NCBI RefSeq assembly: GCF_900112755.1
Contig: NZ_FOMW01000002.1
Span: forward strand, 186,001 to 250,000
Length of the DNA: 64,000 bases
Source of the DNA: Sulfitobacter brevis
GTDB taxonomy: Bacteria; Pseudomonadota; Alphaproteobacteria; Rhodobacterales; Rhodobacteraceae
Reading direction: 5' to 3'
Part shown: positions 1 to 64,000 of the stretch, in pieces
Layout: each line of letters begins with the position of its first letter
Numbering within the stretch: position 1 is the stretch's first letter
Program-made: the position numbers and the translations under genes
Notes under the pieces: model-generated
Database searches by the model: none
What the model saw: the letters and a program-made list of their open reading frames with translations, nothing else
Told to the model about the DNA's origin: nothing

Positions 1-683
1 TTGCGGAAAATGGCGCCAAGGTCACACTGCTCGACCGTGACGAGACCCGTGGCCCGCAGGTCGCCGCGGATATTGGCGGCCATTTTATCGCCACCGACGT
101 AACGGACGAACTTTCGGTACAGGCTGCCATTCACTTCGCTATTGAGCAGATGGGCAGCATCACCGTCACAGTGAACTGCGCCGGAATTGCCTATGGCATC
201 AAAACCATCGGCCGCGATGGCCCGCACCCGCTTGATGCTTTCCAGCGCACCATCGACATCAACCTTGTGGGCAGTTTCAACGTGGCGCGTCTGGCTGCTG
301 TTGCCATGGCCCGCAACGAGCCCGAACCTGACGGTGCGCGCGGCGTGATCATCAACACCGCCTCAATCGCCGCCTATGACGGTCAAAAGGGCCAAGCCGC
401 CTATGCCGCTTCCAAGGGCGGGATCGTTGGTATGACCCTGCCGATGGCGCGTGATCTGGCCAAAGACGGCATTCGCGTGATGACCATTGCCCCCGGTATC
501 TTTCACACACCGATGTTGGCAGGCTTGCCCGACGACGTCCAAGCGGGTCTTGCCGCCGATGTGCCCAACCCCGCACGTCTCGGCAACCCGTCTGAATATG
601 CGCGGTTAGCCGGTTTCATAGTCGAAATGGGCTATCTCAATGGCGAAGTCATTCGGCTTGATGGGGCCTTGAGGATGCGGTGA
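1..683 (+). CDS. SDR-family dehydrogenase, 3-hydroxyacyl-CoA dehydrogenase type 2-like (5' truncated by window)
   Basis: The reading frame is open from base 3, so the first part of the Rossmann fold (including the TGxxxGxG motif) lies outside the window; about 226 codons are present. The visible part has the SDR motifs N-C-A-G, the catalytic Ser in NTAS and Y-A-A-S-K, followed by the APG-like turn. The best family match by eye is the HSD10-like 3-hydroxyacyl-CoA dehydrogenase group, NAD-dependent cytosolic enzymes of fatty or branched-chain acyl-CoA oxidation. The stop TGA overlaps the ATG of the MOSC gene, so the two are probably cotranscribed. The exact substrate cannot be read from the sequence. 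Confidence 0.8.
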
Positions 684-1165
684 TGACAGTGTCAGCGCAC
701 TGGCAAGGCCGCCTGCTACACATTCACACCACCCCCAAAGCCCGCGCGCCGATGGTGGCACACAGTAGCGCTGATTTGGTGGCAGGCGTCGGAATTGAAG
801 GCGATCGCTATGCGCAGGGCATCGATACTGGCACCTATTCCGCCTTTCCTGACGTGCGAGAAGTGACTTTGATCGAAGTCGAGACACTCGAAGCCCTGCT
901 GCGCGATCATGGGATCACCCTCGACCCTTCTGAGCATCGCCGCAACCTGACCACCCGCGACGTGCCGCTCAACCATCTGGTCGGACGGCGCTTTAAGGTC
1001 GGGGATGTGGTATTGGAAGGCGGGCGGCTCAATACGCCCTGCCGCTATATCGATATGATCACTGGCAAGACGATCGACAAGCTTTTGACCCATCGCTCGG
1101 GGCTCAACTGCCGTATCATCACCGGTGGTTCCATCACCACGGGCGCGGTCATCACCCCCCTGTGA
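683..1165 (+). CDS. MOSC domain-containing protein
   Basis: This 160-residue protein has the MOSC (molybdenum cofactor sulfurase C-terminal) signature: an early GIEGDRY segment, a central E/N-L-T block and the conserved Cys at about residue 120 in N-T-P-C. MOSC proteins bind or carry sulfur, or handle reactive N-oxides together with the Mo cofactor; which applies here is not visible. The start chosen is the ATG inside a TGATG overlap with the upstream dehydrogenase stop. A GTG three bases earlier is an alternative. It looks translationally coupled to the dehydrogenase. Confidence 0.85.
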   Translation: MTVSAHWQGRLLHIHTTPKARAPMVAHSSADLVAGVGIEGDRYAQGIDTGTYSAFPDVREVTLIEVETLEALLRDHGITLDPSEHRRNLTTRDVPLNHLVGRRFKVGDVVLEGGRLNTPCRYIDMITGKTIDKLLTHRSGLNCRIITGGSITTGAVITPL

Positions 1166-1201
1166 TGCAGCCAAACGGGGTGAGCCAGACAGGCAGGCGG
1201 C

Positions 1202-3010
1202 TCAGCCCCCTGCCTTCTCCTCAAGCGCCATCCACTCTTCCTCGGCTGAGGAGAGCTTTTCCTGACGCTCGACAAGGGCTTGCGTGGCTTTCTTGAATTT
1301 CATCGGCTCGCGGGTAAAAAGCTGCGGATCTGCCAGCAAAAGCTCGAGCTTGCCAATCTCCGCTTCAATTTTCGCAATCTCTTCGGGCAAGGCTTCCAAA
1401 CGGTGCTTCTCGGTAAAGCTCAAGCCGGACTTCGCCGCCTTTGATTGCTTTTCCTTTGCCGCAGGTGCCTTGGCCTTGGTCACCGAGTCGGAGAAATCAT
1501 CCTGCCCGCGCTGGTTCAGGTAATCAGTCCAGCCACCGGCATAGACCGTGGCGCGCCCGTCGCCCTCCATCGCAATGGTGGTCGCGGCCACACGGTCCAG
1601 AAAATCACGGTCGTGGCTGACCATGATCACCGTGCCGTCATAGCTGTCGAGCAATTCTTGCAACAGATCGAGCGTTTCGACGTCCAGATCGTTGGTCGGT
1701 TCGTCCAACACCAGCACATTGCTCTCGCGCGCCATGATTTTGGCCAGCAACAACCGTGCCTTCTCGCCGCCCGACAGGGACCGGACCGGTGCCCGCGCCT
1801 GACCCTCGTCAAATAGGAATTCTTTAAGATATCCAACAACATGCTTTGGCATGCCGCGCACCAAAACCTGATCCGCTTTGCCCGAGACCCGCATATCGGG
1901 ATCACCGGTCAGGCTGTCCCACAGGGTCATGTCACCATCAAGCTGCGCGCGCGCCTGATCAAACAGGGCGAGCTCCAGATTGGTGCCCAAAGTGACCTTG
2001 CCACTATCGGGTTCTTCTTTGCCAATCAGCATGTTCAACAGCGTGGTTTTGCCCACACCATTGGGGCCGACCAAAGCAATCCGGTCGCCGCGCTGCACCT
2101 TCAACGAAAAATCGCGCAGAATCGTTTTATCGCCGAACTGCTTGGAGATGCCTTCAACCTCGACAACCTTGCGGCCCGATTTCGTACCGGCCTCCAGCAC
2201 CATCGCCGCCGTGCCCTGCCGCGTGATCTGCGACGACCGCTCGGCCCGCAATTCCTGCAACGCCCGCACACGGCCCTGATTGCGCTTGCGCCGCGCCGAA
2301 ATCCCCTCAACCGCCCAACGCGCCTCCGCCTTGATTTTGCGGTTCAGCTTGTGGCGCTGCATGTCCTCTTCTTCCCACATCTGGTCACGCCACGCCTCAA
2401 ACCCGCCAAAGCCGGTCTCTTGACGCCGCACCATGCCGCGGTCGATCCACAAGGTCGCCCGCGTCAACTCGCGCAGAAACGCGCGGTCGTGGCTGATGAT
2501 GACAAATGCGGTACGGGTCTGCTTCAGCTCGTCCTCAAGCCAGCGGATCGCTTCGATATCCAAATGGTTGGTCGGCTCGTCGAGCAGCATCAATTCAGGC
2601 TCTTCGGCCATCAAGCGCGCCAAAGCCGCACGCCGCCGCTCACCGCCACTGGCGGTTGCCACAGGACGTGCAGGGTCAAACTTCAGCCCCTCGCCCGCCC
2701 GCTCGACCTTATACATCTCACCCGGATCCAGATTCGCTGCTGCAAAATCGCCCAGGGTCTCGTACCCGCTCAGATCGGGTTCCTGTTCCATATAGCCGAC
2801 CGACACGCCCGGACCGGCCACGACCTCGCCGCTGTCGGCTTCGACCAGACCGGCCATCACCTTCATCAGCGTCGATTTGCCCGACCCGTTGCGCCCTACA
2901 AGCGCGACGCGGTCGCCCGCCTGCACCACAAGGGACAGGCCTTCGAAAACCGGATCACCGCCAAAGGTCAGCGAAATTTCATTGAGTTGTAAAAGAGGTG
3001 CTCTTGCCAT
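1202..3010 (-). CDS. ABC-F family ATP-binding protein (Uup/EttA-like)
   Basis: This 602-residue protein has two ABC ATPase domains in one chain and no membrane segment. Domain 1 has Walker A at about residues 39-47 (GRNGSGKST), signature SGGERRR and Walker B LMLLDEPTNHLD. Domain 2 has GPNGVGKTT, SGGEKAR and VLVLDEPTNDLD. A charged linker joins them and a Lys/Glu-rich coiled-coil tail follows, as in Uup. ABC-F proteins act on the ribosome or, for Uup, on DNA and ribosome biogenesis, not in transport. It is a single gene, convergent with the MOSC gene; a Rhodobacterales-type intergenic element lies just upstream of its start. Confidence 0.93.
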   Translation of the reverse strand: MARAPLLQLNEISLTFGGDPVFEGLSLVVQAGDRVALVGRNGSGKSTLMKVMAGLVEADSGEVVAGPGVSVGYMEQEPDLSGYETLGDFAAANLDPGEMYKVERAGEGLKFDPARPVATASGGERRRAALARLMAEEPELMLLDEPTNHLDIEAIRWLEDELKQTRTAFVIISHDRAFLRELTRATLWIDRGMVRRQETGFGGFEAWRDQMWEEEDMQRHKLNRKIKAEARWAVEGISARRKRNQGRVRALQELRAERSSQITRQGTAAMVLEAGTKSGRKVVEVEGISKQFGDKTILRDFSLKVQRGDRIALVGPNGVGKTTLLNMLIGKEEPDSGKVTLGTNLELALFDQARAQLDGDMTLWDSLTGDPDMRVSGKADQVLVRGMPKHVVGYLKEFLFDEGQARAPVRSLSGGEKARLLLAKIMARESNVLVLDEPTNDLDVETLDLLQELLDSYDGTVIMVSHDRDFLDRVAATTIAMEGDGRATVYAGGWTDYLNQRGQDDFSDSVTKAKAPAAKEKQSKAAKSGLSFTEKHRLEALPEEIAKIEAEIGKLELLLADPQLFTREPMKFKKATQALVERQEKLSSAEEEWMALEEKAGG

Positions 3011-3056
3011 GGCGCCTCGCTACCCGCACGCCGCAGGGACGTCAACGGGCCTCCTG

Positions 3057-3085
3057 TTTTTGGCCCTAAATATCTCCGGCGGCGG
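3057..3085 (-). repeat. Rhodobacterales-type intergenic element, copy 1 (partial)
   Basis: On the minus strand this reads as a GC-rich block followed by C-C-G-G-A-G-A-T-A-T-T-T and G-G-C-C-A-A-A. The same A-T-A-(T/C)-T...G-G-(C/T)-C-A-A-A tail occurs at 32190-32236 and 54687-54730, there preceded by a G/C hairpin. It lies between the ABC-F gene and the acyltransferase gene. I believe such elements are common as transcript ends in Rhodobacterales; here that is from memory and from the three copies in this window. Confidence 0.5.
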
Positions 3086-3096
3086 CTAAAAATCTC

Positions 3097-3885
3097 TCAA
3101 ACCAAGGCCCGCAACAACCGTTTTCGACTGGCAGGGATCGCGCCGATCTCCAATCCGGTGAAAACATGCAGCGTATTCATCCCGGTATCGACGACTGCAT
3201 GATCACTCACCCAGCCCCCCATCATCAGATAACTGCGCAGCAAGGGGGGCATCCGCAGCATGGCTTTGCGCAGATCAGGCTTGCGGCGAAGCTTTGCGGC
3301 ATAGCGAAACACATGCGGCGCCTTTACCTGTGGCAACCAGCGTGCCGGTGCCAGATGCCGCGCTTTCAGCATCGCAAAGGCATCAAGGTACTGCGCTGTA
3401 TCGATCCCTGCGAAAGACGCGCAGCCAAACAGCATCTGCACGTCATGCGCATCGACAAAGTCGGTCATCGCCGCCCAGGCGACGCGCACAATATCCGGAT
3501 CGCGCCAGTCAGGGTGCACGCAAAACCGGCCCAACTCCAACATCAGCCCATCGTAGCCCTGCAATGCCTGCAGATCATAGAACTGCGCGGCATAGCTGCG
3601 CGGCAAATCGGTGCCCCGCAAAGCCAGCAGGCGGAAACAGCATACCAGCACGCCGCTGTCGCGTGCGCGTACCAGCACATGCACCGCGCCGGCGTCAAAG
3701 CCCTCGATATCAAGGTCTTGCGAAAGCCCGAAACATTGGGCCCGCAACCGCTGGGCGGCTTCGATATCGGCCTGCCCCTGCGCTTGCGCTGCGATGTATT
3801 TGCCTTTGACCAGCGGCGTCAGCATCCTGTCCATCCCACCGCCCCCTGCCGAAGCATCTGTGCCGATGACATGTGACCGCGTCAT
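3097..3885 (-). CDS. GNAT-type acyltransferase, OlsB-like (ornithine/amino-acid lipid synthesis)
   Basis: This 262-residue protein resembles OlsB, the ornithine-acyl-ACP N-acyltransferase that makes the lyso-precursor of aminolipids at the cytoplasmic membrane. Seen in the sequence: an ALRLRAQCFGL-like opening at about residues 46-53, a V-C-C-F-R-L-L strand, the ELGRFCVHP core (about 135-143) and a GCASFAGID segment typical of the acetyltransf_5 family. The O-acyltransferase partner OlsA is not adjacent. The chosen ATG is 9 bases after the BamE stop. An internal ATG at 3834, preceded by a purine-rich ribosome-site-like stretch, is a plausible alternative start. Acceptor (ornithine, glutamine or other) cannot be told. 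Confidence 0.8.
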   Translation of the reverse strand: MTRSHVIGTDASAGGGGMDRMLTPLVKGKYIAAQAQGQADIEAAQRLRAQCFGLSQDLDIEGFDAGAVHVLVRARDSGVLVCCFRLLALRGTDLPRSYAAQFYDLQALQGYDGLMLELGRFCVHPDWRDPDIVRVAWAAMTDFVDAHDVQMLFGCASFAGIDTAQYLDAFAMLKARHLAPARWLPQVKAPHVFRYAAKLRRKPDLRKAMLRMPPLLRSYLMMGGWVSDHAVVDTGMNTLHVFTGLEIGAIPASRKRLLRALV

Positions 3886-3894
3886 GACGTCATG

Positions 3895-4359
3895 CTATCC
3901 GCCGAAACCGGCCGGATTAAACCGTCCTAAGTTGCCCAGCAAACGGCGCAGAATCGATGTTCTGCTGACATCCGAGGTCGTCACGCGGCGCGACAGGGGC
4001 ACAACGCGGCCCTCCTCTAACCCGAAACGTTCCACATTCTGGACAACACCGGCGTTGGTAAAGCTGATCGCAACCACTTCACGCTCGATCTCGCGCGGCT
4101 CGAAGGGGCCGATGATCTTAAGGCGGGTGCGTACGTAATAGTAGCCACCGTCCCCCAAAACGCCCGATGAGGTCGGGACGCCGATCTTTTCGGCGACGCT
4201 GTCACGGGTGTCCTGACCGACCTGAATGGTCTGCAAGTCTGCCTCAAGCGGGACATAACCGTGGTTCTCAAACTGGGGTGTACAGGCGGAAATCGCCAAA
4301 AAGGCCGCGCAGGTTGCCGCCCGCAGGGCATTTCTGCCAGATCGGTTCACATCACGCAT
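3895..4359 (-). CDS. bamE: Outer membrane protein assembly factor BamE (SmpA/OmlA family lipoprotein)
   Basis: This 154-residue lipoprotein has an N-terminal signal peptide and lipobox L-A-I-S-A-C with the lipidated Cys at about residue 26. A SmpA/OmlA domain follows: the IQVGQDTRDSVAEKIGVPT helix and the Y-Y-Y-V strand. BamE is an accessory subunit of the BAM complex that inserts beta-barrel proteins into the outer membrane. The C-terminal 40 residues (basic, Arg-rich) extend past the core domain, as seen in alphaproteobacterial members. It is divergent from the DUF177 gene and upstream of the OlsB-like gene on the same strand. Confidence 0.9.
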   Translation of the reverse strand: MRDVNRSGRNALRAATCAAFLAISACTPQFENHGYVPLEADLQTIQVGQDTRDSVAEKIGVPTSSGVLGDGGYYYVRTRLKIIGPFEPREIEREVVAISFTNAGVVQNVERFGLEEGRVVPLSRRVTTSDVSRTSILRRLLGNLGRFNPAGFGG

Positions 4360-4443
4360 TTTGTCTGCCCTCTTGCCCTTTAAACGTCTGGCTTTTATCT
4401 CGCATACACTAAGGGCCCCCTCGGGTTCAAGAAACGAAAGTTA

Positions 4444-4995
4444 ATGCACATGTCCCGTACCCCTCCCAGCCCCACCGCTCTGCGCGTTGCAGACCTGCTG
4501 CAAAGCGCCCGAAATACCTTCGCGCTGCGCCCTGACGCCGCGACCTGCACCGAGATCGCCAACACGCTTGATCTTTCGGCGCTGCGCAAACTCAGTTTTG
4601 AAGGCGAGATTGTGCCCTTGGGCAAGACTGATTGGGAGCTGCGTGCAAAGCTCGGTGCGACCATCGTCCAGCCCTGCGTCGTTACCCTTGAGCCTGTTAC
4701 CACCCGGATCGACCAGAAGATCACCCGCCGGTTTGTGCATGATTATTCTGATCCCGAGGACCCCGAGGTCGAGATGCCGGAAGACGAAACCACCGAGGCG
4801 CTCGGCGCTTGGATCGATCCTGCGGTGGTGATGCAGGAGGCTCTGGTGCTTGCGGTGCCGGAATATCCGCGCAAGGACGAGGCCGAACTCGGACAGCTGG
4901 TTTACACCAAACCCGGTGACGCGCCGATGACCGACGAAGATGCGCGGCCTTTTGCCGGATTGGCCTCGTTTAAGGACAAGCTTGAAGGAAAATGA
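4444..4995 (+). CDS. DUF177 / YceD family protein
   Basis: This 183-residue protein belongs to the YceD/DUF177 family, which is almost always encoded just before the L32 gene and has been linked to 23S rRNA handling in other organisms. Visible features are the acidic middle (residues about 100-120), the C-V-x-T-L-E-P-V segment near residue 80 and the conserved acidic C-terminal strand ending near FAGLASFKDKL. ATG at 4450 is an alternative start 6 bases downstream. A 203-base gap separates it from rpmF, so rpmF may also have its own promoter. Confidence 0.87.
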   Translation: MHMSRTPPSPTALRVADLLQSARNTFALRPDAATCTEIANTLDLSALRKLSFEGEIVPLGKTDWELRAKLGATIVQPCVVTLEPVTTRIDQKITRRFVHDYSDPEDPEVEMPEDETTEALGAWIDPAVVMQEALVLAVPEYPRKDEAELGQLVYTKPGDAPMTDEDARPFAGLASFKDKLEGK

Positions 4996-5198
4996 CCGCA
5001 GGGTAGGACGATTGAGGCCAAATACTGGCTTGCATCCCTTCGTTTTGACGGTATTTTGCCCGCCTCACCCCAATTAAGGTTGGACAATGCGAGGCTGCGG
5101 GCCTAAAGCGGCGTCACGCCCGACCGGGTCCGAAATTGAAACACGGCTGATGTGCACCGCGAAGTGCCGTTTGGCCCCGAATGACAAAGGCACCAGAC

Positions 5199-5405
5199 AT
5201 GGCTGTCCAGCAGAATAAAGTTTCCAAATCGCGCCGCAATAACCGTCGCTCGCACGATTCGCTTACCGCCGCCAACCCGAACGAATGTTCGAACTGTGGT
5301 GAACTTAAGCGTCCACACCACATCTGTGCGGCCTGTGGCCACTATGATAACACCGAAGTTGTTGCTCTGGTCGACGAGATTGATCTGGAAGACGACGCAG
5401 CATAA
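5199..5405 (+). CDS. rpmF: 50S ribosomal protein L32
   Basis: This 68-residue protein is full length for L32. The N-terminus [19 protein letters not shown] is the classic rRNA-binding start. Four cysteines (C30, C33, C43, C46) form the zinc ribbon, so this is the zinc-containing form. The start is the ATG at 5199; an in-frame ATG 18 bases earlier would add a non-conserved MTKAPD. It is followed by plsX and fabH, the standard arrangement that links ribosome and fatty-acid synthesis genes. Confidence 0.97.
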
Positions 5406-5437
5406 GCTGCTTCAGGTATATCGCATAAATTGATCAG

Positions 5438-6532
5438 ATGAGGCATTCGCAATCGATGACGGCCCCGACCGATCAGACCGCAGCGAAAGCCGGGCAGACC
5501 TTGATTTCTGTGGACGCCATGGGTGGTGACCAAGGCCCGGCCATTGTTGTGGCCGGGTGTGCCTTGTCCGCCAAGGTAAACCCAGACATCACGCTTATCT
5601 TGCATGGTGACGAATCTGTGCTGGCTCCGCTCGTGGCAAAACGTCGCGAGCTTCAGGGCCGGTGCGAGATTCGTCATGCCGCAGATGTTGTCACCATGGA
5701 TGACAAACCCAGTCAGGTTGTCCGCACCGGCAAGGACACGTCAATGTGGTCCGCCATCGAGTCTGTGCGCACGCATGAGGCTGCCGTTGCCGTGTCATGT
5801 GGCAACACCGGTGCGCTGATGGCGCTGTCGATGATCCGCCTTAAAAAGCTGCCCGGTGTTAACCGTCCGGCGATTGCGGTGCTTTATCCCTCCTCCAACC
5901 CGCAAGGGTTTAACGTGATTCTCGATGTTGGCGCCGATGTGCGTGCCGATGCCGAAGATCTGATGCGCTATGCGCTGATGGGCGCTTCCTATGCCCGCAA
6001 CGGCATGGACCTTAAACGCCCGCGCGTCGGTCTGCTAAACGTTGGCACCGAAGAGCACAAAGGCCGCGCCGAGCTTAAAGAAGCTTTTGATCTGATCCGT
6101 GGCCAATCGGACGATGCTGGCTATGACTTCGTCGGTTTTGTCGAAGGTGTTGATGTTTCTGGCACCCGCGCCGATGTGATTGTTACCGACGGCTTTACCG
6201 GCAATGTGGCGATCAAGACCGGCGAAGGCACTGCGAGCATGATCGGTGCGCGCCTGCGCGAAGCTTTCAAATATTCGCCTCTGTCGCGTCTGGCCTCGCT
6301 TCTGGCCTATACCTCACTGCAGCGCTTGAGCAAAAAGATTGACCCGCGCCGCGTGAATGGTGGCGTGTTTCTCGGTCTTAATGGTACAGTGGTGAAATCG
6401 CATGGCTCTGCCGATGCGATGGGTGTCTCGGCTGCGATCAAGCTGGCGGCGCAATTGTCCGCCAACCGGTTTAACGATAAAATTGCCACGCGTGTTGCTG
6501 TTGTGCTTCCTGGCGAGGAAAAATCTGAATGA
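5438..6532 (+). CDS. plsX: Phosphate acyltransferase PlsX
   Basis: PlsX converts acyl-ACP and phosphate to acyl-phosphate, the donor for PlsY in phospholipid synthesis, at the inner face of the membrane. The 364-residue protein carries the family motifs SVDAMGGDQGP near the N-terminus, SCGNTGALMALS, NVGTEEHKG and TDGFTGNVAIKT. An ATG at 5456 (MTAPTD) is an alternative start, with GAGG about 11 bases upstream of it. The stop codon overlaps the fabH start in an ATGA junction, which suggests translational coupling. Confidence 0.95.
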   Translation: MRHSQSMTAPTDQTAAKAGQTLISVDAMGGDQGPAIVVAGCALSAKVNPDITLILHGDESVLAPLVAKRRELQGRCEIRHAADVVTMDDKPSQVVRTGKDTSMWSAIESVRTHEAAVAVSCGNTGALMALSMIRLKKLPGVNRPAIAVLYPSSNPQGFNVILDVGADVRADAEDLMRYALMGASYARNGMDLKRPRVGLLNVGTEEHKGRAELKEAFDLIRGQSDDAGYDFVGFVEGVDVSGTRADVIVTDGFTGNVAIKTGEGTASMIGARLREAFKYSPLSRLASLLAYTSLQRLSKKIDPRRVNGGVFLGLNGTVVKSHGSADAMGVSAAIKLAAQLSANRFNDKIATRVAVVLPGEEKSE

Positions 6533-7500
6533 ATTTGCGTGCGGTTATCATCGGTTGCGGCCATCACCTGCCCGAGCGGGTGGTGGAGAATGCCGAGTTT
6601 GAGAAAACCCTCGATACGAATGACGAATGGATCAAGTCGCGCTCCGGCATTGAACGCCGCCATTTCGCCGCCGAAGGGGAAACGACCTCCGCGATGGCAA
6701 CCGCCGCTGCCAAAGCCGCACTGGCGGATGCAGGGCTTGTGGCCGATGACGTCGATGCAATCATTCTGGCGACCTCTACAGCTGATCTGACCTTCCCCTC
6801 AGCCGCGACGATGGTGCAGGCCCAATTGGGCATGACCGGCGGCTTTGCCTTTGATGTGCAAGCGGTTTGCGCGGGCTTTGTTTATGCGCTGTCCAATGCC
6901 AATGCGCTGATCCTGTCGGGTCAGGCGCGCCGCGTGCTGGTAATTGGCGCCGAAACCTTCAGCCGCATCATGGACTGGACCGACCGCAGCACCTGCGTGT
7001 TGTTTGGCGATGGTGCCGGTGCCGTGCTGCTTGAGGCGCAAGAAGCCGAAGGCACCCCGCAGGATCGCGGCATTCTGGCGACAGACCTGAATTCGGACGG
7101 GCGCTACCGTGATCTTCTCTATGTCGATGGCGGCGTCAGCACTGGCACCACCGGTTATCTGCGCATGCAGGGCAATCAGGTGTTCCGCCATGCGGTGGAA
7201 AAGCTAGCTGCCACAGCCACAACGGCGATGGAACGTGCTGGCGTCGAGGCCAGCGATGTCGACTGGATCGTGCCGCATCAAGCTAATATCCGCATCATCC
7301 AAGGCACGGCTAAGAAGCTCGGCCTGCCTATGGATAAGGTTGTCGTCACGGTGCAGGACCACGGCAACACTTCTGCTGCATCGATCCCGCTGGCGCTGTC
7401 CGTCGGGCGGCAACGGGGCCAGATAAAGCAGGGCGACCTGATCGTCACCGAGGCAATCGGCGGCGGATTGGCATGGGGCGCGGTGGTCCTGCGCTGGTAA
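6529..7500 (+). CDS. fabH: Beta-ketoacyl-ACP synthase III
   Basis: FabH condenses acetyl-CoA with malonyl-ACP to start fatty-acid synthesis. The 323-residue protein has the catalytic triad: C114 in DVQAVCAGF, H250 in VPHQANIRI and N280 in DHGNTSAAS. The length is normal for type III synthases, and the C-terminus GGGLAWGAVVLRW is the typical family ending. It follows plsX with a 4-base overlap. Confidence 0.96.
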   Translation: MNLRAVIIGCGHHLPERVVENAEFEKTLDTNDEWIKSRSGIERRHFAAEGETTSAMATAAAKAALADAGLVADDVDAIILATSTADLTFPSAATMVQAQLGMTGGFAFDVQAVCAGFVYALSNANALILSGQARRVLVIGAETFSRIMDWTDRSTCVLFGDGAGAVLLEAQEAEGTPQDRGILATDLNSDGRYRDLLYVDGGVSTGTTGYLRMQGNQVFRHAVEKLAATATTAMERAGVEASDVDWIVPHQANIRIIQGTAKKLGLPMDKVVVTVQDHGNTSAASIPLALSVGRQRGQIKQGDLIVTEAIGGGLAWGAVVLRW

Positions 7501-7557
7501 CTGCCTGACGAAACGTGCAAAAGTTCCGCCTAAAAGGTGCCTCGCAAGTCATTAATA

Positions 7558-7587
7558 TTGACACAGAAAATTGTGACAGCCTATGGT
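7558..7587 (+). promoter_or_regulatory. Predicted sigma-70 type promoter of ihfA
   Basis: A perfect -35 TTGACA (7558-7563) is followed after 18 bases by TATGGT (7582-7587). Transcription would start near 7594, just before the ihfA ribosome site (GGGGGA) and ATG at 7610. This would let ihfA be expressed separately from plsX-fabH. Confidence 0.6.
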
Positions 7588-7609
7588 GTTCCAAAATATG
7601 GGGGATGTA

Positions 7610-7912
7610 ATGGCCAATAAGACCTTGACGCGGATGGACCTGAGCGAAGCTGTTTTCGCGGAAGTTGGTCTTTCCCGCAACGAAAGCGCGCAACTGGTCG
7701 AAGCTGTTCTTGAACACATGTCCGATGCGCTGGTGGCCGGAGAGCAGGTTAAAATCTCGTCCTTCGGCACCTTCTCGGTGCGCGATAAAACCGCCCGTGT
7801 GGGCCGCAACCCGAAAACCGGCGAGGAGGTCCCGATTGACCCGCGCCGTGTGCTGACCTTCCGCCCATCGCATCTGATGAAAGACCGGGTCGCGGACGGG
7901 AACAAGTCCTAA
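7610..7912 (+). CDS. ihfA: Integration host factor subunit alpha
   Basis: This 100-residue HU/IHF-family DNA-bending protein has the alpha-subunit pattern: [15 protein letters not shown] at the N-terminus, the [12 protein letters not shown] core and the beta-arm [16 protein letters not shown] with the intercalating Pro. It forms a heterodimer with IHF-beta and bends DNA at promoters and recombination sites. The start is ATG 7610, with GGGGGA just upstream; in-frame ATGs at 7583 and 7598 would add residues outside the family. The MerR-type gene begins 3 bases after its stop. Confidence 0.95.
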
Positions 7913-7915
7913 CCC

Positions 7916-9280
7916 ATGGCCAAATCGCCAGACGCTTTTCGCACCATCTCAGAAGTTGCTGACTGGTTGGGCATCCAAGCCCATGTGCTGCGCTTTTGGG
8001 AAAGCAAATTCACCCAAGTAAAGCCGATCAAACGTGCGGGCGGTCGGCGGTATTATCGCCCAGCAGATATGCTGCTTTTGGGTGGCATCAAGCGGCTGCT
8101 GCATGATGACGGGCTTACCATTAAGGGCGTCCAAAAAATCCTGCGCGAAGAGGGCATGAGCCATGTCGCGGACCTCTCCGGCCCGCTGGACGAGTTGACG
8201 CTGTCGCAATTGGGGCCGGTCGATGCCGTCCCGGTGGTTACGCCACTGCCCGAGCCTGAAATCGAAGAAAAAGGCGTGGTACTGGATTTCCGTGCCACGG
8301 CGCCCGAGCCTCCCGCGCCCGAAAGCTCCGCCGAGCCCATCACCGCGCCTGAAAACGTTGCCGCACCTGTTGACGAGATGATGCAGGATCCCGCCTCAGC
8401 TGGCGAAGAAATGCCCGACGCCGTTGATACCGATGCTGCTCCGATGGCCGCTGATGAAGGCGAAGACACGCCCTATTCCGTGGCAGAAGTAGAGGCTTCG
8501 TCACCGGACTTGGTTTCCGAATTGGAAACAATGGAGACTGTTGACGAAACAGAAACAAAAACTACCGACGCGGCGGTATCTGAATCCGGGATGATCGGGC
8601 AAGCGCTGGATCGCGCAGAATGGACAGCAGCCGAGACAACTTCCGAAGCAGGCGACGAAGCCGCTGAGGCAAGGCCTGTGCAAACCACAGATCAAGCACC
8701 ATCAGAAGCCGACCAGCCGCAAGCGTCTGAGCAGACAGCAGAGCCAACCGCCCTGCCCGCCTTCCTGCGCCGCCCGCTGGGAGACGCATCCCCACAGGTG
8801 CCACCTGTCTCTGACAACACGCCCCCTGCGATGGAGGGGTCCTCTCACGACAAGCCAGAGGATAAAAAGCCCGAAATCGCAGCCCAGTCAGAGCCCCAAT
8901 TCGCATCCCACGAACAGGATGAAGCTGAGCCGCAGATCGAGCCTGAACGGACCGTATCAGAACAGGCCGAGCCCGAGCGCCAGCCCGAACCCGAACTGCA
9001 GGCCGAGCCTGTTAAGCCCGTCCAAGAGCCTGAGCCGACACAACAATCCGAACCGGCTGCACCACCAGCGCCAAAGCCGCGGGTGATCGACACGCCTGCG
9101 GTGCCTTCGGACTCGGAAATTGCCGCGGCCCCTTCGTTGCTCTCTGCTGCCTTCCGCGCGCGCGGCTTCTCTGCCCGCCAAGCGGCCGAAATTGCTCCTG
9201 CGCTGGCGAAATTTGCCGCATTGCGCGATTCGATGGCCGCCACCCGCAAGGGCGGCGCTCCGGCTGATCGAAAAGACTGA
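7916..9280 (+). CDS. MerR-type HTH protein with long acidic Pro/Glu/Ala-rich tail
   Basis: The first 75 or so residues are a MerR-type winged helix: [22 protein letters not shown], then the wing with GGRRYYR and a second helix through [18 protein letters not shown]. Residues of about 95-400 are low-complexity, very rich in Glu, Pro, Ala, Gln and Ser, with no predicted fold. The last 45 or so (from [15 protein letters not shown]) look helical and non-repetitive again. No effector-binding Cys cluster as in metal-sensing MerR proteins is seen. It lies 3 bases after ihfA, which suggests cotranscription. Target genes are unknown. Confidence 0.85.
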
Positions 9281-9311
9281 TCTGCGCCATGCACGCGGTG
9301 CGAATTCCCTC

Positions 9312-9339
9312 TTGCACCGCAGGCAAGATCAGGTATGAA
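9312..9339 (+). promoter_or_regulatory. Predicted promoter of tRNA-Pro
   Basis: TTGCAC (9312-9317) and TATGAA (9334-9339) are spaced by 16 bases, placing the start about 5-6 bases before the mature tRNA at 9351. Confidence 0.5.
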
Positions 9340-9350
9340 CCGCCCATAGT

Positions 9351-9427
9351 CGGGCTATGGCGCAGTCTGGTAGCGCGTCCGTCTGGGGGACGGAAGGTCG
9401 CAGGTTCGAGTCCTGCTAGCCCGACCA
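9351..9427 (+). tRNA. tRNA-Pro (anticodon GGG)
   Basis: This 77-base gene folds as a complete cloverleaf: acceptor CGGGCTA pairs with TAGCCCG, the anticodon stem CCGTC/GACGG encloses a loop with GGG, and the T arm has GGTTCGAGTC. The 3' CCA is encoded. It has its own promoter-like and terminator-like sequences on either side. Confidence 0.97.
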
Positions 9428-9439
9428 ACCGATTTACAG

Positions 9440-9474
9440 CGCCCGCACCTTTATCGGTGCGGGCGTTTGTCTTT
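9440..9474 (+). terminator. Rho-independent terminator after tRNA-Pro
   Basis: A perfect 10-bp stem (CGCCCGCACC / GGTGCGGGCG) with a 6-base loop is followed by TTTGTCTTT. It separates the tRNA from the dCTP deaminase gene. Confidence 0.85.
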
Positions 9475-9491
9475 GCGAGAGGTGCGACGCG

Positions 9492-10562
9492 ATGAACGGT
9501 GTAATTCCCAACCAGCAGATCGCGCAGATGATCGCGCAGCAGGCGATTACCGCCGATCCCGCCGTCACCCCCGAACAAATCCAGCCCGCCAGCCTCGATC
9601 TGCGCCTTGGCACCACAGCCTACCGTGTGCGAGCATCGTTTCTGGCAGGACATGGCAACAAGGTCATGGACCGGCTGGCCGAATTCCAGATGCATCAGAT
9701 CGATCTGACCCATGGCGCCGTTCTCGAAAAAGGCTGCGTCTATGTAGTGCCGCTGATGGAACATTTGGCGCTGCCCGAGGATGTCGCGGCTGTGGCTAAT
9801 GCCAAAAGCTCAACCGGACGGCTGGACCTGCTGACCCGCACCATCACCGATGGCGGCACCGAATTTGACCGCATCGGCGCAGGCTATCAAGGCGGGCTCT
9901 ACGCCGAGATCTGTCCGCGCTCGTTTTCGGTCCTCGTCCGGCCCGGCATGCGGTTAAACCAGATCCGTTTTGGCCGTGGCGTTGCGGTGCTGGATGATGA
10001 CGGCTTGCGTGCCTTGCACGCCGAGACGCCACTGGTGGATGGCGTGGCCGTGATTGACGATGGCTTGGGCTTCTCCGTCGATCTGAAACTACCCGACACC
10101 ACGCTCGTTGGCTACCGTGCCAAGCCACATACCGGCGTGATCGACCTTGACCGCATTGGCCACTATGCGGCGGCGGATTTCTGGGAAGAGGTGCATAGCG
10201 CCAATGGCCAGATCATCCTCGACCCCGGTGCCTTCTACATCCTCGTGAGCCGCGAGGCTGTGACAATCCCGCCCGAATATGCCGCCGAAATGGCGCCCTA
10301 TCTGGCGATGGTCGGTGAATTCCGCGTGCATTACGCTGGGTTCTTCGACCCTGGTTTTGGCCATGCCTCGGCGGGCGGTGTTGGATCACGCGGGGTTCTG
10401 GAGGTGCGCTGCCACGAAGCGCCGTTTGTGCTGGAGCACGGACAAGTTGTAGGGCGATTGGTCTATGAGCGCATGGCCGAGGTGCCGACCCAGCTTTATG
10501 GTGCGGGCATCGCCTCGAACTATCAAGGTCAGGGCCTCAAGCTCTCCAAGCACTTCCGCTAA
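9492..10562 (+). CDS. 2'-deoxycytidine 5'-triphosphate deaminase, double-length form
   Basis: This 356-residue protein deaminates dCTP to dUTP for dTMP synthesis. The first half has the Dcd/dUTPase-fold motifs QPASLDLRLG and NAKSSTGR, the GGTEFD..GAGYQGGLYAEI catalytic region and MRLNQIRF. The second half repeats a related but more divergent fold (ASAGGVGSRGVLEVRCHEAPF...GQVVGRLVYERM). This is almost twice the length of E. coli Dcd and matches the bidomain type known in alphaproteobacteria. It begins 17 bases past the tRNA terminator and must rely on its own promoter. Confidence 0.88.
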   Translation: MNGVIPNQQIAQMIAQQAITADPAVTPEQIQPASLDLRLGTTAYRVRASFLAGHGNKVMDRLAEFQMHQIDLTHGAVLEKGCVYVVPLMEHLALPEDVAAVANAKSSTGRLDLLTRTITDGGTEFDRIGAGYQGGLYAEICPRSFSVLVRPGMRLNQIRFGRGVAVLDDDGLRALHAETPLVDGVAVIDDGLGFSVDLKLPDTTLVGYRAKPHTGVIDLDRIGHYAAADFWEEVHSANGQIILDPGAFYILVSREAVTIPPEYAAEMAPYLAMVGEFRVHYAGFFDPGFGHASAGGVGSRGVLEVRCHEAPFVLEHGQVVGRLVYERMAEVPTQLYGAGIASNYQGQGLKLSKHFR

Positions 10563-10563
10563 G

Positions 10564-10595
10564 AGAACCGCGCACGCCGAAACGCTGCGCGTTCT
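10564..10595. terminator. Hairpin between convergent genes
   Basis: An imperfect inverted repeat (AGAAC-CGCGCACGC ... GCTGCGCG-TTCT) lies between the dCTP deaminase stop and the end of the opposing small-protein gene. It could end transcription in both directions; no clear T-run follows. Confidence 0.4.
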
Positions 10596-10613
10596 AAAGC
10601 ATTCAGGACCTGA

Positions 10614-10859
10614 TCAAAGCTTGGTGACCCGCCGCACGGCTTTCATCGACTGGCTCGCACGTTTCCCATTTTGCTGCGATGCACGGCCCGCTTGACGGTC
10701 TTGCTTGCTCATTTGCGGTTGATCCGTGCCCGCATCGGCCATATCGCGCCCTGATCTGTTTTTGCCGATCTTGGATGCCTGATTGATCCCCGCACTGATG
10801 CCACGGCGCACCAACTGGTTCATCACTTGACGGATAATCATGTTGATAATTTGGTTCAT
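10614..10859 (-). CDS. Small basic protein, function unknown
   Basis: This 81-residue protein is not recognised. The first 25 residues form an amphipathic or weakly hydrophobic helix (MNQIINMIIRQVMNQLVRRG); the rest is Lys/Arg/Gln-rich and probably disordered. The start is well supported: AAGGAG lies 8 bases before the ATG at 10859. It lies 70 bases downstream of scpB on the same strand, where many relatives carry tatABC instead. The charge suggests nucleic-acid or membrane binding, but that is inference. Confidence 0.6.
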   Translation of the reverse strand: MNQIINMIIRQVMNQLVRRGISAGINQASKIGKNRSGRDMADAGTDQPQMSKQDRQAGRASQQNGKRASQSMKAVRRVTKL

Positions 10860-10929
10860 TGCCCAAAACTCCTTAATACCTCGCGGCATTATATAGCACG
10901 AATTGCGGCCCTTTTCAGGTTCTGTGCGA

Positions 10930-11586
10930 TCAATCCTCGAAAAGTTCGCTCTGACCACGGGTCGCTTCTTCTTCGACCTCGCCATCGCCGACAATCGGCA
11001 GCGATCCAAAGGGGGGACGGTTCTCCAGCAATCCGGCGGCGCGCAATTCCTTCAAGCCAGGCAAGTCGCGGGCGTTTTCCAACCCGAAGTGGTCAAGGAA
11101 CTCCTGCGTGACTACGAAAGTCACCGGACGGCCCGGTGTCATCTTGCGGCGGCCAAAGCGGATCCATTCCATCTCCAGCAGCTGGTCCACAGTGCCGCGC
11201 GACACCGACACACCGCGAATCTCCTCAATCTCGGCGCGGGTGACGGGCTGGTGGTAGGCAACGATGGCAAGGGTTTCGATCGCGGCGCGGCTAAGTTTGC
11301 GGACCTCGACAGTCTCCTTTTGCATCAGAAAGCCAAGGTCGGACGCGGTACGCATGGCATAGCCGTCACCGACCCGCACCACCGTCACACCGCGCCCCTC
11401 ATAGCGTTTGCGCAGATGCACCATTGCCTCGGCAGCGTCCGAGCCATGCGGCATCCGCCCGTCCAATTCGGCCAGCGTGACCGGCTCGGAGGTCGCAAAA
11501 AGCACGGCTTCGATCATCCGCTCCTGTTCGGCCAGCGGCGGTGCGGCAAACAGGCTTTCTTCTTTTTCTTCAGTCTCTGGGGTCAC
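10930..11586 (-). CDS. scpB: Segregation and condensation protein B
   Basis: ScpB is the kite subunit of the Smc-ScpAB condensin complex, needed for chromosome compaction and segregation. The 218-residue protein shows the two winged-helix domains of the family: MIEAVLFATSEPVTLAEL, then LSRAAIETLAIVAYHQPVTRAEIEEIRGV and the GRPVTFVVTQEFLDHFGL signature. An acidic tail (EEEATRG...) follows. It starts 2 bases after scpA ends, so the pair is one operon. Confidence 0.95.
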   Translation of the reverse strand: MTPETEEKEESLFAAPPLAEQERMIEAVLFATSEPVTLAELDGRMPHGSDAAEAMVHLRKRYEGRGVTVVRVGDGYAMRTASDLGFLMQKETVEVRKLSRAAIETLAIVAYHQPVTRAEIEEIRGVSVSRGTVDQLLEMEWIRFGRRKMTPGRPVTFVVTQEFLDHFGLENARDLPGLKELRAAGLLENRPPFGSLPIVGDGEVEEEATRGQSELFED

Positions 11587-11588
11587 GC

Positions 11589-12374
11589 TTAACGTTCCTT
11601 CTTGCGCAACTGGATCGGCGCGAACAGCTCGGATTGGCGAATTTCGAGATGGCCTTCCTTGACCAGTTCGAGCGAGGCGGCAAAGGTTGCGGCAGTGGCC
11701 GAGCGCCGCTTGACGGGGTCAATCTCCCACCCCTCGGGCAGATAGCTGGTCAGGTCCGACCAATCCCCTGCATAGCCAATCAGCCCGCGCATCCGCTCCA
11801 GCGCCTGCTCCATCGTAAACACTGCATCCCGGTCCATCACAAAGGGGCGGAAATCGTCACGGGTGCGGATACGGGCGTAGCCCTGCATCAGATCGAGCAG
11901 CGTCGCGGTATAGGTAACGCGGCGCACCCGCTCGACCTCGTGGGTTTGGCCACGGGCAAAGAAGTCACGGCCCAACTGGTCGCGGGCCATCAGACGGGCA
12001 GCAGCATCGCGCATCGCTTGCAAACGCTCAAGCTGGAACGCCAGATGGGCGGCCAGTTCCTCGCCCGAGGGACCTTCATCCTCAGGGTCGGGCGGCAGTA
12101 GCAGGCGCGATTTGAGAAAGGCGAGCCATGCCGCCATCACCAGATAGTCCGCCGCGAGTTCGAGCCGCAGCGCCTTGGCCTGTTCGACAAAAGCAAGGTA
12201 CTGCCGCGCCAGTTGCAGCACTGAAATGCGCCGCAGGTCGACCTTTTGTGTGCGGCTGAGGGTCAGCAACAGGTCAAGCGGGCCTTCGAACCCGTCAACG
12301 TCGATGATCAGCGCTTCTGCGGCAAGCCGCTCGGCAACCGAGACTGTGTCTTCCTCGAATGTGGTATCAGCCAT
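11589..12374 (-). CDS. scpA: Segregation and condensation protein A
   Basis: ScpA is the kleisin of the Smc complex. The 261-residue protein carries the diagnostic FEGPLDLLLTLSRTQKVDL N-terminal motif, the ADYLVMAAWLAFLKSRLLLP helix and a C-terminal winged helix (SATAATFAASLELVKEGHLEIRQ). The start ATG at 12374 (MADTTFEED) lies 8 bases inside the end of nagZ. Longer in-frame starts lie inside nagZ and lack conservation, so I rejected them. Confidence 0.95.
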   Translation of the reverse strand: MADTTFEEDTVSVAERLAAEALIIDVDGFEGPLDLLLTLSRTQKVDLRRISVLQLARQYLAFVEQAKALRLELAADYLVMAAWLAFLKSRLLLPPDPEDEGPSGEELAAHLAFQLERLQAMRDAAARLMARDQLGRDFFARGQTHEVERVRRVTYTATLLDLMQGYARIRTRDDFRPFVMDRDAVFTMEQALERMRGLIGYAGDWSDLTSYLPEGWEIDPVKRRSATAATFAASLELVKEGHLEIRQSELFAPIQLRKKER

Positions 12375-13371
12375 GTCCCGCCCCACCCAGAAGCGTCTCA
12401 AGTTCGCGCTCAAGGGCGGTGATGTCAACATCGTCAGGCGCTGTGCGACAGGCCATCGCTGCATCGGCGCGGGTTTGGGCGGTTGGTGTCATCCGGCCTG
12501 CGGCCTCGGCGACCGCGCGGCGCTCGACCAAAGTATCGTTGCAATGCAGGATCACATCACAGCCTGCTGCAATGGCTGTGCGGCTGCGGCTGGCCAGATC
12601 GCCCGAGAGCGCCTGCATGGAGATATCATCGCTCATGATTAGCCCTGTCATGCCGATCTCGTCGCGGATCAGCCCCATCACCTTGGGCGACAGGGTCGCA
12701 GGCAAGTCGTCGATCGCGGAAAACACAATATGCGCGGTCATCGCCAGCGGCGCGTGACGCAGGTGGTTGAAGGGCAGAAAATCGGTTTTGCGCAGGGTGT
12801 CGAGCGGCGCGTCAACCACGGGCAGGTTATGGTGGCTGTCGAGCGTGCTGCGGCCATGGCCGGGCGCATGTTTGACCACCGGCAACACGCCGCCTGCGAC
12901 CATCCCTTCCATCACCACGGCCCCAAGGGCTGCGACAACTGCCGGATCGCTGCCATAGCAACGGTTGAGCAAAAACGGATGGGTCTCGGGCAAAGCAAGA
13001 TCAAGGTTGGGGATGCAATTGCTGTCGATGCCAAGTTGGCGCAGATCATCGGCGATCAACCGTGCCCGCAGATACATCGCCCGCGAGGCCGAGGCGGCAG
13101 CATTCACGAAGTCCAGTGCCGGTAGCCATGCGCGTGCCAAAGGCGGGCGCAGGCGCTGCACGCGCCCGCCCTCCTGATCAATCGTGATCAGACAGTCGCG
13201 GCCCACTGCCTCGCGAAATTCCGTACAAAGCGCACGGATTTGATCCGGGGTTTCCAGATGGCGGCCAAACAGGATGAAGCCAAAGGGATCAGCCTCGCGA
13301 AAGAAGCGCTTTTCCTCCGCCGTCAGCAGTGGTCCGTCCGAAGACAGGATCGTGGCACCAAACGTGCTCAT
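12367..13371 (-). CDS. nagZ: Beta-N-acetylhexosaminidase (family 3 glycosidase)
   Basis: NagZ removes N-acetylglucosamine from anhydromuropeptides in the cytoplasm during peptidoglycan recycling. The 334-residue protein has the family-3 features: DQEGGRVQRLRPP, the KHAPGHGRSTLDSHHNLP loop with the catalytic Asp-His dyad, and a GLIMSDDISMQAL nucleophile region. The start is at 13371 (MSTFGATILS), 7 bases after the SPOR gene ends. The C-terminus overlaps scpA, as is usual in Rhodobacterales. Confidence 0.94.
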   Translation of the reverse strand: MSTFGATILSSDGPLLTAEEKRFFREADPFGFILFGRHLETPDQIRALCTEFREAVGRDCLITIDQEGGRVQRLRPPLARAWLPALDFVNAAASASRAMYLRARLIADDLRQLGIDSNCIPNLDLALPETHPFLLNRCYGSDPAVVAALGAVVMEGMVAGGVLPVVKHAPGHGRSTLDSHHNLPVVDAPLDTLRKTDFLPFNHLRHAPLAMTAHIVFSAIDDLPATLSPKVMGLIRDEIGMTGLIMSDDISMQALSGDLASRSRTAIAAGCDVILHCNDTLVERRAVAEAAGRMTPTAQTRADAAMACRTAPDDVDITALERELETLLGGAGHG

Positions 13372-13378
13372 CGGCGCA

Positions 13379-14377
13379 TCACCGCGTTACGACAGGAATA
13401 CAATCGGCGTTTTCAGCGACCAAAGCCGAGCAGAAGCGCCGTGCGTCAGCGATATCCTCAAAGCCGTGAGCGCGCAGACGGTAAAACACCCGCCCGCCGC
13501 TGGTCGCCTTTTGGACGACCCGCTGTTTGCCATCAAGATAGGCTGAAAAGCGAATATTCAGTTGGTCCCATTGCTCGCGCGCCACTTCGGGGCTGTCGAA
13601 CGCGCCCAACTGGGCCAGCCGCGTGCCTTTGGCCAGTGATGCGGGGTCAATCTCGGCGGCGGAAGCCTTGGCAGCGGCGGGTGCGTCGCTGCGCAGCGAG
13701 GCCTGCACCACCATCGCAACGTCATTGGGTCGTTTACGCGGCCGCAGCGAGTTGCGCACGCCTGGTGCGGTGATGCTATTGGCCGGTGCGGATTCAAGCT
13801 CGGGCTCGACGACCACAGCGGCCTGTTCGATATCAGCAAGCTGGTCCGAGGTTGCATCCATCGGGTCGATGCCGGCGGTCAATTGCTCGACCAAAGCTGT
13901 CACATCGCCGGACTGCAAAGCGCCTGCGACATCGGGAATCTCGCCCTCCATCGCGGCCTCGGCTGTGCCGTCCTGTGGTACGTCTGCAACCATTGCCACC
14001 AAAGTGATCTGGTCTTCTTCGGTCAACTCGATAGGGCTGGGTGCCAAACGCAGTTCATCTGCGGGTGCGCCCGCTGTGCCCAAGGCCGCAACGCTGTTGA
14101 CGGAAAGGCCTTGGTGCTTGGCCAACTGCCCGCCCGGCTCGTCTGGACGGACCCGCATTTCACCGACCGCAGCCTTCACCACAGGGATGCCGCTGACGTC
14201 GCGCACCAACAGCTTGTAGCCCCAGACACCAATGCCTGCGATTAACACGAGCGAGACCAAAGCCCCCGCACCATTTGTCAGCTTGCCCAAGGTGTTAGGC
14301 TGCGGAGCGGTGCTGAACTCGCTCTGGAAGTCATAGCTGTAATCGCCCCCGTCAGGGGTATGGTTGAAGTCTGCCAT
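13379..14377 (-). CDS. SPOR domain-containing membrane protein
   Basis: This 332-residue protein has a short cytoplasmic N-terminus, one membrane segment (about residues 34-52, ALVSLVLIAGIGVWGYKLLV), a long Ala/Glu/Asp-rich periplasmic linker and a C-terminal SPOR domain (about residues 255-332, from AQLGAFDSPEVAREQW to FCSALVAENADCIPV). SPOR domains bind denuded glycan strands at the division septum, so a septal role is likely. The start at 14377 (MADFNHTPDGG) precedes the first conserved segment; upstream in-frame codons overlap the intergenic gap to argS. It sits between argS and nagZ in a standard order. Confidence 0.88.
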   Translation of the reverse strand: MADFNHTPDGGDYSYDFQSEFSTAPQPNTLGKLTNGAGALVSLVLIAGIGVWGYKLLVRDVSGIPVVKAAVGEMRVRPDEPGGQLAKHQGLSVNSVAALGTAGAPADELRLAPSPIELTEEDQITLVAMVADVPQDGTAEAAMEGEIPDVAGALQSGDVTALVEQLTAGIDPMDATSDQLADIEQAAVVVEPELESAPANSITAPGVRNSLRPRKRPNDVAMVVQASLRSDAPAAAKASAAEIDPASLAKGTRLAQLGAFDSPEVAREQWDQLNIRFSAYLDGKQRVVQKATSGGRVFYRLRAHGFEDIADARRFCSALVAENADCIPVVTR

Positions 14378-14454
14378 CTGCGCCTCGCTGCCCGCTGCGG
14401 TACATTGCCAAGCGGGTCTGATCTTGGGGTTGCCTGTCGTGGCGCGTGGTGCGT

Positions 14455-16200
14455 TTACCGCATCTCCTGCGCCGGGCTCACGCCAAGAATACCAAGACCC
14501 GCCGCAATTACAATCGCTGTGGCCCGCGCTAGGGCGATTTTTGCCTGCGAGGTTTCGGGGGCGTCTTCCTGGATGAACCGCAACTGGGTTTCGTCGTTGC
14601 CACGGTTCCAAAGCCCGTGCAGATCGCCCGCCAGCTCATAGAGGTAAAACGCGACACGGTGCGGCTCGTTGCTGCGTGCGGCGGTCTCCACCAGACGCGG
14701 CCATTCGGCGATCTTACGCAGCAGCGCCAGCTCGGCCTCATGATCCAGCTTGCCCAGATCGGCGGCTTTGAGGGCCGCATCGCTCACGTCGATGCCTGCG
14801 GCTTCGGCCTTGCGCAGCACGCTGGCGACGCGGGCGTGGGCATATTGAACATAGAACACAGGGTTCTCGCGGCTCTGCTCCAGCACCTTGGCGAAATCGA
14901 AATCAAGCGAGGCATCGTTCTTGCGCGTCAGCATCACAAAACGGGTCACATCCGGCCCGACCTGATCGACCACGTCGCGCAGGGTCACAAAGGTCCCTGC
15001 CCGTTTGGACATCTTGAACGGCTCACCATTTTTATAAAGCTTCACCAATTGCGTGAGCTTGATATCGAGCGGCACGCGGCCTTCGGAAAGCGCGCTGACC
15101 GCAGCCTTCATCCGTTTGACATAACCGCCGTGGTCGGCGCCGAACACGTCAATCAGCGCGTCAAAGCCGCGTTGCACCTTGTCATAGTGATAGGCGATAT
15201 CGGGCGCGAAATAGGTCCATGCCCCGTCAGATTTCATCACCGGACGGTCAACGTCATCGCCGTGTTTGGTGGACTTGAAAAGCGTCTGCTCGCGCGGTTC
15301 CCAATCTTCGGGCTTTTTGCCCTTCGGTGGCTCCAGCACGCCTTCGTAGATCAGGCCTTTGTTGCGCAGATCCTCGATCGCCTTCTCAATCAGGCCGGTG
15401 CCGTAAAGCGACTTTTCGGAGTAGAAGACATCCATCTTGACGCCCAGAGCGGCCAAATCAGCGCGGATCAGGTCCATCATTGCCTCAGTCGCGAAGTTTC
15501 GCACTTCTTCGAGCCAGACATCCTCGCCCTGTTCCAGATAGGCGTCGCCCACTTTTGATTTCAGCGCCTCGCCGACCTCGATCAGATAGTCTCCCGGATA
15601 GCTGCCCTCGGGCCAGTCAACAGTCAGGTCATGCGCCTCTTGATAGCGCAGATAAACCGAACGGGCGAGCACATCGACCTGCGCGCCGCCATCGTTGATG
15701 TAGTATTCACGGGTCACATCGTAACCGGCAAAATCCAGCAGGCTGGCCAGCGCATCGCCAAAAACCGCGCCGCGCGTGTGGCCGACATGGAGCGGGCCGG
15801 TCGGGTTGGCCGATACATATTCGACGTTGACCTTTTTGCCCTGCCCCAAAGTGGCGCGACCAAAATCGGTGCCCTCGTTCAGCACGACCTGTGCGATTTC
15901 CTGCCAGACCACAGGCGCCAGACGCAGGTTCAGAAACCCCGGTCCGGCCACATCGGCTGCGGTGATCCGTGGGTCTTGCATCAACTGGCGGGCCAGCGCG
16001 TCGGCAATCTCGCGCGGCTTCATGCCAGCGGGCTTGGCCAGCACCATCGCGGCGTTGGTCGACATATCACCATGCGAGGCATCGCGGGGCGGCTCGGCGG
16101 TGATCGCGTCAAAGTTCAGTGTTTCGGGCAATGCGCCCTGATTAACCATCGTCTCAAGCGCACTGATGATGGTTTGGCGTATTTCGGCAAAGAGGTTCAT
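14455..16200 (-). CDS. argS: Arginine--tRNA ligase
   Basis: This class I aminoacyl-tRNA synthetase charges tRNA-Arg. The 581-residue protein has the N-terminal Add-1 domain, the HIGH motif as [12 protein letters not shown], an FKMSKRAGT motif and the alpha-helical DALR anticodon-binding domain at the C-terminus. The length is typical. It begins the argS-SPOR-nagZ-scpAB run and lies 48 bases after dgt on the same strand. Confidence 0.97.
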
Positions 16201-16248
16201 GTCGGTCTTCCTGTGTTCACCGCCCGTGTATCATTTGATGGGGGGCAG

Positions 16249-17430
16249 TCAATCGCGGGGCAAAGGGGGGTGCGCAGGCTGTAGCAGACGCACATGTTCC
16301 TGCAAGGCAAAGCGGTCGGTCATGCCTGCGATATAATCGGCAACCATGCGGGCCAGCGTAGTGCGATCCTGTGCCGCATCCTCGATCTGGCGCGCCCAAT
16401 GACGCGGCAGCATATCGGGATTTTCCAAGAAAAGCGGAAACAGGTCCTCGACCACCTTGGTCACTTCGGCACGTTTTTCCATGACCGAGGGCGCGCGGTA
16501 CATACGCTGGAACAGGAATTTGCGGATCTGGTCGATATCGGCCCACATCGCATCGGAGAAGCGGATCACCGGACGGCCCAGATGCCGGATGTCAGAAGAC
16601 GACCGCGCCCCACTGCCAATCAGGATCGCCTTTGAGGTGTCGATGACATCTGCCACCATCACCCCGAATACCCGCCGCAGCGCCTCGTGGCGGCGGCGAT
16701 AGCTGTCCGTGTCGGGATAGAGCCGGTCCACCTCGGCAAAGGCCGCGCCGACGAGCGGTAACGCCGCAGCGTCCTCTTCGGTGAACAGACCCGCACGCAG
16801 ACCGTCGTGCAGATCGTGGTTGTTATAGGCGATATCATCCGACAATGCCGCGACCTGCGCCTCGGCGCTGGCATGGGTGTGCAGCTCCAGATCATGCAGG
16901 GCGTTATAGTCCGCCAAAGCATGCGGCAGATCGCCCGACCCGTCGGGGCTCAGCACTGGCCCGTTGTGCTTGGCGATGCCTTCCAGAGTGTCCCACGTCA
17001 GGTTCAGCCCGTCAAAAGCTGCGTAGTGCCGCTCCAAAGAGGTCACTATCTTGATCGCCTGAGCGTTGTGGTCAAACCCGCCGTACGGGAACATTAGCGC
17101 CTGAAGCGCGTCCTCGCCGGTATGGCCAAAGGGCGGATGCCCCAAGTCATGGGCAAGCGCCACAGCCTCGGTCAACTCGCCGTTCAATCCCAGTGCGCCT
17201 GCGATGGTGCGCGCCACCTGCGCCACCTCGATGGAATGGGTCAGACGGGTACGAAAATAGTCGCCCTCATGCTCCACAAAGACCTGCGTCTTGTGCTTGA
17301 GACGCCGAAAGGCGCTGGCATGAATGATCCGGTCCCGGTCCCGCTGGAAGCAGGATCGGAATGTGCTTTCCTCCTCCGGCACGCGCCGTCCCTGCGCGGT
17401 TACCGGATCAGAGGCGAAAGGTGCGCGCAT
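16249..17430 (-). CDS. dgt: Deoxyguanosinetriphosphate triphosphohydrolase-like protein (HD domain)
   Basis: This 393-residue metal-dependent HD phosphohydrolase of the dNTPase type hydrolyses dNTPs to nucleoside and triphosphate. Key residues are visible: FRRLKHKTQVF, RTRLTHSIEVAQ (first His), LAHDLGHPPFGHTGE (HD pair) and SDDIAYNNHDLHDG (distal Asp). The length fits the type 2 subfamily. The start is at 17430 (MRAPFASDP). It is divergent from the Fe-S carrier gene with an 87-base gap, so both promoters lie there. Confidence 0.92.
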   Translation of the reverse strand: MRAPFASDPVTAQGRRVPEEESTFRSCFQRDRDRIIHASAFRRLKHKTQVFVEHEGDYFRTRLTHSIEVAQVARTIAGALGLNGELTEAVALAHDLGHPPFGHTGEDALQALMFPYGGFDHNAQAIKIVTSLERHYAAFDGLNLTWDTLEGIAKHNGPVLSPDGSGDLPHALADYNALHDLELHTHASAEAQVAALSDDIAYNNHDLHDGLRAGLFTEEDAAALPLVGAAFAEVDRLYPDTDSYRRRHEALRRVFGVMVADVIDTSKAILIGSGARSSSDIRHLGRPVIRFSDAMWADIDQIRKFLFQRMYRAPSVMEKRAEVTKVVEDLFPLFLENPDMLPRHWARQIEDAAQDRTTLARMVADYIAGMTDRFALQEHVRLLQPAHPPLPRD

Positions 17431-17517
17431 TGTCGCTGGTCCTTGTGGCCTGTCCTGCGGATTTCTATATAGTGAACACCACAGGAATGAAACCGACTGG
17501 TCGGAGCACCCCCCAAG

Positions 17518-17841
17518 ATGAATTTGCCCCCCAAAGTGACCCCCCGCGCGTTTGAGCGTCTGGCCGAGATTGGTGCTGCGACTGACGGCAAGGCCCTGCG
17601 CGTCGCTGTCGAAGGTGGCGGCTGTTCGGGCTTCCAGTACGAGATCGCGCTCGACACCCCGGCCGAGGATGATCTGGTGCTTGAAGGCAGCGGCCAGAAG
17701 GTTGTTGTGGACAGCGTTTCCCTGCCGTTTTTGTCCAATGCGGTCATCGATTTCTCGGAAGAGCTGATCGGCGCGCGTTTTGTCATCGAAAACCCTAATG
17801 CTACGGCCTCTTGCGGCTGCGGCACTTCGTTCTCGATGTAA
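17518..17841 (+). CDS. A-type iron-sulfur cluster carrier (HesB/IscA/ErpA family)
   Basis: This 107-residue A-type carrier delivers Fe-S clusters to apoproteins. The three ligand cysteines are present: C36 in EGGGCSGFQ, and C99 and C101 in ASCGCGTSF. The protein lacks extra domains. It is ErpA/IscA-like; which subgroup cannot be told by eye. It is transcribed alone and ends at a hairpin shared with the opposing 352-residue gene. Confidence 0.92.
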   Translation: MNLPPKVTPRAFERLAEIGAATDGKALRVAVEGGGCSGFQYEIALDTPAEDDLVLEGSGQKVVVDSVSLPFLSNAVIDFSEELIGARFVIENPNATASCGCGTSFSM

Positions 17842-17846
17842 ACTCG

Positions 17847-17888
17847 GCACCGCGTAGGGTCTAAACCGACGCGGTGCGCGCAAATTTT
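17847..17888. terminator. Hairpin terminator between Fe-S carrier and convergent 352-aa gene
   Basis: The arms GCACCGCGT (17847-17855) and ACGCGGTGC (17869-17877) pair perfectly. On the plus strand, GCGCAAATTTTT follows. The TAG stop of the opposing gene (17861-17863) lies inside the loop, so the last codons of that gene form one arm. Confidence 0.6.
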
Positions 17889-18919
17889 TCGAAAAATGAG
17901 TCGAACTTGTCGGTCGACCGTTCGGCATTTTGCAAAAGCTGATGGCCGGCGACGTCGAGATCAGGCCAGATATGGCCCCGCATATGCTGCCAGTCGCCGT
18001 CGCGTAGGGCCGTCATGCCAAATAATGTCTCCGACATCTGCCGCAGCACGCCCTCGGGGCGCGCGCGTTGAGCAAATCGCAGCGACCCTTGCGGCACCTG
18101 CTGCGTGAAAGCTGGCCTGCCCGCCACATGCTGCGCCCATCCGGTGACCAGATATTCGTGGCAGGCATCTTCCAACGGCAGGCCCGCATTATCGACAGGT
18201 TGCAGGGCGTCTTGGGTGTCCTTTATCGCCCCCTCCCAAATCGGGCTCGGGCGCTCGCCGGCAAACCTCAGCGCGATGCAGACCTCGGCCAATAAATCGA
18301 TGTTCTGATCAAGAAATGCCAACAATCCGGCATATTCCAGACTGGTGACCGCCGCCTCGCTGATCTGTGGATCACGGGCGCCATATTCCGAGAGGTAAAA
18401 GACGATATGGGTCAGCTCATAGGCGGCTTTGCGGTTCGGGATCGCAAAGGTGGTCGAACGATCAATGAACCGGTGCAACCGCGCGCCAAGCGCACCCTGC
18501 CCCACCGCGCCACCAATCCCGCGCCGCGCCAGAAGCCGCCGCGTTTCGGCCCGTTGCAGGTCCGAGACTTCGGCCTGTACCAACCCCGCCGCCGCCACAT
18601 GGTTGCACAGCATCTCGCCGTTTTGCCCCGGCATCCCCAAATCTTCGAGGTCCAGACAAATCGAAAGTAAAAAACGATAGTATTGCGGAAAGAACCGGAG
18701 CCGCTCGCAGATGGTCTCATAGAGCGGGAGATAAGGCGCGAGGTCTGCCACTGCGCAGGTCGGCTTCGTGGCGCTGAGAATTCCCAGTAGCTCGGCGTTT
18801 TCTTTGAGCCAGTAGACGTCATCAGGCTGTCGACGCATGCTCGCAAACCCTTCGATCAGCGCCGCTTGGCCCAAGCCGACTTGCAATCTGCGGGACCGGA
18901 ATGAAACGATATTCGACAT
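17861..18919 (-). CDS. 352-aa protein of unknown function, partner of the triple-repeat Cys peptide
   Basis: I do not recognise this protein. It has no signal peptide and no membrane segment, and reads as mostly alpha-helical, soluble and cytoplasmic. Notable blocks are the N-terminal MSNIVSFRSRRLQ, FFPQYYRFLLSICLDLEDLG (about 77-95), a Gly-rich basic stretch near 130-147 and ELTHIVFYLSEYG (about 168-180), which looks like a candidate conserved site; His and Cys also cluster at C253-H254. No ATP-grasp, radical SAM, YcaO, lanthionine or MNIO motif is visible. Its start is 67 bases after the repeat-peptide gene on the same strand; the palindrome GGGCGCGCCC sits directly before its ATG. Context suggests the two genes form one unit. 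Confidence 0.72.
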   Translation of the reverse strand: MSNIVSFRSRRLQVGLGQAALIEGFASMRRQPDDVYWLKENAELLGILSATKPTCAVADLAPYLPLYETICERLRFFPQYYRFLLSICLDLEDLGMPGQNGEMLCNHVAAAGLVQAEVSDLQRAETRRLLARRGIGGAVGQGALGARLHRFIDRSTTFAIPNRKAAYELTHIVFYLSEYGARDPQISEAAVTSLEYAGLLAFLDQNIDLLAEVCIALRFAGERPSPIWEGAIKDTQDALQPVDNAGLPLEDACHEYLVTGWAQHVAGRPAFTQQVPQGSLRFAQRARPEGVLRQMSETLFGMTALRDGDWQHMRGHIWPDLDVAGHQLLQNAERSTDKFDSFFEKFARTASV

Positions 18920-18946
18920 GGGGCGCGCCCTTTCGTACTTGTTTGG

Positions 18947-18974
18947 CGGCCCGACACGTGAACGCGCCGGGCCG
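18947..18974 (-). promoter_or_regulatory. Hairpin between the repeat-peptide gene and its partner
   Basis: A 7-bp perfect stem (CGGCCCG / CGGGCCG) with a 14-base loop lies just after the peptide gene stop. It has no T-run, so it would at most pause, partly terminate or protect the mRNA. That would give more peptide than partner protein. Confidence 0.45.
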
Positions 18975-18986
18975 GAGCCTTCGTGT

Positions 18987-19226
18987 TCAGCAGCTGGTGG
19001 TGAAGAGAGCGACGCCGCCGCCGGTCAAGGTATCGGTCTGGGGCGCGATGCAGCTGGTGGTGAAGAGCCCGACCCCCATGCCGGCCGTAAGGGTCACAGG
19101 GGTACAGCTGGTAGTGAACAGCTCGACCCCGCCGCCTGTCATCATGGAAGTCGCGGCTACATGCTGAGCGTGGATCTGCACATTTGCAGCGAAAGTTTGG
19201 TCGCAGATAAGAGCAAGAGCAGTCAT
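18987..19226 (-). CDS. 79-aa peptide with three C-terminal GGGVxLFTTSC repeats (candidate modified-peptide precursor)
   Basis: A 30-residue N-terminal part (MTALALICDQTFAANVQ... with one Cys) is followed by three units: GGGVELFTTSC (31-41), GMGVGLFTTSC (49-59) and GGGVALFTTSC (69-79); the last Cys is the C-terminus. The LFTTSC hexapeptide is identical three times, while its codons differ at third positions only (CTG/CTC, ACT/ACC, TGT/TGC). The plus-strand frame over the same bases would change Lys to Asn, so the minus frame is the coding one. The ATG at 19226 has TTGGAT-like purines upstream; TTG at 19238 is an alternative start. It resembles a leader plus multi-core RiPP precursor, but could be a small metal-binding or structural peptide. 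Confidence 0.7.
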   Translation of the reverse strand: MTALALICDQTFAANVQIHAQHVAATSMMTGGGVELFTTSCTPVTLTAGMGVGLFTTSCIAPQTDTLTGGGVALFTTSC

Positions 19227-19592
19227 ATTAAAATCCAATCGTTCTAGAGTTGCGCATTAAAGTTGCAGTCCAACAACGATTGCCCGCTGAGCGGTATCCA
19301 ACAACAAATTATTAGTTAACAAAAAGTAAATTTTTCATTTATCCACATTAGGTTAGCAGTGCAATTTGCGGTTGTGGAAACAGGGTGTCGAAATGTCCAC
19401 CGGCGGAAAATAACTTATCGACAGCCCCATATCTGGCGCCGTCCTCGGCATTTCGCCCCGTTCGAACTGCGCTATCAGCGTCCTGTTGACGAGAATCATT
19501 GCCAAAACATGCCGCCCACTACCGTTCCCTGTGGCCTTGCCGCGCGGGGCGGTTCCGCGATAGAAGCCACAGCGCAGCGTGAGGGAGAGTTC
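19227..19592. other. AT-rich intergenic region with DnaA-box-like sites and direct repeats
   Basis: This 366-base gap separates the repeat-peptide gene (minus) from exonuclease III (plus), so it holds both promoters. It is clearly richer in A/T than its surroundings, especially 19300-19350. Seen in it: TTATCCACA at 19339-19347 (perfect DnaA-box consensus), TTATCGACA at 19415-19423 (8 of 9), a weaker reverse copy near 19372-19380, and the direct repeat TCCAACAAC at 19269 and 19297. I see no further gene in it. Confidence 0.55.
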
Positions 19593-20375
19593 ATGAAAAT
19601 CGCGACCTTCAATATCAACGGTATCAAGGCCCGCGCCGAGGCTTTGCCGCAATGGCTCGACGAGGCCCAGCCGGATGTCGTTTTGCTGCAAGAGATCAAA
19701 TCAGTCGACGAAACTTTCCCGCGCAGCCTGTTCGAGGATCGTGGCTACAACGTCGAAACCCACGGGCAGAAGTCGTTCAACGGGGTTGCGATCCTGTCAA
19801 AGCTGCCGCTGGAAGATGTCACGCGTGGCTTGCCGGGTGACGCGCAAGACGAACAGGCCCGCTGGATCGAGGCCACTGTGGTGGGCGCGCGGGATGCGGT
19901 GCGGATTTGCGGGCTCTACCTGCCGAATGGCAACCCTGCGCCGGGGCCGAAGTACGATTACAAACTGGCGTGGATGGCGCGCCTGCAAGCCCGCGCCGAA
20001 GCCCTGCTCGCGGCGGAAACGCCGTTCTTGATGACGGGCGACTACAACATCATTCCGCAGGCCGAAGATGCCGCCACGCCCGAGGTTTGGCGCGAGGATG
20101 CGCTGTTTCGCCCCGAAAGCCGCGCGGCTTGGCGCCGGTTGATCAATCTCGGCCTGACGGACGCATTTCGCGCCCGCACACAGGGGCCAGGGCATTACAG
20201 CTTTTGGGATTATCAGGCTGGCGCGTGGAACCGCAACAACGGCATCCGCATTGACCACTTCCTACTCAGCCCCGCCTGTGCGGATACCCTGCGCGACGGT
20301 CAGATCGACCGCGACGTGCGGGGCCGCGACAAACCTTCCGATCACGTCCCGGTCTGGATCGACCTCGATATCTGA
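19593..20375 (+). CDS. xthA: Exodeoxyribonuclease III / AP endonuclease
   Basis: This 260-residue EEP-fold nuclease cuts abasic sites and trims 3' ends in base-excision repair. Motifs: FNINGIKAR at the start, LLQEIK (metal-binding Glu), the catalytic MTGDYNIIP, and DHFLLSP and PSDHVPVWIDL at the end with the catalytic Asp-His. The start is ATG 19593 with GAGGGAGAG upstream (AGGGAG). It is a single gene facing the HNH nuclease gene. Confidence 0.95.
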   Translation: MKIATFNINGIKARAEALPQWLDEAQPDVVLLQEIKSVDETFPRSLFEDRGYNVETHGQKSFNGVAILSKLPLEDVTRGLPGDAQDEQARWIEATVVGARDAVRICGLYLPNGNPAPGPKYDYKLAWMARLQARAEALLAAETPFLMTGDYNIIPQAEDAATPEVWREDALFRPESRAAWRRLINLGLTDAFRARTQGPGHYSFWDYQAGAWNRNNGIRIDHFLLSPACADTLRDGQIDRDVRGRDKPSDHVPVWIDLDI

Positions 20376-20439
20376 TGGCATGTAAAAGGTGTGCGCCGTA
20401 GGCGCTCTATTGAGTCACGTCGACGATATTGCCCCGCGC

Positions 20440-21024
20440 TCAAGCTTGTAGCTCTGCATCCCAGTACAGAAAATCCATCCAGCTTTCATGCAGATGGTTC
20501 GGCGGGAATTTACGGCCCATATTGCGCAACTCCTCTGCCGCAGGTTGGCGCGGCGGGCGGCGCAGGCTCATACCCGTGCGGTGCAGCGGTTTGGAGCCCT
20601 TGTGCAGGTTGCAGGGGCTGCAAGCCGCGACCACGTTCTGCCAAGAGGTCACCCCTCCGGCGGCGCGCGGCACCACGTGGTCAAAGGTCAGATCGCCACG
20701 AGCACCACAGTACTGGCAGCAAAACTCGTCCCTCAAAAATAAATTAAAGCGCGTGAAGGCCACGCGCTTTTGAGGTTTTACATAGTCTTTCAGTACCACA
20801 ACAGACGGTATTCGGATCACCGTACTGGGGCTGCGCACCACATCGTCGTATTCGGCAACAATATCGACACGGTCGAGCCATTTGGCCTTGATCGCTTCCT
20901 GCCAGGGCCAAAGCGACAGCGGATAATAAGACAGCGGACGGTAATCCGCATTCAACACCAGCGCAGGCTTGTGTTTGAGCGCTCCCGGCACCCGGGTAAA
21001 TTCGGTTCTGAAATCGCCGTCCAT
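20440..21024 (-). CDS. HNH endonuclease family protein
   Basis: This 194-residue protein has the HNH nuclease core in its second half: CCQYCGARG zinc knuckle, LTFDHVVPRAAGG (catalytic His), WQNVVAACSPCN with the second Cys pair, and NLHKG. The N-terminal half (residues about 15-90) has the ALVLNADYRPLSYYPLS segment of housekeeping HNH proteins found in almost all alphaproteobacteria, and a following VRIPSVVVLKDYV strand. Its biological target is not known; the conserved, non-mobile position argues against a homing or phage nuclease. Confidence 0.85.
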   Translation of the reverse strand: MDGDFRTEFTRVPGALKHKPALVLNADYRPLSYYPLSLWPWQEAIKAKWLDRVDIVAEYDDVVRSPSTVIRIPSVVVLKDYVKPQKRVAFTRFNLFLRDEFCCQYCGARGDLTFDHVVPRAAGGVTSWQNVVAACSPCNLHKGSKPLHRTGMSLRRPPRQPAAEELRNMGRKFPPNHLHESWMDFLYWDAELQA

Positions 21025-21200
21025 TTCTGGTGCCGCCCCCTGCCCGTTTAACTAGACTATATCTCGTTGTTTTTCACTGGCAAGCTAAAGATGCAGCACC
21101 AGATATGCGCCGATCTTTCTCCGCTCAAGGTTACACAAACGTGACAGCATCGCGCCAAAACAGCAAAGATTTGGGGAAGCGGGCCGCGCCAACAGCAGTT

Positions 21201-21238
21201 CGGGCGCAATTGCCCGAAAGTTGGCGCAGCCAAACTTT
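21201..21238. terminator. Hairpins after the esterase gene
   Basis: Two adjacent inverted repeats are seen: CGGGC-GCAATT-GCCCG (21201-21216), and AAAGTTGGC-GCA-GCCAAACTTT (21217-21238), which on the plus strand runs into TTTTTA. On the minus strand it directly follows the esterase stop. It is probably its terminator, possibly bidirectional. Confidence 0.5.
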
Positions 21239-21904
21239 TTACAGTCCGAGCTTGTCGCGCATGAAGGCCAGAGCCACGCTCAAACCGTCGGGCGCGATGC
21301 CATGGCCGGTGCCCTTCATGATATGGGCAAAGACATCCTCCCAGCCCGCATCCTGCAAGGCCTGCGCGGCTGCGGGCATCGATTGGGGCGGTACCACCTC
21401 ATCGGCGTCGCCGTGCACAAGCAAAACGGGTGGTCGGGAAACGGCTTCATCGGCCAATGTCTCGGGCGACAAAAGCCGCCCCGAAAAGGCCACCACACCT
21501 GCCACCGCATCCTCGCGCCGTGCGGCCACATGCAGGGCCATCATCGTGCCTTGTGAAAAACCAAACAGCACCACCTGTTCGGGCAGCACGTCTTCATCCA
21601 CCATAAGCGCATCAAGATAGGAATTCAGGTCGCTCACGGCACTGGCCATGCCACGGGCGGATTCTTCCTCGGAGGAATTGTCGATCCACGGGATCGGGAA
21701 CCATTGGTATCCCATCGGTGCACCGGCGCAGGCTTCGGGCGCATCGGGGGCCACAAAAAGCGTGTCGGGCAGATGCTCGCCCAGCGGATCGGCCAGCCCC
21801 AGAAGATCGGCCCCATTGGCGCCATAGCCGTGCAGAAACACCACAACCGAGCGGACCTCGCCCGAAACCGGTTCGCGCCGCTCTGAATTCAAAACCCGTG
21901 TCAT
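21239..21904 (-). CDS. Alpha/beta hydrolase, phospholipase/carboxylesterase family
   Basis: This 221-residue cytosolic serine hydrolase of the dienelactone/acyl-protein-thioesterase-like family has VVFLHGYGANGAD (oxyanion region), nucleophile elbow GFSQG, an acidic residue in VHGDADEVVP and the catalytic His in TGHGI. The natural ester is unknown. Its ATG overlaps the stop of the DNA glycosylase gene (ATGA), placing it last in an operon with the glycosylase and CobK-like genes. Confidence 0.88.
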   Translation of the reverse strand: MTRVLNSERREPVSGEVRSVVVFLHGYGANGADLLGLADPLGEHLPDTLFVAPDAPEACAGAPMGYQWFPIPWIDNSSEEESARGMASAVSDLNSYLDALMVDEDVLPEQVVLFGFSQGTMMALHVAARREDAVAGVVAFSGRLLSPETLADEAVSRPPVLLVHGDADEVVPPQSMPAAAQALQDAGWEDVFAHIMKGTGHGIAPDGLSVALAFMRDKLGL

Positions 21905-22536
21905 CCCAACCCTTCCAGTTGTTTGTTAATGCGGTAGTAGGCAAAGAGCGCGCGGGCTGCAACTGATCGCCAAGGTGACCATGCGGCGGCCATCGCGGCC
22001 AGTTCCGGTGCGCTCGGTCGGGCCGGTAGATCAAACAGGATCCGCGCTGATTCTTGCAAAGCCAGATCGCCCGAAGCCATGACATCGGCGCGGCCCAGAC
22101 AGAACATCAGATAAATCTCGGCGCTCCACGGACCGATGCCCATTTGCTGGCACAACACGCGCGCGACCTCGGCGTCTTCCAGTGCGGCCATCGCGTCATA
22201 GTCGAGGCCAGCGTCACACAGCGCCAGTGCATAGCGGATTTTCGGGCGGCTGAACCCCGCAGCGCGCAGCCCGTCCTCGCCCGCCTGCCGCACAGCGGTT
22301 TCATCGACTAGCCCCGCCGCCAGCATCCGCGCCCGGATTGCATCGGCTGAGGCGACACTGACCTGCTGGCTGGCGATAATATCCAGAAGAGCCGCAAATC
22401 CGGGAGGTTTAAGCCGCAATGGCAATTCTTCGACCGCCTCCATCACCGGGGCAAAGCGCGGCTCGGTCTGCACCAGCCACGCCGCCCCCTCGGCCAGATC
22501 GGCAGCAGTGCGGATGATACGGCCCACCGTGCTCAC
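21901..22536 (-). CDS. DNA-3-methyladenine glycosylase II-like protein (AlkA family)
   Basis: This roughly 211-residue helix-hairpin-helix glycosylase removes alkylated bases. Visible are the IIASQQVSVASADAI segment, the HhH motif QMGIGPWSAEIYLMF and the downstream catalytic Asp region GRADVMASGDLALQ. It lacks the N-terminal domain of E. coli AlkA, as in the short alphaproteobacterial type. The start chosen is GTG 22536, which overlaps the preceding stop as GTGA; ATG 22551 (MAGNLV) is the alternative. It sits in an operon between the CobK-like gene and the esterase gene. Confidence 0.85.
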   Translation of the reverse strand: MSTVGRIIRTAADLAEGAAWLVQTEPRFAPVMEAVEELPLRLKPPGFAALLDIIASQQVSVASADAIRARMLAAGLVDETAVRQAGEDGLRAAGFSRPKIRYALALCDAGLDYDAMAALEDAEVARVLCQQMGIGPWSAEIYLMFCLGRADVMASGDLALQESARILFDLPARPSAPELAAMAAAWSPWRSVAARALFAYYRINKQLEGLG

Positions 22537-23267
22537 AAGGTTGCCAGCCATTCGAGCGCTGGGGCGGTGTCGGTGACGACCCGCAAGCCCGCAGGCGGCG
22601 CGGGGCGGTCGATCAGGATCACATCCAGCCCCAATGCCAAAGCGGCCTCCAGCTTTGGTCGGCTGGGTGTACCGCCAAGATTGCGGCAAATCAGCAAATC
22701 GACTGAGACTTCTGCGAATAGCGCGATCTCACTTTCTGTGCTGAAAGGCGGATCGCCAAAAATCGGCTTAACGAAATCGAACGGCGGCATGCGGTCATGG
22801 CGCGAGGTCTGGCGCAGCATGAGCACGCTGCCGTTGAAGCCTGCATATTCCGGCAGGCTGGCCCATCCGGTGGCTGAAAAAACCCGGGCGCCTGCTGTGA
22901 TCATTGGCAGTGCAGCACCGAGATCGCGGGCGGTGCGCCAGTTCACTGCCTCGGCCTGCCAAGGCGGGCGCTGGACTGATAGAAATGGCAATCCCGCCTG
23001 ACGCGCCGCTGCAAATCCCATTGCGGTCATGGCGCCGTCGAACCCGTGGCTGGCGTCCAGCACCGCATCAAAGCCGCGCATCTGCGCCGCAATCGCTCCG
23101 TGATCGTCAAAGCTGACCAGTTCACAGGGCACAGGCATCGGGTTCGGGCCGCGCGGCGGTTCGGTTACCCAAGCTTGCACCTCGGCCCCTGCCCCGGCGG
23201 CGCTTTGGGCGATGCTGCGGGCCTCGGCGCTGCCGGCCAGAATAAGAAGTTTCAGCCCCTGCCGCAT
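22533..23267 (-). CDS. cobK: Precorrin-6A/cobalt-precorrin-6A reductase (CobK/CbiJ)
   Basis: This 244-residue protein fits CobK/CbiJ, the NADPH-dependent reductase that converts precorrin-6A to 6B in cobalamin synthesis. Features: the N-terminal LILAGSAEARSIA nucleotide loop, VLDASHGFDGAMTA, YAGFNGSVLMLRQTS region and the C-terminal ICRNLGGTPSRPKLEAAL with VILIDRPAPP. No other cobalamin gene is adjacent; it heads an overlapping operon with unrelated repair and esterase genes. Start ATG 23267 (MRQGLKLLILAGS). Confidence 0.87.
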   Translation of the reverse strand: MRQGLKLLILAGSAEARSIAQSAAGAGAEVQAWVTEPPRGPNPMPVPCELVSFDDHGAIAAQMRGFDAVLDASHGFDGAMTAMGFAAARQAGLPFLSVQRPPWQAEAVNWRTARDLGAALPMITAGARVFSATGWASLPEYAGFNGSVLMLRQTSRHDRMPPFDFVKPIFGDPPFSTESEIALFAEVSVDLLICRNLGGTPSRPKLEAALALGLDVILIDRPAPPAGLRVVTDTAPALEWLATL

Positions 23268-23397
23268 CGCCCGTTTATCCGCCTGATGTTGATTGCACTC
23301 ACGCGGGGCAACCTGCGCGGCAACGTGGCAAAGCGCAAGGGGTTGCCCTTGTCGGATCGCGGGCGTACGCCTTGGCGGCATTAGTTGGACGGACACG

Positions 23398-24603
23398 ATG
23401 ACAAACAATTCCCAAGCGCGGCGCAACGTCGCGGTTCTGGTGGCGGCGCAGGCTTTTCTGGGTGCGCAAATGCCGATGATTTTTGTGGTCGGAGGGCTGG
23501 CCGGAACTTCTCTTGCATCCAACATCTGCTTTGCCACGCTGCCGATTTCAATGATCGTGCTCGGCTCCATGCTGGCGGCGACGCCGGTTTCGGCAATCAT
23601 GCAGCGATATGGCCGTCGTACGGGATTTTTCCTTGGCGCTGCGGGGGGCGCCGTGGGCGGTGCCATCGGCGCTTACGGGCTTTATATCTCGTCGTTTCCG
23701 GTGTTCCTGCTGGGCAGCCTCTTTACCGGTATCTATATGTCGGCACAGGGGTTTTACCGTTTTGCCGCCGCCGATACAGCCTCTGACACCTTCCGCCCCA
23801 AGGCGATTTCCTATGTCATGGCGGGCGGACTGGTTTCGGCGGTGCTGGGGCCGCAGCTGGTCAAGCTGACGGCGGATGCCTATGTGGTGCCGTTCTTTGG
23901 CACCTATCTGGCGGTCATCTGCATCAACATCATCGGCAGCCTGCTGTTTTTGTTTGTCGACATCCCCAAGCCGCCGGTCCCTGCGCATGATGCGCCCAAG
24001 GGCCGCAGCCGCTGGGAGCTGTTGACCACGCCGCGCATCGCTGTCGCAGTGATCTGTGCGATGGTCTCGTATGCCCTGATGAACCTCGTGATGACCTCGA
24101 CCCCGCTGGCGGTGGTTGGGTGCGGCTATGACAAATCCATCGCCGCCGATGTGGTGACAGGCCACGTGCTGGCGATGTTCGCGCCCTCGTTTTTCACTGG
24201 CCACCTGATTGCCCGCTTTGGCGTTGAGCGGATCATGGGGCTGGGGATCGCCATCCTTGCTGCTGCGGGGCTGGTCGCCTTGCAAGGGGTCGAGTTGGGA
24301 AACTTCTTTGTCGCATTGATCCTGCTCGGACTGGGCTGGAACTTTGGCTTTATCGGCGCGACCACGATGCTCGCCGGTGCTCATGGCCCGCATGAGCGCG
24401 GGCGCATGCAGGGGCTGAACGATCTGCTGGTCTTTGGTGGCGTGACCGTGGCCTCGCTGGCGTCGGGCGGGTTGATGAACTGCTCGGGTGGCACGGCTGT
24501 CGAGGGCTGGGCGGCAGTGAATTATGCGATGGTGCCGTTCCTGGTACTCGCGGGTGGATCGCTGCTTTGGCTGATGCTGCGCGACAGACGCCAGTTGGCC
24601 TGA
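23398..24603 (+). CDS. MFS transporter
   Basis: This 401-residue inner-membrane protein has about 12 hydrophobic segments and the MFS loop motif between helices 2 and 3 (QRYGRRTGF). The central loop carries KPPVPAHDAPKGRSRWELL. The overall look is of the small YfkF-like, drug/metabolite-type MFS group; the substrate is not known. Start ATG 23398. It is divergent from cobK with a 130-base gap, and precedes the RACo-like gene after a 153-base gap. Confidence 0.85.
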   Translation: MTNNSQARRNVAVLVAAQAFLGAQMPMIFVVGGLAGTSLASNICFATLPISMIVLGSMLAATPVSAIMQRYGRRTGFFLGAAGGAVGGAIGAYGLYISSFPVFLLGSLFTGIYMSAQGFYRFAAADTASDTFRPKAISYVMAGGLVSAVLGPQLVKLTADAYVVPFFGTYLAVICINIIGSLLFLFVDIPKPPVPAHDAPKGRSRWELLTTPRIAVAVICAMVSYALMNLVMTSTPLAVVGCGYDKSIAADVVTGHVLAMFAPSFFTGHLIARFGVERIMGLGIAILAAAGLVALQGVELGNFFVALILLGLGWNFGFIGATTMLAGAHGPHERGRMQGLNDLLVFGGVTVASLASGGLMNCSGGTAVEGWAAVNYAMVPFLVLAGGSLLWLMLRDRRQLA

Positions 24604-24655
24604 ACCGGCCTTTGGTAAAACCGTCATTCCCAAAGAGGGCAAGACATAGGATACC

Positions 24656-24671
24656 GCGCCGAGTGGCGCGT
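24656..24671 (+). terminator. Short hairpin after MFS gene
   Basis: CGCGCC-GAGT-GGCGCG forms a tight 6-bp stem 52 bases after the MFS stop; TAATAG follows with no T-run. Only weak evidence for termination. Confidence 0.3.
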
Positions 24672-24756
24672 AATAGTCAATAATTGCCGCTGGTCGCCTT
24701 TCGCGTGCTGCACGGGGCGCTATGTTGGCGCAAAAGCTGTTGAGGACTTGGGTTAG

Positions 24757-26799
24757 ATGAGCGACGAACCACTGGTGATTTTCACGCCTTCGGGCAAGCG
24801 CGGACGCTTTGCCGTGGGCACCCCGATCCTGACAGCGGCGCGGCAGTTGGGCGTCGATCTCGACTCAGTCTGTGGCGGGCGCGGTATCTGCTCCAAATGC
24901 CAGATCACCCCGAGCTATGGCGATTTTTCGAAGCACAACATCACCGTGCGCGAAGATGCCCTGTCGCCTTGGAACAGTGTCGAGCAACGCTATCAGGACA
25001 AACGCGGTCTGAAAGAAGGCCGCCGTCTGGGCTGTCAGGCGACCGTGCAGGCCGATGTGGTGATTGACGTACCGCCGGAAAGCCAAGTCCACAAACAGGT
25101 GGTGCGCAAACGCGCCGAGGCACGCGATATCATCCTCAACCCCTCGACCAAGCTGTTTTACGTCGAGGTCGCCGAGCCGGACATGCACGACCCCTCCGGC
25201 GACCTGGAGCGGTTGCAGGACGCGATGCGCGAACAATGGCAGCTGGAAAAGGTGAACGCCGATCTGCATATCCTGCAAACCATGCAACCTATCCTGCGCA
25301 AAGGCGCGTGGAAGGTCACGGTCGCAGTGCATCTGGGCGATCAGGAAAATCCCGCCCGGATCATGCACATCTGGCCCGGTTACTATGAGGGCACGGTTTA
25401 CGGGCTGGCGGTTGATTTGGGCTCCACCACCATCGCGGCGCATCTGTGTGATCTGCAGACCGGCGAGGTCGTCGCCTCTTCCGGCACAATGAACCCGCAA
25501 ATCCGCTTTGGCGAAGACCTGATGAGCCGGGTCAGCTATTCAATGATGAACCCCGATGGCGCACAGGAAATGACCCGCGCCGTGCGCGAAGGCATGAACG
25601 GGTTGTTTGCGCAGATCGCCGAAGAAGCCAATGTTGATCCGATACTGATAATGGATGCGGTGTTTGTCTGTAATCCGGTCATGCATCACTTGTTTTTGGG
25701 CATTGATCCGTTTGAACTGGGTCAAGCCCCCTTTGCGCTGACCACCTCCAATGCGATCCGCCTGCGGGCTGATGATCTTGATCTGAACATCCACCAATCG
25801 GCGCGGGTGTACCTGTTGCCCTGTATCGCGGGCCACGTCGGCGCCGATGCGGCCGCCGTCGCACTCAGCGAGGCACCCGATAAATCCGATGATCTGATGC
25901 TGGTCGTCGATGTGGGCACCAACGCAGAGATTTTGCTGGGCAATAAAGACAAAGTGCTGGCCTGTTCTTCGCCCACCGGCCCTGCCTTTGAAGGTGCGCA
26001 AATCAGCTCGGGCCAACGCGCCGCCCCCGGCGCAATCGAGCGGGTCGAGATTGATCCGGCAACCAAGATCGCACGTTTCAAGGTGATCGGCAGCGATATC
26101 TGGTCGGATGACCCCGCCTTTGAGGCCGAGATCGCCAATACCGGCGTTACAGGGATTTGCGGCTCGGGGATCATCGAAATGGTCGCCGAAATGCGCATGC
26201 ATGGCATTGTCGACGCCCCCGGCTTGATCGGCACAGCAGAACAGACAGGCTCCCCCAACGTGTTCCCTGACGGGCGCACGAATTCCTATCTGGTCTATGA
26301 CGGCACCGCGTCGGGCGGGCCGAAAATCACCGTGACCAACCGCGACATCCGCGAAATCCAGATGGCCAAGGCCGCGCTTTATTCCGGTGCACGGCTGTTG
26401 ATGGATAAATTCGGCGTCGACAAGGTTGACCGCGTAGTGCTGGCGGGTGCCTTTGGGGCTCATATCAGCCCCCTACATGCGATGGTACTGGGGATGATCC
26501 CCGATGCGCCGCTCGACAAGGTCACCTCGGCCGGAAACGCGGCAGGCACGGGCGCGCGAATTGCGCTGCTCAACACCGAAGCCCGCGCCGAGATTGAAGC
26601 CACCGTGCGGGCGATCCACAAGATCGAGACCGCCATCGAGCCGCGCTTTCAGGAGCATTTCGTGAACGCTTCGGCCATCCCCAACGCGGTCGAGCCCTTC
26701 CCGATCCTCAACTCCATTGTAAAGCTGCCCAACGTCACCTTTAATACCGGGGGCGGCGGCGATGGTGCCGGTGGCGGCCGCAGACGGAGACGTGGATGA
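24757..26799 (+). CDS. ASKHA/DUF4445 protein with [2Fe-2S] domain, reductive activator of corrinoid proteins (RACo)-like
   Basis: This 680-residue protein begins with a ferredoxin-type domain with ligand cysteines C39, C45, C48 and C93. It continues with a linker and an actin-like ATPase core: VYGLAVDLGSTTIAAHLCDL (phosphate 1), LVVDVGTNAEILLG (phosphate 2), TGICGSGIIEMVAEM and VLAGAFGAHISPLHA. RACo-type proteins use ATP to reduce the inactive Co(II) corrinoid of methyltransferase systems. The tail ends in Gly-rich GGGGDGAGGGRRRRRG, outside the family core. The stop overlaps the next methyltransferase gene (ATGA). No corrinoid protein gene is in the window. Confidence 0.88.
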   Translation: MSDEPLVIFTPSGKRGRFAVGTPILTAARQLGVDLDSVCGGRGICSKCQITPSYGDFSKHNITVREDALSPWNSVEQRYQDKRGLKEGRRLGCQATVQADVVIDVPPESQVHKQVVRKRAEARDIILNPSTKLFYVEVAEPDMHDPSGDLERLQDAMREQWQLEKVNADLHILQTMQPILRKGAWKVTVAVHLGDQENPARIMHIWPGYYEGTVYGLAVDLGSTTIAAHLCDLQTGEVVASSGTMNPQIRFGEDLMSRVSYSMMNPDGAQEMTRAVREGMNGLFAQIAEEANVDPILIMDAVFVCNPVMHHLFLGIDPFELGQAPFALTTSNAIRLRADDLDLNIHQSARVYLLPCIAGHVGADAAAVALSEAPDKSDDLMLVVDVGTNAEILLGNKDKVLACSSPTGPAFEGAQISSGQRAAPGAIERVEIDPATKIARFKVIGSDIWSDDPAFEAEIANTGVTGICGSGIIEMVAEMRMHGIVDAPGLIGTAEQTGSPNVFPDGRTNSYLVYDGTASGGPKITVTNRDIREIQMAKAALYSGARLLMDKFGVDKVDRVVLAGAFGAHISPLHAMVLGMIPDAPLDKVTSAGNAAGTGARIALLNTEARAEIEATVRAIHKIETAIEPRFQEHFVNASAIPNAVEPFPILNSIVKLPNVTFNTGGGGDGAGGGRRRRRG

Positions 26800-27638
26800 C
26801 CGATAACAGCGAACAGCGCGACTATTGGACCGATGCAGCGGGGCCGAAATGGCTGCGCCACCAGGCCGCCCTGGATGCCCTGATGCAACCCGTGCTCGAC
26901 GGCGTTCTGTTCCGGGCAAATTTGCAAAGTGGTGCACGTGTGTTGGATATTGGTTGCGGTGCGGGCAACAGCACGGTGCAGGCGGCTGATGCGGTCGGGC
27001 CTGAAGGCCACGCCACGGGTGCCGATATTTCCGAGACGCTACTGGGGGGCGCTCGCAACGTGGCGCAAGGGCGCGATAATGTAGATTTCATCCTCGCCGA
27101 CGCTGCCAGACACGAATTTGCGCCGCAGAGCTTTGACAATCTGATCTCGCGCTTTGGTGTGATGTTCTTTGCCGATCCCGAAGCGGCTTTTTCCAATATG
27201 GCGAAGGCTCTGAAATCTGGCTCCATCGTTACTTTTGCGGCTTGGGGGCAAATCCCTGAAAACCCGTACTTCACCTATCCTGCGCAAGCCGCGCGTGCCG
27301 TGCTGGGTGCCACACCCAAATCCGACCCAGACGCCCCCGGCCCTTTTGCGTTTCGCGACCCGGCCCGCGTCGAAGCGATATTGAGTGCTGCTGGTTTGGC
27401 CGAAATTGGCTGCGACACCCAGACCGTGCATTTGACCCCACAAGGCGGCATTGCGGATTTTGCCGAGCTTTGCCTTGGCATTGGCCCCGCCAGCATGGCG
27501 ATCACCCACTTTGAGGCTGACGCAGCACAGATCGCCGCTCTGCGGGATATGGTGATCGATGTCTTTGCGCCATTTGACGGCCCCGAGGGCCTGCGCATCC
27601 CTGCACAGATCAACTTTTTCACCGCGACCAAGCCCTAA
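26796..27638 (+). CDS. Class I SAM-dependent methyltransferase
   Basis: This 280-residue methyltransferase carries motif I as VLDIGCGAGNST (about residues 48-58), the acidic GADIS loop and FDNLISRFGVMFF (post II region). It looks like the UbiE/Methyltransf_11 group acting on small molecules. Its start overlaps the RACo-like stop (ATGA), so they are translationally coupled; that is unusual company and hints at a shared methyl-transfer role, but no substrate can be inferred. The reading frame closes with FFTATKP. Confidence 0.88.
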   Translation: MTDNSEQRDYWTDAAGPKWLRHQAALDALMQPVLDGVLFRANLQSGARVLDIGCGAGNSTVQAADAVGPEGHATGADISETLLGGARNVAQGRDNVDFILADAARHEFAPQSFDNLISRFGVMFFADPEAAFSNMAKALKSGSIVTFAAWGQIPENPYFTYPAQAARAVLGATPKSDPDAPGPFAFRDPARVEAILSAAGLAEIGCDTQTVHLTPQGGIADFAELCLGIGPASMAITHFEADAAQIAALRDMVIDVFAPFDGPEGLRIPAQINFFTATKP

Positions 27639-27733
27639 GTTATGAGCGTAGTGCGGGCTCGTCCTCACCCCTCGCACCATTTGTCGGCTTGACGCCCCCG
27701 CCCCACAAGCCTATTTCCCAAGGCACTGGCGCG

Positions 27734-27807
27734 CGGGTATGGTGAAAAGGTATCACGGCAGCTTCCCAAGCTTTAGTTACGAGTTCGATTCTCGTTACCC
27801 GCTCCAG
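27734..27807 (+). tRNA. tRNA-Gly (anticodon CCC), weak anticodon stem
   Basis: The 74-base gene has a perfect acceptor stem (GCGGGTA/TACCCGC), D stem GTGA/TCAC, T stem ACGAG/CTCGT and encoded CCA. The loop TTCCCAA gives anticodon CCC. The anticodon stem GCAGC/GCTTT has one G-T wobble and one C-T mismatch at its outer end. It is probably functional for GGG codons, but the stem is weaker than normal. Confidence 0.85.
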
Positions 27808-28005
27808 AATATCCAATGTTTCCAGCAGAATTGCGGCCTCTCCTAAATGGCGGCTTGATGTATTGTGACCTTGTGCCGGGCTTTACCGGCATATCGCGAG
27901 CCACCGTAGAAATCGTGAAACGGCACATTATCGCCCTATTTGCGGCTCATTCTCGCCCTGAGTTTTGTGAACAATGAGGTCAGTTAAGCAACATTGGAGC
28001 ACAAT
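27808..28005. other. Intergenic region upstream of 29-codon ORF
   Basis: Apart from a small dyad (TGCCGG-GCTTTA-CCGGCA near 27873-27890), I see no gene or strong terminator in these 198 bases. They presumably hold the promoter of the small membrane peptide. Confidence 0.4.
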
Positions 28006-28095
28006 ATGACACACCGTTGGATGCACGATTTTCTCTACATGATCAGCTACAGCTTTATCACGGCCGCCGTGCTGCTGGCAGCACTTTGGTCTTGA
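28006..28095 (+). CDS. 29-aa putative single-span membrane peptide
   Basis: The ORF starts at ATG 28006 with TTGGAGC upstream (GGAG, 7-8 bases spacing). It encodes MTHRWMHDFLYM, then a hydrophobic Ala/Leu/Ile/Val-rich stretch of about 17 residues, and ends TGA. The form (charged, His-containing N-terminus plus one membrane helix) is that of bacterial small membrane regulators or cbb3/cyd-type accessory peptides, but I do not recognise it. It stands alone after tRNA-Gly. Confidence 0.42.
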   Translation: MTHRWMHDFLYMISYSFITAAVLLAALWS

Positions 28096-28176
28096 ACCAC
28101 CCGGCCCTCCACACGACGCGCGCTGCCCATAAACGGCAGCAGCATCTCTCACACGACAAGGCCCGCGAGGTCAGGT

Positions 28177-28205
28177 GTCGCGCAACTAGGCTAAAGTTGC
28201 GCGAC
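28177..28205. terminator. Strong hairpin after acyl-CoA ligase gene
   Basis: A perfect 11-bp stem (GTCGCGCAACT / AGTTGCGCGAC) with a 7-base loop lies 18 bases past the ligase stop. No T-run is seen. It probably ends or stabilises the ligase transcript. Confidence 0.5.
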
Positions 28206-28222
28206 TGATATGACCCTGATGG

Positions 28223-29842
28223 TTAGCCCATCAACACTTCGCCAAACTCTTCGCGCAGATTGCGCTTGAGCACTTTTCCGGTCGCGTTGCGCGGCAATGC
28301 ATCGGTAAAGACCACCCGGTCCGGCACCTGCCATTTGGCGATCTTGCCGTCGAAAATATCCAACACTTCCTGTTCGCTCGGGTCGGCCCCTTCGGCTTTG
28401 ACCGCAATGAGCACGGGCCGCTCGTCCCATTTGGCGTGACGCGCGCCGATTACAGCGGCATCGGCCAGTTTCGGATGGGCAATGGCGATGTTTTCCAGCT
28501 CGACCGAACTGATCCACTCCCCACCCGATTTGATGATGTCCTTCGAGCGGTCGCGAATTGTGATGCAACCGTCAGCGTCCATCGTGGCCACATCGCCGGT
28601 ATCAAACCAGCCGTTGCTGAGCGTTTCTTCGGCGGTCGAACCGAAATAGGCATCCAGAATCCAGTGACCACGGGTGACGAGATCACCTTGGGTTTTGCCG
28701 TCATGCGGCACTGGCTTGCCGTTGTCGTCCCAAATCTCCAACTCCACCCCCCAAGGCGCGCGGCCCTGGTTTTCGCGCAGCTTGTGCTGCTGCTCAATCG
28801 GCAGATCGCGGTGGCGCGCCAAGGGTCGGTTGACCGAGCCGAGCGGCGACATTTCGGTCATGCCCCAAGCGTGGATTGTTTCGACGTCATAGTTATCGCG
28901 GAAGGTGGCAATCATTGATGGTGGCACCGCCGAGCCCCCGACGACCGTGCGCTCAAGGCTGGCAAGCTTGCTGCCCGCCTTTTTCGCTTCGCCCAAGAGG
29001 CCAAGCCAGATGGTAGGCACGCCAGCGGCACAGGTCACACGGTAGCCATCGATCAGCCGCACCAGCGAAGGCCCATCAAGCCGCGGGCCGGGCAGCACGA
29101 CCTGACAGCCCATCATGGCGCACATATAGGGCAGCCCCCAGGCGTTGACATGGAACATCGGCACAACCGGCAGCACCACATCGCGGGCCGAAATACCAAG
29201 ACCGTCGGCGGTATTGCCCGCAAGTGAATGTAGCACAGTAGAGCGGTGGCTATAGAGAACGCCCTTGGGGTTTCCCGTAGTTCCTGATGTATAGCAAAGG
29301 CTTGAGGCCGTATTCTCATCCAGCTCCGGCCAGTCATAGCCTGCATCGCCTTGCTCAAGCAGAGCTTCATAGGCGATGATTCCTGGCAAGGTGGCAGCAG
29401 CGTCGCCCAGCTCGGCCTCCATCAAAACGATATGTTCCAGATGGGTCAACTGGTCGCGGATATTGGCGATCAGCGGCACAAAGGTACTGTCGATAAACAG
29501 GATTTTGTCTGCGGCGTGGTTGAGGATGTAGACCAGCTGTTCTGGGAACAGGCGCGGGTTGATGGTGTGGCAGACAAAGCCACCACCCGAGGCGCCGAAG
29601 TAAATTTCCAAATGGCGGCGGTTGTTCCATGCAATCGTGCCGCAGCGTGCCTGCGGATCAAGCCCCAAACCCGTCAGCGCCGAGGCCAGACGCCGGGCAT
29701 TCATGGCGACCTGTTGCCACGACGTTTGCTCGATTCCACCTGCAGTTTTGGCCGAAATAACCGGCGTGGCCGCATGATACCGTTCGGCATGGGCAATCAA
29801 GCTTGAGATCAGCAACGGCTGTGTCATCATTTGGCCAAGCAT
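28223..29842 (-). CDS. Long/medium-chain fatty-acid--CoA ligase (AMP-dependent synthetase)
   Basis: This 539-residue ANL-superfamily ligase activates a carboxylic acid to its CoA thioester via an acyl-adenylate. Motifs: [20 protein letters not shown] (A3 phosphate loop), [12 protein letters not shown] (A5), [14 protein letters not shown] (A7), [19 protein letters not shown] (A8) and [14 protein letters not shown] with the catalytic Lys (A10). Together they fit the medium/long-chain FadD-like group. Start ATG 29842 has GGAGGA upstream. It is divergent from a thioesterase gene (92-base gap), a pairing that makes sense for acyl-CoA balance. Confidence 0.9.
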
Positions 29843-29934
29843 CGACAAGTCCTCCATAAATAGCGATGTTGCGGCAGAGTGATGTAACGCCACCAGTCTT
29901 GCAAGCGACCATCCGCACACATATTCATGATCAC

Positions 29935-30414
29935 ATGAATATCCCCTATCACACCCCGCTGTCCCCCGACCTACAGGCCCAGGCAGGCATCACTCCGGGA
30001 CAACCGCTGGCCATGGCCGACCAAGTCCGGTTTTCCGAGTTGGACAGCCTGAACCATGTGAATAATGCGGTTTACATGGCGTGGTTCGAGCGGCTGCGCA
30101 TCCGCTATGTGCAGGATTGGGGACTGGCGGATTTCCACAGCGCCAGCGCGCCGCGCATCGTGATCCGGTCGGGCAACATCCACTACCTCCGCGAGATGTT
30201 GATGGACGAGGATTACGTTGTGACCTGCGGCTGTAGCGGCTTTCGCAACACCTCTTTCACAGTGAACCAACAACTCTGGTCAGGCGGCACATTACGTGCA
30301 ACCTTTGACTGTGTGCTGGTCCTGCTGGAGCCTGACGCCAGTGCCCGCCGTGCGATTTCGGATGCTGTGCGCGACAGGTTTACCATGATCGACAAGGCAC
30401 TACCCCAGTCCTGA
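29935..30414 (+). CDS. Acyl-CoA thioesterase (4HBT hotdog fold)
   Basis: This 159-residue hotdog-fold thioesterase has the 4HBT pattern VRFSELDSLNHVNNAVYMAWFE, where the early Asp is the catalytic residue. It hydrolyses acyl-CoA. Start ATG 29935; in-frame upstream codons lie in the divergent promoter region. Downstream genes (GNAT, then the antiporter) follow on the same strand at 36 and 12 bases, so this may be a small operon. Confidence 0.87.
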   Translation: MNIPYHTPLSPDLQAQAGITPGQPLAMADQVRFSELDSLNHVNNAVYMAWFERLRIRYVQDWGLADFHSASAPRIVIRSGNIHYLREMLMDEDYVVTCGCSGFRNTSFTVNQQLWSGGTLRATFDCVLVLLEPDASARRAISDAVRDRFTMIDKALPQS

Positions 30415-30450
30415 GACCCACCGACCTGACATCCAGACAGAGGAAACCGC

Positions 30451-30897
30451 ATGTCCGTCACCATCCGCCCCATTACCGCCGCAGATCGTGCAGAGTGGGA
30501 AAGCCTGTTTCAGGGCTATGCCACGTTCTACAAGGTCGAGCAAACCGCCGAAATGCGCGAGACCGTGTTTGGCTGGTTGATGGACGAGAGCCATACGACC
30601 AATTGTTTCGTGGCTGAATCGCCGGACGGAACCTTGATCGGGTTCACCCACTACCGCCCGTTCACCAGCCAGTTGCGCGCCATAACCAACTGTTTCCTTG
30701 ATGATCTGTTCGTCGCGCCGCAAGCGCGTGGCACAGGGGCCGCCGAGGCGCTGATCCGCGCGGTGGGTGATGAGGCCCGTGCGCAGGATTGGGGCGTGGT
30801 GCGCTGGATCACGGCGGACGATAATTACCGCGGGCGCGGTGTTTATGACAAGCTGGCCACCCGCACTATGTGGATCAGCTATGATATGAAGCCTTAA
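30451..30897 (+). CDS. GNAT-family N-acetyltransferase
   Basis: This 148-residue protein has a single GNAT domain: VTIRPITAADRAEWESLF start, the LDDLFVAPQARGTGAAEALI acetyl-CoA loop (R/Q-x-x-G-x-G/A) and a C-terminal YDKLATRTMWISYDM helix. The acceptor is unknown. SD AGAGGAAA lies before the ATG. It sits between thioesterase and antiporter genes. Confidence 0.88.
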   Translation: MSVTIRPITAADRAEWESLFQGYATFYKVEQTAEMRETVFGWLMDESHTTNCFVAESPDGTLIGFTHYRPFTSQLRAITNCFLDDLFVAPQARGTGAAEALIRAVGDEARAQDWGVVRWITADDNYRGRGVYDKLATRTMWISYDMKP

Positions 30898-30909
30898 AAG
30901 GAACCCCCG

Positions 30910-32163
30910 ATGAATTTTCTACAAATTACCTCCCTGCTGATTGTTCTGGCGGGGGGCTTCGGGGCAATTAACTATCTGTTTCTCAAGTTGCCGTCGGCGA
31001 TTGGCATTCTGGTCGTATCGCTGCTGGCGTCCTTCGTGTTGCTGGGGCTTGATCTGATTTGGCCTGCCCTGCAAATCGCCGATACTGTACGCGGCCTTGT
31101 GCTGGGCATCGATTTTTCCGAGGCGCTGCTGGAAGGCATGCTGGGGCTCTTGCTTTTTGCCGGCGCGCTGCACGTAAAGCTCAGCGATCTGCGCGAACAG
31201 TGGATCGCGGTATTTTTGATGGCGACGTTGGGGATTGCGTTGTCGACGCTGGTTGTGGGCTTCGGGTTTTCGTGGCTAACGGGCATGCCCTTACTGCTGG
31301 CGATGGTCTTTGGCTCGCTCATATCGCCGACCGATCCGGTCGCGGTGCTTGGGGTCTTGCGCGAAGCTGATTTGCCAAAGTCGTTGGAGACCAAAATCGC
31401 CGGAGAAAGCCTGTTTAACGACGGTGTCGGCTATGTAGTGTTTCTGGTGCTAGTCGGGCTGGCCTTTCCCGCTGATAGCCACGGCGAGGCGGGCAGCCCG
31501 CTGGTTGGGGCTGCGCTGCTGTTTGTCCAAGAAGCATTGGGCGGTGCGGTGCTGGGGTTGGTTCTAGGCTGGCTGGTATTCCGCGTTATGCGCCATATCG
31601 ACGACTATTCGCTGGAGGTATTGTTGACACTGGGGCTGGCTTTTGGCGGCTATGAACTGGCAGTATTCCTGCATGTTTCCGCGCCGATTATGGCGGTTTG
31701 TGCGGGCTTGCTGATTGGCGATGTCGGGTCGGCACGCGGCATGTCGGAATTGACGCGACGCTATGTCGACGGTTTCTGGAAGCTGATCGACGAGATTTTA
31801 AATGCTGTGCTATTTTTGTTGATCGGTTTTGAAGTTTTTGCCATCGCGTTTTCGGGTGACGTGCTGCTCACGGGCGTGGCCACAATCTTCATTGCCTTGC
31901 TCGCACGGTTTGTGGCGGTGGCTATTCCGGTTTCGATCTTGCGACCCTTTCGGACGTTTGATGCCGGTGTGACACCGATCATGACATGGGGCGGATTGAA
32001 GGGTGGCATATCGGTGGCGCTGGCGCTGTCGCTGCCAGAAAACGAGTGGAAGCCGCTGATCCTGACTTGCACCTATATCGTCGTGATTTTTTCGATCATC
32101 GTGCAGGGGCTTACCGTGGGCCGTTTGGCTAACAGATTAGGGCGCGCGCCCGATCTTATGTGA
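30910..32163 (+). CDS. Cation:proton antiporter (CPA1/NhaP type)
   Basis: This 417-residue inner-membrane protein has about 12 membrane segments. The diagnostic block is SLISPTDPVAVLGVLREADLP followed by GESLFNDGVGYVVFLVL, which contains the ion-binding Asn-Asp pair of Na+/H+ (or K+/H+) exchangers. LLARFVAVAIPV and WGGLKGGISVALALSLP near the C-terminus are also typical. No cytoplasmic TrkA-C domain is present. It probably serves pH and sodium homeostasis, as expected in a marine bacterium. Confidence 0.9.
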   Translation: MNFLQITSLLIVLAGGFGAINYLFLKLPSAIGILVVSLLASFVLLGLDLIWPALQIADTVRGLVLGIDFSEALLEGMLGLLLFAGALHVKLSDLREQWIAVFLMATLGIALSTLVVGFGFSWLTGMPLLLAMVFGSLISPTDPVAVLGVLREADLPKSLETKIAGESLFNDGVGYVVFLVLVGLAFPADSHGEAGSPLVGAALLFVQEALGGAVLGLVLGWLVFRVMRHIDDYSLEVLLTLGLAFGGYELAVFLHVSAPIMAVCAGLLIGDVGSARGMSELTRRYVDGFWKLIDEILNAVLFLLIGFEVFAIAFSGDVLLTGVATIFIALLARFVAVAIPVSILRPFRTFDAGVTPIMTWGGLKGGISVALALSLPENEWKPLILTCTYIVVIFSIIVQGLTVGRLANRLGRAPDLM

Positions 32164-32188
32164 GGTTTGCGACGGCTGGGGGCGGAAG

Positions 32189-32236
32189 GCGGGGGACACT
32201 GCTCCCCGCACTCCCCCGAAATACTCTCGGTCAAAT
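32189..32236 (+). repeat. Rhodobacterales-type intergenic element, copy 2
   Basis: The G/C hairpin GCGGGG-ACACTGCT-CCCCGC is followed by CCCCCGAAATACTCTCGGTC and AAA. The same tail is at 54705-54728. It lies between the convergent antiporter and pgi genes and could act as a terminator for either. Confidence 0.5.
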
Positions 32237-32240
32237 TGCC

Positions 32241-33833
32241 TTAGCCGCGGTGCTTATTGAGCCAAGCGACCAAAGTGGCGGTTGAGGGATCTTTATCCGT
32301 TGCAGGCTTGGTGCCTTCGATGACAGGAAGCAGCGAGGTTGCCAGCTCCTTGCCCAGTTCCACGCCCCATTGATCAAATGAATTGATGTCGAGGATCACC
32401 CCTTCGACGAACACGCGATGTTCATAGAGCGCGATGATCTGGCCAAGAGTAAAGGGGTCAAGGCGCGGATAAACCAGCGTGGTAGAAGGGCGGTTGCCGG
32501 AGAAAACACGGTGGCGGGACTGGCGCTCAAGCTCATCACCTGTGAGGCCGGCCGCTGCCATCATCTCGCACGCTTCATTCAACGAACGTCCGCGCATCAG
32601 GGCTTCGGATTGGGCGAGGCAATTTGCGATCAGCAGCGTGTGGTGATGGGCAAGATCAGGCTCATGACCTTGGGCGGCCACGAGGAACTCACAAGGAATA
32701 ACCCAGGTGCCTTGATGGATCAGTTGGTAAAAGGCGTGCTGGCCATTGGTGCCTGCGGCACCCCAGACGACGGGTCCGGTATTGCGCGGACTGTCGCTGC
32801 CATCGATCCGCACAGACTTGCCGTTTGATTCCATTTCCAGCTGTTGCAGATAGGCGGGCAACTGGTTCAGGCGCTGGTCGTAGGGCAGAACCGCACGGGT
32901 GGCATGCCCGCAGATTTGATTGTGCCAGATGCCAGTCAGTGCCAGCATCATCGGCATGTTTTCAAGGGGTGCCGCAGCGCGAAAGTGGCTATCCATCGCT
33001 TGAGCGCCGCGCAAGAAGGCGTCAAAGGCTTTGGGGCCGATGGCGATCATCAGTGAAAGGCCGATAGGACCCCAAACTGAATATCGCCCGCCGACCCAAT
33101 CCTCAAAACCAAAGACCTGATCGGGCGCGATGCCGAAAGTGCTCGTTTTGTCCTCGGCGGTGCTGAGAGCTGCAAATTGGATGGCCGGATCACCGCCGTG
33201 TTCTTGCATCCATGCCTTGGCGGTGCGCGCGTTGGTCATGGTTTCAATGGTGGTGAATGTCTTTGACGCGACGATGATCAATGTGCGCTTGGCGTCGAGC
33301 CCCTGCAGTGTGTCGCTGATATGAGCGCCATCTACGTTGGAGACGAAATATGTGCGCGGCCCGTCGTGATAAGGGTGCAGCGCGGCGGTGGCCATCGCAG
33401 GACCAAGGTCGGAGCCGCCGATGCCGATATTGACGATATCGGTTATGTCGCTGGCACGGATCTTATCGGCAAAGCGGCGCATGCGGGCCAGTGTATCAAG
33501 CACCTGTGGCATGACATCCCCGCCCTGCACCATAACCGGCCCACCATCGAGATTGCGCAGCGCCGTGTGCAAAACTGCGCGATCCTCAGTCTGGTTAATC
33601 GGCGCGCCGGAGAACATAGCGTCACGTTTCGCAGCCACGCCTGCGTCTTCAGCCAGAGCCAGCAGCATATCGCGGGTGGCATTGTCGATGTTGGTCTTCG
33701 AATAATCAAACCGCATTTCAGCGGTTTCGACGGCGAAGTCGTCGGCGCGATCAGCGGTGTCAAACAACGCCATGATCGAGCGGGCTTGCGCGGCCTTGGC
33801 CTGCGCGGCGAGGCTGTTCCAAATATCCATCAT
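32241..33833 (-). CDS. pgi: Glucose-6-phosphate isomerase
   Basis: Pgi interconverts glucose-6-phosphate and fructose-6-phosphate. The 530-residue protein has the SIS-domain signatures [29 protein letters not shown] and the family signatures near [15 protein letters not shown] and the C-terminal [15 protein letters not shown]. The start lies in an ATGA overlap with pgl (ATG 33833, second ATG 33830). It is last in the zwf-pgl-pgi operon, so the three genes feeding and draining the pentose-phosphate/Entner-Doudoroff entry are made together. Confidence 0.96.
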
Positions 33834-34501
33834 GCGGCCCAATGCACCGTAAGTTCGTCAAGTACGGCGGCAATCGGCGCCTCTTCGGGCGGTAAGGTCG
33901 CGGCACGCTCTAGGGCCGCGCGTTTGGCGTCGCCGAAGATCACCAGATGCTTGTCCATCGCGCCGTCCAGCACATGGGCCGCAAGAGTAACTCGGGCGAT
34001 GTCTTGATCTTGCGGTTGCACAGCGCACAGCGGCGGCGCGTCGGAGGCCAGCGCCTCCTTCAACCCCGGCGCACCGGGGAACAGCGATGCGGTGTGCATG
34101 TCGCCGCCCATCCCCAGCAACAACAGCGACAAAGGCAACTCAGACGTGAGTGTTTCGGCGAGTGCAGCACTGCCCGAAGCGGCATCCATACCGTTTTGAA
34201 AATAGGGGATAAATCGGGCGTTGGTGGCATGATCGACCAACAGGCGTTCGCGGATCAGCCGCGCGTTGGAGCGCCCGTCCTCCTCGGCCACCCAACGCTC
34301 GTCCGTCAGCAAAACATGCACGCGGCTCCAATCCAGCGCGATGCCGCTGAGCATGTCGAAAATCGGGCCCGGTGTGGTGCCGCCCGGCACGGCGAAGGAC
34401 GCGAAATCATGCACCAAAAGGCACTTCTTCAACGCGCCCGCCAAAACATTGGCGACGTTCATCGACAGCATTTCCTGATCTGCGTATTCGATCACATTCA
34501 T
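33830..34501 (-). CDS. pgl: 6-phosphogluconolactonase
   Basis: This 223-residue DevB-type lactonase hydrolyses 6-phosphogluconolactone. Motifs: [16 protein letters not shown] near the N-terminus, [10 protein letters not shown], and [18 protein letters not shown] with the catalytic His. ATG 34501 overlaps the zwf stop (ATGA), and the pgl stop overlaps the pgi start. The translational coupling on both sides is seen directly. Confidence 0.94.
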
Positions 34502-35967
34502 AAGGACACCTTGCGCCATTCGCGACCGTCACGCCGCATCAATTCGGTTGAATCAGTCGGCCCGTCCGAACCGCTGTCGTAGGGCTTTGGCACGTCATTC
34601 CGCGCCTCCCAACCCTCAATGATCGGATCAGTCCATGCCCAAGCAGCCTCGACCTCGTCGCCGCGCATGAACAGCGTCTGGTTGCCGCGGATCACATCCA
34701 TGATCAAGCGCTCGTAGGCGTCGACCTGATCAGCCCCCTCTTCGCCCAAAGCATCGGCGAAGGTCATATCCAGCGGCACATCGACAAGGCGCATACCGCC
34801 CGGTCCCGGCTCCTTGATAGTGACGCCAAGGGTAATGCCTTCGTTAGGTTGCAGGCGGATCGACAGCACGTTGCGATGCCGACCGGCGTCCTCGGCAAAG
34901 ATCGAGTGCGGGGTTTCTTTGAAGACGACCGTAATCTCGGAGGAGCGCGCCGACATGCGCTTGCCCGTGCGCAGATAAAACGGCGTCCCTGCCCACCGCC
35001 AGTTGCTGATGTGGGTCTTGAGCGCGATGAAGCTTTCGGTACGCGACCGCGCATCGCCCACGGCAGTGCGATAGCCCGGCGCATTGGCCTCGTTCATCGG
35101 TTCGGCCTGATACTGGCCCCGGATAATGTGATGCGGCAGAACCGGATCGAGCGCGCGGATCACTTTCAGTTTTTCATCCCGGACCGCATCGGGATCAAAC
35201 CGCGCTGGCGGTTCCATCGCGATGAGGCACAGCAATTGCATCAGGTGGTTTTGCACCATGTCGCGCATCGCGCCGGACTTGTCATAGTACTCCCCGCGCC
35301 CGCCGACACCCACGGTCTCGGCCACGGTGATCTGGATATGATCGACGTATTGCGCATTCCACAGCGGCTCGAACAGCATATTGCCGAAACGCACCGCCAT
35401 CAGGTTCTGCACGGTCTCTTTGCCGAGGTAATGGTCGATCCGGTAGATCTGGTGTTCGTCGAAATAGGTAGCAAGCGTCGCGTTCAGCGTTTGCGCCGTT
35501 TCAAGGTCACGGCCAAAGGGCTTTTCCACCACAATTCGCGCGTCCTGATCAGCCATGCCCCATTTCTGCAACCGCTCGGCCAAATCCCCGAACAAGGCGG
35601 GCGACACCGAGAAATAATAGGCCTCGACCCGACCTTTGCCGGACATCTTTTCCTGTAACTCGGCCCAGCCCTGATCGCCCCGCGCGTCAATCGCGACATA
35701 ATCAATCTGTTCGAGAAAGGCCTCAAGAGTGCCGGTCTCACAGGTAAAGCCGCCGCCAAATTCCTGCGTCGCCTCGGCCACCATTGCGCGAAATGCGGCA
35801 ACATCGATGTCCGAGCGTGCCGCGCCGATGATTCGTGCCTCGGGTGGCATCTGCCCTGCACAGAAGCGCCGGAACAAACCTGGCAGAATTTTCCGGCGGG
35901 CCAGATCGCCCGTACCGCCGAATATAACAAGGTCGAACGGGTCAACCGGTATGACGCGTGAAACCAT
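34498..35967 (-). CDS. zwf: Glucose-6-phosphate 1-dehydrogenase
   Basis: Zwf oxidises glucose-6-phosphate with NAD(P)+. The 489-residue protein has the Rossmann start VIFGGTGDLARRKI, the active-site motif YRIDHYLGKETVQN (catalytic His) and VEKPFGRD, plus a C-terminal beta domain with FYLRTGKRMSARSSEI. The length is normal. The leader contains a 15-base perfect palindrome and a promoter-like sequence, so the operon is likely repressor-controlled. Genes edd and eda are not adjacent. Confidence 0.96.
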   Translation of the reverse strand: MVSRVIPVDPFDLVIFGGTGDLARRKILPGLFRRFCAGQMPPEARIIGAARSDIDVAAFRAMVAEATQEFGGGFTCETGTLEAFLEQIDYVAIDARGDQGWAELQEKMSGKGRVEAYYFSVSPALFGDLAERLQKWGMADQDARIVVEKPFGRDLETAQTLNATLATYFDEHQIYRIDHYLGKETVQNLMAVRFGNMLFEPLWNAQYVDHIQITVAETVGVGGRGEYYDKSGAMRDMVQNHLMQLLCLIAMEPPARFDPDAVRDEKLKVIRALDPVLPHHIIRGQYQAEPMNEANAPGYRTAVGDARSRTESFIALKTHISNWRWAGTPFYLRTGKRMSARSSEITVVFKETPHSIFAEDAGRHRNVLSIRLQPNEGITLGVTIKEPGPGGMRLVDVPLDMTFADALGEEGADQVDAYERLIMDVIRGNQTLFMRGDEVEAAWAWTDPIIEGWEARNDVPKPYDSGSDGPTDSTELMRRDGREWRKVSL

Positions 35968-35989
35968 TTTGAAGATCCCTTAAATACGC

Positions 35990-36004
35990 TTGTGTCTGAC
36001 ACAA
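35990..36004. promoter_or_regulatory. Palindromic operator candidate in the zwf leader
   Basis: TTGTGTC-T-GACACAA is a perfect 15-base dyad, 23-37 bases upstream of the zwf ATG and about 12 bases after the predicted transcription start. Odd-centred dyads of this size in a catabolic leader are typical repressor sites. Which regulator binds is not known. Confidence 0.55.
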
Positions 36005-36022
36005 AACCCAACTGTTAGCGCA

Positions 36023-36050
36023 AACATAGCTTATTTCCAGCATTTCACAA
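36023..36050 (-). promoter_or_regulatory. Predicted zwf promoter
   Basis: On the minus strand, TTGTGA (36050-36045) and TATGTT (36028-36023) are separated by 16 bases. A second inverted repeat, CTGTGC-N8-GCACAG (36053-36072), overlaps its upstream edge. Confidence 0.45.
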
Positions 36051-36138
36051 GTCTGTGCTTAACCTTGCACAGGCTTTTAATGTGACCAAGTTTGACATAG
36101 CACACTTCACAGCAACTGTTGGGTTGAGACAAGGACGA

Positions 36139-37101
36139 ATGATGAAAGACTTGGCGACAGAGACCGACGGCGCGAATATCGGCAAATTTCTCGACCCTCG
36201 CGTGACGGCCAAGGGCGAAGATCGCGCGCGCGTGTCGCTGAGTAACCCCAAGACCCTTTGGTTCAACACCGGCACGCTGTGCAACATTGAATGCACCAAC
36301 TGCTATATCGCCTCAAGCCCGACCAACGATGCGCTGGTTTACATCACTCCGACAGAGGTTGGCGATTACCTCGACCAGCTGGAGCAGCGGGACTGGCCGG
36401 TGACCGAGATCGCCTTTACCGGCGGCGAGCCCTTTATGAACCCGCAGATGATCGACATGACAGAAAGCGCATTGGCACGCGGATATGAGGTGTTGATCCT
36501 GACCAATGCCATGCGCCCGATGATGCGCAAAACAGTGCAGACAGGCTTGATGCGGTTGAATGCGGCCTACCCCGGCAAGCTGACCCTGCGCATTTCCGTC
36601 GATCACCACCGCGAGGACCTGCACGACACCGAACGCGGTGCCGGTGCTTTTGAGAAGACCCTCACCGGCATGGCATGGCTGCGCGACAACGGCTTTCGCA
36701 TGGCTGTCGCAGGCCGATCCATATTTGCTGAGAACGACAACGAGAGCCGCGCCGGTTATGCCGCCCTCTTTGCCGAGTATGGTTTTGATATTGATGCGCA
36801 AAACGCGGGCATGACAGTGCTGTTTCCCGAAATGGATGAAACTGTCGAAGTTCCTGAAATTACCACCGCATGCTGGGGTATTCTGGATGTCTCGCCCGAT
36901 GCGATGATGTGTGCCTCCTCCCGCATGGTGGTTAAACGCAAAGGGGCGCAAAAGCCTGCCGTGTTGGCCTGTACCTTGCTGCCCTATGCGCCGGAATTCG
37001 AGCTTGGCGCCACCTTGCAAGAGGCCGAGCGCGACGTGGCACTAAACCATCCCCATTGCGCCAAGTTCTGCGTTTTGGGCGGCGCAAGCTGTTCAGCTTA
37101 A
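36139..37101 (+). CDS. Radical SAM protein with C-terminal cysteine-rich region
   Basis: This 320-residue radical SAM enzyme has the cluster motif C48-x3-C52-x2-C55 (CNIECTNC), the glycine-rich TGGEPFMNP SAM-binding motif and ILTNAMRPM. The last 80 or so residues carry six more cysteines (TTACWG, AMMCAS, VLACTL, HPHCAKFC, GASC), suggestive of an auxiliary Fe-S cluster of the SPASM/Twitch kind. Start ATG 36139 has AAGGACGA upstream. Earlier in-frame ATG at 36055 falls in the zwf promoter region. It is an orphan: no peptide precursor or sister enzyme is adjacent. The substrate is unknown. Confidence 0.85.
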   Translation: MMKDLATETDGANIGKFLDPRVTAKGEDRARVSLSNPKTLWFNTGTLCNIECTNCYIASSPTNDALVYITPTEVGDYLDQLEQRDWPVTEIAFTGGEPFMNPQMIDMTESALARGYEVLILTNAMRPMMRKTVQTGLMRLNAAYPGKLTLRISVDHHREDLHDTERGAGAFEKTLTGMAWLRDNGFRMAVAGRSIFAENDNESRAGYAALFAEYGFDIDAQNAGMTVLFPEMDETVEVPEITTACWGILDVSPDAMMCASSRMVVKRKGAQKPAVLACTLLPYAPEFELGATLQEAERDVALNHPHCAKFCVLGGASCSA

Positions 37102-37131
37102 TCGCGCCTGCCCTGATTCAGCGATCTTTGA

Positions 37132-37401
37132 TCAGTGCAGGGTAAACTCGCCCACAACATTGCGCCATTCGCCCGTCGCCAAAAGCTTGCGATGGGTAAA
37201 GCGCACCGAGTGGAGCGGGCCTTCGATCTCGGATTGCCAGAACTCGACAAATTTGAACAGGCGCGGATGATCGGGCGCGATGTCATAATCTTGCCAGACA
37301 TAGCTGTTGAGCACGTGTGTATAGTCAGGCATCCGGTAAAAGAACTCTGCCGTGGTCAGGCCATAGCCTTTTAGCATGAGTTCGGTATCAGTTGCGGGCA
37401 T
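37132..37401 (-). CDS. Usg family protein
   Basis: This 89-residue protein matches the small alphaproteobacterial Usg family (named for its position upstream of a gyrase/tryptophan-related gene; function unproven). It has conserved ELMLKGYGLTTAEFFYRMPD, then NSYVWQDYDIAPDHPRLFKFVEFW and a basic mid-segment. Start ATG 37401 has AAGGAGAGG upstream. It is divergent from gyrA, with 188 bases between them, and convergent with the radical SAM gene. Confidence 0.85.
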   Translation of the reverse strand: MPATDTELMLKGYGLTTAEFFYRMPDYTHVLNSYVWQDYDIAPDHPRLFKFVEFWQSEIEGPLHSVRFTHRKLLATGEWRNVVGEFTLH

Positions 37402-37517
37402 TTTCACCTCTCCTTGCTGCTTACCCGACCAGCCTGACAGTTAATTATTACTTTTCAATAAAAACAGTGTGTTGGCACTCTAACCCAAATGCTGCCAGTG
37501 CGTTTGGGCCACAGCCA

Positions 37518-37547
37518 TTGCACCTGATATGCGGCGTCTGCTATACA
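37518..37547 (+). promoter_or_regulatory. Predicted gyrA promoter
   Basis: TTGCAC (37518-37523) and TATACA (37542-37547) are separated by 18 bases, 43 bases before the gyrA GTG. Confidence 0.5.
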
Positions 37548-37589
37548 AAACCGCAACATATAGAGCCTATCAAAAGCTGAGCAGATCAC

Positions 37590-40346
37590 GTGAACGACAC
37601 GCCAGAAACGCCTGAAAACAATGACGAAAACACGCCAGAGCGTCCGATCTTTGATGGTCCGTCCGTCACTATCGAGCACGAGATGCGCACAAGCTATCTC
37701 GATTATGCCATGTCGGTCATCGTCAGTCGCGCCATTCCTGATCTTCGGGACGGTCTGAAACCTGTTCACCGCCGCATTCTTTATGGGATGCATGAAGCTG
37801 GTAACACGCACGACAAATCCTACCGTAAATCGGCCCGTTCTGTGGGCGACGTAATGGGTAAATACCACCCTCACGGCGACAGCGCGATTTATGACGCACT
37901 GGTGCGGATGGCGCAGGATTTCTCGATGTCGCTGCCGTTGCTTGACGGTCAAGGCAACTTCGGCTCCATGGACGGTGATAGTGCTGCAGCCATGCGCTAT
38001 ACAGAAGTGCGCATGGACAAGCCTGCCGCATTCCTGCTGTCTGATATCGATAAAGATACCGTAGACTTTCAAGACAACTATGATGGCAAAGACCGCGAAC
38101 CAACGGTCCTTCCTGCCCGTTTCCCGAACATGCTGGTCAACGGCGCTGGCGGTATTGCTGTCGGCATGGCGACCAATATTCCGCCCCATAACCTTGGCGA
38201 AGTAATTGACGCCACATTGGCGCTGATCGAAGACCCTGACCTGACGTCGGAGCAGTTAATCGAATACGTGCCCGGCCCAGATTTCCCGACCGGCGGCATT
38301 ATGCTGGGCCGGACTGGCGCGCGCAAAGCCTACCTTGAGGGTCGTGGTTCGGTCATCATCCGCGCAAAGACGCGGATTGAAGAGATCCGCAAAGATCGTT
38401 GGGCGATTGTGCTCGACGAGATCCCCTATCAGGTCAACAAAGCCTCGATGATCGAAAAGATCGCCGAGCAGGTGCGCGAGAAAAAGATCGAGGGCATCGC
38501 CCACGTACAAGATGAATCCGACCGCAACGGCGTGCGCGTCGTTGTCGAGTTGAAGCGCGATGCGACCGCCGAAGTCGTGATGAACCAGTTGTTCCGCTTT
38601 ACGCCGATGCAGACTTATTTTGGCTGTAATATGTTGGCCCTGAATGGTGGCCGACCCGAGCAGCTGACATTGCGTAAGTTCCTTACCTCTTTCATTGATT
38701 TCCGCGAAGACGTGGTCGCCCGTCGCACCGCTTATCTCTTGCGTAAAGCCCGCGAACGCAGCCATATCCTCTGTGGCCTGGCCGTTGCCGTGACCAATAT
38801 CGATGAAATCGTCGCCACGATCCGGTCCTCGGCCGATGCCGGAGAAGCGCGCGAAAAGCTGATGACGCGGCGCTGGCCCGCGCGTGACATCCTGCCTTAT
38901 ATCGCATTGATCGATGATCCGACCCATACTGCGAACGACGATGGCACCTATAACCTGTCAGAAACGCAGGCCCGCGCCATTCTTGAATTGCGTCTGCAGC
39001 GTCTGACCCAGATTGGCGTCAAGGAAGTCACCGACGAGCTGGAAGAGCTGGCGGCCAAGATTAAGGAATACCTCGAAATCCTTGGCTCGCGGGAGCGGAT
39101 CATGGGCATCATCGCGGACGAGCTGCGCGAAGTGCGCGAATTGTTCGCCGTGCCGCGCCGCACCGAGATTGTCGACTGGTCCGGCGATATGGACGACGAA
39201 GATCTGATTGCGCGCGAGGACATGGTCGTGACAGTCACCTCCGGCGGTTATATCAAACGCACCCCGCTGATCGATTTCCGCAGCCAGCGCCGCGGTGGCA
39301 AGGGTGTCAGCGGTATGGCCACCAAAGAAGAAGACGTGGTCACCACGCTCTTTGTCGCCAATACCCATACGCAGCTGCTGTTCTTCACCACCGATGGCAT
39401 GGTCTACAAGCTCAAGACCTGGCGCTTGCCACAAGGCGGACGGGCCTCTAAGGGCAAGGCGATCGTCAATATCTTGCCGATCCCTGTCGGGGTTTCCATC
39501 GCGGCAATTATGCCTGTGGACCGCGACGAGAAGGATTGGGACGATCTTCAGGTGGTCTTTGCCACATCGGCAGGCACTGTGCGCCGAAACAAGCTGTCGG
39601 ACTTCACCAATGTGAAATCAAACGGCAAGATCGCGATGAAGTTCGAGGATGATCACGCCAATACGACGCTGATCAACGCCCGCATCGCCTCGCATGATGA
39701 CGATGTGATGTTGGTTACCAACTCGGGCCGCGCGATCCGTTTCCCTGCGACCGATGTGCGGGTATTTAACAGCCGCGCCTCTGTCGGGGTGCGCGGTATC
39801 CGGTTGAACGGCGACGACAAGGTCGTCTCCATGTCGATCATCCGCCACTTCGATGCGACGTCAGATGAGCGCCAAGCCTATCTCAAGATGCGTCGCGCGA
39901 TGGCGGGTTTGACTGATGAGGCCGAAGTATCTGATGATGAGGAAACTACAGGCGCGGCGGTCGAGATTGATTATCCAGCGATGTCTGCTGCCGAGAACCT
40001 GATCCTGACCATCACGGCAAAAGGCGCGGGCAAGCTGAGCTCCAGCCATGACTATCCAGTCCGTGGGCGCGGTGGCCTTGGCGTCACAGCGATGGACAAA
40101 GCGATGCGCGGCGGCCAAATCGTCGCTTCCTTCCCTGTCGAGTTGGACGACCAGATCATGCTCGCGACCTCTAAGGGGCAGTCGATCCGTGTGCCGGTCG
40201 AGGGCATCTCCTTCCGCTCACGCAGCGCGGGCGGGGTTCGGGTGTTTAACACCGGCAAGAACGAGGAAGTTGTCAGTGTGGCATGGATCGCCGATCAAGG
40301 CGCCGAGGCCGACGAAGAGATTGAGGGTGACGCTGCCACCGAGTGA
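37590..40346 (+). CDS. gyrA: DNA gyrase subunit A
   Basis: GyrA is the DNA-cleaving subunit of gyrase. The 918-residue protein has the catalytic Tyr137 in AAAMRYTEV, the quinolone-determining segment [10 protein letters not shown] with Ser98 and Asp102 in the unmutated (susceptible-type) state, and the GyrA box QRRGGKG at about 566-572 before the C-terminal beta-pinwheel. A short acidic insert sits near residue 770-785 ([13 protein letters not shown]). The start is GTG 37590. A strong terminator follows. Length and motifs separate it from ParC. Confidence 0.97.
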
Positions 40347-40402
40347 TGATTGCCGGGCTATCAGCCAGCCGCTTAACCGGTTGATTGCCGAAGCCTAGAA
40401 AA

Positions 40403-40438
40403 AAAGAGGCCCCGACGAAGGTTCGTTGGGGCCTCTTT
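40403..40438 (+). terminator. Rho-independent terminator of gyrA
   Basis: An almost perfect 16-17 bp hairpin: AAAGAGGCCCC-G-ACGAA-GG-TTCGT-T-GGGGCCTCTTT. A-run upstream and T-run downstream make it potentially bidirectional. Confidence 0.9.
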
Positions 40439-40581
40439 GCATTCGAAGGTATCGAAAGTACATGCGCAAAAACCGAACACCGCTATGCCCGTTAATCGAT
40501 CACCTCGCCCAGATCATCGCGCGTCCTATGGCGCTATCACCTGAGGATTTGGCGTGCCAAACCACACATTACGTATAAAAA
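40439..40581. other. Non-coding gap between two terminators
   Basis: No supported gene. A minus-strand frame near 40493-40560 reads ...DDLGEVID then stop, but has two in-frame stops just before it and no start, so at most it is a remnant. Confidence 0.4.
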
Positions 40582-40614
40582 ATCCCCGCGCTCTGTCATG
40601 CAGAACGCGGGGAT
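40582..40614 (-). terminator. Rho-independent terminator of the small secreted-protein gene
   Basis: ATCCCCGCG (40582-40590) pairs with CGCGGGGAT (40606-40614), extended inside by TCTG/CAGA. On the minus strand it is followed by TTTTTTAT, so it serves the gene at 40659-40997. Confidence 0.85.
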
Positions 40615-40658
40615 AATTAGCGTCGGAAGTTAATCAACTGGCGAAAAACGGGCGTAGA

Positions 40659-40997
40659 TTAGGATCCGGTTGTTGTTGTTGTTGTGGAGTTCGAACCGTT
40701 CGATGCGATCAAGATGATCCCGATAAGACCTGCGCCGATTGCTGCGCCAGTCGCCAAGCCGCTGCCGGCGGTGTAGAGGGATGCATCGGCTTTAACGCAA
40801 CGGCGCGCATTTACACCATCGACTGCAACGATCGCTGCTTCGCAGCTATAGATAACGCCGTTAGCGCCCTGTACAACCAGCGGGTAGGCTGGGTTACCAC
40901 TGTTACCTTCGAGGACAGCGGCCTGTGAGGTGGTTTGAGCGAAGCTCGAAGTGGCTGTCAGTACGACGGCGGCGGTGATGGAAAGAAAACGTTTCAT
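40659..40997 (-). CDS. Small secreted or membrane-associated protein, function unknown
   Basis: This 112-residue protein is not recognised. It has a signal peptide (MKRFLSITAAVVLTATSSFA, cleavage near residue 20), a domain of about 50 residues with two cysteines (YSCEAA and ARRCVK, possibly a disulfide), a Gly/Ala/Ile-rich hydrophobic segment of about 20 (ATGAAIGAGLIGIILIAS) and a poly-Thr tail. The start at 40997 has CGGGAG upstream. It stands alone between two terminator-bounded units. Envelope localisation is likely; the role is unknown. Confidence 0.75.
   Translation of the reverse strand: MKRFLSITAAVVLTATSSFAQTTSQAAVLEGNSGNPAYPLVVQGANGVIYSCEAAIVAVDGVNARRCVKADASLYTAGSGLATGAAIGAGLIGIILIASNGSNSTTTTTTGS
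40669..40686 (-). repeat. Trinucleotide repeat (GTT)6 coding poly-Thr
   Basis: Six GTT units on the plus strand encode the Thr run near the C-terminus of the small secreted protein. Changes in repeat number would alter length but not frame. Confidence 0.8.
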
Positions 40998-41164
40998 TTG
41001 GATCAACTCCCGAGGAAAATTTTGTTCAGCTACGGCGCTTATTACACGATTCCGAACTAACGGAAAGGCTAACGTTCAAGCGAAACACTAACCCCTTACC
41101 ACACTCATAATACGCGCCGTATTAATGATGGTTCCAGTCTAATCTTGCGTCTACTCTAAGATTA

Positions 41165-42643
41165 TCACCCGATTTTGTAAATATCCATAAATTTCGCCTT
41201 TAAATAGCGCAACAGGGGCTCCTCTGAAGGCTCCTTACCGATGGCGCGTGCGATCACATCACGCGGCTCGTAAAGCCCCCCGTGGGTCTGCACCGCCTGC
41301 TTGAGCCACGCAGTCGCCTTATTTGTATCGCCTTTCGCCAGATCCTCGTCGAGCGTGGGGATTGCAGGGCGCATCGCTTCGTTCAAACAGCCTGCATAGA
41401 CGTTGCCCAATGTATAAGTCGGGAAATATCCGAATAGACCGACGGACCAATGGACATCCTGCAACACACCGTTGGACGGACGGTCGACGGCATAGCCGAA
41501 ATCGGCTGCAAACCGCTCATTCCACGCCGCCTCGACGTCCTCCACAGCCAGATCGCCAGACATAAGCGCACGCTCAAGGTCAAAGCGCATCAACACATGC
41601 AGGTTATATTGCAACTCATCCGCTTCGGTGCGGATGAAGCCTTCGGAGACGCGGTTCACAATCCGGTAGAAGGTGTCGGCATCCTTCACGCCGATATCAC
41701 CAAAGGCTTCGTTCATCTGGTCGAACAGCCAACCGGTAAAGGCGCGGCTACGGCCGAGTTGGTTTTCATAAATACGGCTTTGGCTCTCATGCACACCCAT
41801 CGACACGCCCTTGCCTAAAGGCGTCAGCAGATAGGCCGGATCAATGCTTTGTTCATAACATGCGTGGCCGACCTCATGGATCGTTGAATAAAGACAATTG
41901 AACGGGTCTAGCGCATTGGTGCGGGTGGTGATGCGCACATCAAGCCCCGAGCCTGAGGCAAAGGGATGCACCGCTTTATCAACCCGCCCCATGCTCATGT
42001 CATAGCCGAAAGTCTTGGCAAGCTGGCGGGTCAGCTTCATCTGTGCGGCTTCGTCAAACACGCCTTCCAGCACAGGGGGCGCCTCGGCGGCGCGTACCGC
42101 TTCGCGCAGGCTGGTCAATTCGGGGCGCAAGGCACCAAACATTGCCTCAAGTGCTGCTGCCGTGGTGCCGGGCTCATAGTCTTGCAGCATTGCATCATAA
42201 ACATCACCGCCTGCGGCCAGCGCTTGGCCCTCTTCGCGCTTCAGGGCGATAACTTCGGCCAGCGTCGGCAGAAACGCAGCAACAGATTCGTCCTCGCGGG
42301 CCTGCGCCCAGATTCCTTGGGCCTGTGACGTGACCCGTGCGATACGGGCCGCAAGCTTGGCGGGCACCTTGGTGGCACGGTCATAATCGCGCCGGATGTG
42401 GCGCAGGTTGGCGTGGCCGACCTCGTCGAGACTGCTTTCTTCAATCGTGTCCAGCCAGTCCGCAATCCGGCTGTCGACACGCCGGGCGTGCAGCACGCCT
42501 TCCATCGCGGCCATTTCTTCACCGCGCTGGGGAGCGGCACCGCGTGGCATCATAGTTTCTTGATCCCAGCCCAAACGCCCCGCTACCTGCGAGAGCGCCT
42601 CGGTTTCGCGCTGAAATTCCATCAGTTCATCATAGGCAGACAT
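41165..42643 (-). CDS. Carboxypeptidase M32 (thermostable carboxypeptidase 1 family)
   Basis: This 492-residue zinc metallocarboxypeptidase has the HEXXH motif H256-E-V-G-H260, the DPFNCLYSTIHE lead-in, the downstream HESQSRIYENQLGRS (third ligand Glu) and the family C-terminal GYFPTYTLGNVYAG. M32 enzymes trim C-terminal residues of peptides in the cytosol. The length is standard. Start at 42643 (MSAYDELMEF); the heme A synthase stop lies 2 bases upstream, so the two are probably one operon. Confidence 0.95.
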   Translation of the reverse strand: MSAYDELMEFQRETEALSQVAGRLGWDQETMMPRGAAPQRGEEMAAMEGVLHARRVDSRIADWLDTIEESSLDEVGHANLRHIRRDYDRATKVPAKLAARIARVTSQAQGIWAQAREDESVAAFLPTLAEVIALKREEGQALAAGGDVYDAMLQDYEPGTTAAALEAMFGALRPELTSLREAVRAAEAPPVLEGVFDEAAQMKLTRQLAKTFGYDMSMGRVDKAVHPFASGSGLDVRITTRTNALDPFNCLYSTIHEVGHACYEQSIDPAYLLTPLGKGVSMGVHESQSRIYENQLGRSRAFTGWLFDQMNEAFGDIGVKDADTFYRIVNRVSEGFIRTEADELQYNLHVLMRFDLERALMSGDLAVEDVEAAWNERFAADFGYAVDRPSNGVLQDVHWSVGLFGYFPTYTLGNVYAGCLNEAMRPAIPTLDEDLAKGDTNKATAWLKQAVQTHGGLYEPRDVIARAIGKEPSEEPLLRYLKAKFMDIYKIG

Positions 42644-42644
42644 G

Positions 42645-43793
42645 TTATTTTCCTCGAATGGTCGCAGCGACCGGATAGGCCGACAAAAAGCGGGCGCGCA
42701 GGATCAAGACCCAAAGCACCACCGCCAGCGCCTGATGCGCCAACGCGATATGTACGGGTGCCGCGTAAAGCACCGTGGTAATGCCGAGCACCACCTGCAA
42801 GGCCAGCGCCGCAAAGACCGCATTAAACGCAAACCTCGTCTGTGGATGCGCCGAACGCCGGCCGCGCAGCCAGACGACGACCCCGAAGATCGCCAGCAGA
42901 TAGCCTGTCATCCGGTGCATGAATTGCACCAGTCCGGGGTTTTCAAAGAAGTTGCGCCAGCCCGGGGTGATACTGAAGGCATCGGGCGGAAAGAATTGCC
43001 CCTGCATCAACGGCCAATCCACAAAATAGCGCCCTGCGTCGATCCCCGCGACCAGCGCCCCAAGCAAAATTTGAATGAAGGCCAGATGCAGCATCCCCGT
43101 GGCCAGCCCGTAGTGCTTGCGCTCTTTGGCGCGGCGGGCCTGCATCAGGTCGCGCTCGGGTCGGCCCAGCAGCAGCACATACCACGTGATGAACCCCAAG
43201 ATCACAAAGGCCAGCCCCAGATGGGTCGCCAGACGGTAGCTCGCCACATCGGTGGTCGCCTCGCCCGTGGTCACGCCCGAGGCGACCATCCACCAGCCGA
43301 TTGCCCCCTGCGCGCCGCCAAGTGCGCCGACAAACACCAATCGCCCGCTCCACCCTGTCGGAATCTGGCGGCGCAGCAGGAACCACAAGAACCCTAGCGC
43401 CCAGACAAGGCCGATCACGCGGCCCAACTGGCGATGGCCCCATTCCCACCAATAGATCTTTTTGAAATCGGAAAGCTGCATCCAGTCGTTCTGGATCTGG
43501 AATTCGTCAATTGCTTGGTATTTGGCGAACTCTTCTTCCCAATCGGCCTCGTTCAGCGGCGGCATCGCGCCGGTAAAGGGCCGCCATTCGGTTATCGACA
43601 GGCCGGAATCCGTCAGCCGTGTGGCTCCGCCGACGGCGATCATCACAAAGACCAGCGCAAAAAGGATCATCAGCCAGACACGGATCGGGCCACGCGCGCC
43701 GCCTCGGCCGCGATCAATTGCGCCCGGTTGCGCGACAGGCCGCGTGGCCTGCGCCCCGCCAACATCTTCGAACAATTTGCGTTTTTCCGCCAT
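42645..43793 (-). CDS. ctaA: Heme A synthase (CtaA/Cox15)
   Basis: This 382-residue inner-membrane protein has about eight membrane segments and the Cox15 motifs: GGATRLTDSGLSITEWRPF (first loop), the EWGHRQLGR heme-ligand His, GGAQGAIGWWMV, RLATHLGLAFVIL, FMHRMTGYLLAI and ALAHQALAVVLW. It converts heme O to heme A for aa3-type oxidase. Start ATG 43793 (MAEKRKLFEDV); longer in-frame codons upstream lack conservation. Confidence 0.95.
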   Translation of the reverse strand: MAEKRKLFEDVGGAQATRPVAQPGAIDRGRGGARGPIRVWLMILFALVFVMIAVGGATRLTDSGLSITEWRPFTGAMPPLNEADWEEEFAKYQAIDEFQIQNDWMQLSDFKKIYWWEWGHRQLGRVIGLVWALGFLWFLLRRQIPTGWSGRLVFVGALGGAQGAIGWWMVASGVTTGEATTDVASYRLATHLGLAFVILGFITWYVLLLGRPERDLMQARRAKERKHYGLATGMLHLAFIQILLGALVAGIDAGRYFVDWPLMQGQFFPPDAFSITPGWRNFFENPGLVQFMHRMTGYLLAIFGVVVWLRGRRSAHPQTRFAFNAVFAALALQVVLGITTVLYAAPVHIALAHQALAVVLWVLILRARFLSAYPVAATIRGK

Positions 43794-43913
43794 GGCGCAC
43801 CCCGATTGCTGAATTGCCCTGATAGGTAGGACAACATGCGGGCAAGGTCTAGGATGAAAGCCCGGCCTCAAACGTCGTGGAATATACGGGTGGGTCCGGC
43901 GGTCGGCTGCGCC

Positions 43914-44666
43914 TTAGTCGCGTTCTTTCCAGCGGACCATCTGGCGCATCATGCCATGGAACGTCTGCACGTCGGCTCGGGTCAGCGGCATCCGCGACCA
44001 CATATTGCGCAGATTGACCTTCATCGAGGCGATCTTGTGGTCGGGATAAAAGAACCCCGCCGTCTCCAACCGCTCTTCGAAATGCTGCGACAGATGCTCA
44101 ACCTCTTGGCCGCTGGCCCATTCGGTGCCTGCCATGCCAACGGTCTGGGCCTTCACATCACCTTGGGCGCGGCGCCATTCATAGCCGACCAGCAACACAC
44201 ATTGCGCAAGGTTTAGCGAAGGAAACTCGGGGTTCACCGGCACCGAGATCAGCGCATTGGCGCGGGAGATGTCGTCATTCTCCAGGCCCGCACGTTCGGG
44301 ACCAAAAAGCACCGCGACCCGCTGGCCACTGGCGATTTTTTCGGCGGCGGCGGCCATTGCCGCCTCGGGGCTGAATACCGGTTTGGTCAGATCGCGATTG
44401 CGCGCCGTGGTGGCAAAGACAAAATCGGTGCGGCCCAGCGCTTCGGGCAGATCGCTATAAAGCCGTGCTTCATCCAGCAGACGCCCCGCGCCCGAAGCCA
44501 TGGCGACCGCCGCCGGATTGGGCCAGCCATCGCGCGGCGCCACGACTGCCATATGATCAAGCCCGAAATTCCACATCGCCCGCGCGGCGGCACCAATGTT
44601 CTCGCCCATTTGCGGGCGCACCAGCACAAAGGCCGGAATCGTCGGGGGGGTGATAGCATCTGTCAT
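43914..44666 (-). CDS. tRNA/rRNA 2'-O-methyltransferase, TrmJ-like (SpoU family)
   Basis: This 250-residue SPOUT methyltransferase has motif 1 VRPQMGENIGAAARAMWNFG, motif 2 VAVLFGPERAGLENDDI and motif 3 VPVNPEFPSLNLAQCVLLVGYE. That is the TrmJ pattern (2'-O-methylation of tRNA position 32). The helical C-terminal 80 residues match TrmJ-type extension. Monocistronic; divergent from the ThiE-like gene. Confidence 0.9.
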   Translation of the reverse strand: MTDAITPPTIPAFVLVRPQMGENIGAAARAMWNFGLDHMAVVAPRDGWPNPAAVAMASGAGRLLDEARLYSDLPEALGRTDFVFATTARNRDLTKPVFSPEAAMAAAAEKIASGQRVAVLFGPERAGLENDDISRANALISVPVNPEFPSLNLAQCVLLVGYEWRRAQGDVKAQTVGMAGTEWASGQEVEHLSQHFEERLETAGFFYPDHKIASMKVNLRNMWSRMPLTRADVQTFHGMMRQMVRWKERD

Positions 44667-44826
44667 GGCCGCGTCTTAGCCCTGCGGGGACCACATCGCA
44701 AGAACGCGCCTGCTTGCTGTTCCTACACCTGCACTTGATCCCCGCCCTACCCGCGCAATGACATTTCCTTTTCTTTTGCCATAGGATAGTCACGCTGCGA
44801 CACCGCGATTAACCAAGGACCGCCAG

Positions 44827-45453
44827 ATGGACACCCCCGAACAGCCTCAGATCTATCTGATCACCCCGCCCGAGCTTGAGCTCAGCACGTTCCTCGCCCA
44901 GCTTGGCGCGGTACTGGATGCCCATCCCGTTGCTTGTGTGCGCCTCGCGCTCTCGACCCGTGACGAAGACCGACTGGCGCGGGCCGCCGATGCGCTGCGC
45001 GAAATCACCCATGCCCGCGACGTGGCGCTGGTGATCGAAGAGCACCTGTTGCTGGTTGAGCGACTGGGCCTTGACGGCGTGCATCTGGCCGATGGCGCGC
45101 GCACCGTGCGCTATGCCCGCAAGGAGCTTGGCGCAGACGCGATTATCGGCAGTTTTTGCGCGACCTCGCGCCATGAAGGCATGGCCGCAGGCGAGGCCGG
45201 TGCGGATTACGTCGCCTTTGGGCCCGTCAATGCAGGCACGCTGGGCGATGGCAGCACCGCCGAGGACGACCTCTTCCAGTGGTGGTCCGAAGTGATTGAA
45301 GTGCCTGTCGTTGCCGAAGGCGGCTTGGACGTCGACACAATGCGCCGTCTTGCCCCTTTCACCGACTTCTTTGGCATCGGGGATGAGATCTGGCGGCAGG
45401 ATGATCCCGCCGCCGGCCTCAAGGAACTGATTGCCGCAATGGCCCAGCGCTGA
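44827..45453 (+). CDS. Thiamine-phosphate-synthase-like (TIM-barrel) protein
   Basis: This 208-residue TIM-barrel protein fits the ThiE/TenI superfamily: YLITPPE at the start, VIEEHLLLVERLGLDGVHLADG, IIGSFCATSRHEGMAAGEAGADYVAFGPV and VVAEGGLD. However, the phosphate/pyrophosphate-binding GP-x-x-x-T-x-T-K region reads GPVNAGTLGD, lacking the usual Lys. No thiamine genes are adjacent. It may be TenI-like or a divergent ThiE. SD is not evident; the ATG is preceded by AAGGACCGCC. Confidence 0.75.
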   Translation: MDTPEQPQIYLITPPELELSTFLAQLGAVLDAHPVACVRLALSTRDEDRLARAADALREITHARDVALVIEEHLLLVERLGLDGVHLADGARTVRYARKELGADAIIGSFCATSRHEGMAAGEAGADYVAFGPVNAGTLGDGSTAEDDLFQWWSEVIEVPVVAEGGLDVDTMRRLAPFTDFFGIGDEIWRQDDPAAGLKELIAAMAQR

Positions 45454-45479
45454 GTTATAAAGTTAACCCTGATAGGGGC

Positions 45480-46661
45480 TTACAGGAAAACCCGCTCGAC
45501 GACCCAGTAAGCCCCTATCAATGCGATTATCAGGGATCCGGTGATCGACACGGCGCGGAATAGCACTTCGCGTTCTTGGATCATGATCTCGTCCCCCTGC
45601 AGCTTTGACGCCCGCGCTGCTTGCAGCGCCAGCCAGATCAAGACTGCGGCCACGGCAATCACTGTCAGCTGCCCGAACTCGACGCCCACGTTAAAGCCGA
45701 TCAGCGCCGGAAGGAATTGCCCCTCGGGCAGACCGAACTCTCCCAGCACCGAGGCAAAGCCCAGCCCGTGCAACAGCCCAAACCCGAAGACCACCAAGGG
45801 CCGCCAGCGGCTGAGGCCGGAAGAATAGATGTTTTCCACCGCGACAAAGACGATCGAGGCTGCAATCAGCGGCTCGACGATGGCCGCAGGCACGGTCACC
45901 CAGCCCATCGCGCCCAGCGCCAGTGTTACGGTATGCGCCAGCGTAAAGGCCGAAACCTGCCAGAGCAGCGGCCGCAGATGGGTCGAGAGCAAAAACAGCC
46001 CCAGCACAAACAGGATATGATCCAGCCCCTTGGGTAGGATGTGGTCAAAGCCAATGGGAATGTAGGTAACGAAAGCTTGCAGGGTGCTTTGTTGCCCACC
46101 GCCGCCCAGCGCGATTGCCTCGCTGGTCTGACCGCCATCCAGATAACCGGTAAAAGGTTCCTCCACCCCTTGCTGGCGCAGCACCATCGCGCCTGCACCA
46201 TCGGGCCATCGCACAATCACTTGGCTGGCCCCTTGGGCGACATCCCCCGCCAGACGCCATTCTGCCACACGGGGCGATTCGATGTTCACATCGCGCGGCA
46301 CCGCTACCGAGATGCTCTGCAATGGCACGGGCGTGCCATCGACCTCGATCAGCGGCAGGGTGTTCCAGCCTTTCAGCAGGCCGGGGGCACGGGCTTCGAT
46401 CTCTTCGGCGGACAATTCGCGCAGCGCGTCATAATCCTCCGCATTCTCGGCATTATTGGTATCCGCGATCTCGTCCAAGTCGATGCCAGAAAGAAACGCC
46501 TCCAGATTGATCCGCAACACCAGCTCGGCCTTGCCGTCCGCAACCGTCAGATCGCCGATGGTCGGCTGCACCTCATGCGCTTGTGATGCCACCGCGAGCA
46601 CACTTGACAAAGACGCCCATAAGGCCAGTCTTCTAAGGGTACCAATGAAAGTCTTTGTCAT
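45480..46661 (-). CDS. HupE/UreJ-family membrane protein with periplasmic N-terminal domain
   Basis: This 393-residue protein has a signal peptide (about 1-28, ending SQA), a periplasmic domain of about 170 residues starting HEVQPTIGD, and six C-terminal membrane segments with the HupE motif GFDHILPKGLDHILFVLGLFL and GLLHGLGFASVLGEF. HupE/UreJ proteins are metal (often nickel) permeases; the His-rich first loop fits metal binding. It is divergent from a DUF4198 gene, and the two start codons overlap by 17 bases, leaving no intergenic promoter space. Confidence 0.87.
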   Translation of the reverse strand: MTKTFIGTLRRLALWASLSSVLAVASQAHEVQPTIGDLTVADGKAELVLRINLEAFLSGIDLDEIADTNNAENAEDYDALRELSAEEIEARAPGLLKGWNTLPLIEVDGTPVPLQSISVAVPRDVNIESPRVAEWRLAGDVAQGASQVIVRWPDGAGAMVLRQQGVEEPFTGYLDGGQTSEAIALGGGGQQSTLQAFVTYIPIGFDHILPKGLDHILFVLGLFLLSTHLRPLLWQVSAFTLAHTVTLALGAMGWVTVPAAIVEPLIAASIVFVAVENIYSSGLSRWRPLVVFGFGLLHGLGFASVLGEFGLPEGQFLPALIGFNVGVEFGQLTVIAVAAVLIWLALQAARASKLQGDEIMIQEREVLFRAVSITGSLIIALIGAYWVVERVFL

Positions 46662-47475
46662 GTCTCTGTCCCGTTGTTTATTCTTTATCGGCCTGACGTT
46701 GCCGCTTACGCCAGCCTTCGCGCATGAATACTGGATCGCGCCGCATGCCTATCAAGTGGCACCCGGCGCGGCAATTCAAGCTGACTTTCGCAACGGGCAG
46801 GAATTTGAAGGCGTGAGCCTCGCGTATTTCAGTAATTCATCGGCACGCTATGAAGCTTTCTTTGATAATCATGTCGCTAAAATTACGCCCCGCTTGGGCG
46901 ACTCACCGGCCTTCCAGATGAACGCGCCCGATGGTGAGGGCCTGCTCTCGGTGATCTACGAGACCACTGCATCGACAGTCACGTACAAGGAGTGGGAGAA
47001 GTTTCTCGCCTTCGCCAAACACAAGGATTTTCCGCAGGCCGAGCAGCAGCATATCGATGAGGGCTGGCGGCAGGAGAATTTCAAGGAAACCTATACCCGC
47101 CACACCAAGGCTCTGATCGCTGTAGGTGGTGGCAAAGGCGCGGACGCTGCACGCGGGATGGAGACCGAGTTCGTTGCGTTGACCAACCCCTATACGGATG
47201 ACCTGTCATCGGGGATGAAGGTAGCACTCTCCTATCAGAACCAGCCGCGTGCCAATGCGCAGGTCGAGGTGTTTGACCGCGCCCCTGATGAAACCGTGAG
47301 CATCACCCTGCACCGGACTGACGCGGAAGGCATTGCAACCATCCCCGTTACAGCAGGCCATGAGTATCTGTTTGACGGTGTTGTACTTCGCAAGGCCGAA
47401 AAGGACGCCCGCGATCCTGCCGCTCCGGTTTGGGAGACGCTCTGGGCTGCACTGACCTTCAAGGTGCCCGAGTAA
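46645..47475 (+). CDS. DUF4198 domain-containing periplasmic protein
   Basis: This 276-residue secreted protein has a signal peptide ending PAFA and the DUF4198 start HEYWIAPHAYQVAPGAAI. A beta-rich domain with a transthyretin-like C-terminal part (KVALSYQNQPRANAQVEVFDR, ATIPVTAGHEYLFDGVVLR) follows. DUF4198 proteins occur as periplasmic parts of nickel/cobalt uptake systems, which fits the HupE neighbour. Start ATG 46645 has AAGGG upstream; ATG 46660 (MSLSRC) would cut the overlap with hupE to 2 bases. Confidence 0.87.
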   Translation: MKVFVMSLSRCLFFIGLTLPLTPAFAHEYWIAPHAYQVAPGAAIQADFRNGQEFEGVSLAYFSNSSARYEAFFDNHVAKITPRLGDSPAFQMNAPDGEGLLSVIYETTASTVTYKEWEKFLAFAKHKDFPQAEQQHIDEGWRQENFKETYTRHTKALIAVGGGKGADAARGMETEFVALTNPYTDDLSSGMKVALSYQNQPRANAQVEVFDRAPDETVSITLHRTDAEGIATIPVTAGHEYLFDGVVLRKAEKDARDPAAPVWETLWAALTFKVPE

Positions 47476-47504
47476 CTTCTGGCAGTTTCTTGAGCCTCGG
47501 CAAA

Positions 47505-47533
47505 ACGCCGGACGGCAATCTGCGGTCCGGCGT
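47505..47533 (+). terminator. Hairpin after DUF4198 gene
   Basis: ACGCCGGAC (47505-47513) pairs with GTCCGGCGT (47525-47533), 30 bases past the stop; CTTG follows, so the T-run is weak. Confidence 0.5.
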
Positions 47534-47561
47534 CTTGCACAGCACGGGGTGACGCGGCTAG

Positions 47562-48461
47562 ATGCCGCCCATGAAAACACCTGTGACCCCAGACATCCTG
47601 TGTATCGGTTCCGTCCTATGGGATGTGATCGGTCGATCCGAAAACGCCATGCGCCAAGGCTCGGACATGCCGGGGCGGATTACCCGCCTGCCGGGCGGGG
47701 TTGCGCTGAACATCGGCATGGCGCTGGCGCGCTTTGGCCTGTCGCCCGCACTGCTCAGCGCTGTGGGCCGCGACGCCGAGGGCGACGAGTTGATCGCCGC
47801 CTGCACGGTGCGCGGGTTGGCGACCGATTATATCTACCGCTCCGATGATCTGCCCACCGACCGTTACATGGCTGTCGAGGGTGCCAACGGGTTGATCGCC
47901 GCCATCGCAGACGCCCATTCGCTGGAAGCTGCTGGTGACAAAATCCTGCGCCCGCTGTCCGATGGCACCCTGCCTGCGCCCTTCACCGGCGCTGTGGCGC
48001 TTGACGGCAACCTGACGCTGGACCTGCTGGCACAGATCGCCCGCGATCCGCTGCTGGCCCAAGCCGATCTGCGTGTCGCCCCCGCCTCTCCGGGTAAAGC
48101 GCAAAGGCTCAATCCCTTCCTTCAGGCGGGGCGGGGCACGCTCTACGTTAACCTCGAAGAAGCGGGCATCCTGTGCCAGACGGGTTTCGACAGCTCGGTG
48201 CAGGCGGCAGCAGGTCTGTTGGCCCGTGGCGCGTTGCGGGTTGTGGTCACGGATGGCGGCAACCCTGCCACCGTAGGCAGTGCCGAAAGCTCCGTCACCC
48301 AGTCCCCCCCCCCAGTGCACGTCGCCCGCGTCACCGGCGCTGGCGATACTTTCATGGCCGCCCACATCGCATCCGAGCTGCGTGGCGCCACCCCCGATGC
48401 CGCCCTGACCGACGCCCTTGAGGCCGCCGCCCTTTATGTTTCCGGAGAGACCAAGATATGA
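47562..48461 (+). CDS. psuK: PfkB-family carbohydrate kinase, probable pseudouridine kinase
   Basis: This 299-residue ribokinase-like protein has ILCIGSVLWDVIGR at the N-terminus, PGGVALNIGMALARFG, and the C-terminal VTGAGDTFMAAHI with the catalytic Asp. PfkB members vary in sugar; the assignment as PsuK comes from the overlap with psuG (48458), the standard pair that phosphorylates pseudouridine and then splits it. Start at ATG 47562 (MPPMKTPV); ATG 47571 is also possible. Confidence 0.85.
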   Translation: MPPMKTPVTPDILCIGSVLWDVIGRSENAMRQGSDMPGRITRLPGGVALNIGMALARFGLSPALLSAVGRDAEGDELIAACTVRGLATDYIYRSDDLPTDRYMAVEGANGLIAAIADAHSLEAAGDKILRPLSDGTLPAPFTGAVALDGNLTLDLLAQIARDPLLAQADLRVAPASPGKAQRLNPFLQAGRGTLYVNLEEAGILCQTGFDSSVQAAAGLLARGALRVVVTDGGNPATVGSAESSVTQSPPPVHVARVTGAGDTFMAAHIASELRGATPDAALTDALEAAALYVSGETKI

Positions 48462-49378
48462 CAACCCTGCCCCTCAGCTTTAGCCGCGAAGTTCAACAGG
48501 CCCGCGATGCGCGCACCCCTATCGTGGCGCTGGAGAGCACGATCATCACCCACGGCATGCCCTACCCCCAAAACCTGGAGGTCGCGCGGCAGGTCGAAGA
48601 CGACTTGCGCGCAGCGGGCGCTACTCCCGCCACCATCGCCGTGATCAATGGCACGCTGCACATCGGTCTTGAGCCGGAGCAGTTGGAAACGCTGGCGCAG
48701 GCCAAAGGCGTGGCTAAGCTCAGCCGCGCCGATATGGCGGTCTGCATCGCGACGGGCGGCACCGGTGCCACCACGGTCGCGGCGACTATGATTGCAGCAC
48801 ATCAGGCGGGGATCGCGGTGTTCGCCACGGGCGGTATCGGCGGCGTGCACAAGGGCGCCGAGGACAGCTTTGATATCTCGGCCGATCTGATGGAACTTGC
48901 CCAAACCCCCGTCACGGTCGTCGCTGCCGGGGCCAAAGCCATCCTTGATGTCGCCAAGACCCTCGAAGTGCTGGAAACTCAAGGTGTGCCGGTGATCACC
49001 TACGGCCAAGACAGCTTTCCCGCGTTCTGGAGCGCCAGTTCGCCATTGAAATCACCGCTGCGGCTCGACGATGCCGACGCGATCGCCCGCGCCCACCTGA
49101 CCCGCGCCGCCCTTGGCTTGCCCGGCGGCCAGCTGGTCGCCAACCCGATCCCTGCGGCCGATGAAATCGCGGCGGCGGAACTTGCCCCGATCATCGCCCA
49201 AGCGCAGGGCGACGCTGACGCGGCTGGTATTCGCGGCAAGGCCGTCACCCCCTATCTGCTGCAGCGCATCTACGAGCTGACCAATGGCCGCTCCCTGACC
49301 GCCAATATCGCACTGGTACGCAACAACGCCCGCCTCGCGGCGCAGATCGCCACGTCCATGCAAGCTTTGACCCGCTAA
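48458..49378 (+). CDS. psuG: Pseudouridine-5'-phosphate glycosidase
   Basis: PsuG cleaves pseudouridine-5'-phosphate to uracil and ribose-5-phosphate. The 306-residue protein has the family blocks PIVALESTIITHGMPYPQN, ATIAVINGTLHIGL, FATGGIGGVHKGAEDSFDIS and TPYLLQRIYELTNGRSL, including the active-site Lys region. It overlaps psuK by 4 bases (ATGA). No PsuT transporter gene is adjacent. Confidence 0.95.
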   Translation: MTTLPLSFSREVQQARDARTPIVALESTIITHGMPYPQNLEVARQVEDDLRAAGATPATIAVINGTLHIGLEPEQLETLAQAKGVAKLSRADMAVCIATGGTGATTVAATMIAAHQAGIAVFATGGIGGVHKGAEDSFDISADLMELAQTPVTVVAAGAKAILDVAKTLEVLETQGVPVITYGQDSFPAFWSASSPLKSPLRLDDADAIARAHLTRAALGLPGGQLVANPIPAADEIAAAELAPIIAQAQGDADAAGIRGKAVTPYLLQRIYELTNGRSLTANIALVRNNARLAAQIATSMQALTR

Positions 49379-49597
49379 CGTATCCGCGCTGATCTGCTCC
49401 CCGCAGATCGGCGCTGCGCCCGCCCCCTGGGTGCCGCGCACCTGTTGCGCGGGGATAATGCTGCCCAAACGGGCTTTTTGTCCCGTCAACGCCAGCTAAT
49501 CCACCGCACAGACGTTGATTCCCACGCCCTGCCATTGTCGTCATGCCCCAGACGCACTAGCTATGCCTCTGATCCCGTTGCGAGTTACCCGCCCCAA

Positions 49598-50383
49598 ATG
49601 AACACACCGTTTGACCCCGAGCCCCCACAGCCCCAGCCGCGACGCAGCATCGTCGCGCGGCTTCGGGCGTCCTTTCTGACCGGTCTGGTGGTCATCGCCC
49701 CTGTGGGTCTGACGATCTGGCTGATCTGGTCGGTAATCGGCTGGATTGACGGCTGGACGCTGCCACTGGTCCCCCAAGCTTACCACCCAGACCGGCTGAT
49801 CCAGGACTTCTTCGGGCTTGACCGTTCGGTGCAATTCAATGTGCGCGGCTTTGGCGTAATCATCTTCTTGGTGTTCACTGTGATCATCGGCTGGATGGCA
49901 AAAGGCTGGATCGGTCGCTCTTTCATCCGCTTCGGTGAAAGTCTGGTTGAGCGTACACCCGTGGTGCGCACCATTTATTCGGGAATCAAGCAAATCTCGG
50001 AAACCATTTTCGCCCAGTCCGAGCGCAGCTTCGAAACCGCTTGCCTGATCGAATACCCGCGCCGCGGTATCTGGGCGCTCGGATTTATCTCGACCACTGC
50101 CAAGGGCGAGATTGCCGCGAAATCAGACCCGTCCGGCGAGATGATCAGCGTCTTTGTTCCGACCACGCCAAACCCGACTTCGGGGTTCTTGTTGTTCTTT
50201 CCGCGCAAGGATGTGATCGAGCTTGATATGACAGTCGAAGACGCCGCCAAGCTGGTGATATCGGCAGGGCTGGTCTATCCCCCCAAACGCCCGCTCACAT
50301 CGGACGACCAGAGCGTTACGGACCTGCTAGACAAAGTCGATACCGTGGAACAGGAACGCAGAACGAGCCTGACAGATCGTTAA
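49598..50383 (+). CDS. DUF502 family membrane protein
   Basis: This 261-residue protein has two N-terminal membrane helices (about 28-50 and 83-105) and a C-terminal soluble domain with the DUF502 blocks VVRTIYSGIKQISETIF, VCLIEYPRRGIWALGFIS (here CLIEYPRRG), VPTTPNPTSGFLLFFPRKDVIELDMTVEDA and a GLVYPP end. Function in bacteria is not established. Start ATG 49598 (MNTPFDPEP); the upstream in-frame extension is unconserved. It converges on the patatin gene. Confidence 0.87.
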   Translation: MNTPFDPEPPQPQPRRSIVARLRASFLTGLVVIAPVGLTIWLIWSVIGWIDGWTLPLVPQAYHPDRLIQDFFGLDRSVQFNVRGFGVIIFLVFTVIIGWMAKGWIGRSFIRFGESLVERTPVVRTIYSGIKQISETIFAQSERSFETACLIEYPRRGIWALGFISTTAKGEIAAKSDPSGEMISVFVPTTPNPTSGFLLFFPRKDVIELDMTVEDAAKLVISAGLVYPPKRPLTSDDQSVTDLLDKVDTVEQERRTSLTDR

Positions 50384-50404
50384 AAGCCGACGGGCAATGG
50401 CGGG

Positions 50405-51439
50405 CTACCCGAACATATCCGGCAGGTCTACCGAACTGCGTTTGCCGATATCGGCGCGATGATCCTTCAAGAAAGTTTCTGCCGCCGCAAAGCCTGCGTC
50501 TTTCAACGCGCTGATTACAGCGACATTTGGCACCAACTTGGTCGCGGCGGACAGCTTGCCCATCAGATCATCATCGGCCACCATATGTACCCGCACGCGG
50601 CTCATCCGGCCATCCGGCACGGTGCCGTCATCCAGCATTCGCTGCACAAATTCGATGGCCCGTAATTCCCTAAGCAGGCTGGAATTAAAGCTAATTTCAT
50701 TGATCCGGTTTTGAATCTCCTGCGCCGTTTTCGGAATGCCCTCCCGCTCCAGCGGGTTGATGTTCACCACCACGATATCATCAGGCAATTCCGGCGTAAA
50801 AAATGGAAACAAGGCCGGATTGCCCGTATAGCCGCCATCCCAGAACGCCTCGCGGCGGCCGGTTTGCACATCGTCAATCTCAATCGCTTTGAACAGGTTT
50901 GGCAGACAGGCAGAGGCCAGCAAGACATCCGGCGTTAACTCCGCGCCCGAAAACACCCGCACCTTGCCGTTGCGCACCCGCGTGGCGCAGATAAACAATT
51001 GCGGCGCCACATCATTGCATACGCGACCATAGTCAAACCGTTCTACAATATCGGACAGCGGATTTTTGTAAAACGGCCCATAGGCATAGGGTGACATCAA
51101 ATGTGACATCTGGTCCGCCAGACTAACAGGCCAGCTATAGGCCATCGCTTGGCTCAATGCTCCAACGCCAAAGGGCGCCATCCAATGGGTCATCCGCAGG
51201 TCACTGACGCCTGCCACCTGCTGCCAAAGCCACGTCAAATTCTCCAACGCCCCGTCGCGCCCGCCCGTCACCATCCCCGCCTTCAGCGCCGCCCCATTTA
51301 GCGCGCCCGCCGATGTTCCCGAGATGCCGCAAATCTCGATCTCGTCGTCCTGCAAAAACCGCTCCAGCACGCCCCAAGTAAACGCCCCATGGGCGCCGCC
51401 GCCTTGCAACGCCAGATTAATCCGTTTTTTCGCGGCCAT
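50405..51439 (-). CDS. Patatin-like phospholipase
   Basis: This 344-residue lipid acyl hydrolase has the oxyanion loop LQGGGAHGAFTWGV, the nucleophile motif GISGTSAGALNG (Ser) and the catalytic Asp in WDGGYTGNPALFPFF. Such proteins act on membrane phospholipids or, next to bdh genes, have been linked to poly-hydroxybutyrate granules (family knowledge; not shown here). Start ATG 51439 has TAGGAAAGA upstream. It lies downstream of the hydroxybutyrate dehydrogenase gene but a terminator separates them. Confidence 0.9.
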   Translation of the reverse strand: MAAKKRINLALQGGGAHGAFTWGVLERFLQDDEIEICGISGTSAGALNGAALKAGMVTGGRDGALENLTWLWQQVAGVSDLRMTHWMAPFGVGALSQAMAYSWPVSLADQMSHLMSPYAYGPFYKNPLSDIVERFDYGRVCNDVAPQLFICATRVRNGKVRVFSGAELTPDVLLASACLPNLFKAIEIDDVQTGRREAFWDGGYTGNPALFPFFTPELPDDIVVVNINPLEREGIPKTAQEIQNRINEISFNSSLLRELRAIEFVQRMLDDGTVPDGRMSRVRVHMVADDDLMGKLSAATKLVPNVAVISALKDAGFAAAETFLKDHRADIGKRSSVDLPDMFG

Positions 51440-51613
51440 GTTTGTATTCTTTCCTAAGATGAAGGGCTGTTCTTTGCGGAGCACCCCGCGCCGCGCCAAA
51501 CCCTCAACGCGTCAACAGCCCAACCCGCCGAGGCTGCCGTTACGACACCCTGAAAAAAGGGCGCATTTGCAGTATTTTTCTGCAGAAGCCTCAATGCTGC
51601 TGAAGCAAAAGCC

Positions 51614-51636
51614 AGCGAGGGTATCGGACCCTCGCT
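51614..51636 (-). terminator. Terminator after 3-hydroxybutyrate dehydrogenase gene
   Basis: AGCGAGGGT (51614-51622) pairs with ACCCTCGCT (51628-51636); on the minus strand GGCTTTTGCTT follows. It ends the dehydrogenase transcript before the patatin gene. Confidence 0.7.
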
Positions 51637-51660
51637 GCGCTTTCCTTGTTGAGTGACCGT

Positions 51661-52446
51661 CTAGCTCGCCGTCCAGCCGCCATCGACGCTCATCGTGGTG
51701 CCGGTAATCTGGTCCGCCGCACTACTGCACAAAAACAGCGCCGATCCGGCAATCTGGTCAATCGTGGCAAAATCCTTGGACGGTTGCCGGTCCAGCAACA
51801 GATCCCGCACCACGGTGTCGCGGTCCAGATCCTTCTTTGCCATCAGATCGACAATCTGCTTTTCCACCAACGGCGTCAGCACAAAACCGGGGCAAATCGC
51901 GTTGCAGGTGATCGCCTCTTCGGCAGTTTCCAAGGCAACAGTCTTGGTCAACCCGACAACCCCGTGCTTGGCGGCGACATAAGCCGATTTGTCGCTATGA
52001 GCACGTAGCCCGTGCGCCGAAGCGATGTTGATGATCCGACCCCAGCCTGCCTTGCGCATCATCGGCAGCGCCGCGGCTGTGGTGTGAAAATTCGAGGTCA
52101 GGCAAATCGCGATGATCGCGTCCCATTTGTCTGCGGGGAAATCCTCAACCGGACAGACAAACTGGATACCTGCGTTGTTCACCAGAATGTCACAGGCCCC
52201 AGCCTCTTCGACCAGCTTGCGACAGTCCGCGCCTTTGGACATATCCGCCTGAATATAGCGCGCCTTCACGCCGGTCTTATCGGCGATCTCTTTTGCAAGT
52301 GCGTGGTCTTCTGCAGTGTCGGTGAAGGAGTTGAGCACGATATCCGCGCCAGCCTCCGCCAGCTCCCACGCGATGCCAAGCCCGATGCCGGAATTTGATC
52401 CGGTGATGACGGCGGTTTTGCCAGAAAGGTCGATGCGAAAGGCCAT
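51661..52446 (-). CDS. bdhA: D-beta-hydroxybutyrate dehydrogenase (SDR family)
   Basis: This 261-residue SDR enzyme interconverts 3-hydroxybutyrate and acetoacetate with NAD+. Cofactor motif TGSNSGIGLG (15-24), NNAG (90-93) and catalytic Ser143, Tyr156, Lys160 (SAYVAAK) are present. HGLRAHSDK before Tyr and ICPGFVLTPLVEKQI afterwards fit 3-hydroxybutyrate dehydrogenases, including the C-terminal GGWTAS. It supports use of poly-hydroxybutyrate, common in this group. Confidence 0.92.
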   Translation of the reverse strand: MAFRIDLSGKTAVITGSNSGIGLGIAWELAEAGADIVLNSFTDTAEDHALAKEIADKTGVKARYIQADMSKGADCRKLVEEAGACDILVNNAGIQFVCPVEDFPADKWDAIIAICLTSNFHTTAAALPMMRKAGWGRIINIASAHGLRAHSDKSAYVAAKHGVVGLTKTVALETAEEAITCNAICPGFVLTPLVEKQIVDLMAKKDLDRDTVVRDLLLDRQPSKDFATIDQIAGSALFLCSSAADQITGTTMSVDGGWTAS

Positions 52447-52839
52447 AAAATTCTCCTGATGTCTTGCTGCGCGGGCATCATGGCGTGCCGCACCTGCAAA
52501 GGGAACGGATGAATTGCAGTTTGCGCATCGCGATTCTGTGAAGGGCCGCCACCCTCGGGGCGCGATGGGCCGAAACCTGCCGGTGCGCTGAAAGACCCGT
52601 TCCCCCCACGGCGGCTTGCGACTATGCGGAGGGCACCCCTGCCGGCGCCAAAAAAAACGCCCGCACGAAGCGGGCGTTAAGTTATTGAGGCAGGTTTCAT
52701 ACAGGCAAGAAACCTATCGAGCAGTGACCCTGTTATACGCAATCTGGATCAGCAATCCAAGCTAAAAGTTTGATAACAAGGGAAAGCGCAGATATGCAAA
52801 GAGCCAATATAATAAAGGCAGAGCGGGATTGTTTCGAAA
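52447..52839. other. Intergenic region with minus-strand terminator and possible small RNA
   Basis: This 393-base gap lies between divergent bdhA and the peptide-binding protein gene. It holds bdhA promoter sequence on the left, a strong minus-strand terminator at 52650-52678, and 160 AT-richer bases to the right without an ORF. A TATTATATT-like stretch near 52805-52815 could be a minus-strand -10 element. Confidence 0.5.
52650..52678 (-). terminator. Rho-independent terminator, no coding gene upstream of it
   Basis: AACGCCCGC-ACGAA-GCGGGCGTT is a perfect 9-bp stem. On the minus strand it runs into a run of eight T. No minus-strand ORF ends here, so it either ends a small RNA or blocks antisense transcription. 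Confidence 0.85.
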
Positions 52840-54660
52840 ATGACCTTAGATTTTTTCCATAAAATTCGAGCAGCGGGGTCGGTTTGTTCACTGATTCTTT
52901 GCACCTCCGTCGCCAGCGCAGAACCGCAGCATGGGATATCTATGTATGGAGACCCTGTCCTACCACCAGACTTTGTGGTCCTGCCCTATGCAAACCCTGA
53001 TGCACCCAAGGGCGGCAAAATCACTCTGGGCAACACCGGCGGCTTCGACAGCCTCAATCCATTCATCGCAAAAGGTACCTCTCCATGGCAGTTGCCTTTC
53101 TTCACTCACGAAAGTTTGATGGGCCGTTCTTGGGACGAACCCTTCGCACTTTACGGGCTTTTAGCCGAATCGATTGAGACAGATGCCGACCGAACCTGGG
53201 TCGAATTCACTCTGCGCCAAGAGGCCCGATTCTCTGACGGCACTCCGGTGACGGTCGCTGACGTGCTCTTTTCCTACGAACTGCTCGGCACCCAAGGGCA
53301 TCCACGTTACCACGGGCTCTATTCCCAGATCGCCAAAATCGAACAGACCGGCCCGCGTTCGGTCAGGTTCGACTTTGACAGCGACAACCGCGAACTGGCG
53401 CTGCTGGCAGGGATGCGCCCGATCCTGTCGCGCGCGCAATGGGAAGGAAAAGACTTCAAAAATGCCGCCTTGGCAGAGATACCGCTCGGCACCGGCCCTT
53501 ATACGGTCAGCGACTATCAGGCTGGTCGCCATGTCACGCTGACCCGCAATCCCGACTATTGGGGCACCGATGTACCGTTCCGTCGGGGAACCAGCAACTT
53601 TGACGAGGTGAAACTCGACTTCTATGGCGATGGCAATGTGCTATTCGAGGCGTTCAAAGCTGGAGAGATTTCGGCGGTGCGTGAATTTAACGCTGAAACT
53701 TGGGCCACACAGTATGACTTTCCGGCAATCACCCGCGGCGATGTGGTGAAATCCACCTTTCCGCACAAAAAGCCTTCCGGCATGACCGGATTTGCGATGA
53801 ATACCCGCCGCGCGCCCTTTGACGATTGGCGCGTGCGCGATGCGCTGCTGCTGGCGTTCAATTTTGAGTATATTAACGAAACGCTGACCGGCGGCGCATT
53901 GGCGCGGATTTCGTCGTATTTTTCCAACTCCACGCTCGCCATGCAGCCCGGCGATGCGGGCGAGGATGTCCGCACCTTGTTGGCGCCGTTTCAGGATTCG
54001 CTGCTGCCCGACACGCTTGAGGGTTATCAGCTGCCGCAAAGCGATGGCACCTTGCGCAACCGTACCGGCATCCGCGCTGCGATGGCACGGCTGGAGGAAG
54101 CAGGTTTTGACGCCGCTGACGGGGTGATGCGTGATGCGCAAGGCAAAGCGCTGGAATTCTCTATTCTACTGGCCAAGGGAAACCGTGAAAACATCGCGAT
54201 TGCAGAGCTTTACCAACAGGCGTTAAAGCGGCTCGGCATCGAGGTGCAGATTGAAACGGTGGATGACGCCCAATATGTCGCCCGTACGGCGAGTTTTGAC
54301 TATGACGTAACCTCTTTCCGCGTCGCCCTGTCGCTGAGCCCCGGCACCGAACAGCGCTATTACTGGGGATCGGAATCCGCCACGCAGGAAGGTTCGCGCA
54401 ATCTGATGGGGGTTCAGTCGCCCGCCATTGATGCGATGATCGACACGATGCTGAGCGCAAGATCGTCAGAAGAATTTACTGCCGCGACCCGCGCGTTGGA
54501 CCGTGTGCTGACCTCGGGCCGCTATGTGATCCCGTTCTGGCAGTTTGATGAGGGTTTGATCGCCCATGACGCGCGGATGAAATATCCCGATACCTTGCCA
54601 CTTTATGGCGACGGGCCGAATTTCATGCCCGAAGTCTGGTGGTGGGAAGCGGCGGAGTAA
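52840..54660 (+). CDS. Periplasmic oligopeptide/solute-binding protein (SBP family 5, YejA-like)
   Basis: This 606-residue protein has a signal peptide (cleavage near residue 27, ASA-EP) and the family-5 binding-protein fold. Features fit YejA-like microcin C/oligopeptide receptors: HGISMYGDPVLPPDFVVLPYANPDAPKGG, LNPFIAKG, ALYGLLAESIE and FSDGTPVTVADVLFSY, with VRDALLLAFNFEYIN further on. Genes for permeases and ATPases are absent nearby, so it works with a distant transporter or is a sensor. No good ribosome site precedes ATG 52840. Confidence 0.9.
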   Translation: MTLDFFHKIRAAGSVCSLILCTSVASAEPQHGISMYGDPVLPPDFVVLPYANPDAPKGGKITLGNTGGFDSLNPFIAKGTSPWQLPFFTHESLMGRSWDEPFALYGLLAESIETDADRTWVEFTLRQEARFSDGTPVTVADVLFSYELLGTQGHPRYHGLYSQIAKIEQTGPRSVRFDFDSDNRELALLAGMRPILSRAQWEGKDFKNAALAEIPLGTGPYTVSDYQAGRHVTLTRNPDYWGTDVPFRRGTSNFDEVKLDFYGDGNVLFEAFKAGEISAVREFNAETWATQYDFPAITRGDVVKSTFPHKKPSGMTGFAMNTRRAPFDDWRVRDALLLAFNFEYINETLTGGALARISSYFSNSTLAMQPGDAGEDVRTLLAPFQDSLLPDTLEGYQLPQSDGTLRNRTGIRAAMARLEEAGFDAADGVMRDAQGKALEFSILLAKGNRENIAIAELYQQALKRLGIEVQIETVDDAQYVARTASFDYDVTSFRVALSLSPGTEQRYYWGSESATQEGSRNLMGVQSPAIDAMIDTMLSARSSEEFTAATRALDRVLTSGRYVIPFWQFDEGLIAHDARMKYPDTLPLYGDGPNFMPEVWWWEAAE

Positions 54661-54686
54661 CATTTGACAACTGGGGGTGTGCCACA

Positions 54687-54730
54687 CGGGGGCTTTGCCC
54701 CCGGGCCCCCAAGATATTCACGGTCAAAAG
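54687..54730 (+). repeat. Rhodobacterales-type intergenic element, copy 3
   Basis: The hairpin CGGGGGC-TTT-GCCCCCG is followed by GGCCCCCAAGATATTCACGG and TCAAA. Copy 2 at 32190-32236 shares the C5-AAATA(T/C)T...CGGTCAAA tail. It sits between the convergent binding-protein gene and XRE regulator gene. Confidence 0.5.
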
Positions 54731-54732
54731 GG

Positions 54733-55356
54733 TTATGCGAGGGAGGTGACCCAGAGGATGGTCGCGTCTTCGTCGCTGGTGGAGACGACATTGTGGCCCA
54801 TCGTCGCGTCGTAATAGGCACTGTCGCCGCGGCGCATGTCCACGGGTTCATAGAATTCGGTATAAAGGCGGATGACGCCAGTCAGCACATAGAGGAACTC
54901 TTCGCCATCGTGGCGCACCCAGCCGTCAAATTCAGCCATATCGCGGGCGCGGATACGGGCGCGGTAAGGCAGCATTTGTTTAAGCCTTAGCGCGTCGCCC
55001 AGCAGTTCGTGCTCGTAGGTGGTAGTGGCCTTTGCGGTGCCCTCGCCGGATTTGGTGATCGCCATGCGGCCATTGATCTTTTCGGCGGCAGGTGGCGTGA
55101 ACAACTGTGGCACGCTGATTTCCAGCCCGACTGCGAGCTTTTTAAGCGCGTCATAGGTGGGAGACATCTGGCCGTTTTCGATTTTGCTGAGCGTCGAGCG
55201 GGCCAGCCCTGCCTGCCGCGCGGCCTGTTCCAGCGTCCAGTTGCGGGCTTTGCGCAATTCACGCACCCGTGCGCCAAGATCGACGGGCGGCACGGCGTCG
55301 CTTTCGCCGCTGCTGCGGGCAATCTGGATCATGGATTTCACGCTGTCGCGGCTCAT
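54733..55356 (-). CDS. XRE-family transcriptional regulator with cupin sensor domain
   Basis: This 207-residue regulator has an N-terminal HTH_XRE domain (LGARVRELRKARNWTLEQAARQ with ARSTLSKIENGQMSPTYDAL) and a C-terminal cupin (FDGWVRHDGEEFLYVLTGVIR, then the YDATMGHNVVS end). This layout is common in regulators of amine, amino-acid or sulfonate catabolism. It is divergent from the acyl ligase gene with 65 bases between, so it most likely controls that gene and itself. Start ATG 55356 (MSRDSVK); ATG 55332 also possible. Confidence 0.88.
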   Translation of the reverse strand: MSRDSVKSMIQIARSSGESDAVPPVDLGARVRELRKARNWTLEQAARQAGLARSTLSKIENGQMSPTYDALKKLAVGLEISVPQLFTPPAAEKINGRMAITKSGEGTAKATTTYEHELLGDALRLKQMLPYRARIRARDMAEFDGWVRHDGEEFLYVLTGVIRLYTEFYEPVDMRRGDSAYYDATMGHNVVSTSDEDATILWVTSLA

Positions 55357-55421
55357 GCTAAGGGCTATAGCGACAGCTCCGGCAGCTTGCAACGGTGGCC
55401 GCGCCGCGCTAGCGACGGGGC

Positions 55422-56930
55422 ATGGAAAATATCATGCTTCCCCCCTGTCCTGCCCCCTTCAATATGGCGCGTCATGTGTTGACCCGTGGCGCGATGACCC
55501 CGCAGAAGACCGCGCTGTCAGTGGTGGGCGCGCAGGGTGCCGAAGACTGGAGCTATGCGCAGTTGATTGCGGCGGTGCGTGGCACAGCGACGGGACTGCT
55601 GCAGCGCGGCTTGGTACCGGGTGATATCGTCTTGATGCGGTTGGGTAATACCACTGATTTCCCATTGGCCTATCTGGGAGCTTTGGCGGCGGGGCTGGTG
55701 CCTGCGCCAACGGCTGCGGCGCTTAGCGCGCCCGAGGTGGCCAAGCTCATTGAAGTGCTGGCGCCCAAGGCTGTGCTGCACGACCCTCAGGTGCCGTGCC
55801 CCGAGGGTGTCGCGACGATTGATCTGTCCGAATTGCGGATGATGCACGCGTTGGCCCCGGCGCCGTGGCACATGGGCGATCCGGATCGGTTAGGCTATGT
55901 CATTTTCACCTCCGGCACCTCGGGCAACCCGATGGCAGTAATGCATGCGCATCGTGCGATCTGGGCGCGGCAGATGATGTTTGAGGGCTGGTATGGGCTG
56001 ACTGGCGAAGATCGGCTTTTGCATGCGGGCGCGTTCAACTGGACCTATACGCTGGGCACCGGATTGATGGACCCTTGGACGATGGGGGCAACCGCGCTGA
56101 TCCCTGCGGTGGGCACAGCGGCGGCTGATTTGCCGGCCTTGATCGCGCAGCATAAGGCGACAATTTTTGCCGCCGCCCCGGGGGTCTACCGCCAGATGGT
56201 GAAAGACGGGAAGCACCTTGAGATGCCTGCCTTGCGCCACGGGTTGAGTGCGGGGGAAAAGTTGGCTCCCGCCACGCAGGCGCAGTGGGAACACGCCACT
56301 GGCACCCGCACTTTTGAGGCCTTTGGCATGTCGGAATGCTCGACCTTTATCTCGGGCGCGCCGTCGCGCCCCGCAGCGGCGGGGAGCTTGGGTGCGCCGC
56401 AGCCCGGACGCAATGTCGCGATACTGGGAGCAGCGGGGCCGGTCGCGGCGGGAACCACAGGGGTGATTGCCGTGCGCCGCGACGATCCGGGGCTGATGCT
56501 GGGCTATCTAGGCGCGCCCGAACAGACCGCCGCGCGGTTTCAGGGCGACTGGTTTTTGACCGGTGACATCGGCGTGGCTGATGCTGAAGGCTTCATCACC
56601 TATCAAGGCCGCGCCGATGATATGATGAACGCCGGAGGCTTTCGGGTCTCGCCGCTGGAGGTCGAGGCGGTAATGGGCCAAGCGCCCGGCGTGACCGGTA
56701 TCGGGGTGACCGAGGTGGCGGTGAAAACGGGGGTGACGGTGATTGCCGCCTTCTACACCGCCGCCGCTGCACTGGACGCGACCGCCCTTGAACGCTATGC
56801 CCAAGACAATCTGGCGCGGTACAAACAGCCGCGCCTCTACATCCATGTGCCGGACCTGCCGCAAAGTGCCAATGGCAAGCTGCAACGCCGACGTCTCAAG
56901 GCCGCCTACGAGGAAAACAACCATGTCTGA
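55422..56930 (+). CDS. Acyl-CoA synthetase of the benzoate/CoA-ligase type (ANL superfamily)
   Basis: This 502-residue adenylate-forming ligase has A3 as IFTSGTSGNPMAVMHAH (the usual Lys after the Pro is Met), A5 FEAFGMSECS, A7 WFLTGDIGVADAEGF, A8 GRADDMMNAGGFRVSPLEVE and A10 QSANGKLQRR with the catalytic Lys. Its style matches benzoate- or hydroxycinnamate-type CoA ligases; the acid used is unknown. It is divergent from an XRE-cupin regulator and overlaps the DsbA-family gene by 8 bases. Confidence 0.87.
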   Translation: MENIMLPPCPAPFNMARHVLTRGAMTPQKTALSVVGAQGAEDWSYAQLIAAVRGTATGLLQRGLVPGDIVLMRLGNTTDFPLAYLGALAAGLVPAPTAAALSAPEVAKLIEVLAPKAVLHDPQVPCPEGVATIDLSELRMMHALAPAPWHMGDPDRLGYVIFTSGTSGNPMAVMHAHRAIWARQMMFEGWYGLTGEDRLLHAGAFNWTYTLGTGLMDPWTMGATALIPAVGTAAADLPALIAQHKATIFAAAPGVYRQMVKDGKHLEMPALRHGLSAGEKLAPATQAQWEHATGTRTFEAFGMSECSTFISGAPSRPAAAGSLGAPQPGRNVAILGAAGPVAAGTTGVIAVRRDDPGLMLGYLGAPEQTAARFQGDWFLTGDIGVADAEGFITYQGRADDMMNAGGFRVSPLEVEAVMGQAPGVTGIGVTEVAVKTGVTVIAAFYTAAAALDATALERYAQDNLARYKQPRLYIHVPDLPQSANGKLQRRRLKAAYEENNHV

Positions 56931-57564
56931 CACCATCAAGCTCGACATTATGTCGGACCCGATCTGCCCGTGGTGCTATATCGGCAAGGCCCATCTGGAC
57001 CGTGCACTGGCCGACCACCCGAACCATCCGTTTGTGATTGAATGGCATCCCTTCCAGCTGAACCCCGAGATGCCGCGCGAGGGCATGGGCCGACGCGACT
57101 ATCTGGAGGGCAAGTTCGGCGGCAAGGACGCTGCGGTCCGCGCCTATGCACCTGTAGTCGAGCACGCGAAAAAAGCCGGTCTGGATATTAAATTTGAAGC
57201 GATGAAGCGCACCCCCAACACGCTGGACGCTCATCGTCTGATCCATTGGGCGGGGATCGAAGGGCGCCAGACCGCTGCGGTGAGCGCGTTGTTCAAGGCT
57301 TATTTTGTCGATGCCCGCGATATTGGCGATGCCGACGTTCTGGCCGACATTGCCGATGGTATCGAAATGGACGCAGCGGTGGTCACAAGATTGCTCGCCT
57401 CGGACGTGGATGCGCAGGACATTCGCGATCGCGATGCCCATAGCCGCAAAATGGGGGTCAGCGCTGTGCCGACCTTTATCGTGGGCGGCCAGCACGCAGT
57501 GCCCGGGGCACAGCCGCCCGAGCTTTGGGCCAAGGTGATTGCTGATCTGACATCGACCGCCTGA
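56923..57564 (+). CDS. DsbA-family oxidoreductase (FrnE-like)
   Basis: This 213-residue thioredoxin-fold protein has C15-P-W-C18 at the end of the first strand (SDPICPWCYIGKAHLD), helical insertion and the cis-Pro region VSAVPTFIVGGQHAVPGAQ. It lacks a signal peptide, so is cytosolic like FrnE/2-hydroxychromene isomerase relatives. It overlaps the acyl ligase gene by 8 bases, so a shared role in aromatic or thiol metabolism is possible but unproven. Confidence 0.88.
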   Translation: MSDTIKLDIMSDPICPWCYIGKAHLDRALADHPNHPFVIEWHPFQLNPEMPREGMGRRDYLEGKFGGKDAAVRAYAPVVEHAKKAGLDIKFEAMKRTPNTLDAHRLIHWAGIEGRQTAAVSALFKAYFVDARDIGDADVLADIADGIEMDAAVVTRLLASDVDAQDIRDRDAHSRKMGVSAVPTFIVGGQHAVPGAQPPELWAKVIADLTSTA

Positions 57565-57722
57565 AAGAGGCGCAGCGGAGAGGCTATGGCCCCTCCGCCA
57601 CAGCCAACGCTAAAGCCTAAGGGTAGGTGCACAATAAGCTTTGCCTTGGGCGAATCACTGCCTTAGGCTGACATCACATGAGAGGCAAAAGTCTCCATCC
57701 AATAATAAAGACGAGCGGGACA

Positions 57723-58208
57723 ATGGCAGTTAACTCAACGATATTCAGCAAGATGGTACCCCTGCAGTGCGCGGATGCACAGCAAACTGTTGCTTGGCAG
57801 GGCGCGTCGGTCAGGCACCGCGTGCTTTTGACCTATGGTGCTTTCGACGGGTTGGGCGGCGATGACACGCGGATTTTGCGCCATCTTTCAACGCTTTGCG
57901 ACGAGTTAATTGTTGGGTGCAGCAGCGATCTGCTTTTGGCAGAGCGCGGTGTGATGCCCCGCCTGCCCTTTGCCACACGGTTTGCACTGCTGGAGAAATG
58001 CCGCTTCGTCGACCGCGTGATCGCTGAAACTTCGGACCACCAGAAACGCACCGATATCGTTAATTATAACGCGGCCGTTTTTGCCGTGTCGCAAGATCAC
58101 AGCCCCGAATTTGACGAACTGGAAGATATTGCACAGGTACTTTACCTGCCAACAAGGCGCATTCCTGCCCCCACTTTCAGAGGCACCCTCGCTGGCGCGG
58201 TCGCCTGA
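57723..58208 (+). CDS. Cytidylyltransferase-like protein lacking the HxGH motif (TagD/GCT pseudoenzyme)
   Basis: Residues of about 31-151 align by eye along the whole glycerol-3-phosphate cytidylyltransferase fold: VLLTYGAFD, LCDELIVGCSSD, RFALLEKCRFVDRVIAE, QKRTDIVNYNAAVFAVSQD, VLYLPTRR. The nucleotide-binding HxGH that should follow TYGxFD is GGDD (about 45-48), and the RTEGIST-like motif near the C-terminus reads TRRIPAPT. So catalysis by the known mechanism is unlikely. A 30-residue extension precedes the domain. Start ATG 57723; ATG 57678 is an in-frame alternative. Role unknown. Confidence 0.72.
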   Translation: MAVNSTIFSKMVPLQCADAQQTVAWQGASVRHRVLLTYGAFDGLGGDDTRILRHLSTLCDELIVGCSSDLLLAERGVMPRLPFATRFALLEKCRFVDRVIAETSDHQKRTDIVNYNAAVFAVSQDHSPEFDELEDIAQVLYLPTRRIPAPTFRGTLAGAVA

Positions 58209-58329
58209 ATCGGAGGGCATCTGCACAATATTTCCGGCAAGTTTAAATAGATTGTTACCCTCGCAACCTTAGGTTATCCCTGACGCGACTTCGCGTCTGA
58301 CCTGCCGCGGCGCCGTGACGGAGGTTTGC

Positions 58330-59559
58330 GTGAATACAAGATCTGATGAGCATCGTATGGGACGGATCGAATTCGTCGGGCTGGTAGCGATGATGTTCGC
58401 GACCATTGCATTCTCGATTGATGCGATGCTGCCCGCCATGCCCGAGATCGCGAATGAGCTGACCCCTGCCCTTGCCCATCGCGCCCCCTTGATCCTGACC
58501 GCATTTCTGCTCGGCATGGGGGTGGGTACGTTTCTTACCGGTCCGCTGTCAGATGCGGTAGGACGGCGGCCAGTGGTGATTGGTGGGGCCGCGATTTACA
58601 TGATCTCCGCAGCTGTCGCCTGGTGGGCGGACTCGCTTGAAATGATGCTGGTGGCACGCGTGTTTCAGGGGCTTGGGGCCGCGGGCCCGCGCGTTGTGGC
58701 CGTGGCCATCATCCGTGATCTTTACGTAGGGCGCGAAATGGCCAAGATCATCTCCATCGTGATGATCATCTTTACCCTCGTGCCAGCGATAGCCCCCGCG
58801 ATGGGCGCGCTTATCATCGCTTGGGTCGGCTGGCGCGGCATATTTCTGGCGTTTATCCTGTTTTCAGCGATCTCGGCGATCTGGGCCGGTCTGCGCCTGC
58901 CCGAGACTTTGGCCGAAGAAAACCGCCGCCCGTTCAAGGCCAAGCTGATGATCGCGGCTGTGATCGAAATTCTATCGCTCCGCTCGGTGCGCCTGTCGAT
59001 CCTGGCACAGTCTTTGGCGATGGCGATGCTGTTTTCTACGCTGATGCTGGTTCAGCCGATCTATAGCGAGATTTACGGCCGCGCCGCGAGCTTCCCGTTC
59101 TGGTTTGGCGGTATTGCTGTGGTGGCGGGCAGTGCCAGCCTGCTGAACGCGGTTCTGGTGGTGCGCTACGGCATGCACCGGCTTGTCTCGATTGCCTTTG
59201 GCCTACAAATAGTGCTTTCCGCCGTGATACTGGGGTTCGATCTATCGATGATGGCCGGGCCTTATGGTTTTGCGGCGTTCCTCCTGTGGCAGACTTTCGT
59301 GTTCTTTCAGGCAGGGCTGACGCTGGGCAATCTGAATGCCATCGCGATGGAACCTGTCGGCCATATCGCTGGCATGGCGGCCTCGGTTGTGGGATCACTC
59401 TCCACCGTGCTGGCCGCGCTCATCGCCTCGCCCGTGGGGCTGATGTTTGATGGCACGACCCGCCCGCTCATCACCTCGGTGCTGGTCATGGCTGTTGTGG
59501 CACTTGGCATCATGCGGCTAATGACGCGCGGCATACGGGTGCCGGAAGCCGCGGAATAA
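58330..59559 (+). CDS. Bcr/CflA-type drug-resistance MFS exporter
   Basis: This roughly 409-residue, 12-helix MFS protein matches the Bcr/CflA group: FATIAFSIDAMLPAMPEI in helix 1, the loop motif GPLSDAVGRRPVVIGG, and the helix-5 motif VPAIAPAMGALIIAWVGWRGIF. Exporters of this kind handle antibiotics or amino-acid/sulfonamide compounds; the substrate is unknown. The start is GTG 58330, which has GGAGG five bases upstream; a GTG at 58315 lacks that. Confidence 0.88.
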   Translation: MNTRSDEHRMGRIEFVGLVAMMFATIAFSIDAMLPAMPEIANELTPALAHRAPLILTAFLLGMGVGTFLTGPLSDAVGRRPVVIGGAAIYMISAAVAWWADSLEMMLVARVFQGLGAAGPRVVAVAIIRDLYVGREMAKIISIVMIIFTLVPAIAPAMGALIIAWVGWRGIFLAFILFSAISAIWAGLRLPETLAEENRRPFKAKLMIAAVIEILSLRSVRLSILAQSLAMAMLFSTLMLVQPIYSEIYGRAASFPFWFGGIAVVAGSASLLNAVLVVRYGMHRLVSIAFGLQIVLSAVILGFDLSMMAGPYGFAAFLLWQTFVFFQAGLTLGNLNAIAMEPVGHIAGMAASVVGSLSTVLAALIASPVGLMFDGTTRPLITSVLVMAVVALGIMRLMTRGIRVPEAAE

Positions 59560-59577
59560 CCCACAGGATCGCAGCTT

Positions 59578-59892
59578 TCAGGCGCAGCGCATCGTCACGA
59601 CAACATCGGTATAGATCACACCGCTGATGCGACGGGTTACATCGTCCTCGCGCGACAAGAGCGTGAAGCCTTGCGGGCAGATCTCGCGCGCTCGTGTCAC
59701 CACCGCCGCGTGGGATACAGGCGTCACGCCAAGCGCATTGCTGCGGGTAATCTTGAACTGCTGCACCGTGCCGCCGTTGGCCGATTGCCCTAGCAAGACT
59801 GGCGCACGCGGGCTGGTGGCAATGAGCGGGCCGGTGCCAGATGCATCACAGCCTGCCAGAAACAGCGCAGAAATAACAATCAAACGTTTCAT
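59578..59892 (-). CDS. Small lipoprotein, function unknown
   Basis: This 104-residue protein has a lipoprotein signal with lipobox L-F-L-A-G-C15. The mature part is about 90 residues, with two cysteines (REICPQGF and the C-terminal MRCA) likely to form a disulfide, and an ISGVIYTDVVVTMRC strand. I do not recognise it. Its ATG overlaps the mfd stop (ATGA), so it is cotranscribed behind mfd. It converges with the exporter gene. Confidence 0.75.
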   Translation of the reverse strand: MKRLIVISALFLAGCDASGTGPLIATSPRAPVLLGQSANGGTVQQFKITRSNALGVTPVSHAAVVTRAREICPQGFTLLSREDDVTRRISGVIYTDVVVTMRCA

Positions 59893-62800
59893 TTCGCCCC
59901 CTTGGCCAGTTGCTTTTCTTTGGCAATCACATGTTCAGCCAGATCGCGGGCAATCGCAAAGGCGCCCTTGATCCTATCGGTTTCAGTCTTCCAATCGCGC
60001 CGCACGACGATCTTGTTGTCCTTGACCTTGGCGAGCCCGCGCTGGTCTTGGATAAAGGCCACCAACCCTTCGGGCGAAGCGAACTTGTCCTTGTGGAACT
60101 GGATGGTAGCGCCCTTCGGCCCGCCATCAAGTTTGGCAATACCGGCGCGTTTACACATCGCCTTTATCCGCACCACCAACATCAGTGTATTGACCTCGCG
60201 CGGCAGCTTGCCGAAGCGGTCGATCAACTCGGCGGCAAAGCCCTCCAGCTCCACTTTGGTGGTCAGCCCGCTGAGGCGGCGATACAGACCAAGACGCACA
60301 TCAAGGTCAGGCACAAATGTTTCGGGGATCAAGACAGGCACGCCCAGATTGATCTGTGGTGCCCATTGGTCGTCTGCCTCGGACAGACCTTCCAGCTCGC
60401 CCGTGCGGATCTTGGCAATCGCCTCCTCCAGCATGGATTGATAAAGCTCGAACCCCACATCGCGCATCTGGCCGGATTGCTCTTCGCCCAGCAGATTGCC
60501 CGCGCCGCGAATGTCCAAATCCTGCGAAGCCAGCGTAAAGCCCGCCCCCAAGGTATCAAGGCTGCCCAGCACCCGCAGACGTTTCTGCGCCGTATCGGTC
60601 AGCTTGGCACGAGGTTTGGTCGTCAAATACGCGTAAGCACGGGTTTTGGAGCGACCGACGCGCCCCCTGATCTGGTAAAGCTGTGCAAGGCCGAACATAT
60701 CGGCACGGTGGATGATCATTGTGTTGGCGGTCGGAATATCAAGGCCGGATTCAACAATGGTCGTCGCCAACAGAATGTCGAACTTGCCGTCGTAGAACGC
60801 GTTCATCCGGTCATCGAGCTCGCCCGCCGCCATCTGGCCATGGGCAATGACATAGCTAAGCTCGGGCAGTTGTTCTTTCAGGAATGCTTCGATTTCCGGC
60901 AGATCGGTAATCCGTGGCACTACATAGAAAGACTGCCCGCCACGGTAATGCTCGCGCAACAGCGCTTCGCGCAGGGTCACCGCATCAAACTCGCTGACAT
61001 AGGTGCGGATCGCCAGACGGTCGACTGGCGGGGTACCGATAATCGACAGGTCACGCACGCCGGTAAGCGACAGTTGCAGCGTGCGCGGGATCGGCGTTGC
61101 AGTCAGCGTCAGCACGTGAATATCGGTGCGCAGAGATTTGAGCCGTTCCTTGTGGGTCACGCCGAAATGCTGCTCTTCGTCGATGATCAGCAGGCCGAGG
61201 TCCTTAAACCTGATGCCTTTGGCCAGCAAGGCGTGAGTGCCGATTACAATATCGCAGGTGCCATCTGCCATTGCGTCCCGGGTCAGCGCGGCATCACGGG
61301 TCGAGACAAAGCGGCTAAGCGCGCGCACTTGCACCGGAAAACCCCGGAAACGTTCCGAAAAGCTTTTGAAATGTTGCCGCGCCAGCAAGGTCGTCGGAGC
61401 GATTACCGCCACCTGCACGCCTGACATCGCCGCAACAAACGCCGCGCGCATCGCCACCTCGGTCTTGCCAAACCCGACATCGCCGCAAATCAAACGGTCC
61501 ATCGGCTGGCCCGAGGTGAGGTCCGCCATCACATCTTCAATAGCGCGGAGCTGGTCGTCGGTCTCGGTGTATGGGAAGCGCGCCGAAAAGGAGTCCCATG
61601 CCCCCATTGGCGGCTCAAGCACCGGCGCGCGCCGCAGGGCGCGTTCGGCAGCGATGCGGATGAGCTTGTCCGCCATCTCGCGGATTCGTTCCTTGAGCTT
61701 GGCCTTCTTGGACTGCCACGCCCCGCCGCCGAGCTTGTCGAGCAAGCCTTCCTCATGGCCATAGCGGCTCAGCAGTTCGATATTCTCGACCGGCATATAG
61801 AGCTTGGCGTTCTCCGCGTACTCCAGCAGCAGGCATTCATGCGCAGCACCAGCGGCTGTGATCACCTCCATGCCCGTGTAACGGCCGACACCGTGATCGA
61901 CGTGCACGATAAGATCGCCGGGGCTAAGACCCTGCGCTTCGGTCAGGAAATTCGCCGCCCGCCGCTTGCGTTTTGGCGCGCGGATCAACCGGTCGCCCAG
62001 CACGTCTTGCTCGGAAATCACGGTGAGGACCGACCCGTCTTTGCCAGAGGCGCTAGTACCGGCCCACGGCCCTTCAAAGCCATGCTCCAGCGCCCAGACT
62101 GCCAAATGGAGCCCGCGTTTGCCGATGCGGGTGGCATTGGGCACAGGGATCGCTTCCGCCAATCCTTCGTCTTCGATAAGTCCGGTCAGGCGTTCGCGGG
62201 CGCCTTCGGAATAGCTGGCGATCAACACCGGACCAAGCTCAAGCTTTGCTTTAATATGGGTCGCCAAGGCACCGAAAAGGCTAATAGATTCCTGCTGACG
62301 TTCGGGCGCGAAATTGCGACCGATACGACCGCCTGCGTCCAACACACCCGGGCCCGTTGCCTGTGGCAATGGCACAAACCGGATGGTCCGGTGATCGGCG
62401 GTGACCTCTTCCCAAGCGGCATCCGTCAGGTACAATCCTTCGGGCGGCGCAGGTTTGTACACACTGTCCATGCGCGAGCGGTTGCTCATCGCCAGACGGC
62501 GGGTTTCATACTGGTCGGCGATACTGTCCCAACGTGCCAATCGGGTCGGCGTGGACTGATCGTCTAGCGTGATTGTTGCACCGGGAAGATAGTGAAACAG
62601 CGTTTCCAACTCGTCGTGAAAGAACGGCAGCCAATGTTCGGCGCCTTGGTGTTTGCGCCCCGCGCTGATCGCCTCATAGAGCGGATCATCGGTGCCCGCC
62701 GCGCCAAACTCGATGCGGTAGTTCTGGCGAAAACGGGTAACAGCGGCCTCATCAAGGATCACTTCGCTCACCGGTGCCAGTTCAACCAGATCAAGCTTTT

Positions 62801-63389
62801 CGGTGGTGCGCTGGGTGGCGGGATCAAAACGCCGCGCCCCGTCCAGCACGTCACCAAAAAGATCAAGTCGCACTGGCCCCAGATCACCGGGCGGATAGAT
62901 GTCGATGATGCCCCCGCGCACCGCATAATCGCCGGGCTCCATCACCGTAGGGCTTTGCACAAACCCCATCCGCACCAGAAAGTGCCGCAATGCGTTTTCA
63001 TCAACCCGCGAGCCGACCCGCGCGCTCCACGCTGCGTCACGCAAAACCGCACGCGCTGGCACGCGCTGGGTGGCTGCGTTCAACGTGGTCAGCAGGATAA
63101 ACCGTTCGGGCATGCCATGGGCAAGAGCAGCAAGCGTCGCCATGCGCTGCGCCGAGATATCGGCATTGGGCGACACGCGGTCATAAGGCAGACAGTCCCA
63201 ACCGGGGAAGGTCATCACCGGCATGTCGGGGGCGAAAAACCGTAACGCAGCCTGCATCGCGGCCATGCGTTTATCATCACGCGCGATGTGCATCACCGGC
63301 ACGGCGCGTTTGTCTATTTCGCGCAGGATCGCCTGTGCGTCAAAGCCTTCGGGGACGCCGGACAGCGTGATCTTGTTCTGTTCTGCCAT
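59889..63389 (-). CDS. mfd: Transcription-repair coupling factor
   Basis: Mfd removes RNA polymerase stalled at lesions and recruits UvrA. The 1166-residue protein has all parts: UvrB-like N-terminal domains (FPGWDCLPYDRVSPN), the CarD-like RNA-polymerase-binding domain (LSPGDLIVHVDHGVGRYTGME), the RecG-like translocase with CGDVGFGKTEVAMRAA (Walker A), LLIIDEEQHFGV (DEEQ), TLTATPIPRTLQ and QIRGRVGRS, and a C-terminal TRCF domain. Normal length. It precedes a small lipoprotein gene. Confidence 0.97.
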   Translation of the reverse strand: MAEQNKITLSGVPEGFDAQAILREIDKRAVPVMHIARDDKRMAAMQAALRFFAPDMPVMTFPGWDCLPYDRVSPNADISAQRMATLAALAHGMPERFILLTTLNAATQRVPARAVLRDAAWSARVGSRVDENALRHFLVRMGFVQSPTVMEPGDYAVRGGIIDIYPPGDLGPVRLDLFGDVLDGARRFDPATQRTTEKLDLVELAPVSEVILDEAAVTRFRQNYRIEFGAAGTDDPLYEAISAGRKHQGAEHWLPFFHDELETLFHYLPGATITLDDQSTPTRLARWDSIADQYETRRLAMSNRSRMDSVYKPAPPEGLYLTDAAWEEVTADHRTIRFVPLPQATGPGVLDAGGRIGRNFAPERQQESISLFGALATHIKAKLELGPVLIASYSEGARERLTGLIEDEGLAEAIPVPNATRIGKRGLHLAVWALEHGFEGPWAGTSASGKDGSVLTVISEQDVLGDRLIRAPKRKRRAANFLTEAQGLSPGDLIVHVDHGVGRYTGMEVITAAGAAHECLLLEYAENAKLYMPVENIELLSRYGHEEGLLDKLGGGAWQSKKAKLKERIREMADKLIRIAAERALRRAPVLEPPMGAWDSFSARFPYTETDDQLRAIEDVMADLTSGQPMDRLICGDVGFGKTEVAMRAAFVAAMSGVQVAVIAPTTLLARQHFKSFSERFRGFPVQVRALSRFVSTRDAALTRDAMADGTCDIVIGTHALLAKGIRFKDLGLLIIDEEQHFGVTHKERLKSLRTDIHVLTLTATPIPRTLQLSLTGVRDLSIIGTPPVDRLAIRTYVSEFDAVTLREALLREHYRGGQSFYVVPRITDLPEIEAFLKEQLPELSYVIAHGQMAAGELDDRMNAFYDGKFDILLATTIVESGLDIPTANTMIIHRADMFGLAQLYQIRGRVGRSKTRAYAYLTTKPRAKLTDTAQKRLRVLGSLDTLGAGFTLASQDLDIRGAGNLLGEEQSGQMRDVGFELYQSMLEEAIAKIRTGELEGLSEADDQWAPQINLGVPVLIPETFVPDLDVRLGLYRRLSGLTTKVELEGFAAELIDRFGKLPREVNTLMLVVRIKAMCKRAGIAKLDGGPKGATIQFHKDKFASPEGLVAFIQDQRGLAKVKDNKIVVRRDWKTETDRIKGAFAIARDLAEHVIAKEKQLAKGAK

Positions 63390-63420
63390 GGCGTCTCAAT
63401 TGGTGCTGCCGCAGGCGGTG

Positions 63421-63984
63421 TCAACCACCAAGCGGTCCCAAGGTCATGTTCTGATACATTCCCCAAAGCGCTGTCACAAAAATCGCGACCATGCCAATGA
63501 TCTGGGTATAAAGACGGTGCCGCATCAGCCGCTTTTGCAAACGCTCGCCCGCGGCATCTTCTTGCTGGATCAACCGCGCGGTCGACAGGCTAAGAAGCGC
63601 AATCAGCGACAGCGGGAACGCCAGCAGCAAAACCGCCTGCGCAAATTCCAGCCGGTAGATGAAACCCAGCAGTGTCAGTGTCGTCAGACCAAAGCAGGTA
63701 AAGCCCAGCAACCACAGCCCCGAAACCTGCGAGATATAAAGCAGCCGGTTCACATTGATCCGCACCATATCTTCGAGGTCGATCTGGGCCTGTTCGCCAA
63801 ACCGCCGCGCCCGCACCACCATATCAAACGGCACGCCCAGCACCCAATGGCTGGTGGAGGACCAAATGACCGCAAGCATGATCCAGAACCACAAGTTCGA
63901 GAACGAGCGCATGTCGATAAGTTCAAAAAGGGTTTGATACCAGTCCAAGGTCTGCTCTCGTGGGGGTCTAAGTTCGGGTTTCAT
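63421..63984 (-). CDS. Four-helix membrane protein, function unknown
   Basis: This 187-residue integral membrane protein shows about four hydrophobic segments (around residues 32-52, 88-110, 113-135 and 160-178). An Arg-rich amphipathic stretch (DMVVRARRFGEQAQIDLEDMVRINVNR) lies between the first and second. Homologues next to mfd in Rhodobacterales are, as I recall, labelled as a component of the SufBCD complex, but I see no Suf motif here and do not support that name. ATG at 63984 sits 16 bases from the window end region. Confidence 0.65.
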   Translation of the reverse strand: MKPELRPPREQTLDWYQTLFELIDMRSFSNLWFWIMLAVIWSSTSHWVLGVPFDMVVRARRFGEQAQIDLEDMVRINVNRLLYISQVSGLWLLGFTCFGLTTLTLLGFIYRLEFAQAVLLLAFPLSLIALLSLSTARLIQQEDAAGERLQKRLMRHRLYTQIIGMVAIFVTALWGMYQNMTLGPLGG

Positions 63985-64000
63985 ATCTGGGCTTCAGACA

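Follow-up and report, generated by a model that had tools for sequence, protein, structure and literature searches.

The window, by which we mean the whole 64,000-nucleotide stretch that was analyzed, contains a gene for a 79-residue peptide carrying three tandem LFTTSC cores and, directly downstream of it, a gene for a protein of the DUF6902 family. This pair recurs across marine Roseobacter-type bacteria. From the comparisons laid out below we lean, if only by a modest degree, toward reading it as a multi-core RiPP cassette of two genes, with DUF6902 as the enzyme that would modify every core, most likely by epimerization at the α-carbon. Multi-core RiPP precursors are a known general class, and the pair resembles them in its leader-like part followed by tandem cores, in the enzyme candidate directly downstream, and in cores that are nearly uniform within most arrays and variable between species. 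It differs from them in that no protease or transporter was seen beside the cassette, in its fixed chromosomal address, and in that none of the peptides tried is covered by a family model.

The peptide open reading frame lies on the minus strand: translation of 18987-19226 in that direction reads MTALALICDQTF...GGGVALFTTSC and then a stop, and the plus strand of the same interval reads as a different sequence. The original prediction had described the units GGGVELFTTSC, GMGVGLFTTSC, and GGGVALFTTSC, the last at the C-terminus, and had given no strand. All three were found, and the spacings measured in the translation are the claimed 18 and 20 residues, so that the tandem LFTTSC peptide is confirmed as a real observation (Table 1). 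The prediction had also pointed to codon differences at three third positions of LFTTSC. This is correct for the first core against the other two (CTG/CTC, ACT/ACC, and TGT/TGC) and does not extend to the second and third cores, which are identical at the DNA level. The six synonymous and zero nonsynonymous core differences counted over the three copy pairs therefore reflect one divergent copy. At the DNA level the repeat measures 35 nt, and the two further copies match the reference copy at 83% and 80% of positions. No shuffle out of 20,000 of the window peptide contained a 6-mer three times, and the homologous arrays of other species remove any remaining doubt about a chance origin of the repeat. 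The N-terminus MTALA, which the window peptide shares with loci L033, L034, L037, and L044, supports the ATG at 19226 as the start codon. From the start Met to the F of the first core there are 36 residues, where the family median is 30 by a script that failed for some loci. Searches of Pfam, NCBIfam, PADLOC, and PHROGs returned no match to the window peptide.

Table 1. Features at the cassette and its borders (positions in the window)
Feature	Position	Strand	Basis
erpA/IscA-family Fe-S protein, outside the cassette	17518..17841	+	PF01521; TIGR00049 over cut-off
DUF6902 protein, 352 aa, proposed core-modifying enzyme	17861..18919	-	PF21843 match, AF2 model, residue comparison
RNA hairpin in the 67-nt peptide-DUF6902 gap, possible stoichiometry element	18945..18979	-	folding
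Multi-core precursor-like peptide gene	18987..19226	-	79 aa + stop; from translation
Unit 3, GGGVALFTTSC, core = exact C-terminus	18990..19022	-	translation
Unit 2, GMGVGLFTTSC	19050..19082	-	translation
Unit 1, GGGVELFTTSC	19104..19136	-	translation
Leader-like N-terminal part, residues 1-30, starts MTALA	19137..19226	-	
xth (exodeoxyribonuclease III), outside the cassette	19593..20375	+	TIGR00195, E 4.5e-73

The original prediction had proposed a search of related genomes for homologous peptides, together with a check of whether repeat number varies and whether the 352-aa gene follows. Contigs were scanned with the DUF6902 alignment and the best 80 of 342 relatives were taken, the closest of these being Sulfitobacter species; with the window and 30 loci from same-family genomes they make up 111 loci. 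The script places a repeat peptide ahead of the DUF6902 gene in 110 of the 111 (103 distinct loci, seven pairs being duplicates between the two locus collections); in the remaining locus, L021, part of the sequence is masked by N, and the beginning of an array can be seen. Homologous peptides are thus present in related genomes, and the DUF6902 gene follows them. Within the named set formed by the best 80 of 342 relatives plus the window, a precursor with leader and cores adjoins DUF6902 in 81/81 loci, which upholds the proposed multi-core RiPP architecture of leader-like part, tandem cores, and adjoining enzyme candidate; in L038 and L058 a contig end truncates the array. The distance from peptide to DUF6902 ranges from 32 to 342 nt (342 in L007/L057), with a median of 65. 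Repeat number does vary, from 2 to 20 by script, where the 2 comes from an array truncated at the end of its contig; the L152 array, besides, has two units. Arrays also stand at contig ends in G053 (contigs C8 and C31) and G027 (contigs C20 and C6), where the assemblies seem to have broken within the repeats, so unit counts taken from draft genomes may be underestimates. At L109, from Roseovarius litorisediminis, the DUF6902 stretch (8001-9053) holds an in-frame stop, either decay or a sequencing error, and the locus was excluded from alignment A2 for this stop.

Units recur mostly every 20 or 21 residues, with some at 8-residue spacing, and arrays of two to four units account for 33 of the 110 by script. 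The last core ends at its residue 6, which is also the C-terminus, in 87/110 arrays (script); in the last unit, position 0 of the core is F in 103/110, and a G stands six residues earlier in 109/110. The cores themselves vary from one species to the next (for example FSSGS, FTSGS, FTTSM, FTSWS, FTNWC, and YIAGL) and near-uniform inside most arrays, with two core types mixed in some, such as L033 and L049. Inspection by eye added arrays outside the first pattern, with the cores MFCSAS, FSSAS, and LFPSGS, and PSWS in L012. The script pattern finds 119 distinct six-residue core windows in 736 units; a few of these are false matches (PVTTSA is one), and a tail of -1 for L044 is an artifact. No core contains Cys in 84 of the 110 arrays. 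When three other arrays were compared with Pfam and NCBIfam, all matches fell below the cut-offs.

The original prediction had argued that the peptide sequence itself is under selection, and the pooled comparison within the arrays of 81 loci agrees: dN/dS is 0.143 for the six core residues, 0.295 for the part preceding them, and 0.459 for the spacer. These ratios come from nonindependent pairs, are weighted toward long arrays, and carry no confidence interval. Constraint within the array is thus strongest on the codons of the core.

Peptide and DUF6902 also go together at the level of genomes. Of 198 same-family genomes, 55 have DUF6902; a scan with the peptide profile A3 detected the peptide in 50 of the 198, all of them among these 55, and divergent peptides were recognized by eye in G041 (SYIAGL/AYIAGL), G099 (MMCCS), and G115 (FSSGS). 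The peptide therefore occurs in 53/55 genomes with DUF6902 against 0/143 without it (Fisher p 2.6e-46, not to be taken literally as the genomes are related). The 0/143 means that none was found, by a profile whose first pass is heuristic, which missed 5 of the 55 and for which the genomes without matches are partly listed; the labels of the 198 genomes agree between the two scans, from which we take it that both covered one set. One of the two exceptions, G139, has a DUF6902 fragment at a contig edge. In the other, G039 (L165, 1631-2725, plus strand), DUF6902 sits at the usual xth-erpA address, no peptide was seen between DUF6902 and xth, and the protein carries the substitutions H171>Q, D208>L, E212>R, and H254>T at positions considered below. 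It still scores as DUF6902 and has no DUF6895 match at E 0.1, and it is possibly a naturally decayed partner. Joint loss of the peptide and of four polar residues is what an enzyme-substrate relationship predicts, here in a single case that carries no statistic.

At the genus level, DUF6902 was found in 44/62 genomes, and 30/30 loci fetched from these 44, a set that includes the window's own locus (L134), carry the peptide; the script recognized it in 29 and inspection by eye in L140. The array of L145 (G593) has an apparent frameshift, with the leader and first unit in a different frame from the last two units, and the DUF6902 match in G622 is split in two pieces. At the class level, DUF6902 exceeds the cut-off in 4/385 genomes, all of the same family. 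The address is nearly constant: of 80 loci, 71 have sufficient flank, and in 67 of these the cassette is bordered by xth on its upstream side and by erpA on its downstream side. The cassette therefore appears limited to two genes. Neither a protease nor a transporter was seen beside the window cassette; the four window genes scanned there include no cyclodehydratase, YcaO, or lanthipeptide synthetase, and the neighbors of the window precursor (DUF6902, xth, and the erpA-like gene) include neither a lasso leader peptidase (B) nor a macrocyclase (C). The presence of DUF6902 in 55/198 genomes at one address suggests that the cassette may be inherited vertically with frequent loss.

The window DUF6902 protein passes the gathering cut-off of its own family, PF21843, by a wide margin (E 1.6e-137, 458.6 bits, cut-off 27), and through residues 70-238 only it also passes that of PF21836, DUF6895 (E 1.3e-21, 77.6 bits, cut-off 23.8). 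H171, D208, E212, and H254 are common to 38 peptide-linked DUF6902 sequences and three DUF6895 sequences, and these polar residues may be catalytic; DUF6902 shares G180, too, with the three DUF6895 sequences. The AF2 model of DUF6902 is mainly α-helical, with a mean pLDDT of 91.2. The DUF6902 profile matched no PDB sequence at E <= 10, and Foldseek returned nothing at E <= 0.001. Fold comparison suggests an α/α toroid, the fold of LanC among other enzymes; because the VIA-align matches to toroids score as is usual for helical proteins and do not rise above the helical background, no fold family is assigned, and the lack of matches to other folds carries no weight.

A lasso-peptide epimerase has been reported in the DUF6895 family (ACS Catal 2026, doi 10.1021/acscatal.5c08590). 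The window protein resembles this family in scoring over the DUF6895 cut-off and in the H171, G180, D208, E212, and H254 that it shares with three DUF6895 proteins, and differs in that another Pfam family is its best fit, in that no lasso genes adjoin it, and in that the precursor is multi-core. MslH, the peptide epimerase of MS-271, offers a mechanistic comparison: it is reported to have a calcineurin-like fold with Ca(II) and to act on the C-terminal Trp, with His and Asp residues as acid and base at the α-carbon (PMC10406935). The proposed outcome for DUF6902, α-carbon epimerization of a core residue, is the same, whereas the DUF6902 model is mainly α, unlike the calcineurin-like fold described there, and no homology is claimed.

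Outside the bacterial family studied here, a small peptide lies upstream of the enzyme gene at 4/4 examined loci that exceed the DUF6895 cut-off. G303 (L172) has two successive precursor genes, with RWYVY and GPWFVL; G379 (L173) has GPWYIY and GPWFVL in one peptide; G545 (L174) has the two cores SPNYVYKG and SHNYVYKG in one peptide; and the upstream peptide of G649 (L178) contains WAFIVKGKFVFK. All four have a leader-like LxxLxxAGIIxxxxTL part and aromatic cores, of which GPWFVL is an example. As in the window, the gene for the small peptide immediately precedes that for the enzyme; the pairs differ from the window cassette in that leader and in the aromatic cores, which by eye are unlike the DUF6902-linked units; they are probably a second, wider RiPP type. 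A papain-like peptidase gene (Peptidase_C70/C39_2) lies near the DUF6895 gene of G303, and among 101 genomes of the order of G303, DUF6895 was found in G303 alone. Among the weak DUF6895 matches below the cut-off, G274 and G285, the one inspected, G285, showed no peptide-enzyme pair. Of the other family-level matches, L115 and L120 were opened.

In the mechanism that we propose, the upstream gene would make a precursor with a leader-like part of ∼20-30 residues followed by tandem units of ∼20 residues, each with a core of the type G-x-x-[TV]-x-[ML]-F-[TS]-[ST]-x-x and the last core usually at the C-terminus. The DUF6902 protein, as a relative of DUF6895, would act on each core and invert an α-carbon by acid/base catalysis with H171, D208, E212, and H254. 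Unlinked proteases or exporters may then cut the product at core residue 6 and set the peptides free. We judge epimerization the most likely chemistry because of the DUF6895 homology, the shared residues (two His, two acidic), and the varied side chains of the cores. Such varied side-chain chemistry, which extends to the AYIAGL core of G041 with no Ser, Thr, or Cys at all, favors a modification of the backbone. The 67 nt between the peptide stop and the DUF6902 ATG, on the same strand, fold into the hairpin of Table 1. Its MFE is -29.6 kcal/mol, and with a dinucleotide z of -1.53 and 14/200 shuffles as good, it is weak evidence taken alone. Five other loci gave z from -2.3 to -4.9, with unrelated, species-specific stem sequences (Sulfitobacter-type); the dinucleotide test thus covers 6/81 loci, picked among the first strong-looking ones. 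Mononucleotide shuffles at all 81 loci gave a median z of -0.56, with z < -2 in 25/81, and the hairpin is therefore not general and belongs to only part of the family. There, it may hold the precursor above the enzyme in amount.

The main rival to epimerization keeps the multi-core RiPP and assigns DUF6902 a different core modification in an α/α-toroid active site: cyclization, C-terminal trimming, or another change to the backbone. We hold this possible, with a clearly smaller share of the probability, since the only characterized relative found is reported to be an epimerase; those versions that depend on side chains must also accommodate the AYIAGL core and the 84/110 arrays free of core Cys. 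The same two observations bear on the chemistry that the original prediction had in mind for Thr-Thr-Ser-Cys, namely azoline formation, dehydration, or thioether formation. The LFTTSC cores of the window are indeed rich in the residues that azoline, lanthionine, or dehydro chemistry would use; across the family, however, the cores swap residues freely, and no Cys, Ser, or Thr keeps a fixed position, on which ground an azole/azoline or lanthionine RiPP was rejected. The genes next to the window cassette, none of them for a cyclodehydratase or a lanthipeptide synthetase, and the constant flanks in 67/71 loci point the same way. The suggested alternative of a three-site metal-binding peptide fares no better, as the core composition shows no conserved Cys or His ligands in the unit, and we consider this whole group of readings very improbable. 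The remainder of the earlier reading stands: a multi-core RiPP-like architecture, selection, varying repeats, and the following gene.

A weaker rival than other core chemistry casts the array as a β-solenoid-like repeat protein with a structural or binding role, with DUF6902 as its chaperone or receptor and no covalent chemistry. The 20-21-residue periodicity, arrays as long as 20 units, and the AF2 single-sequence model of a 15-unit array, a β-solenoid with pLDDT 70.2, would all suit such a protein. However, AF2 is reported to give confident yet unrealistic β-solenoids for repeat sequences (PMC11795689), and the 15-unit model resembles this known artifact. A solenoid also fits poorly with the many arrays of two to four units (33/110) and with 8-residue unit spacings, and it leaves unexplained both the kinship with a family in which an epimerase is reported and the joint loss of polar residues and peptide in G039; we regard it as unlikely. 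As for a spurious or nonfunctional reading frame that merely neighbors DUF6902, the missing Pfam or NCBIfam match of the window peptide and the apparent frameshift in the same-genus array L145 could be cited for it. Against these stand a position and architecture kept in 110/111 loci and a dN/dS lower in the cores than in the spacers, and we judge this reading already refuted.

Epimerization of the cores by DUF6902 is the reading that we carry forward. The open-access literature searched yielded nothing on DUF6902, on the core strings, on Rhodobacterales RiPPs with an epimerase that matches the cassette, or on multi-core RiPPs of Rhodobacter, and judged from that literature the two-gene cassette seems undescribed. 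It would be a multi-core RiPP with a DUF6895-like enzyme and, should the proposed chemistry hold, possibly a class of its own. Our fullest version of the proposal, which we put forward tentatively and with less confidence than the cassette itself, is an undescribed RiPP class of short D-amino-acid peptides (LFTTSC, MFSSGS, AFTSWS) encoded in 2 to ∼20 tandem copies, each core epimerized by one stand-alone, mainly α-helical enzyme of the DUF6895/DUF6902 superfamily, at a fixed site in 55/198 same-family genomes and with variants of each species' own.

If this is true, the uncharacterized DUF6902 family would gain a function, and the range of a new epimerase family would widen beyond lasso peptides to take in a minimal system of two genes. 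The cassette would provide a simple test bed for a stand-alone enzyme that inverts residues in many core copies, for which the natural variation among the cores (119 windows by script, a few of them false) is a ready-made specificity series. Peptide variants proper to each species are what would be expected of a species-specific signal or inhibitor, and, as the cassette is found in common marine bacteria, it may point to a peptide signal or inhibitor that has been overlooked.
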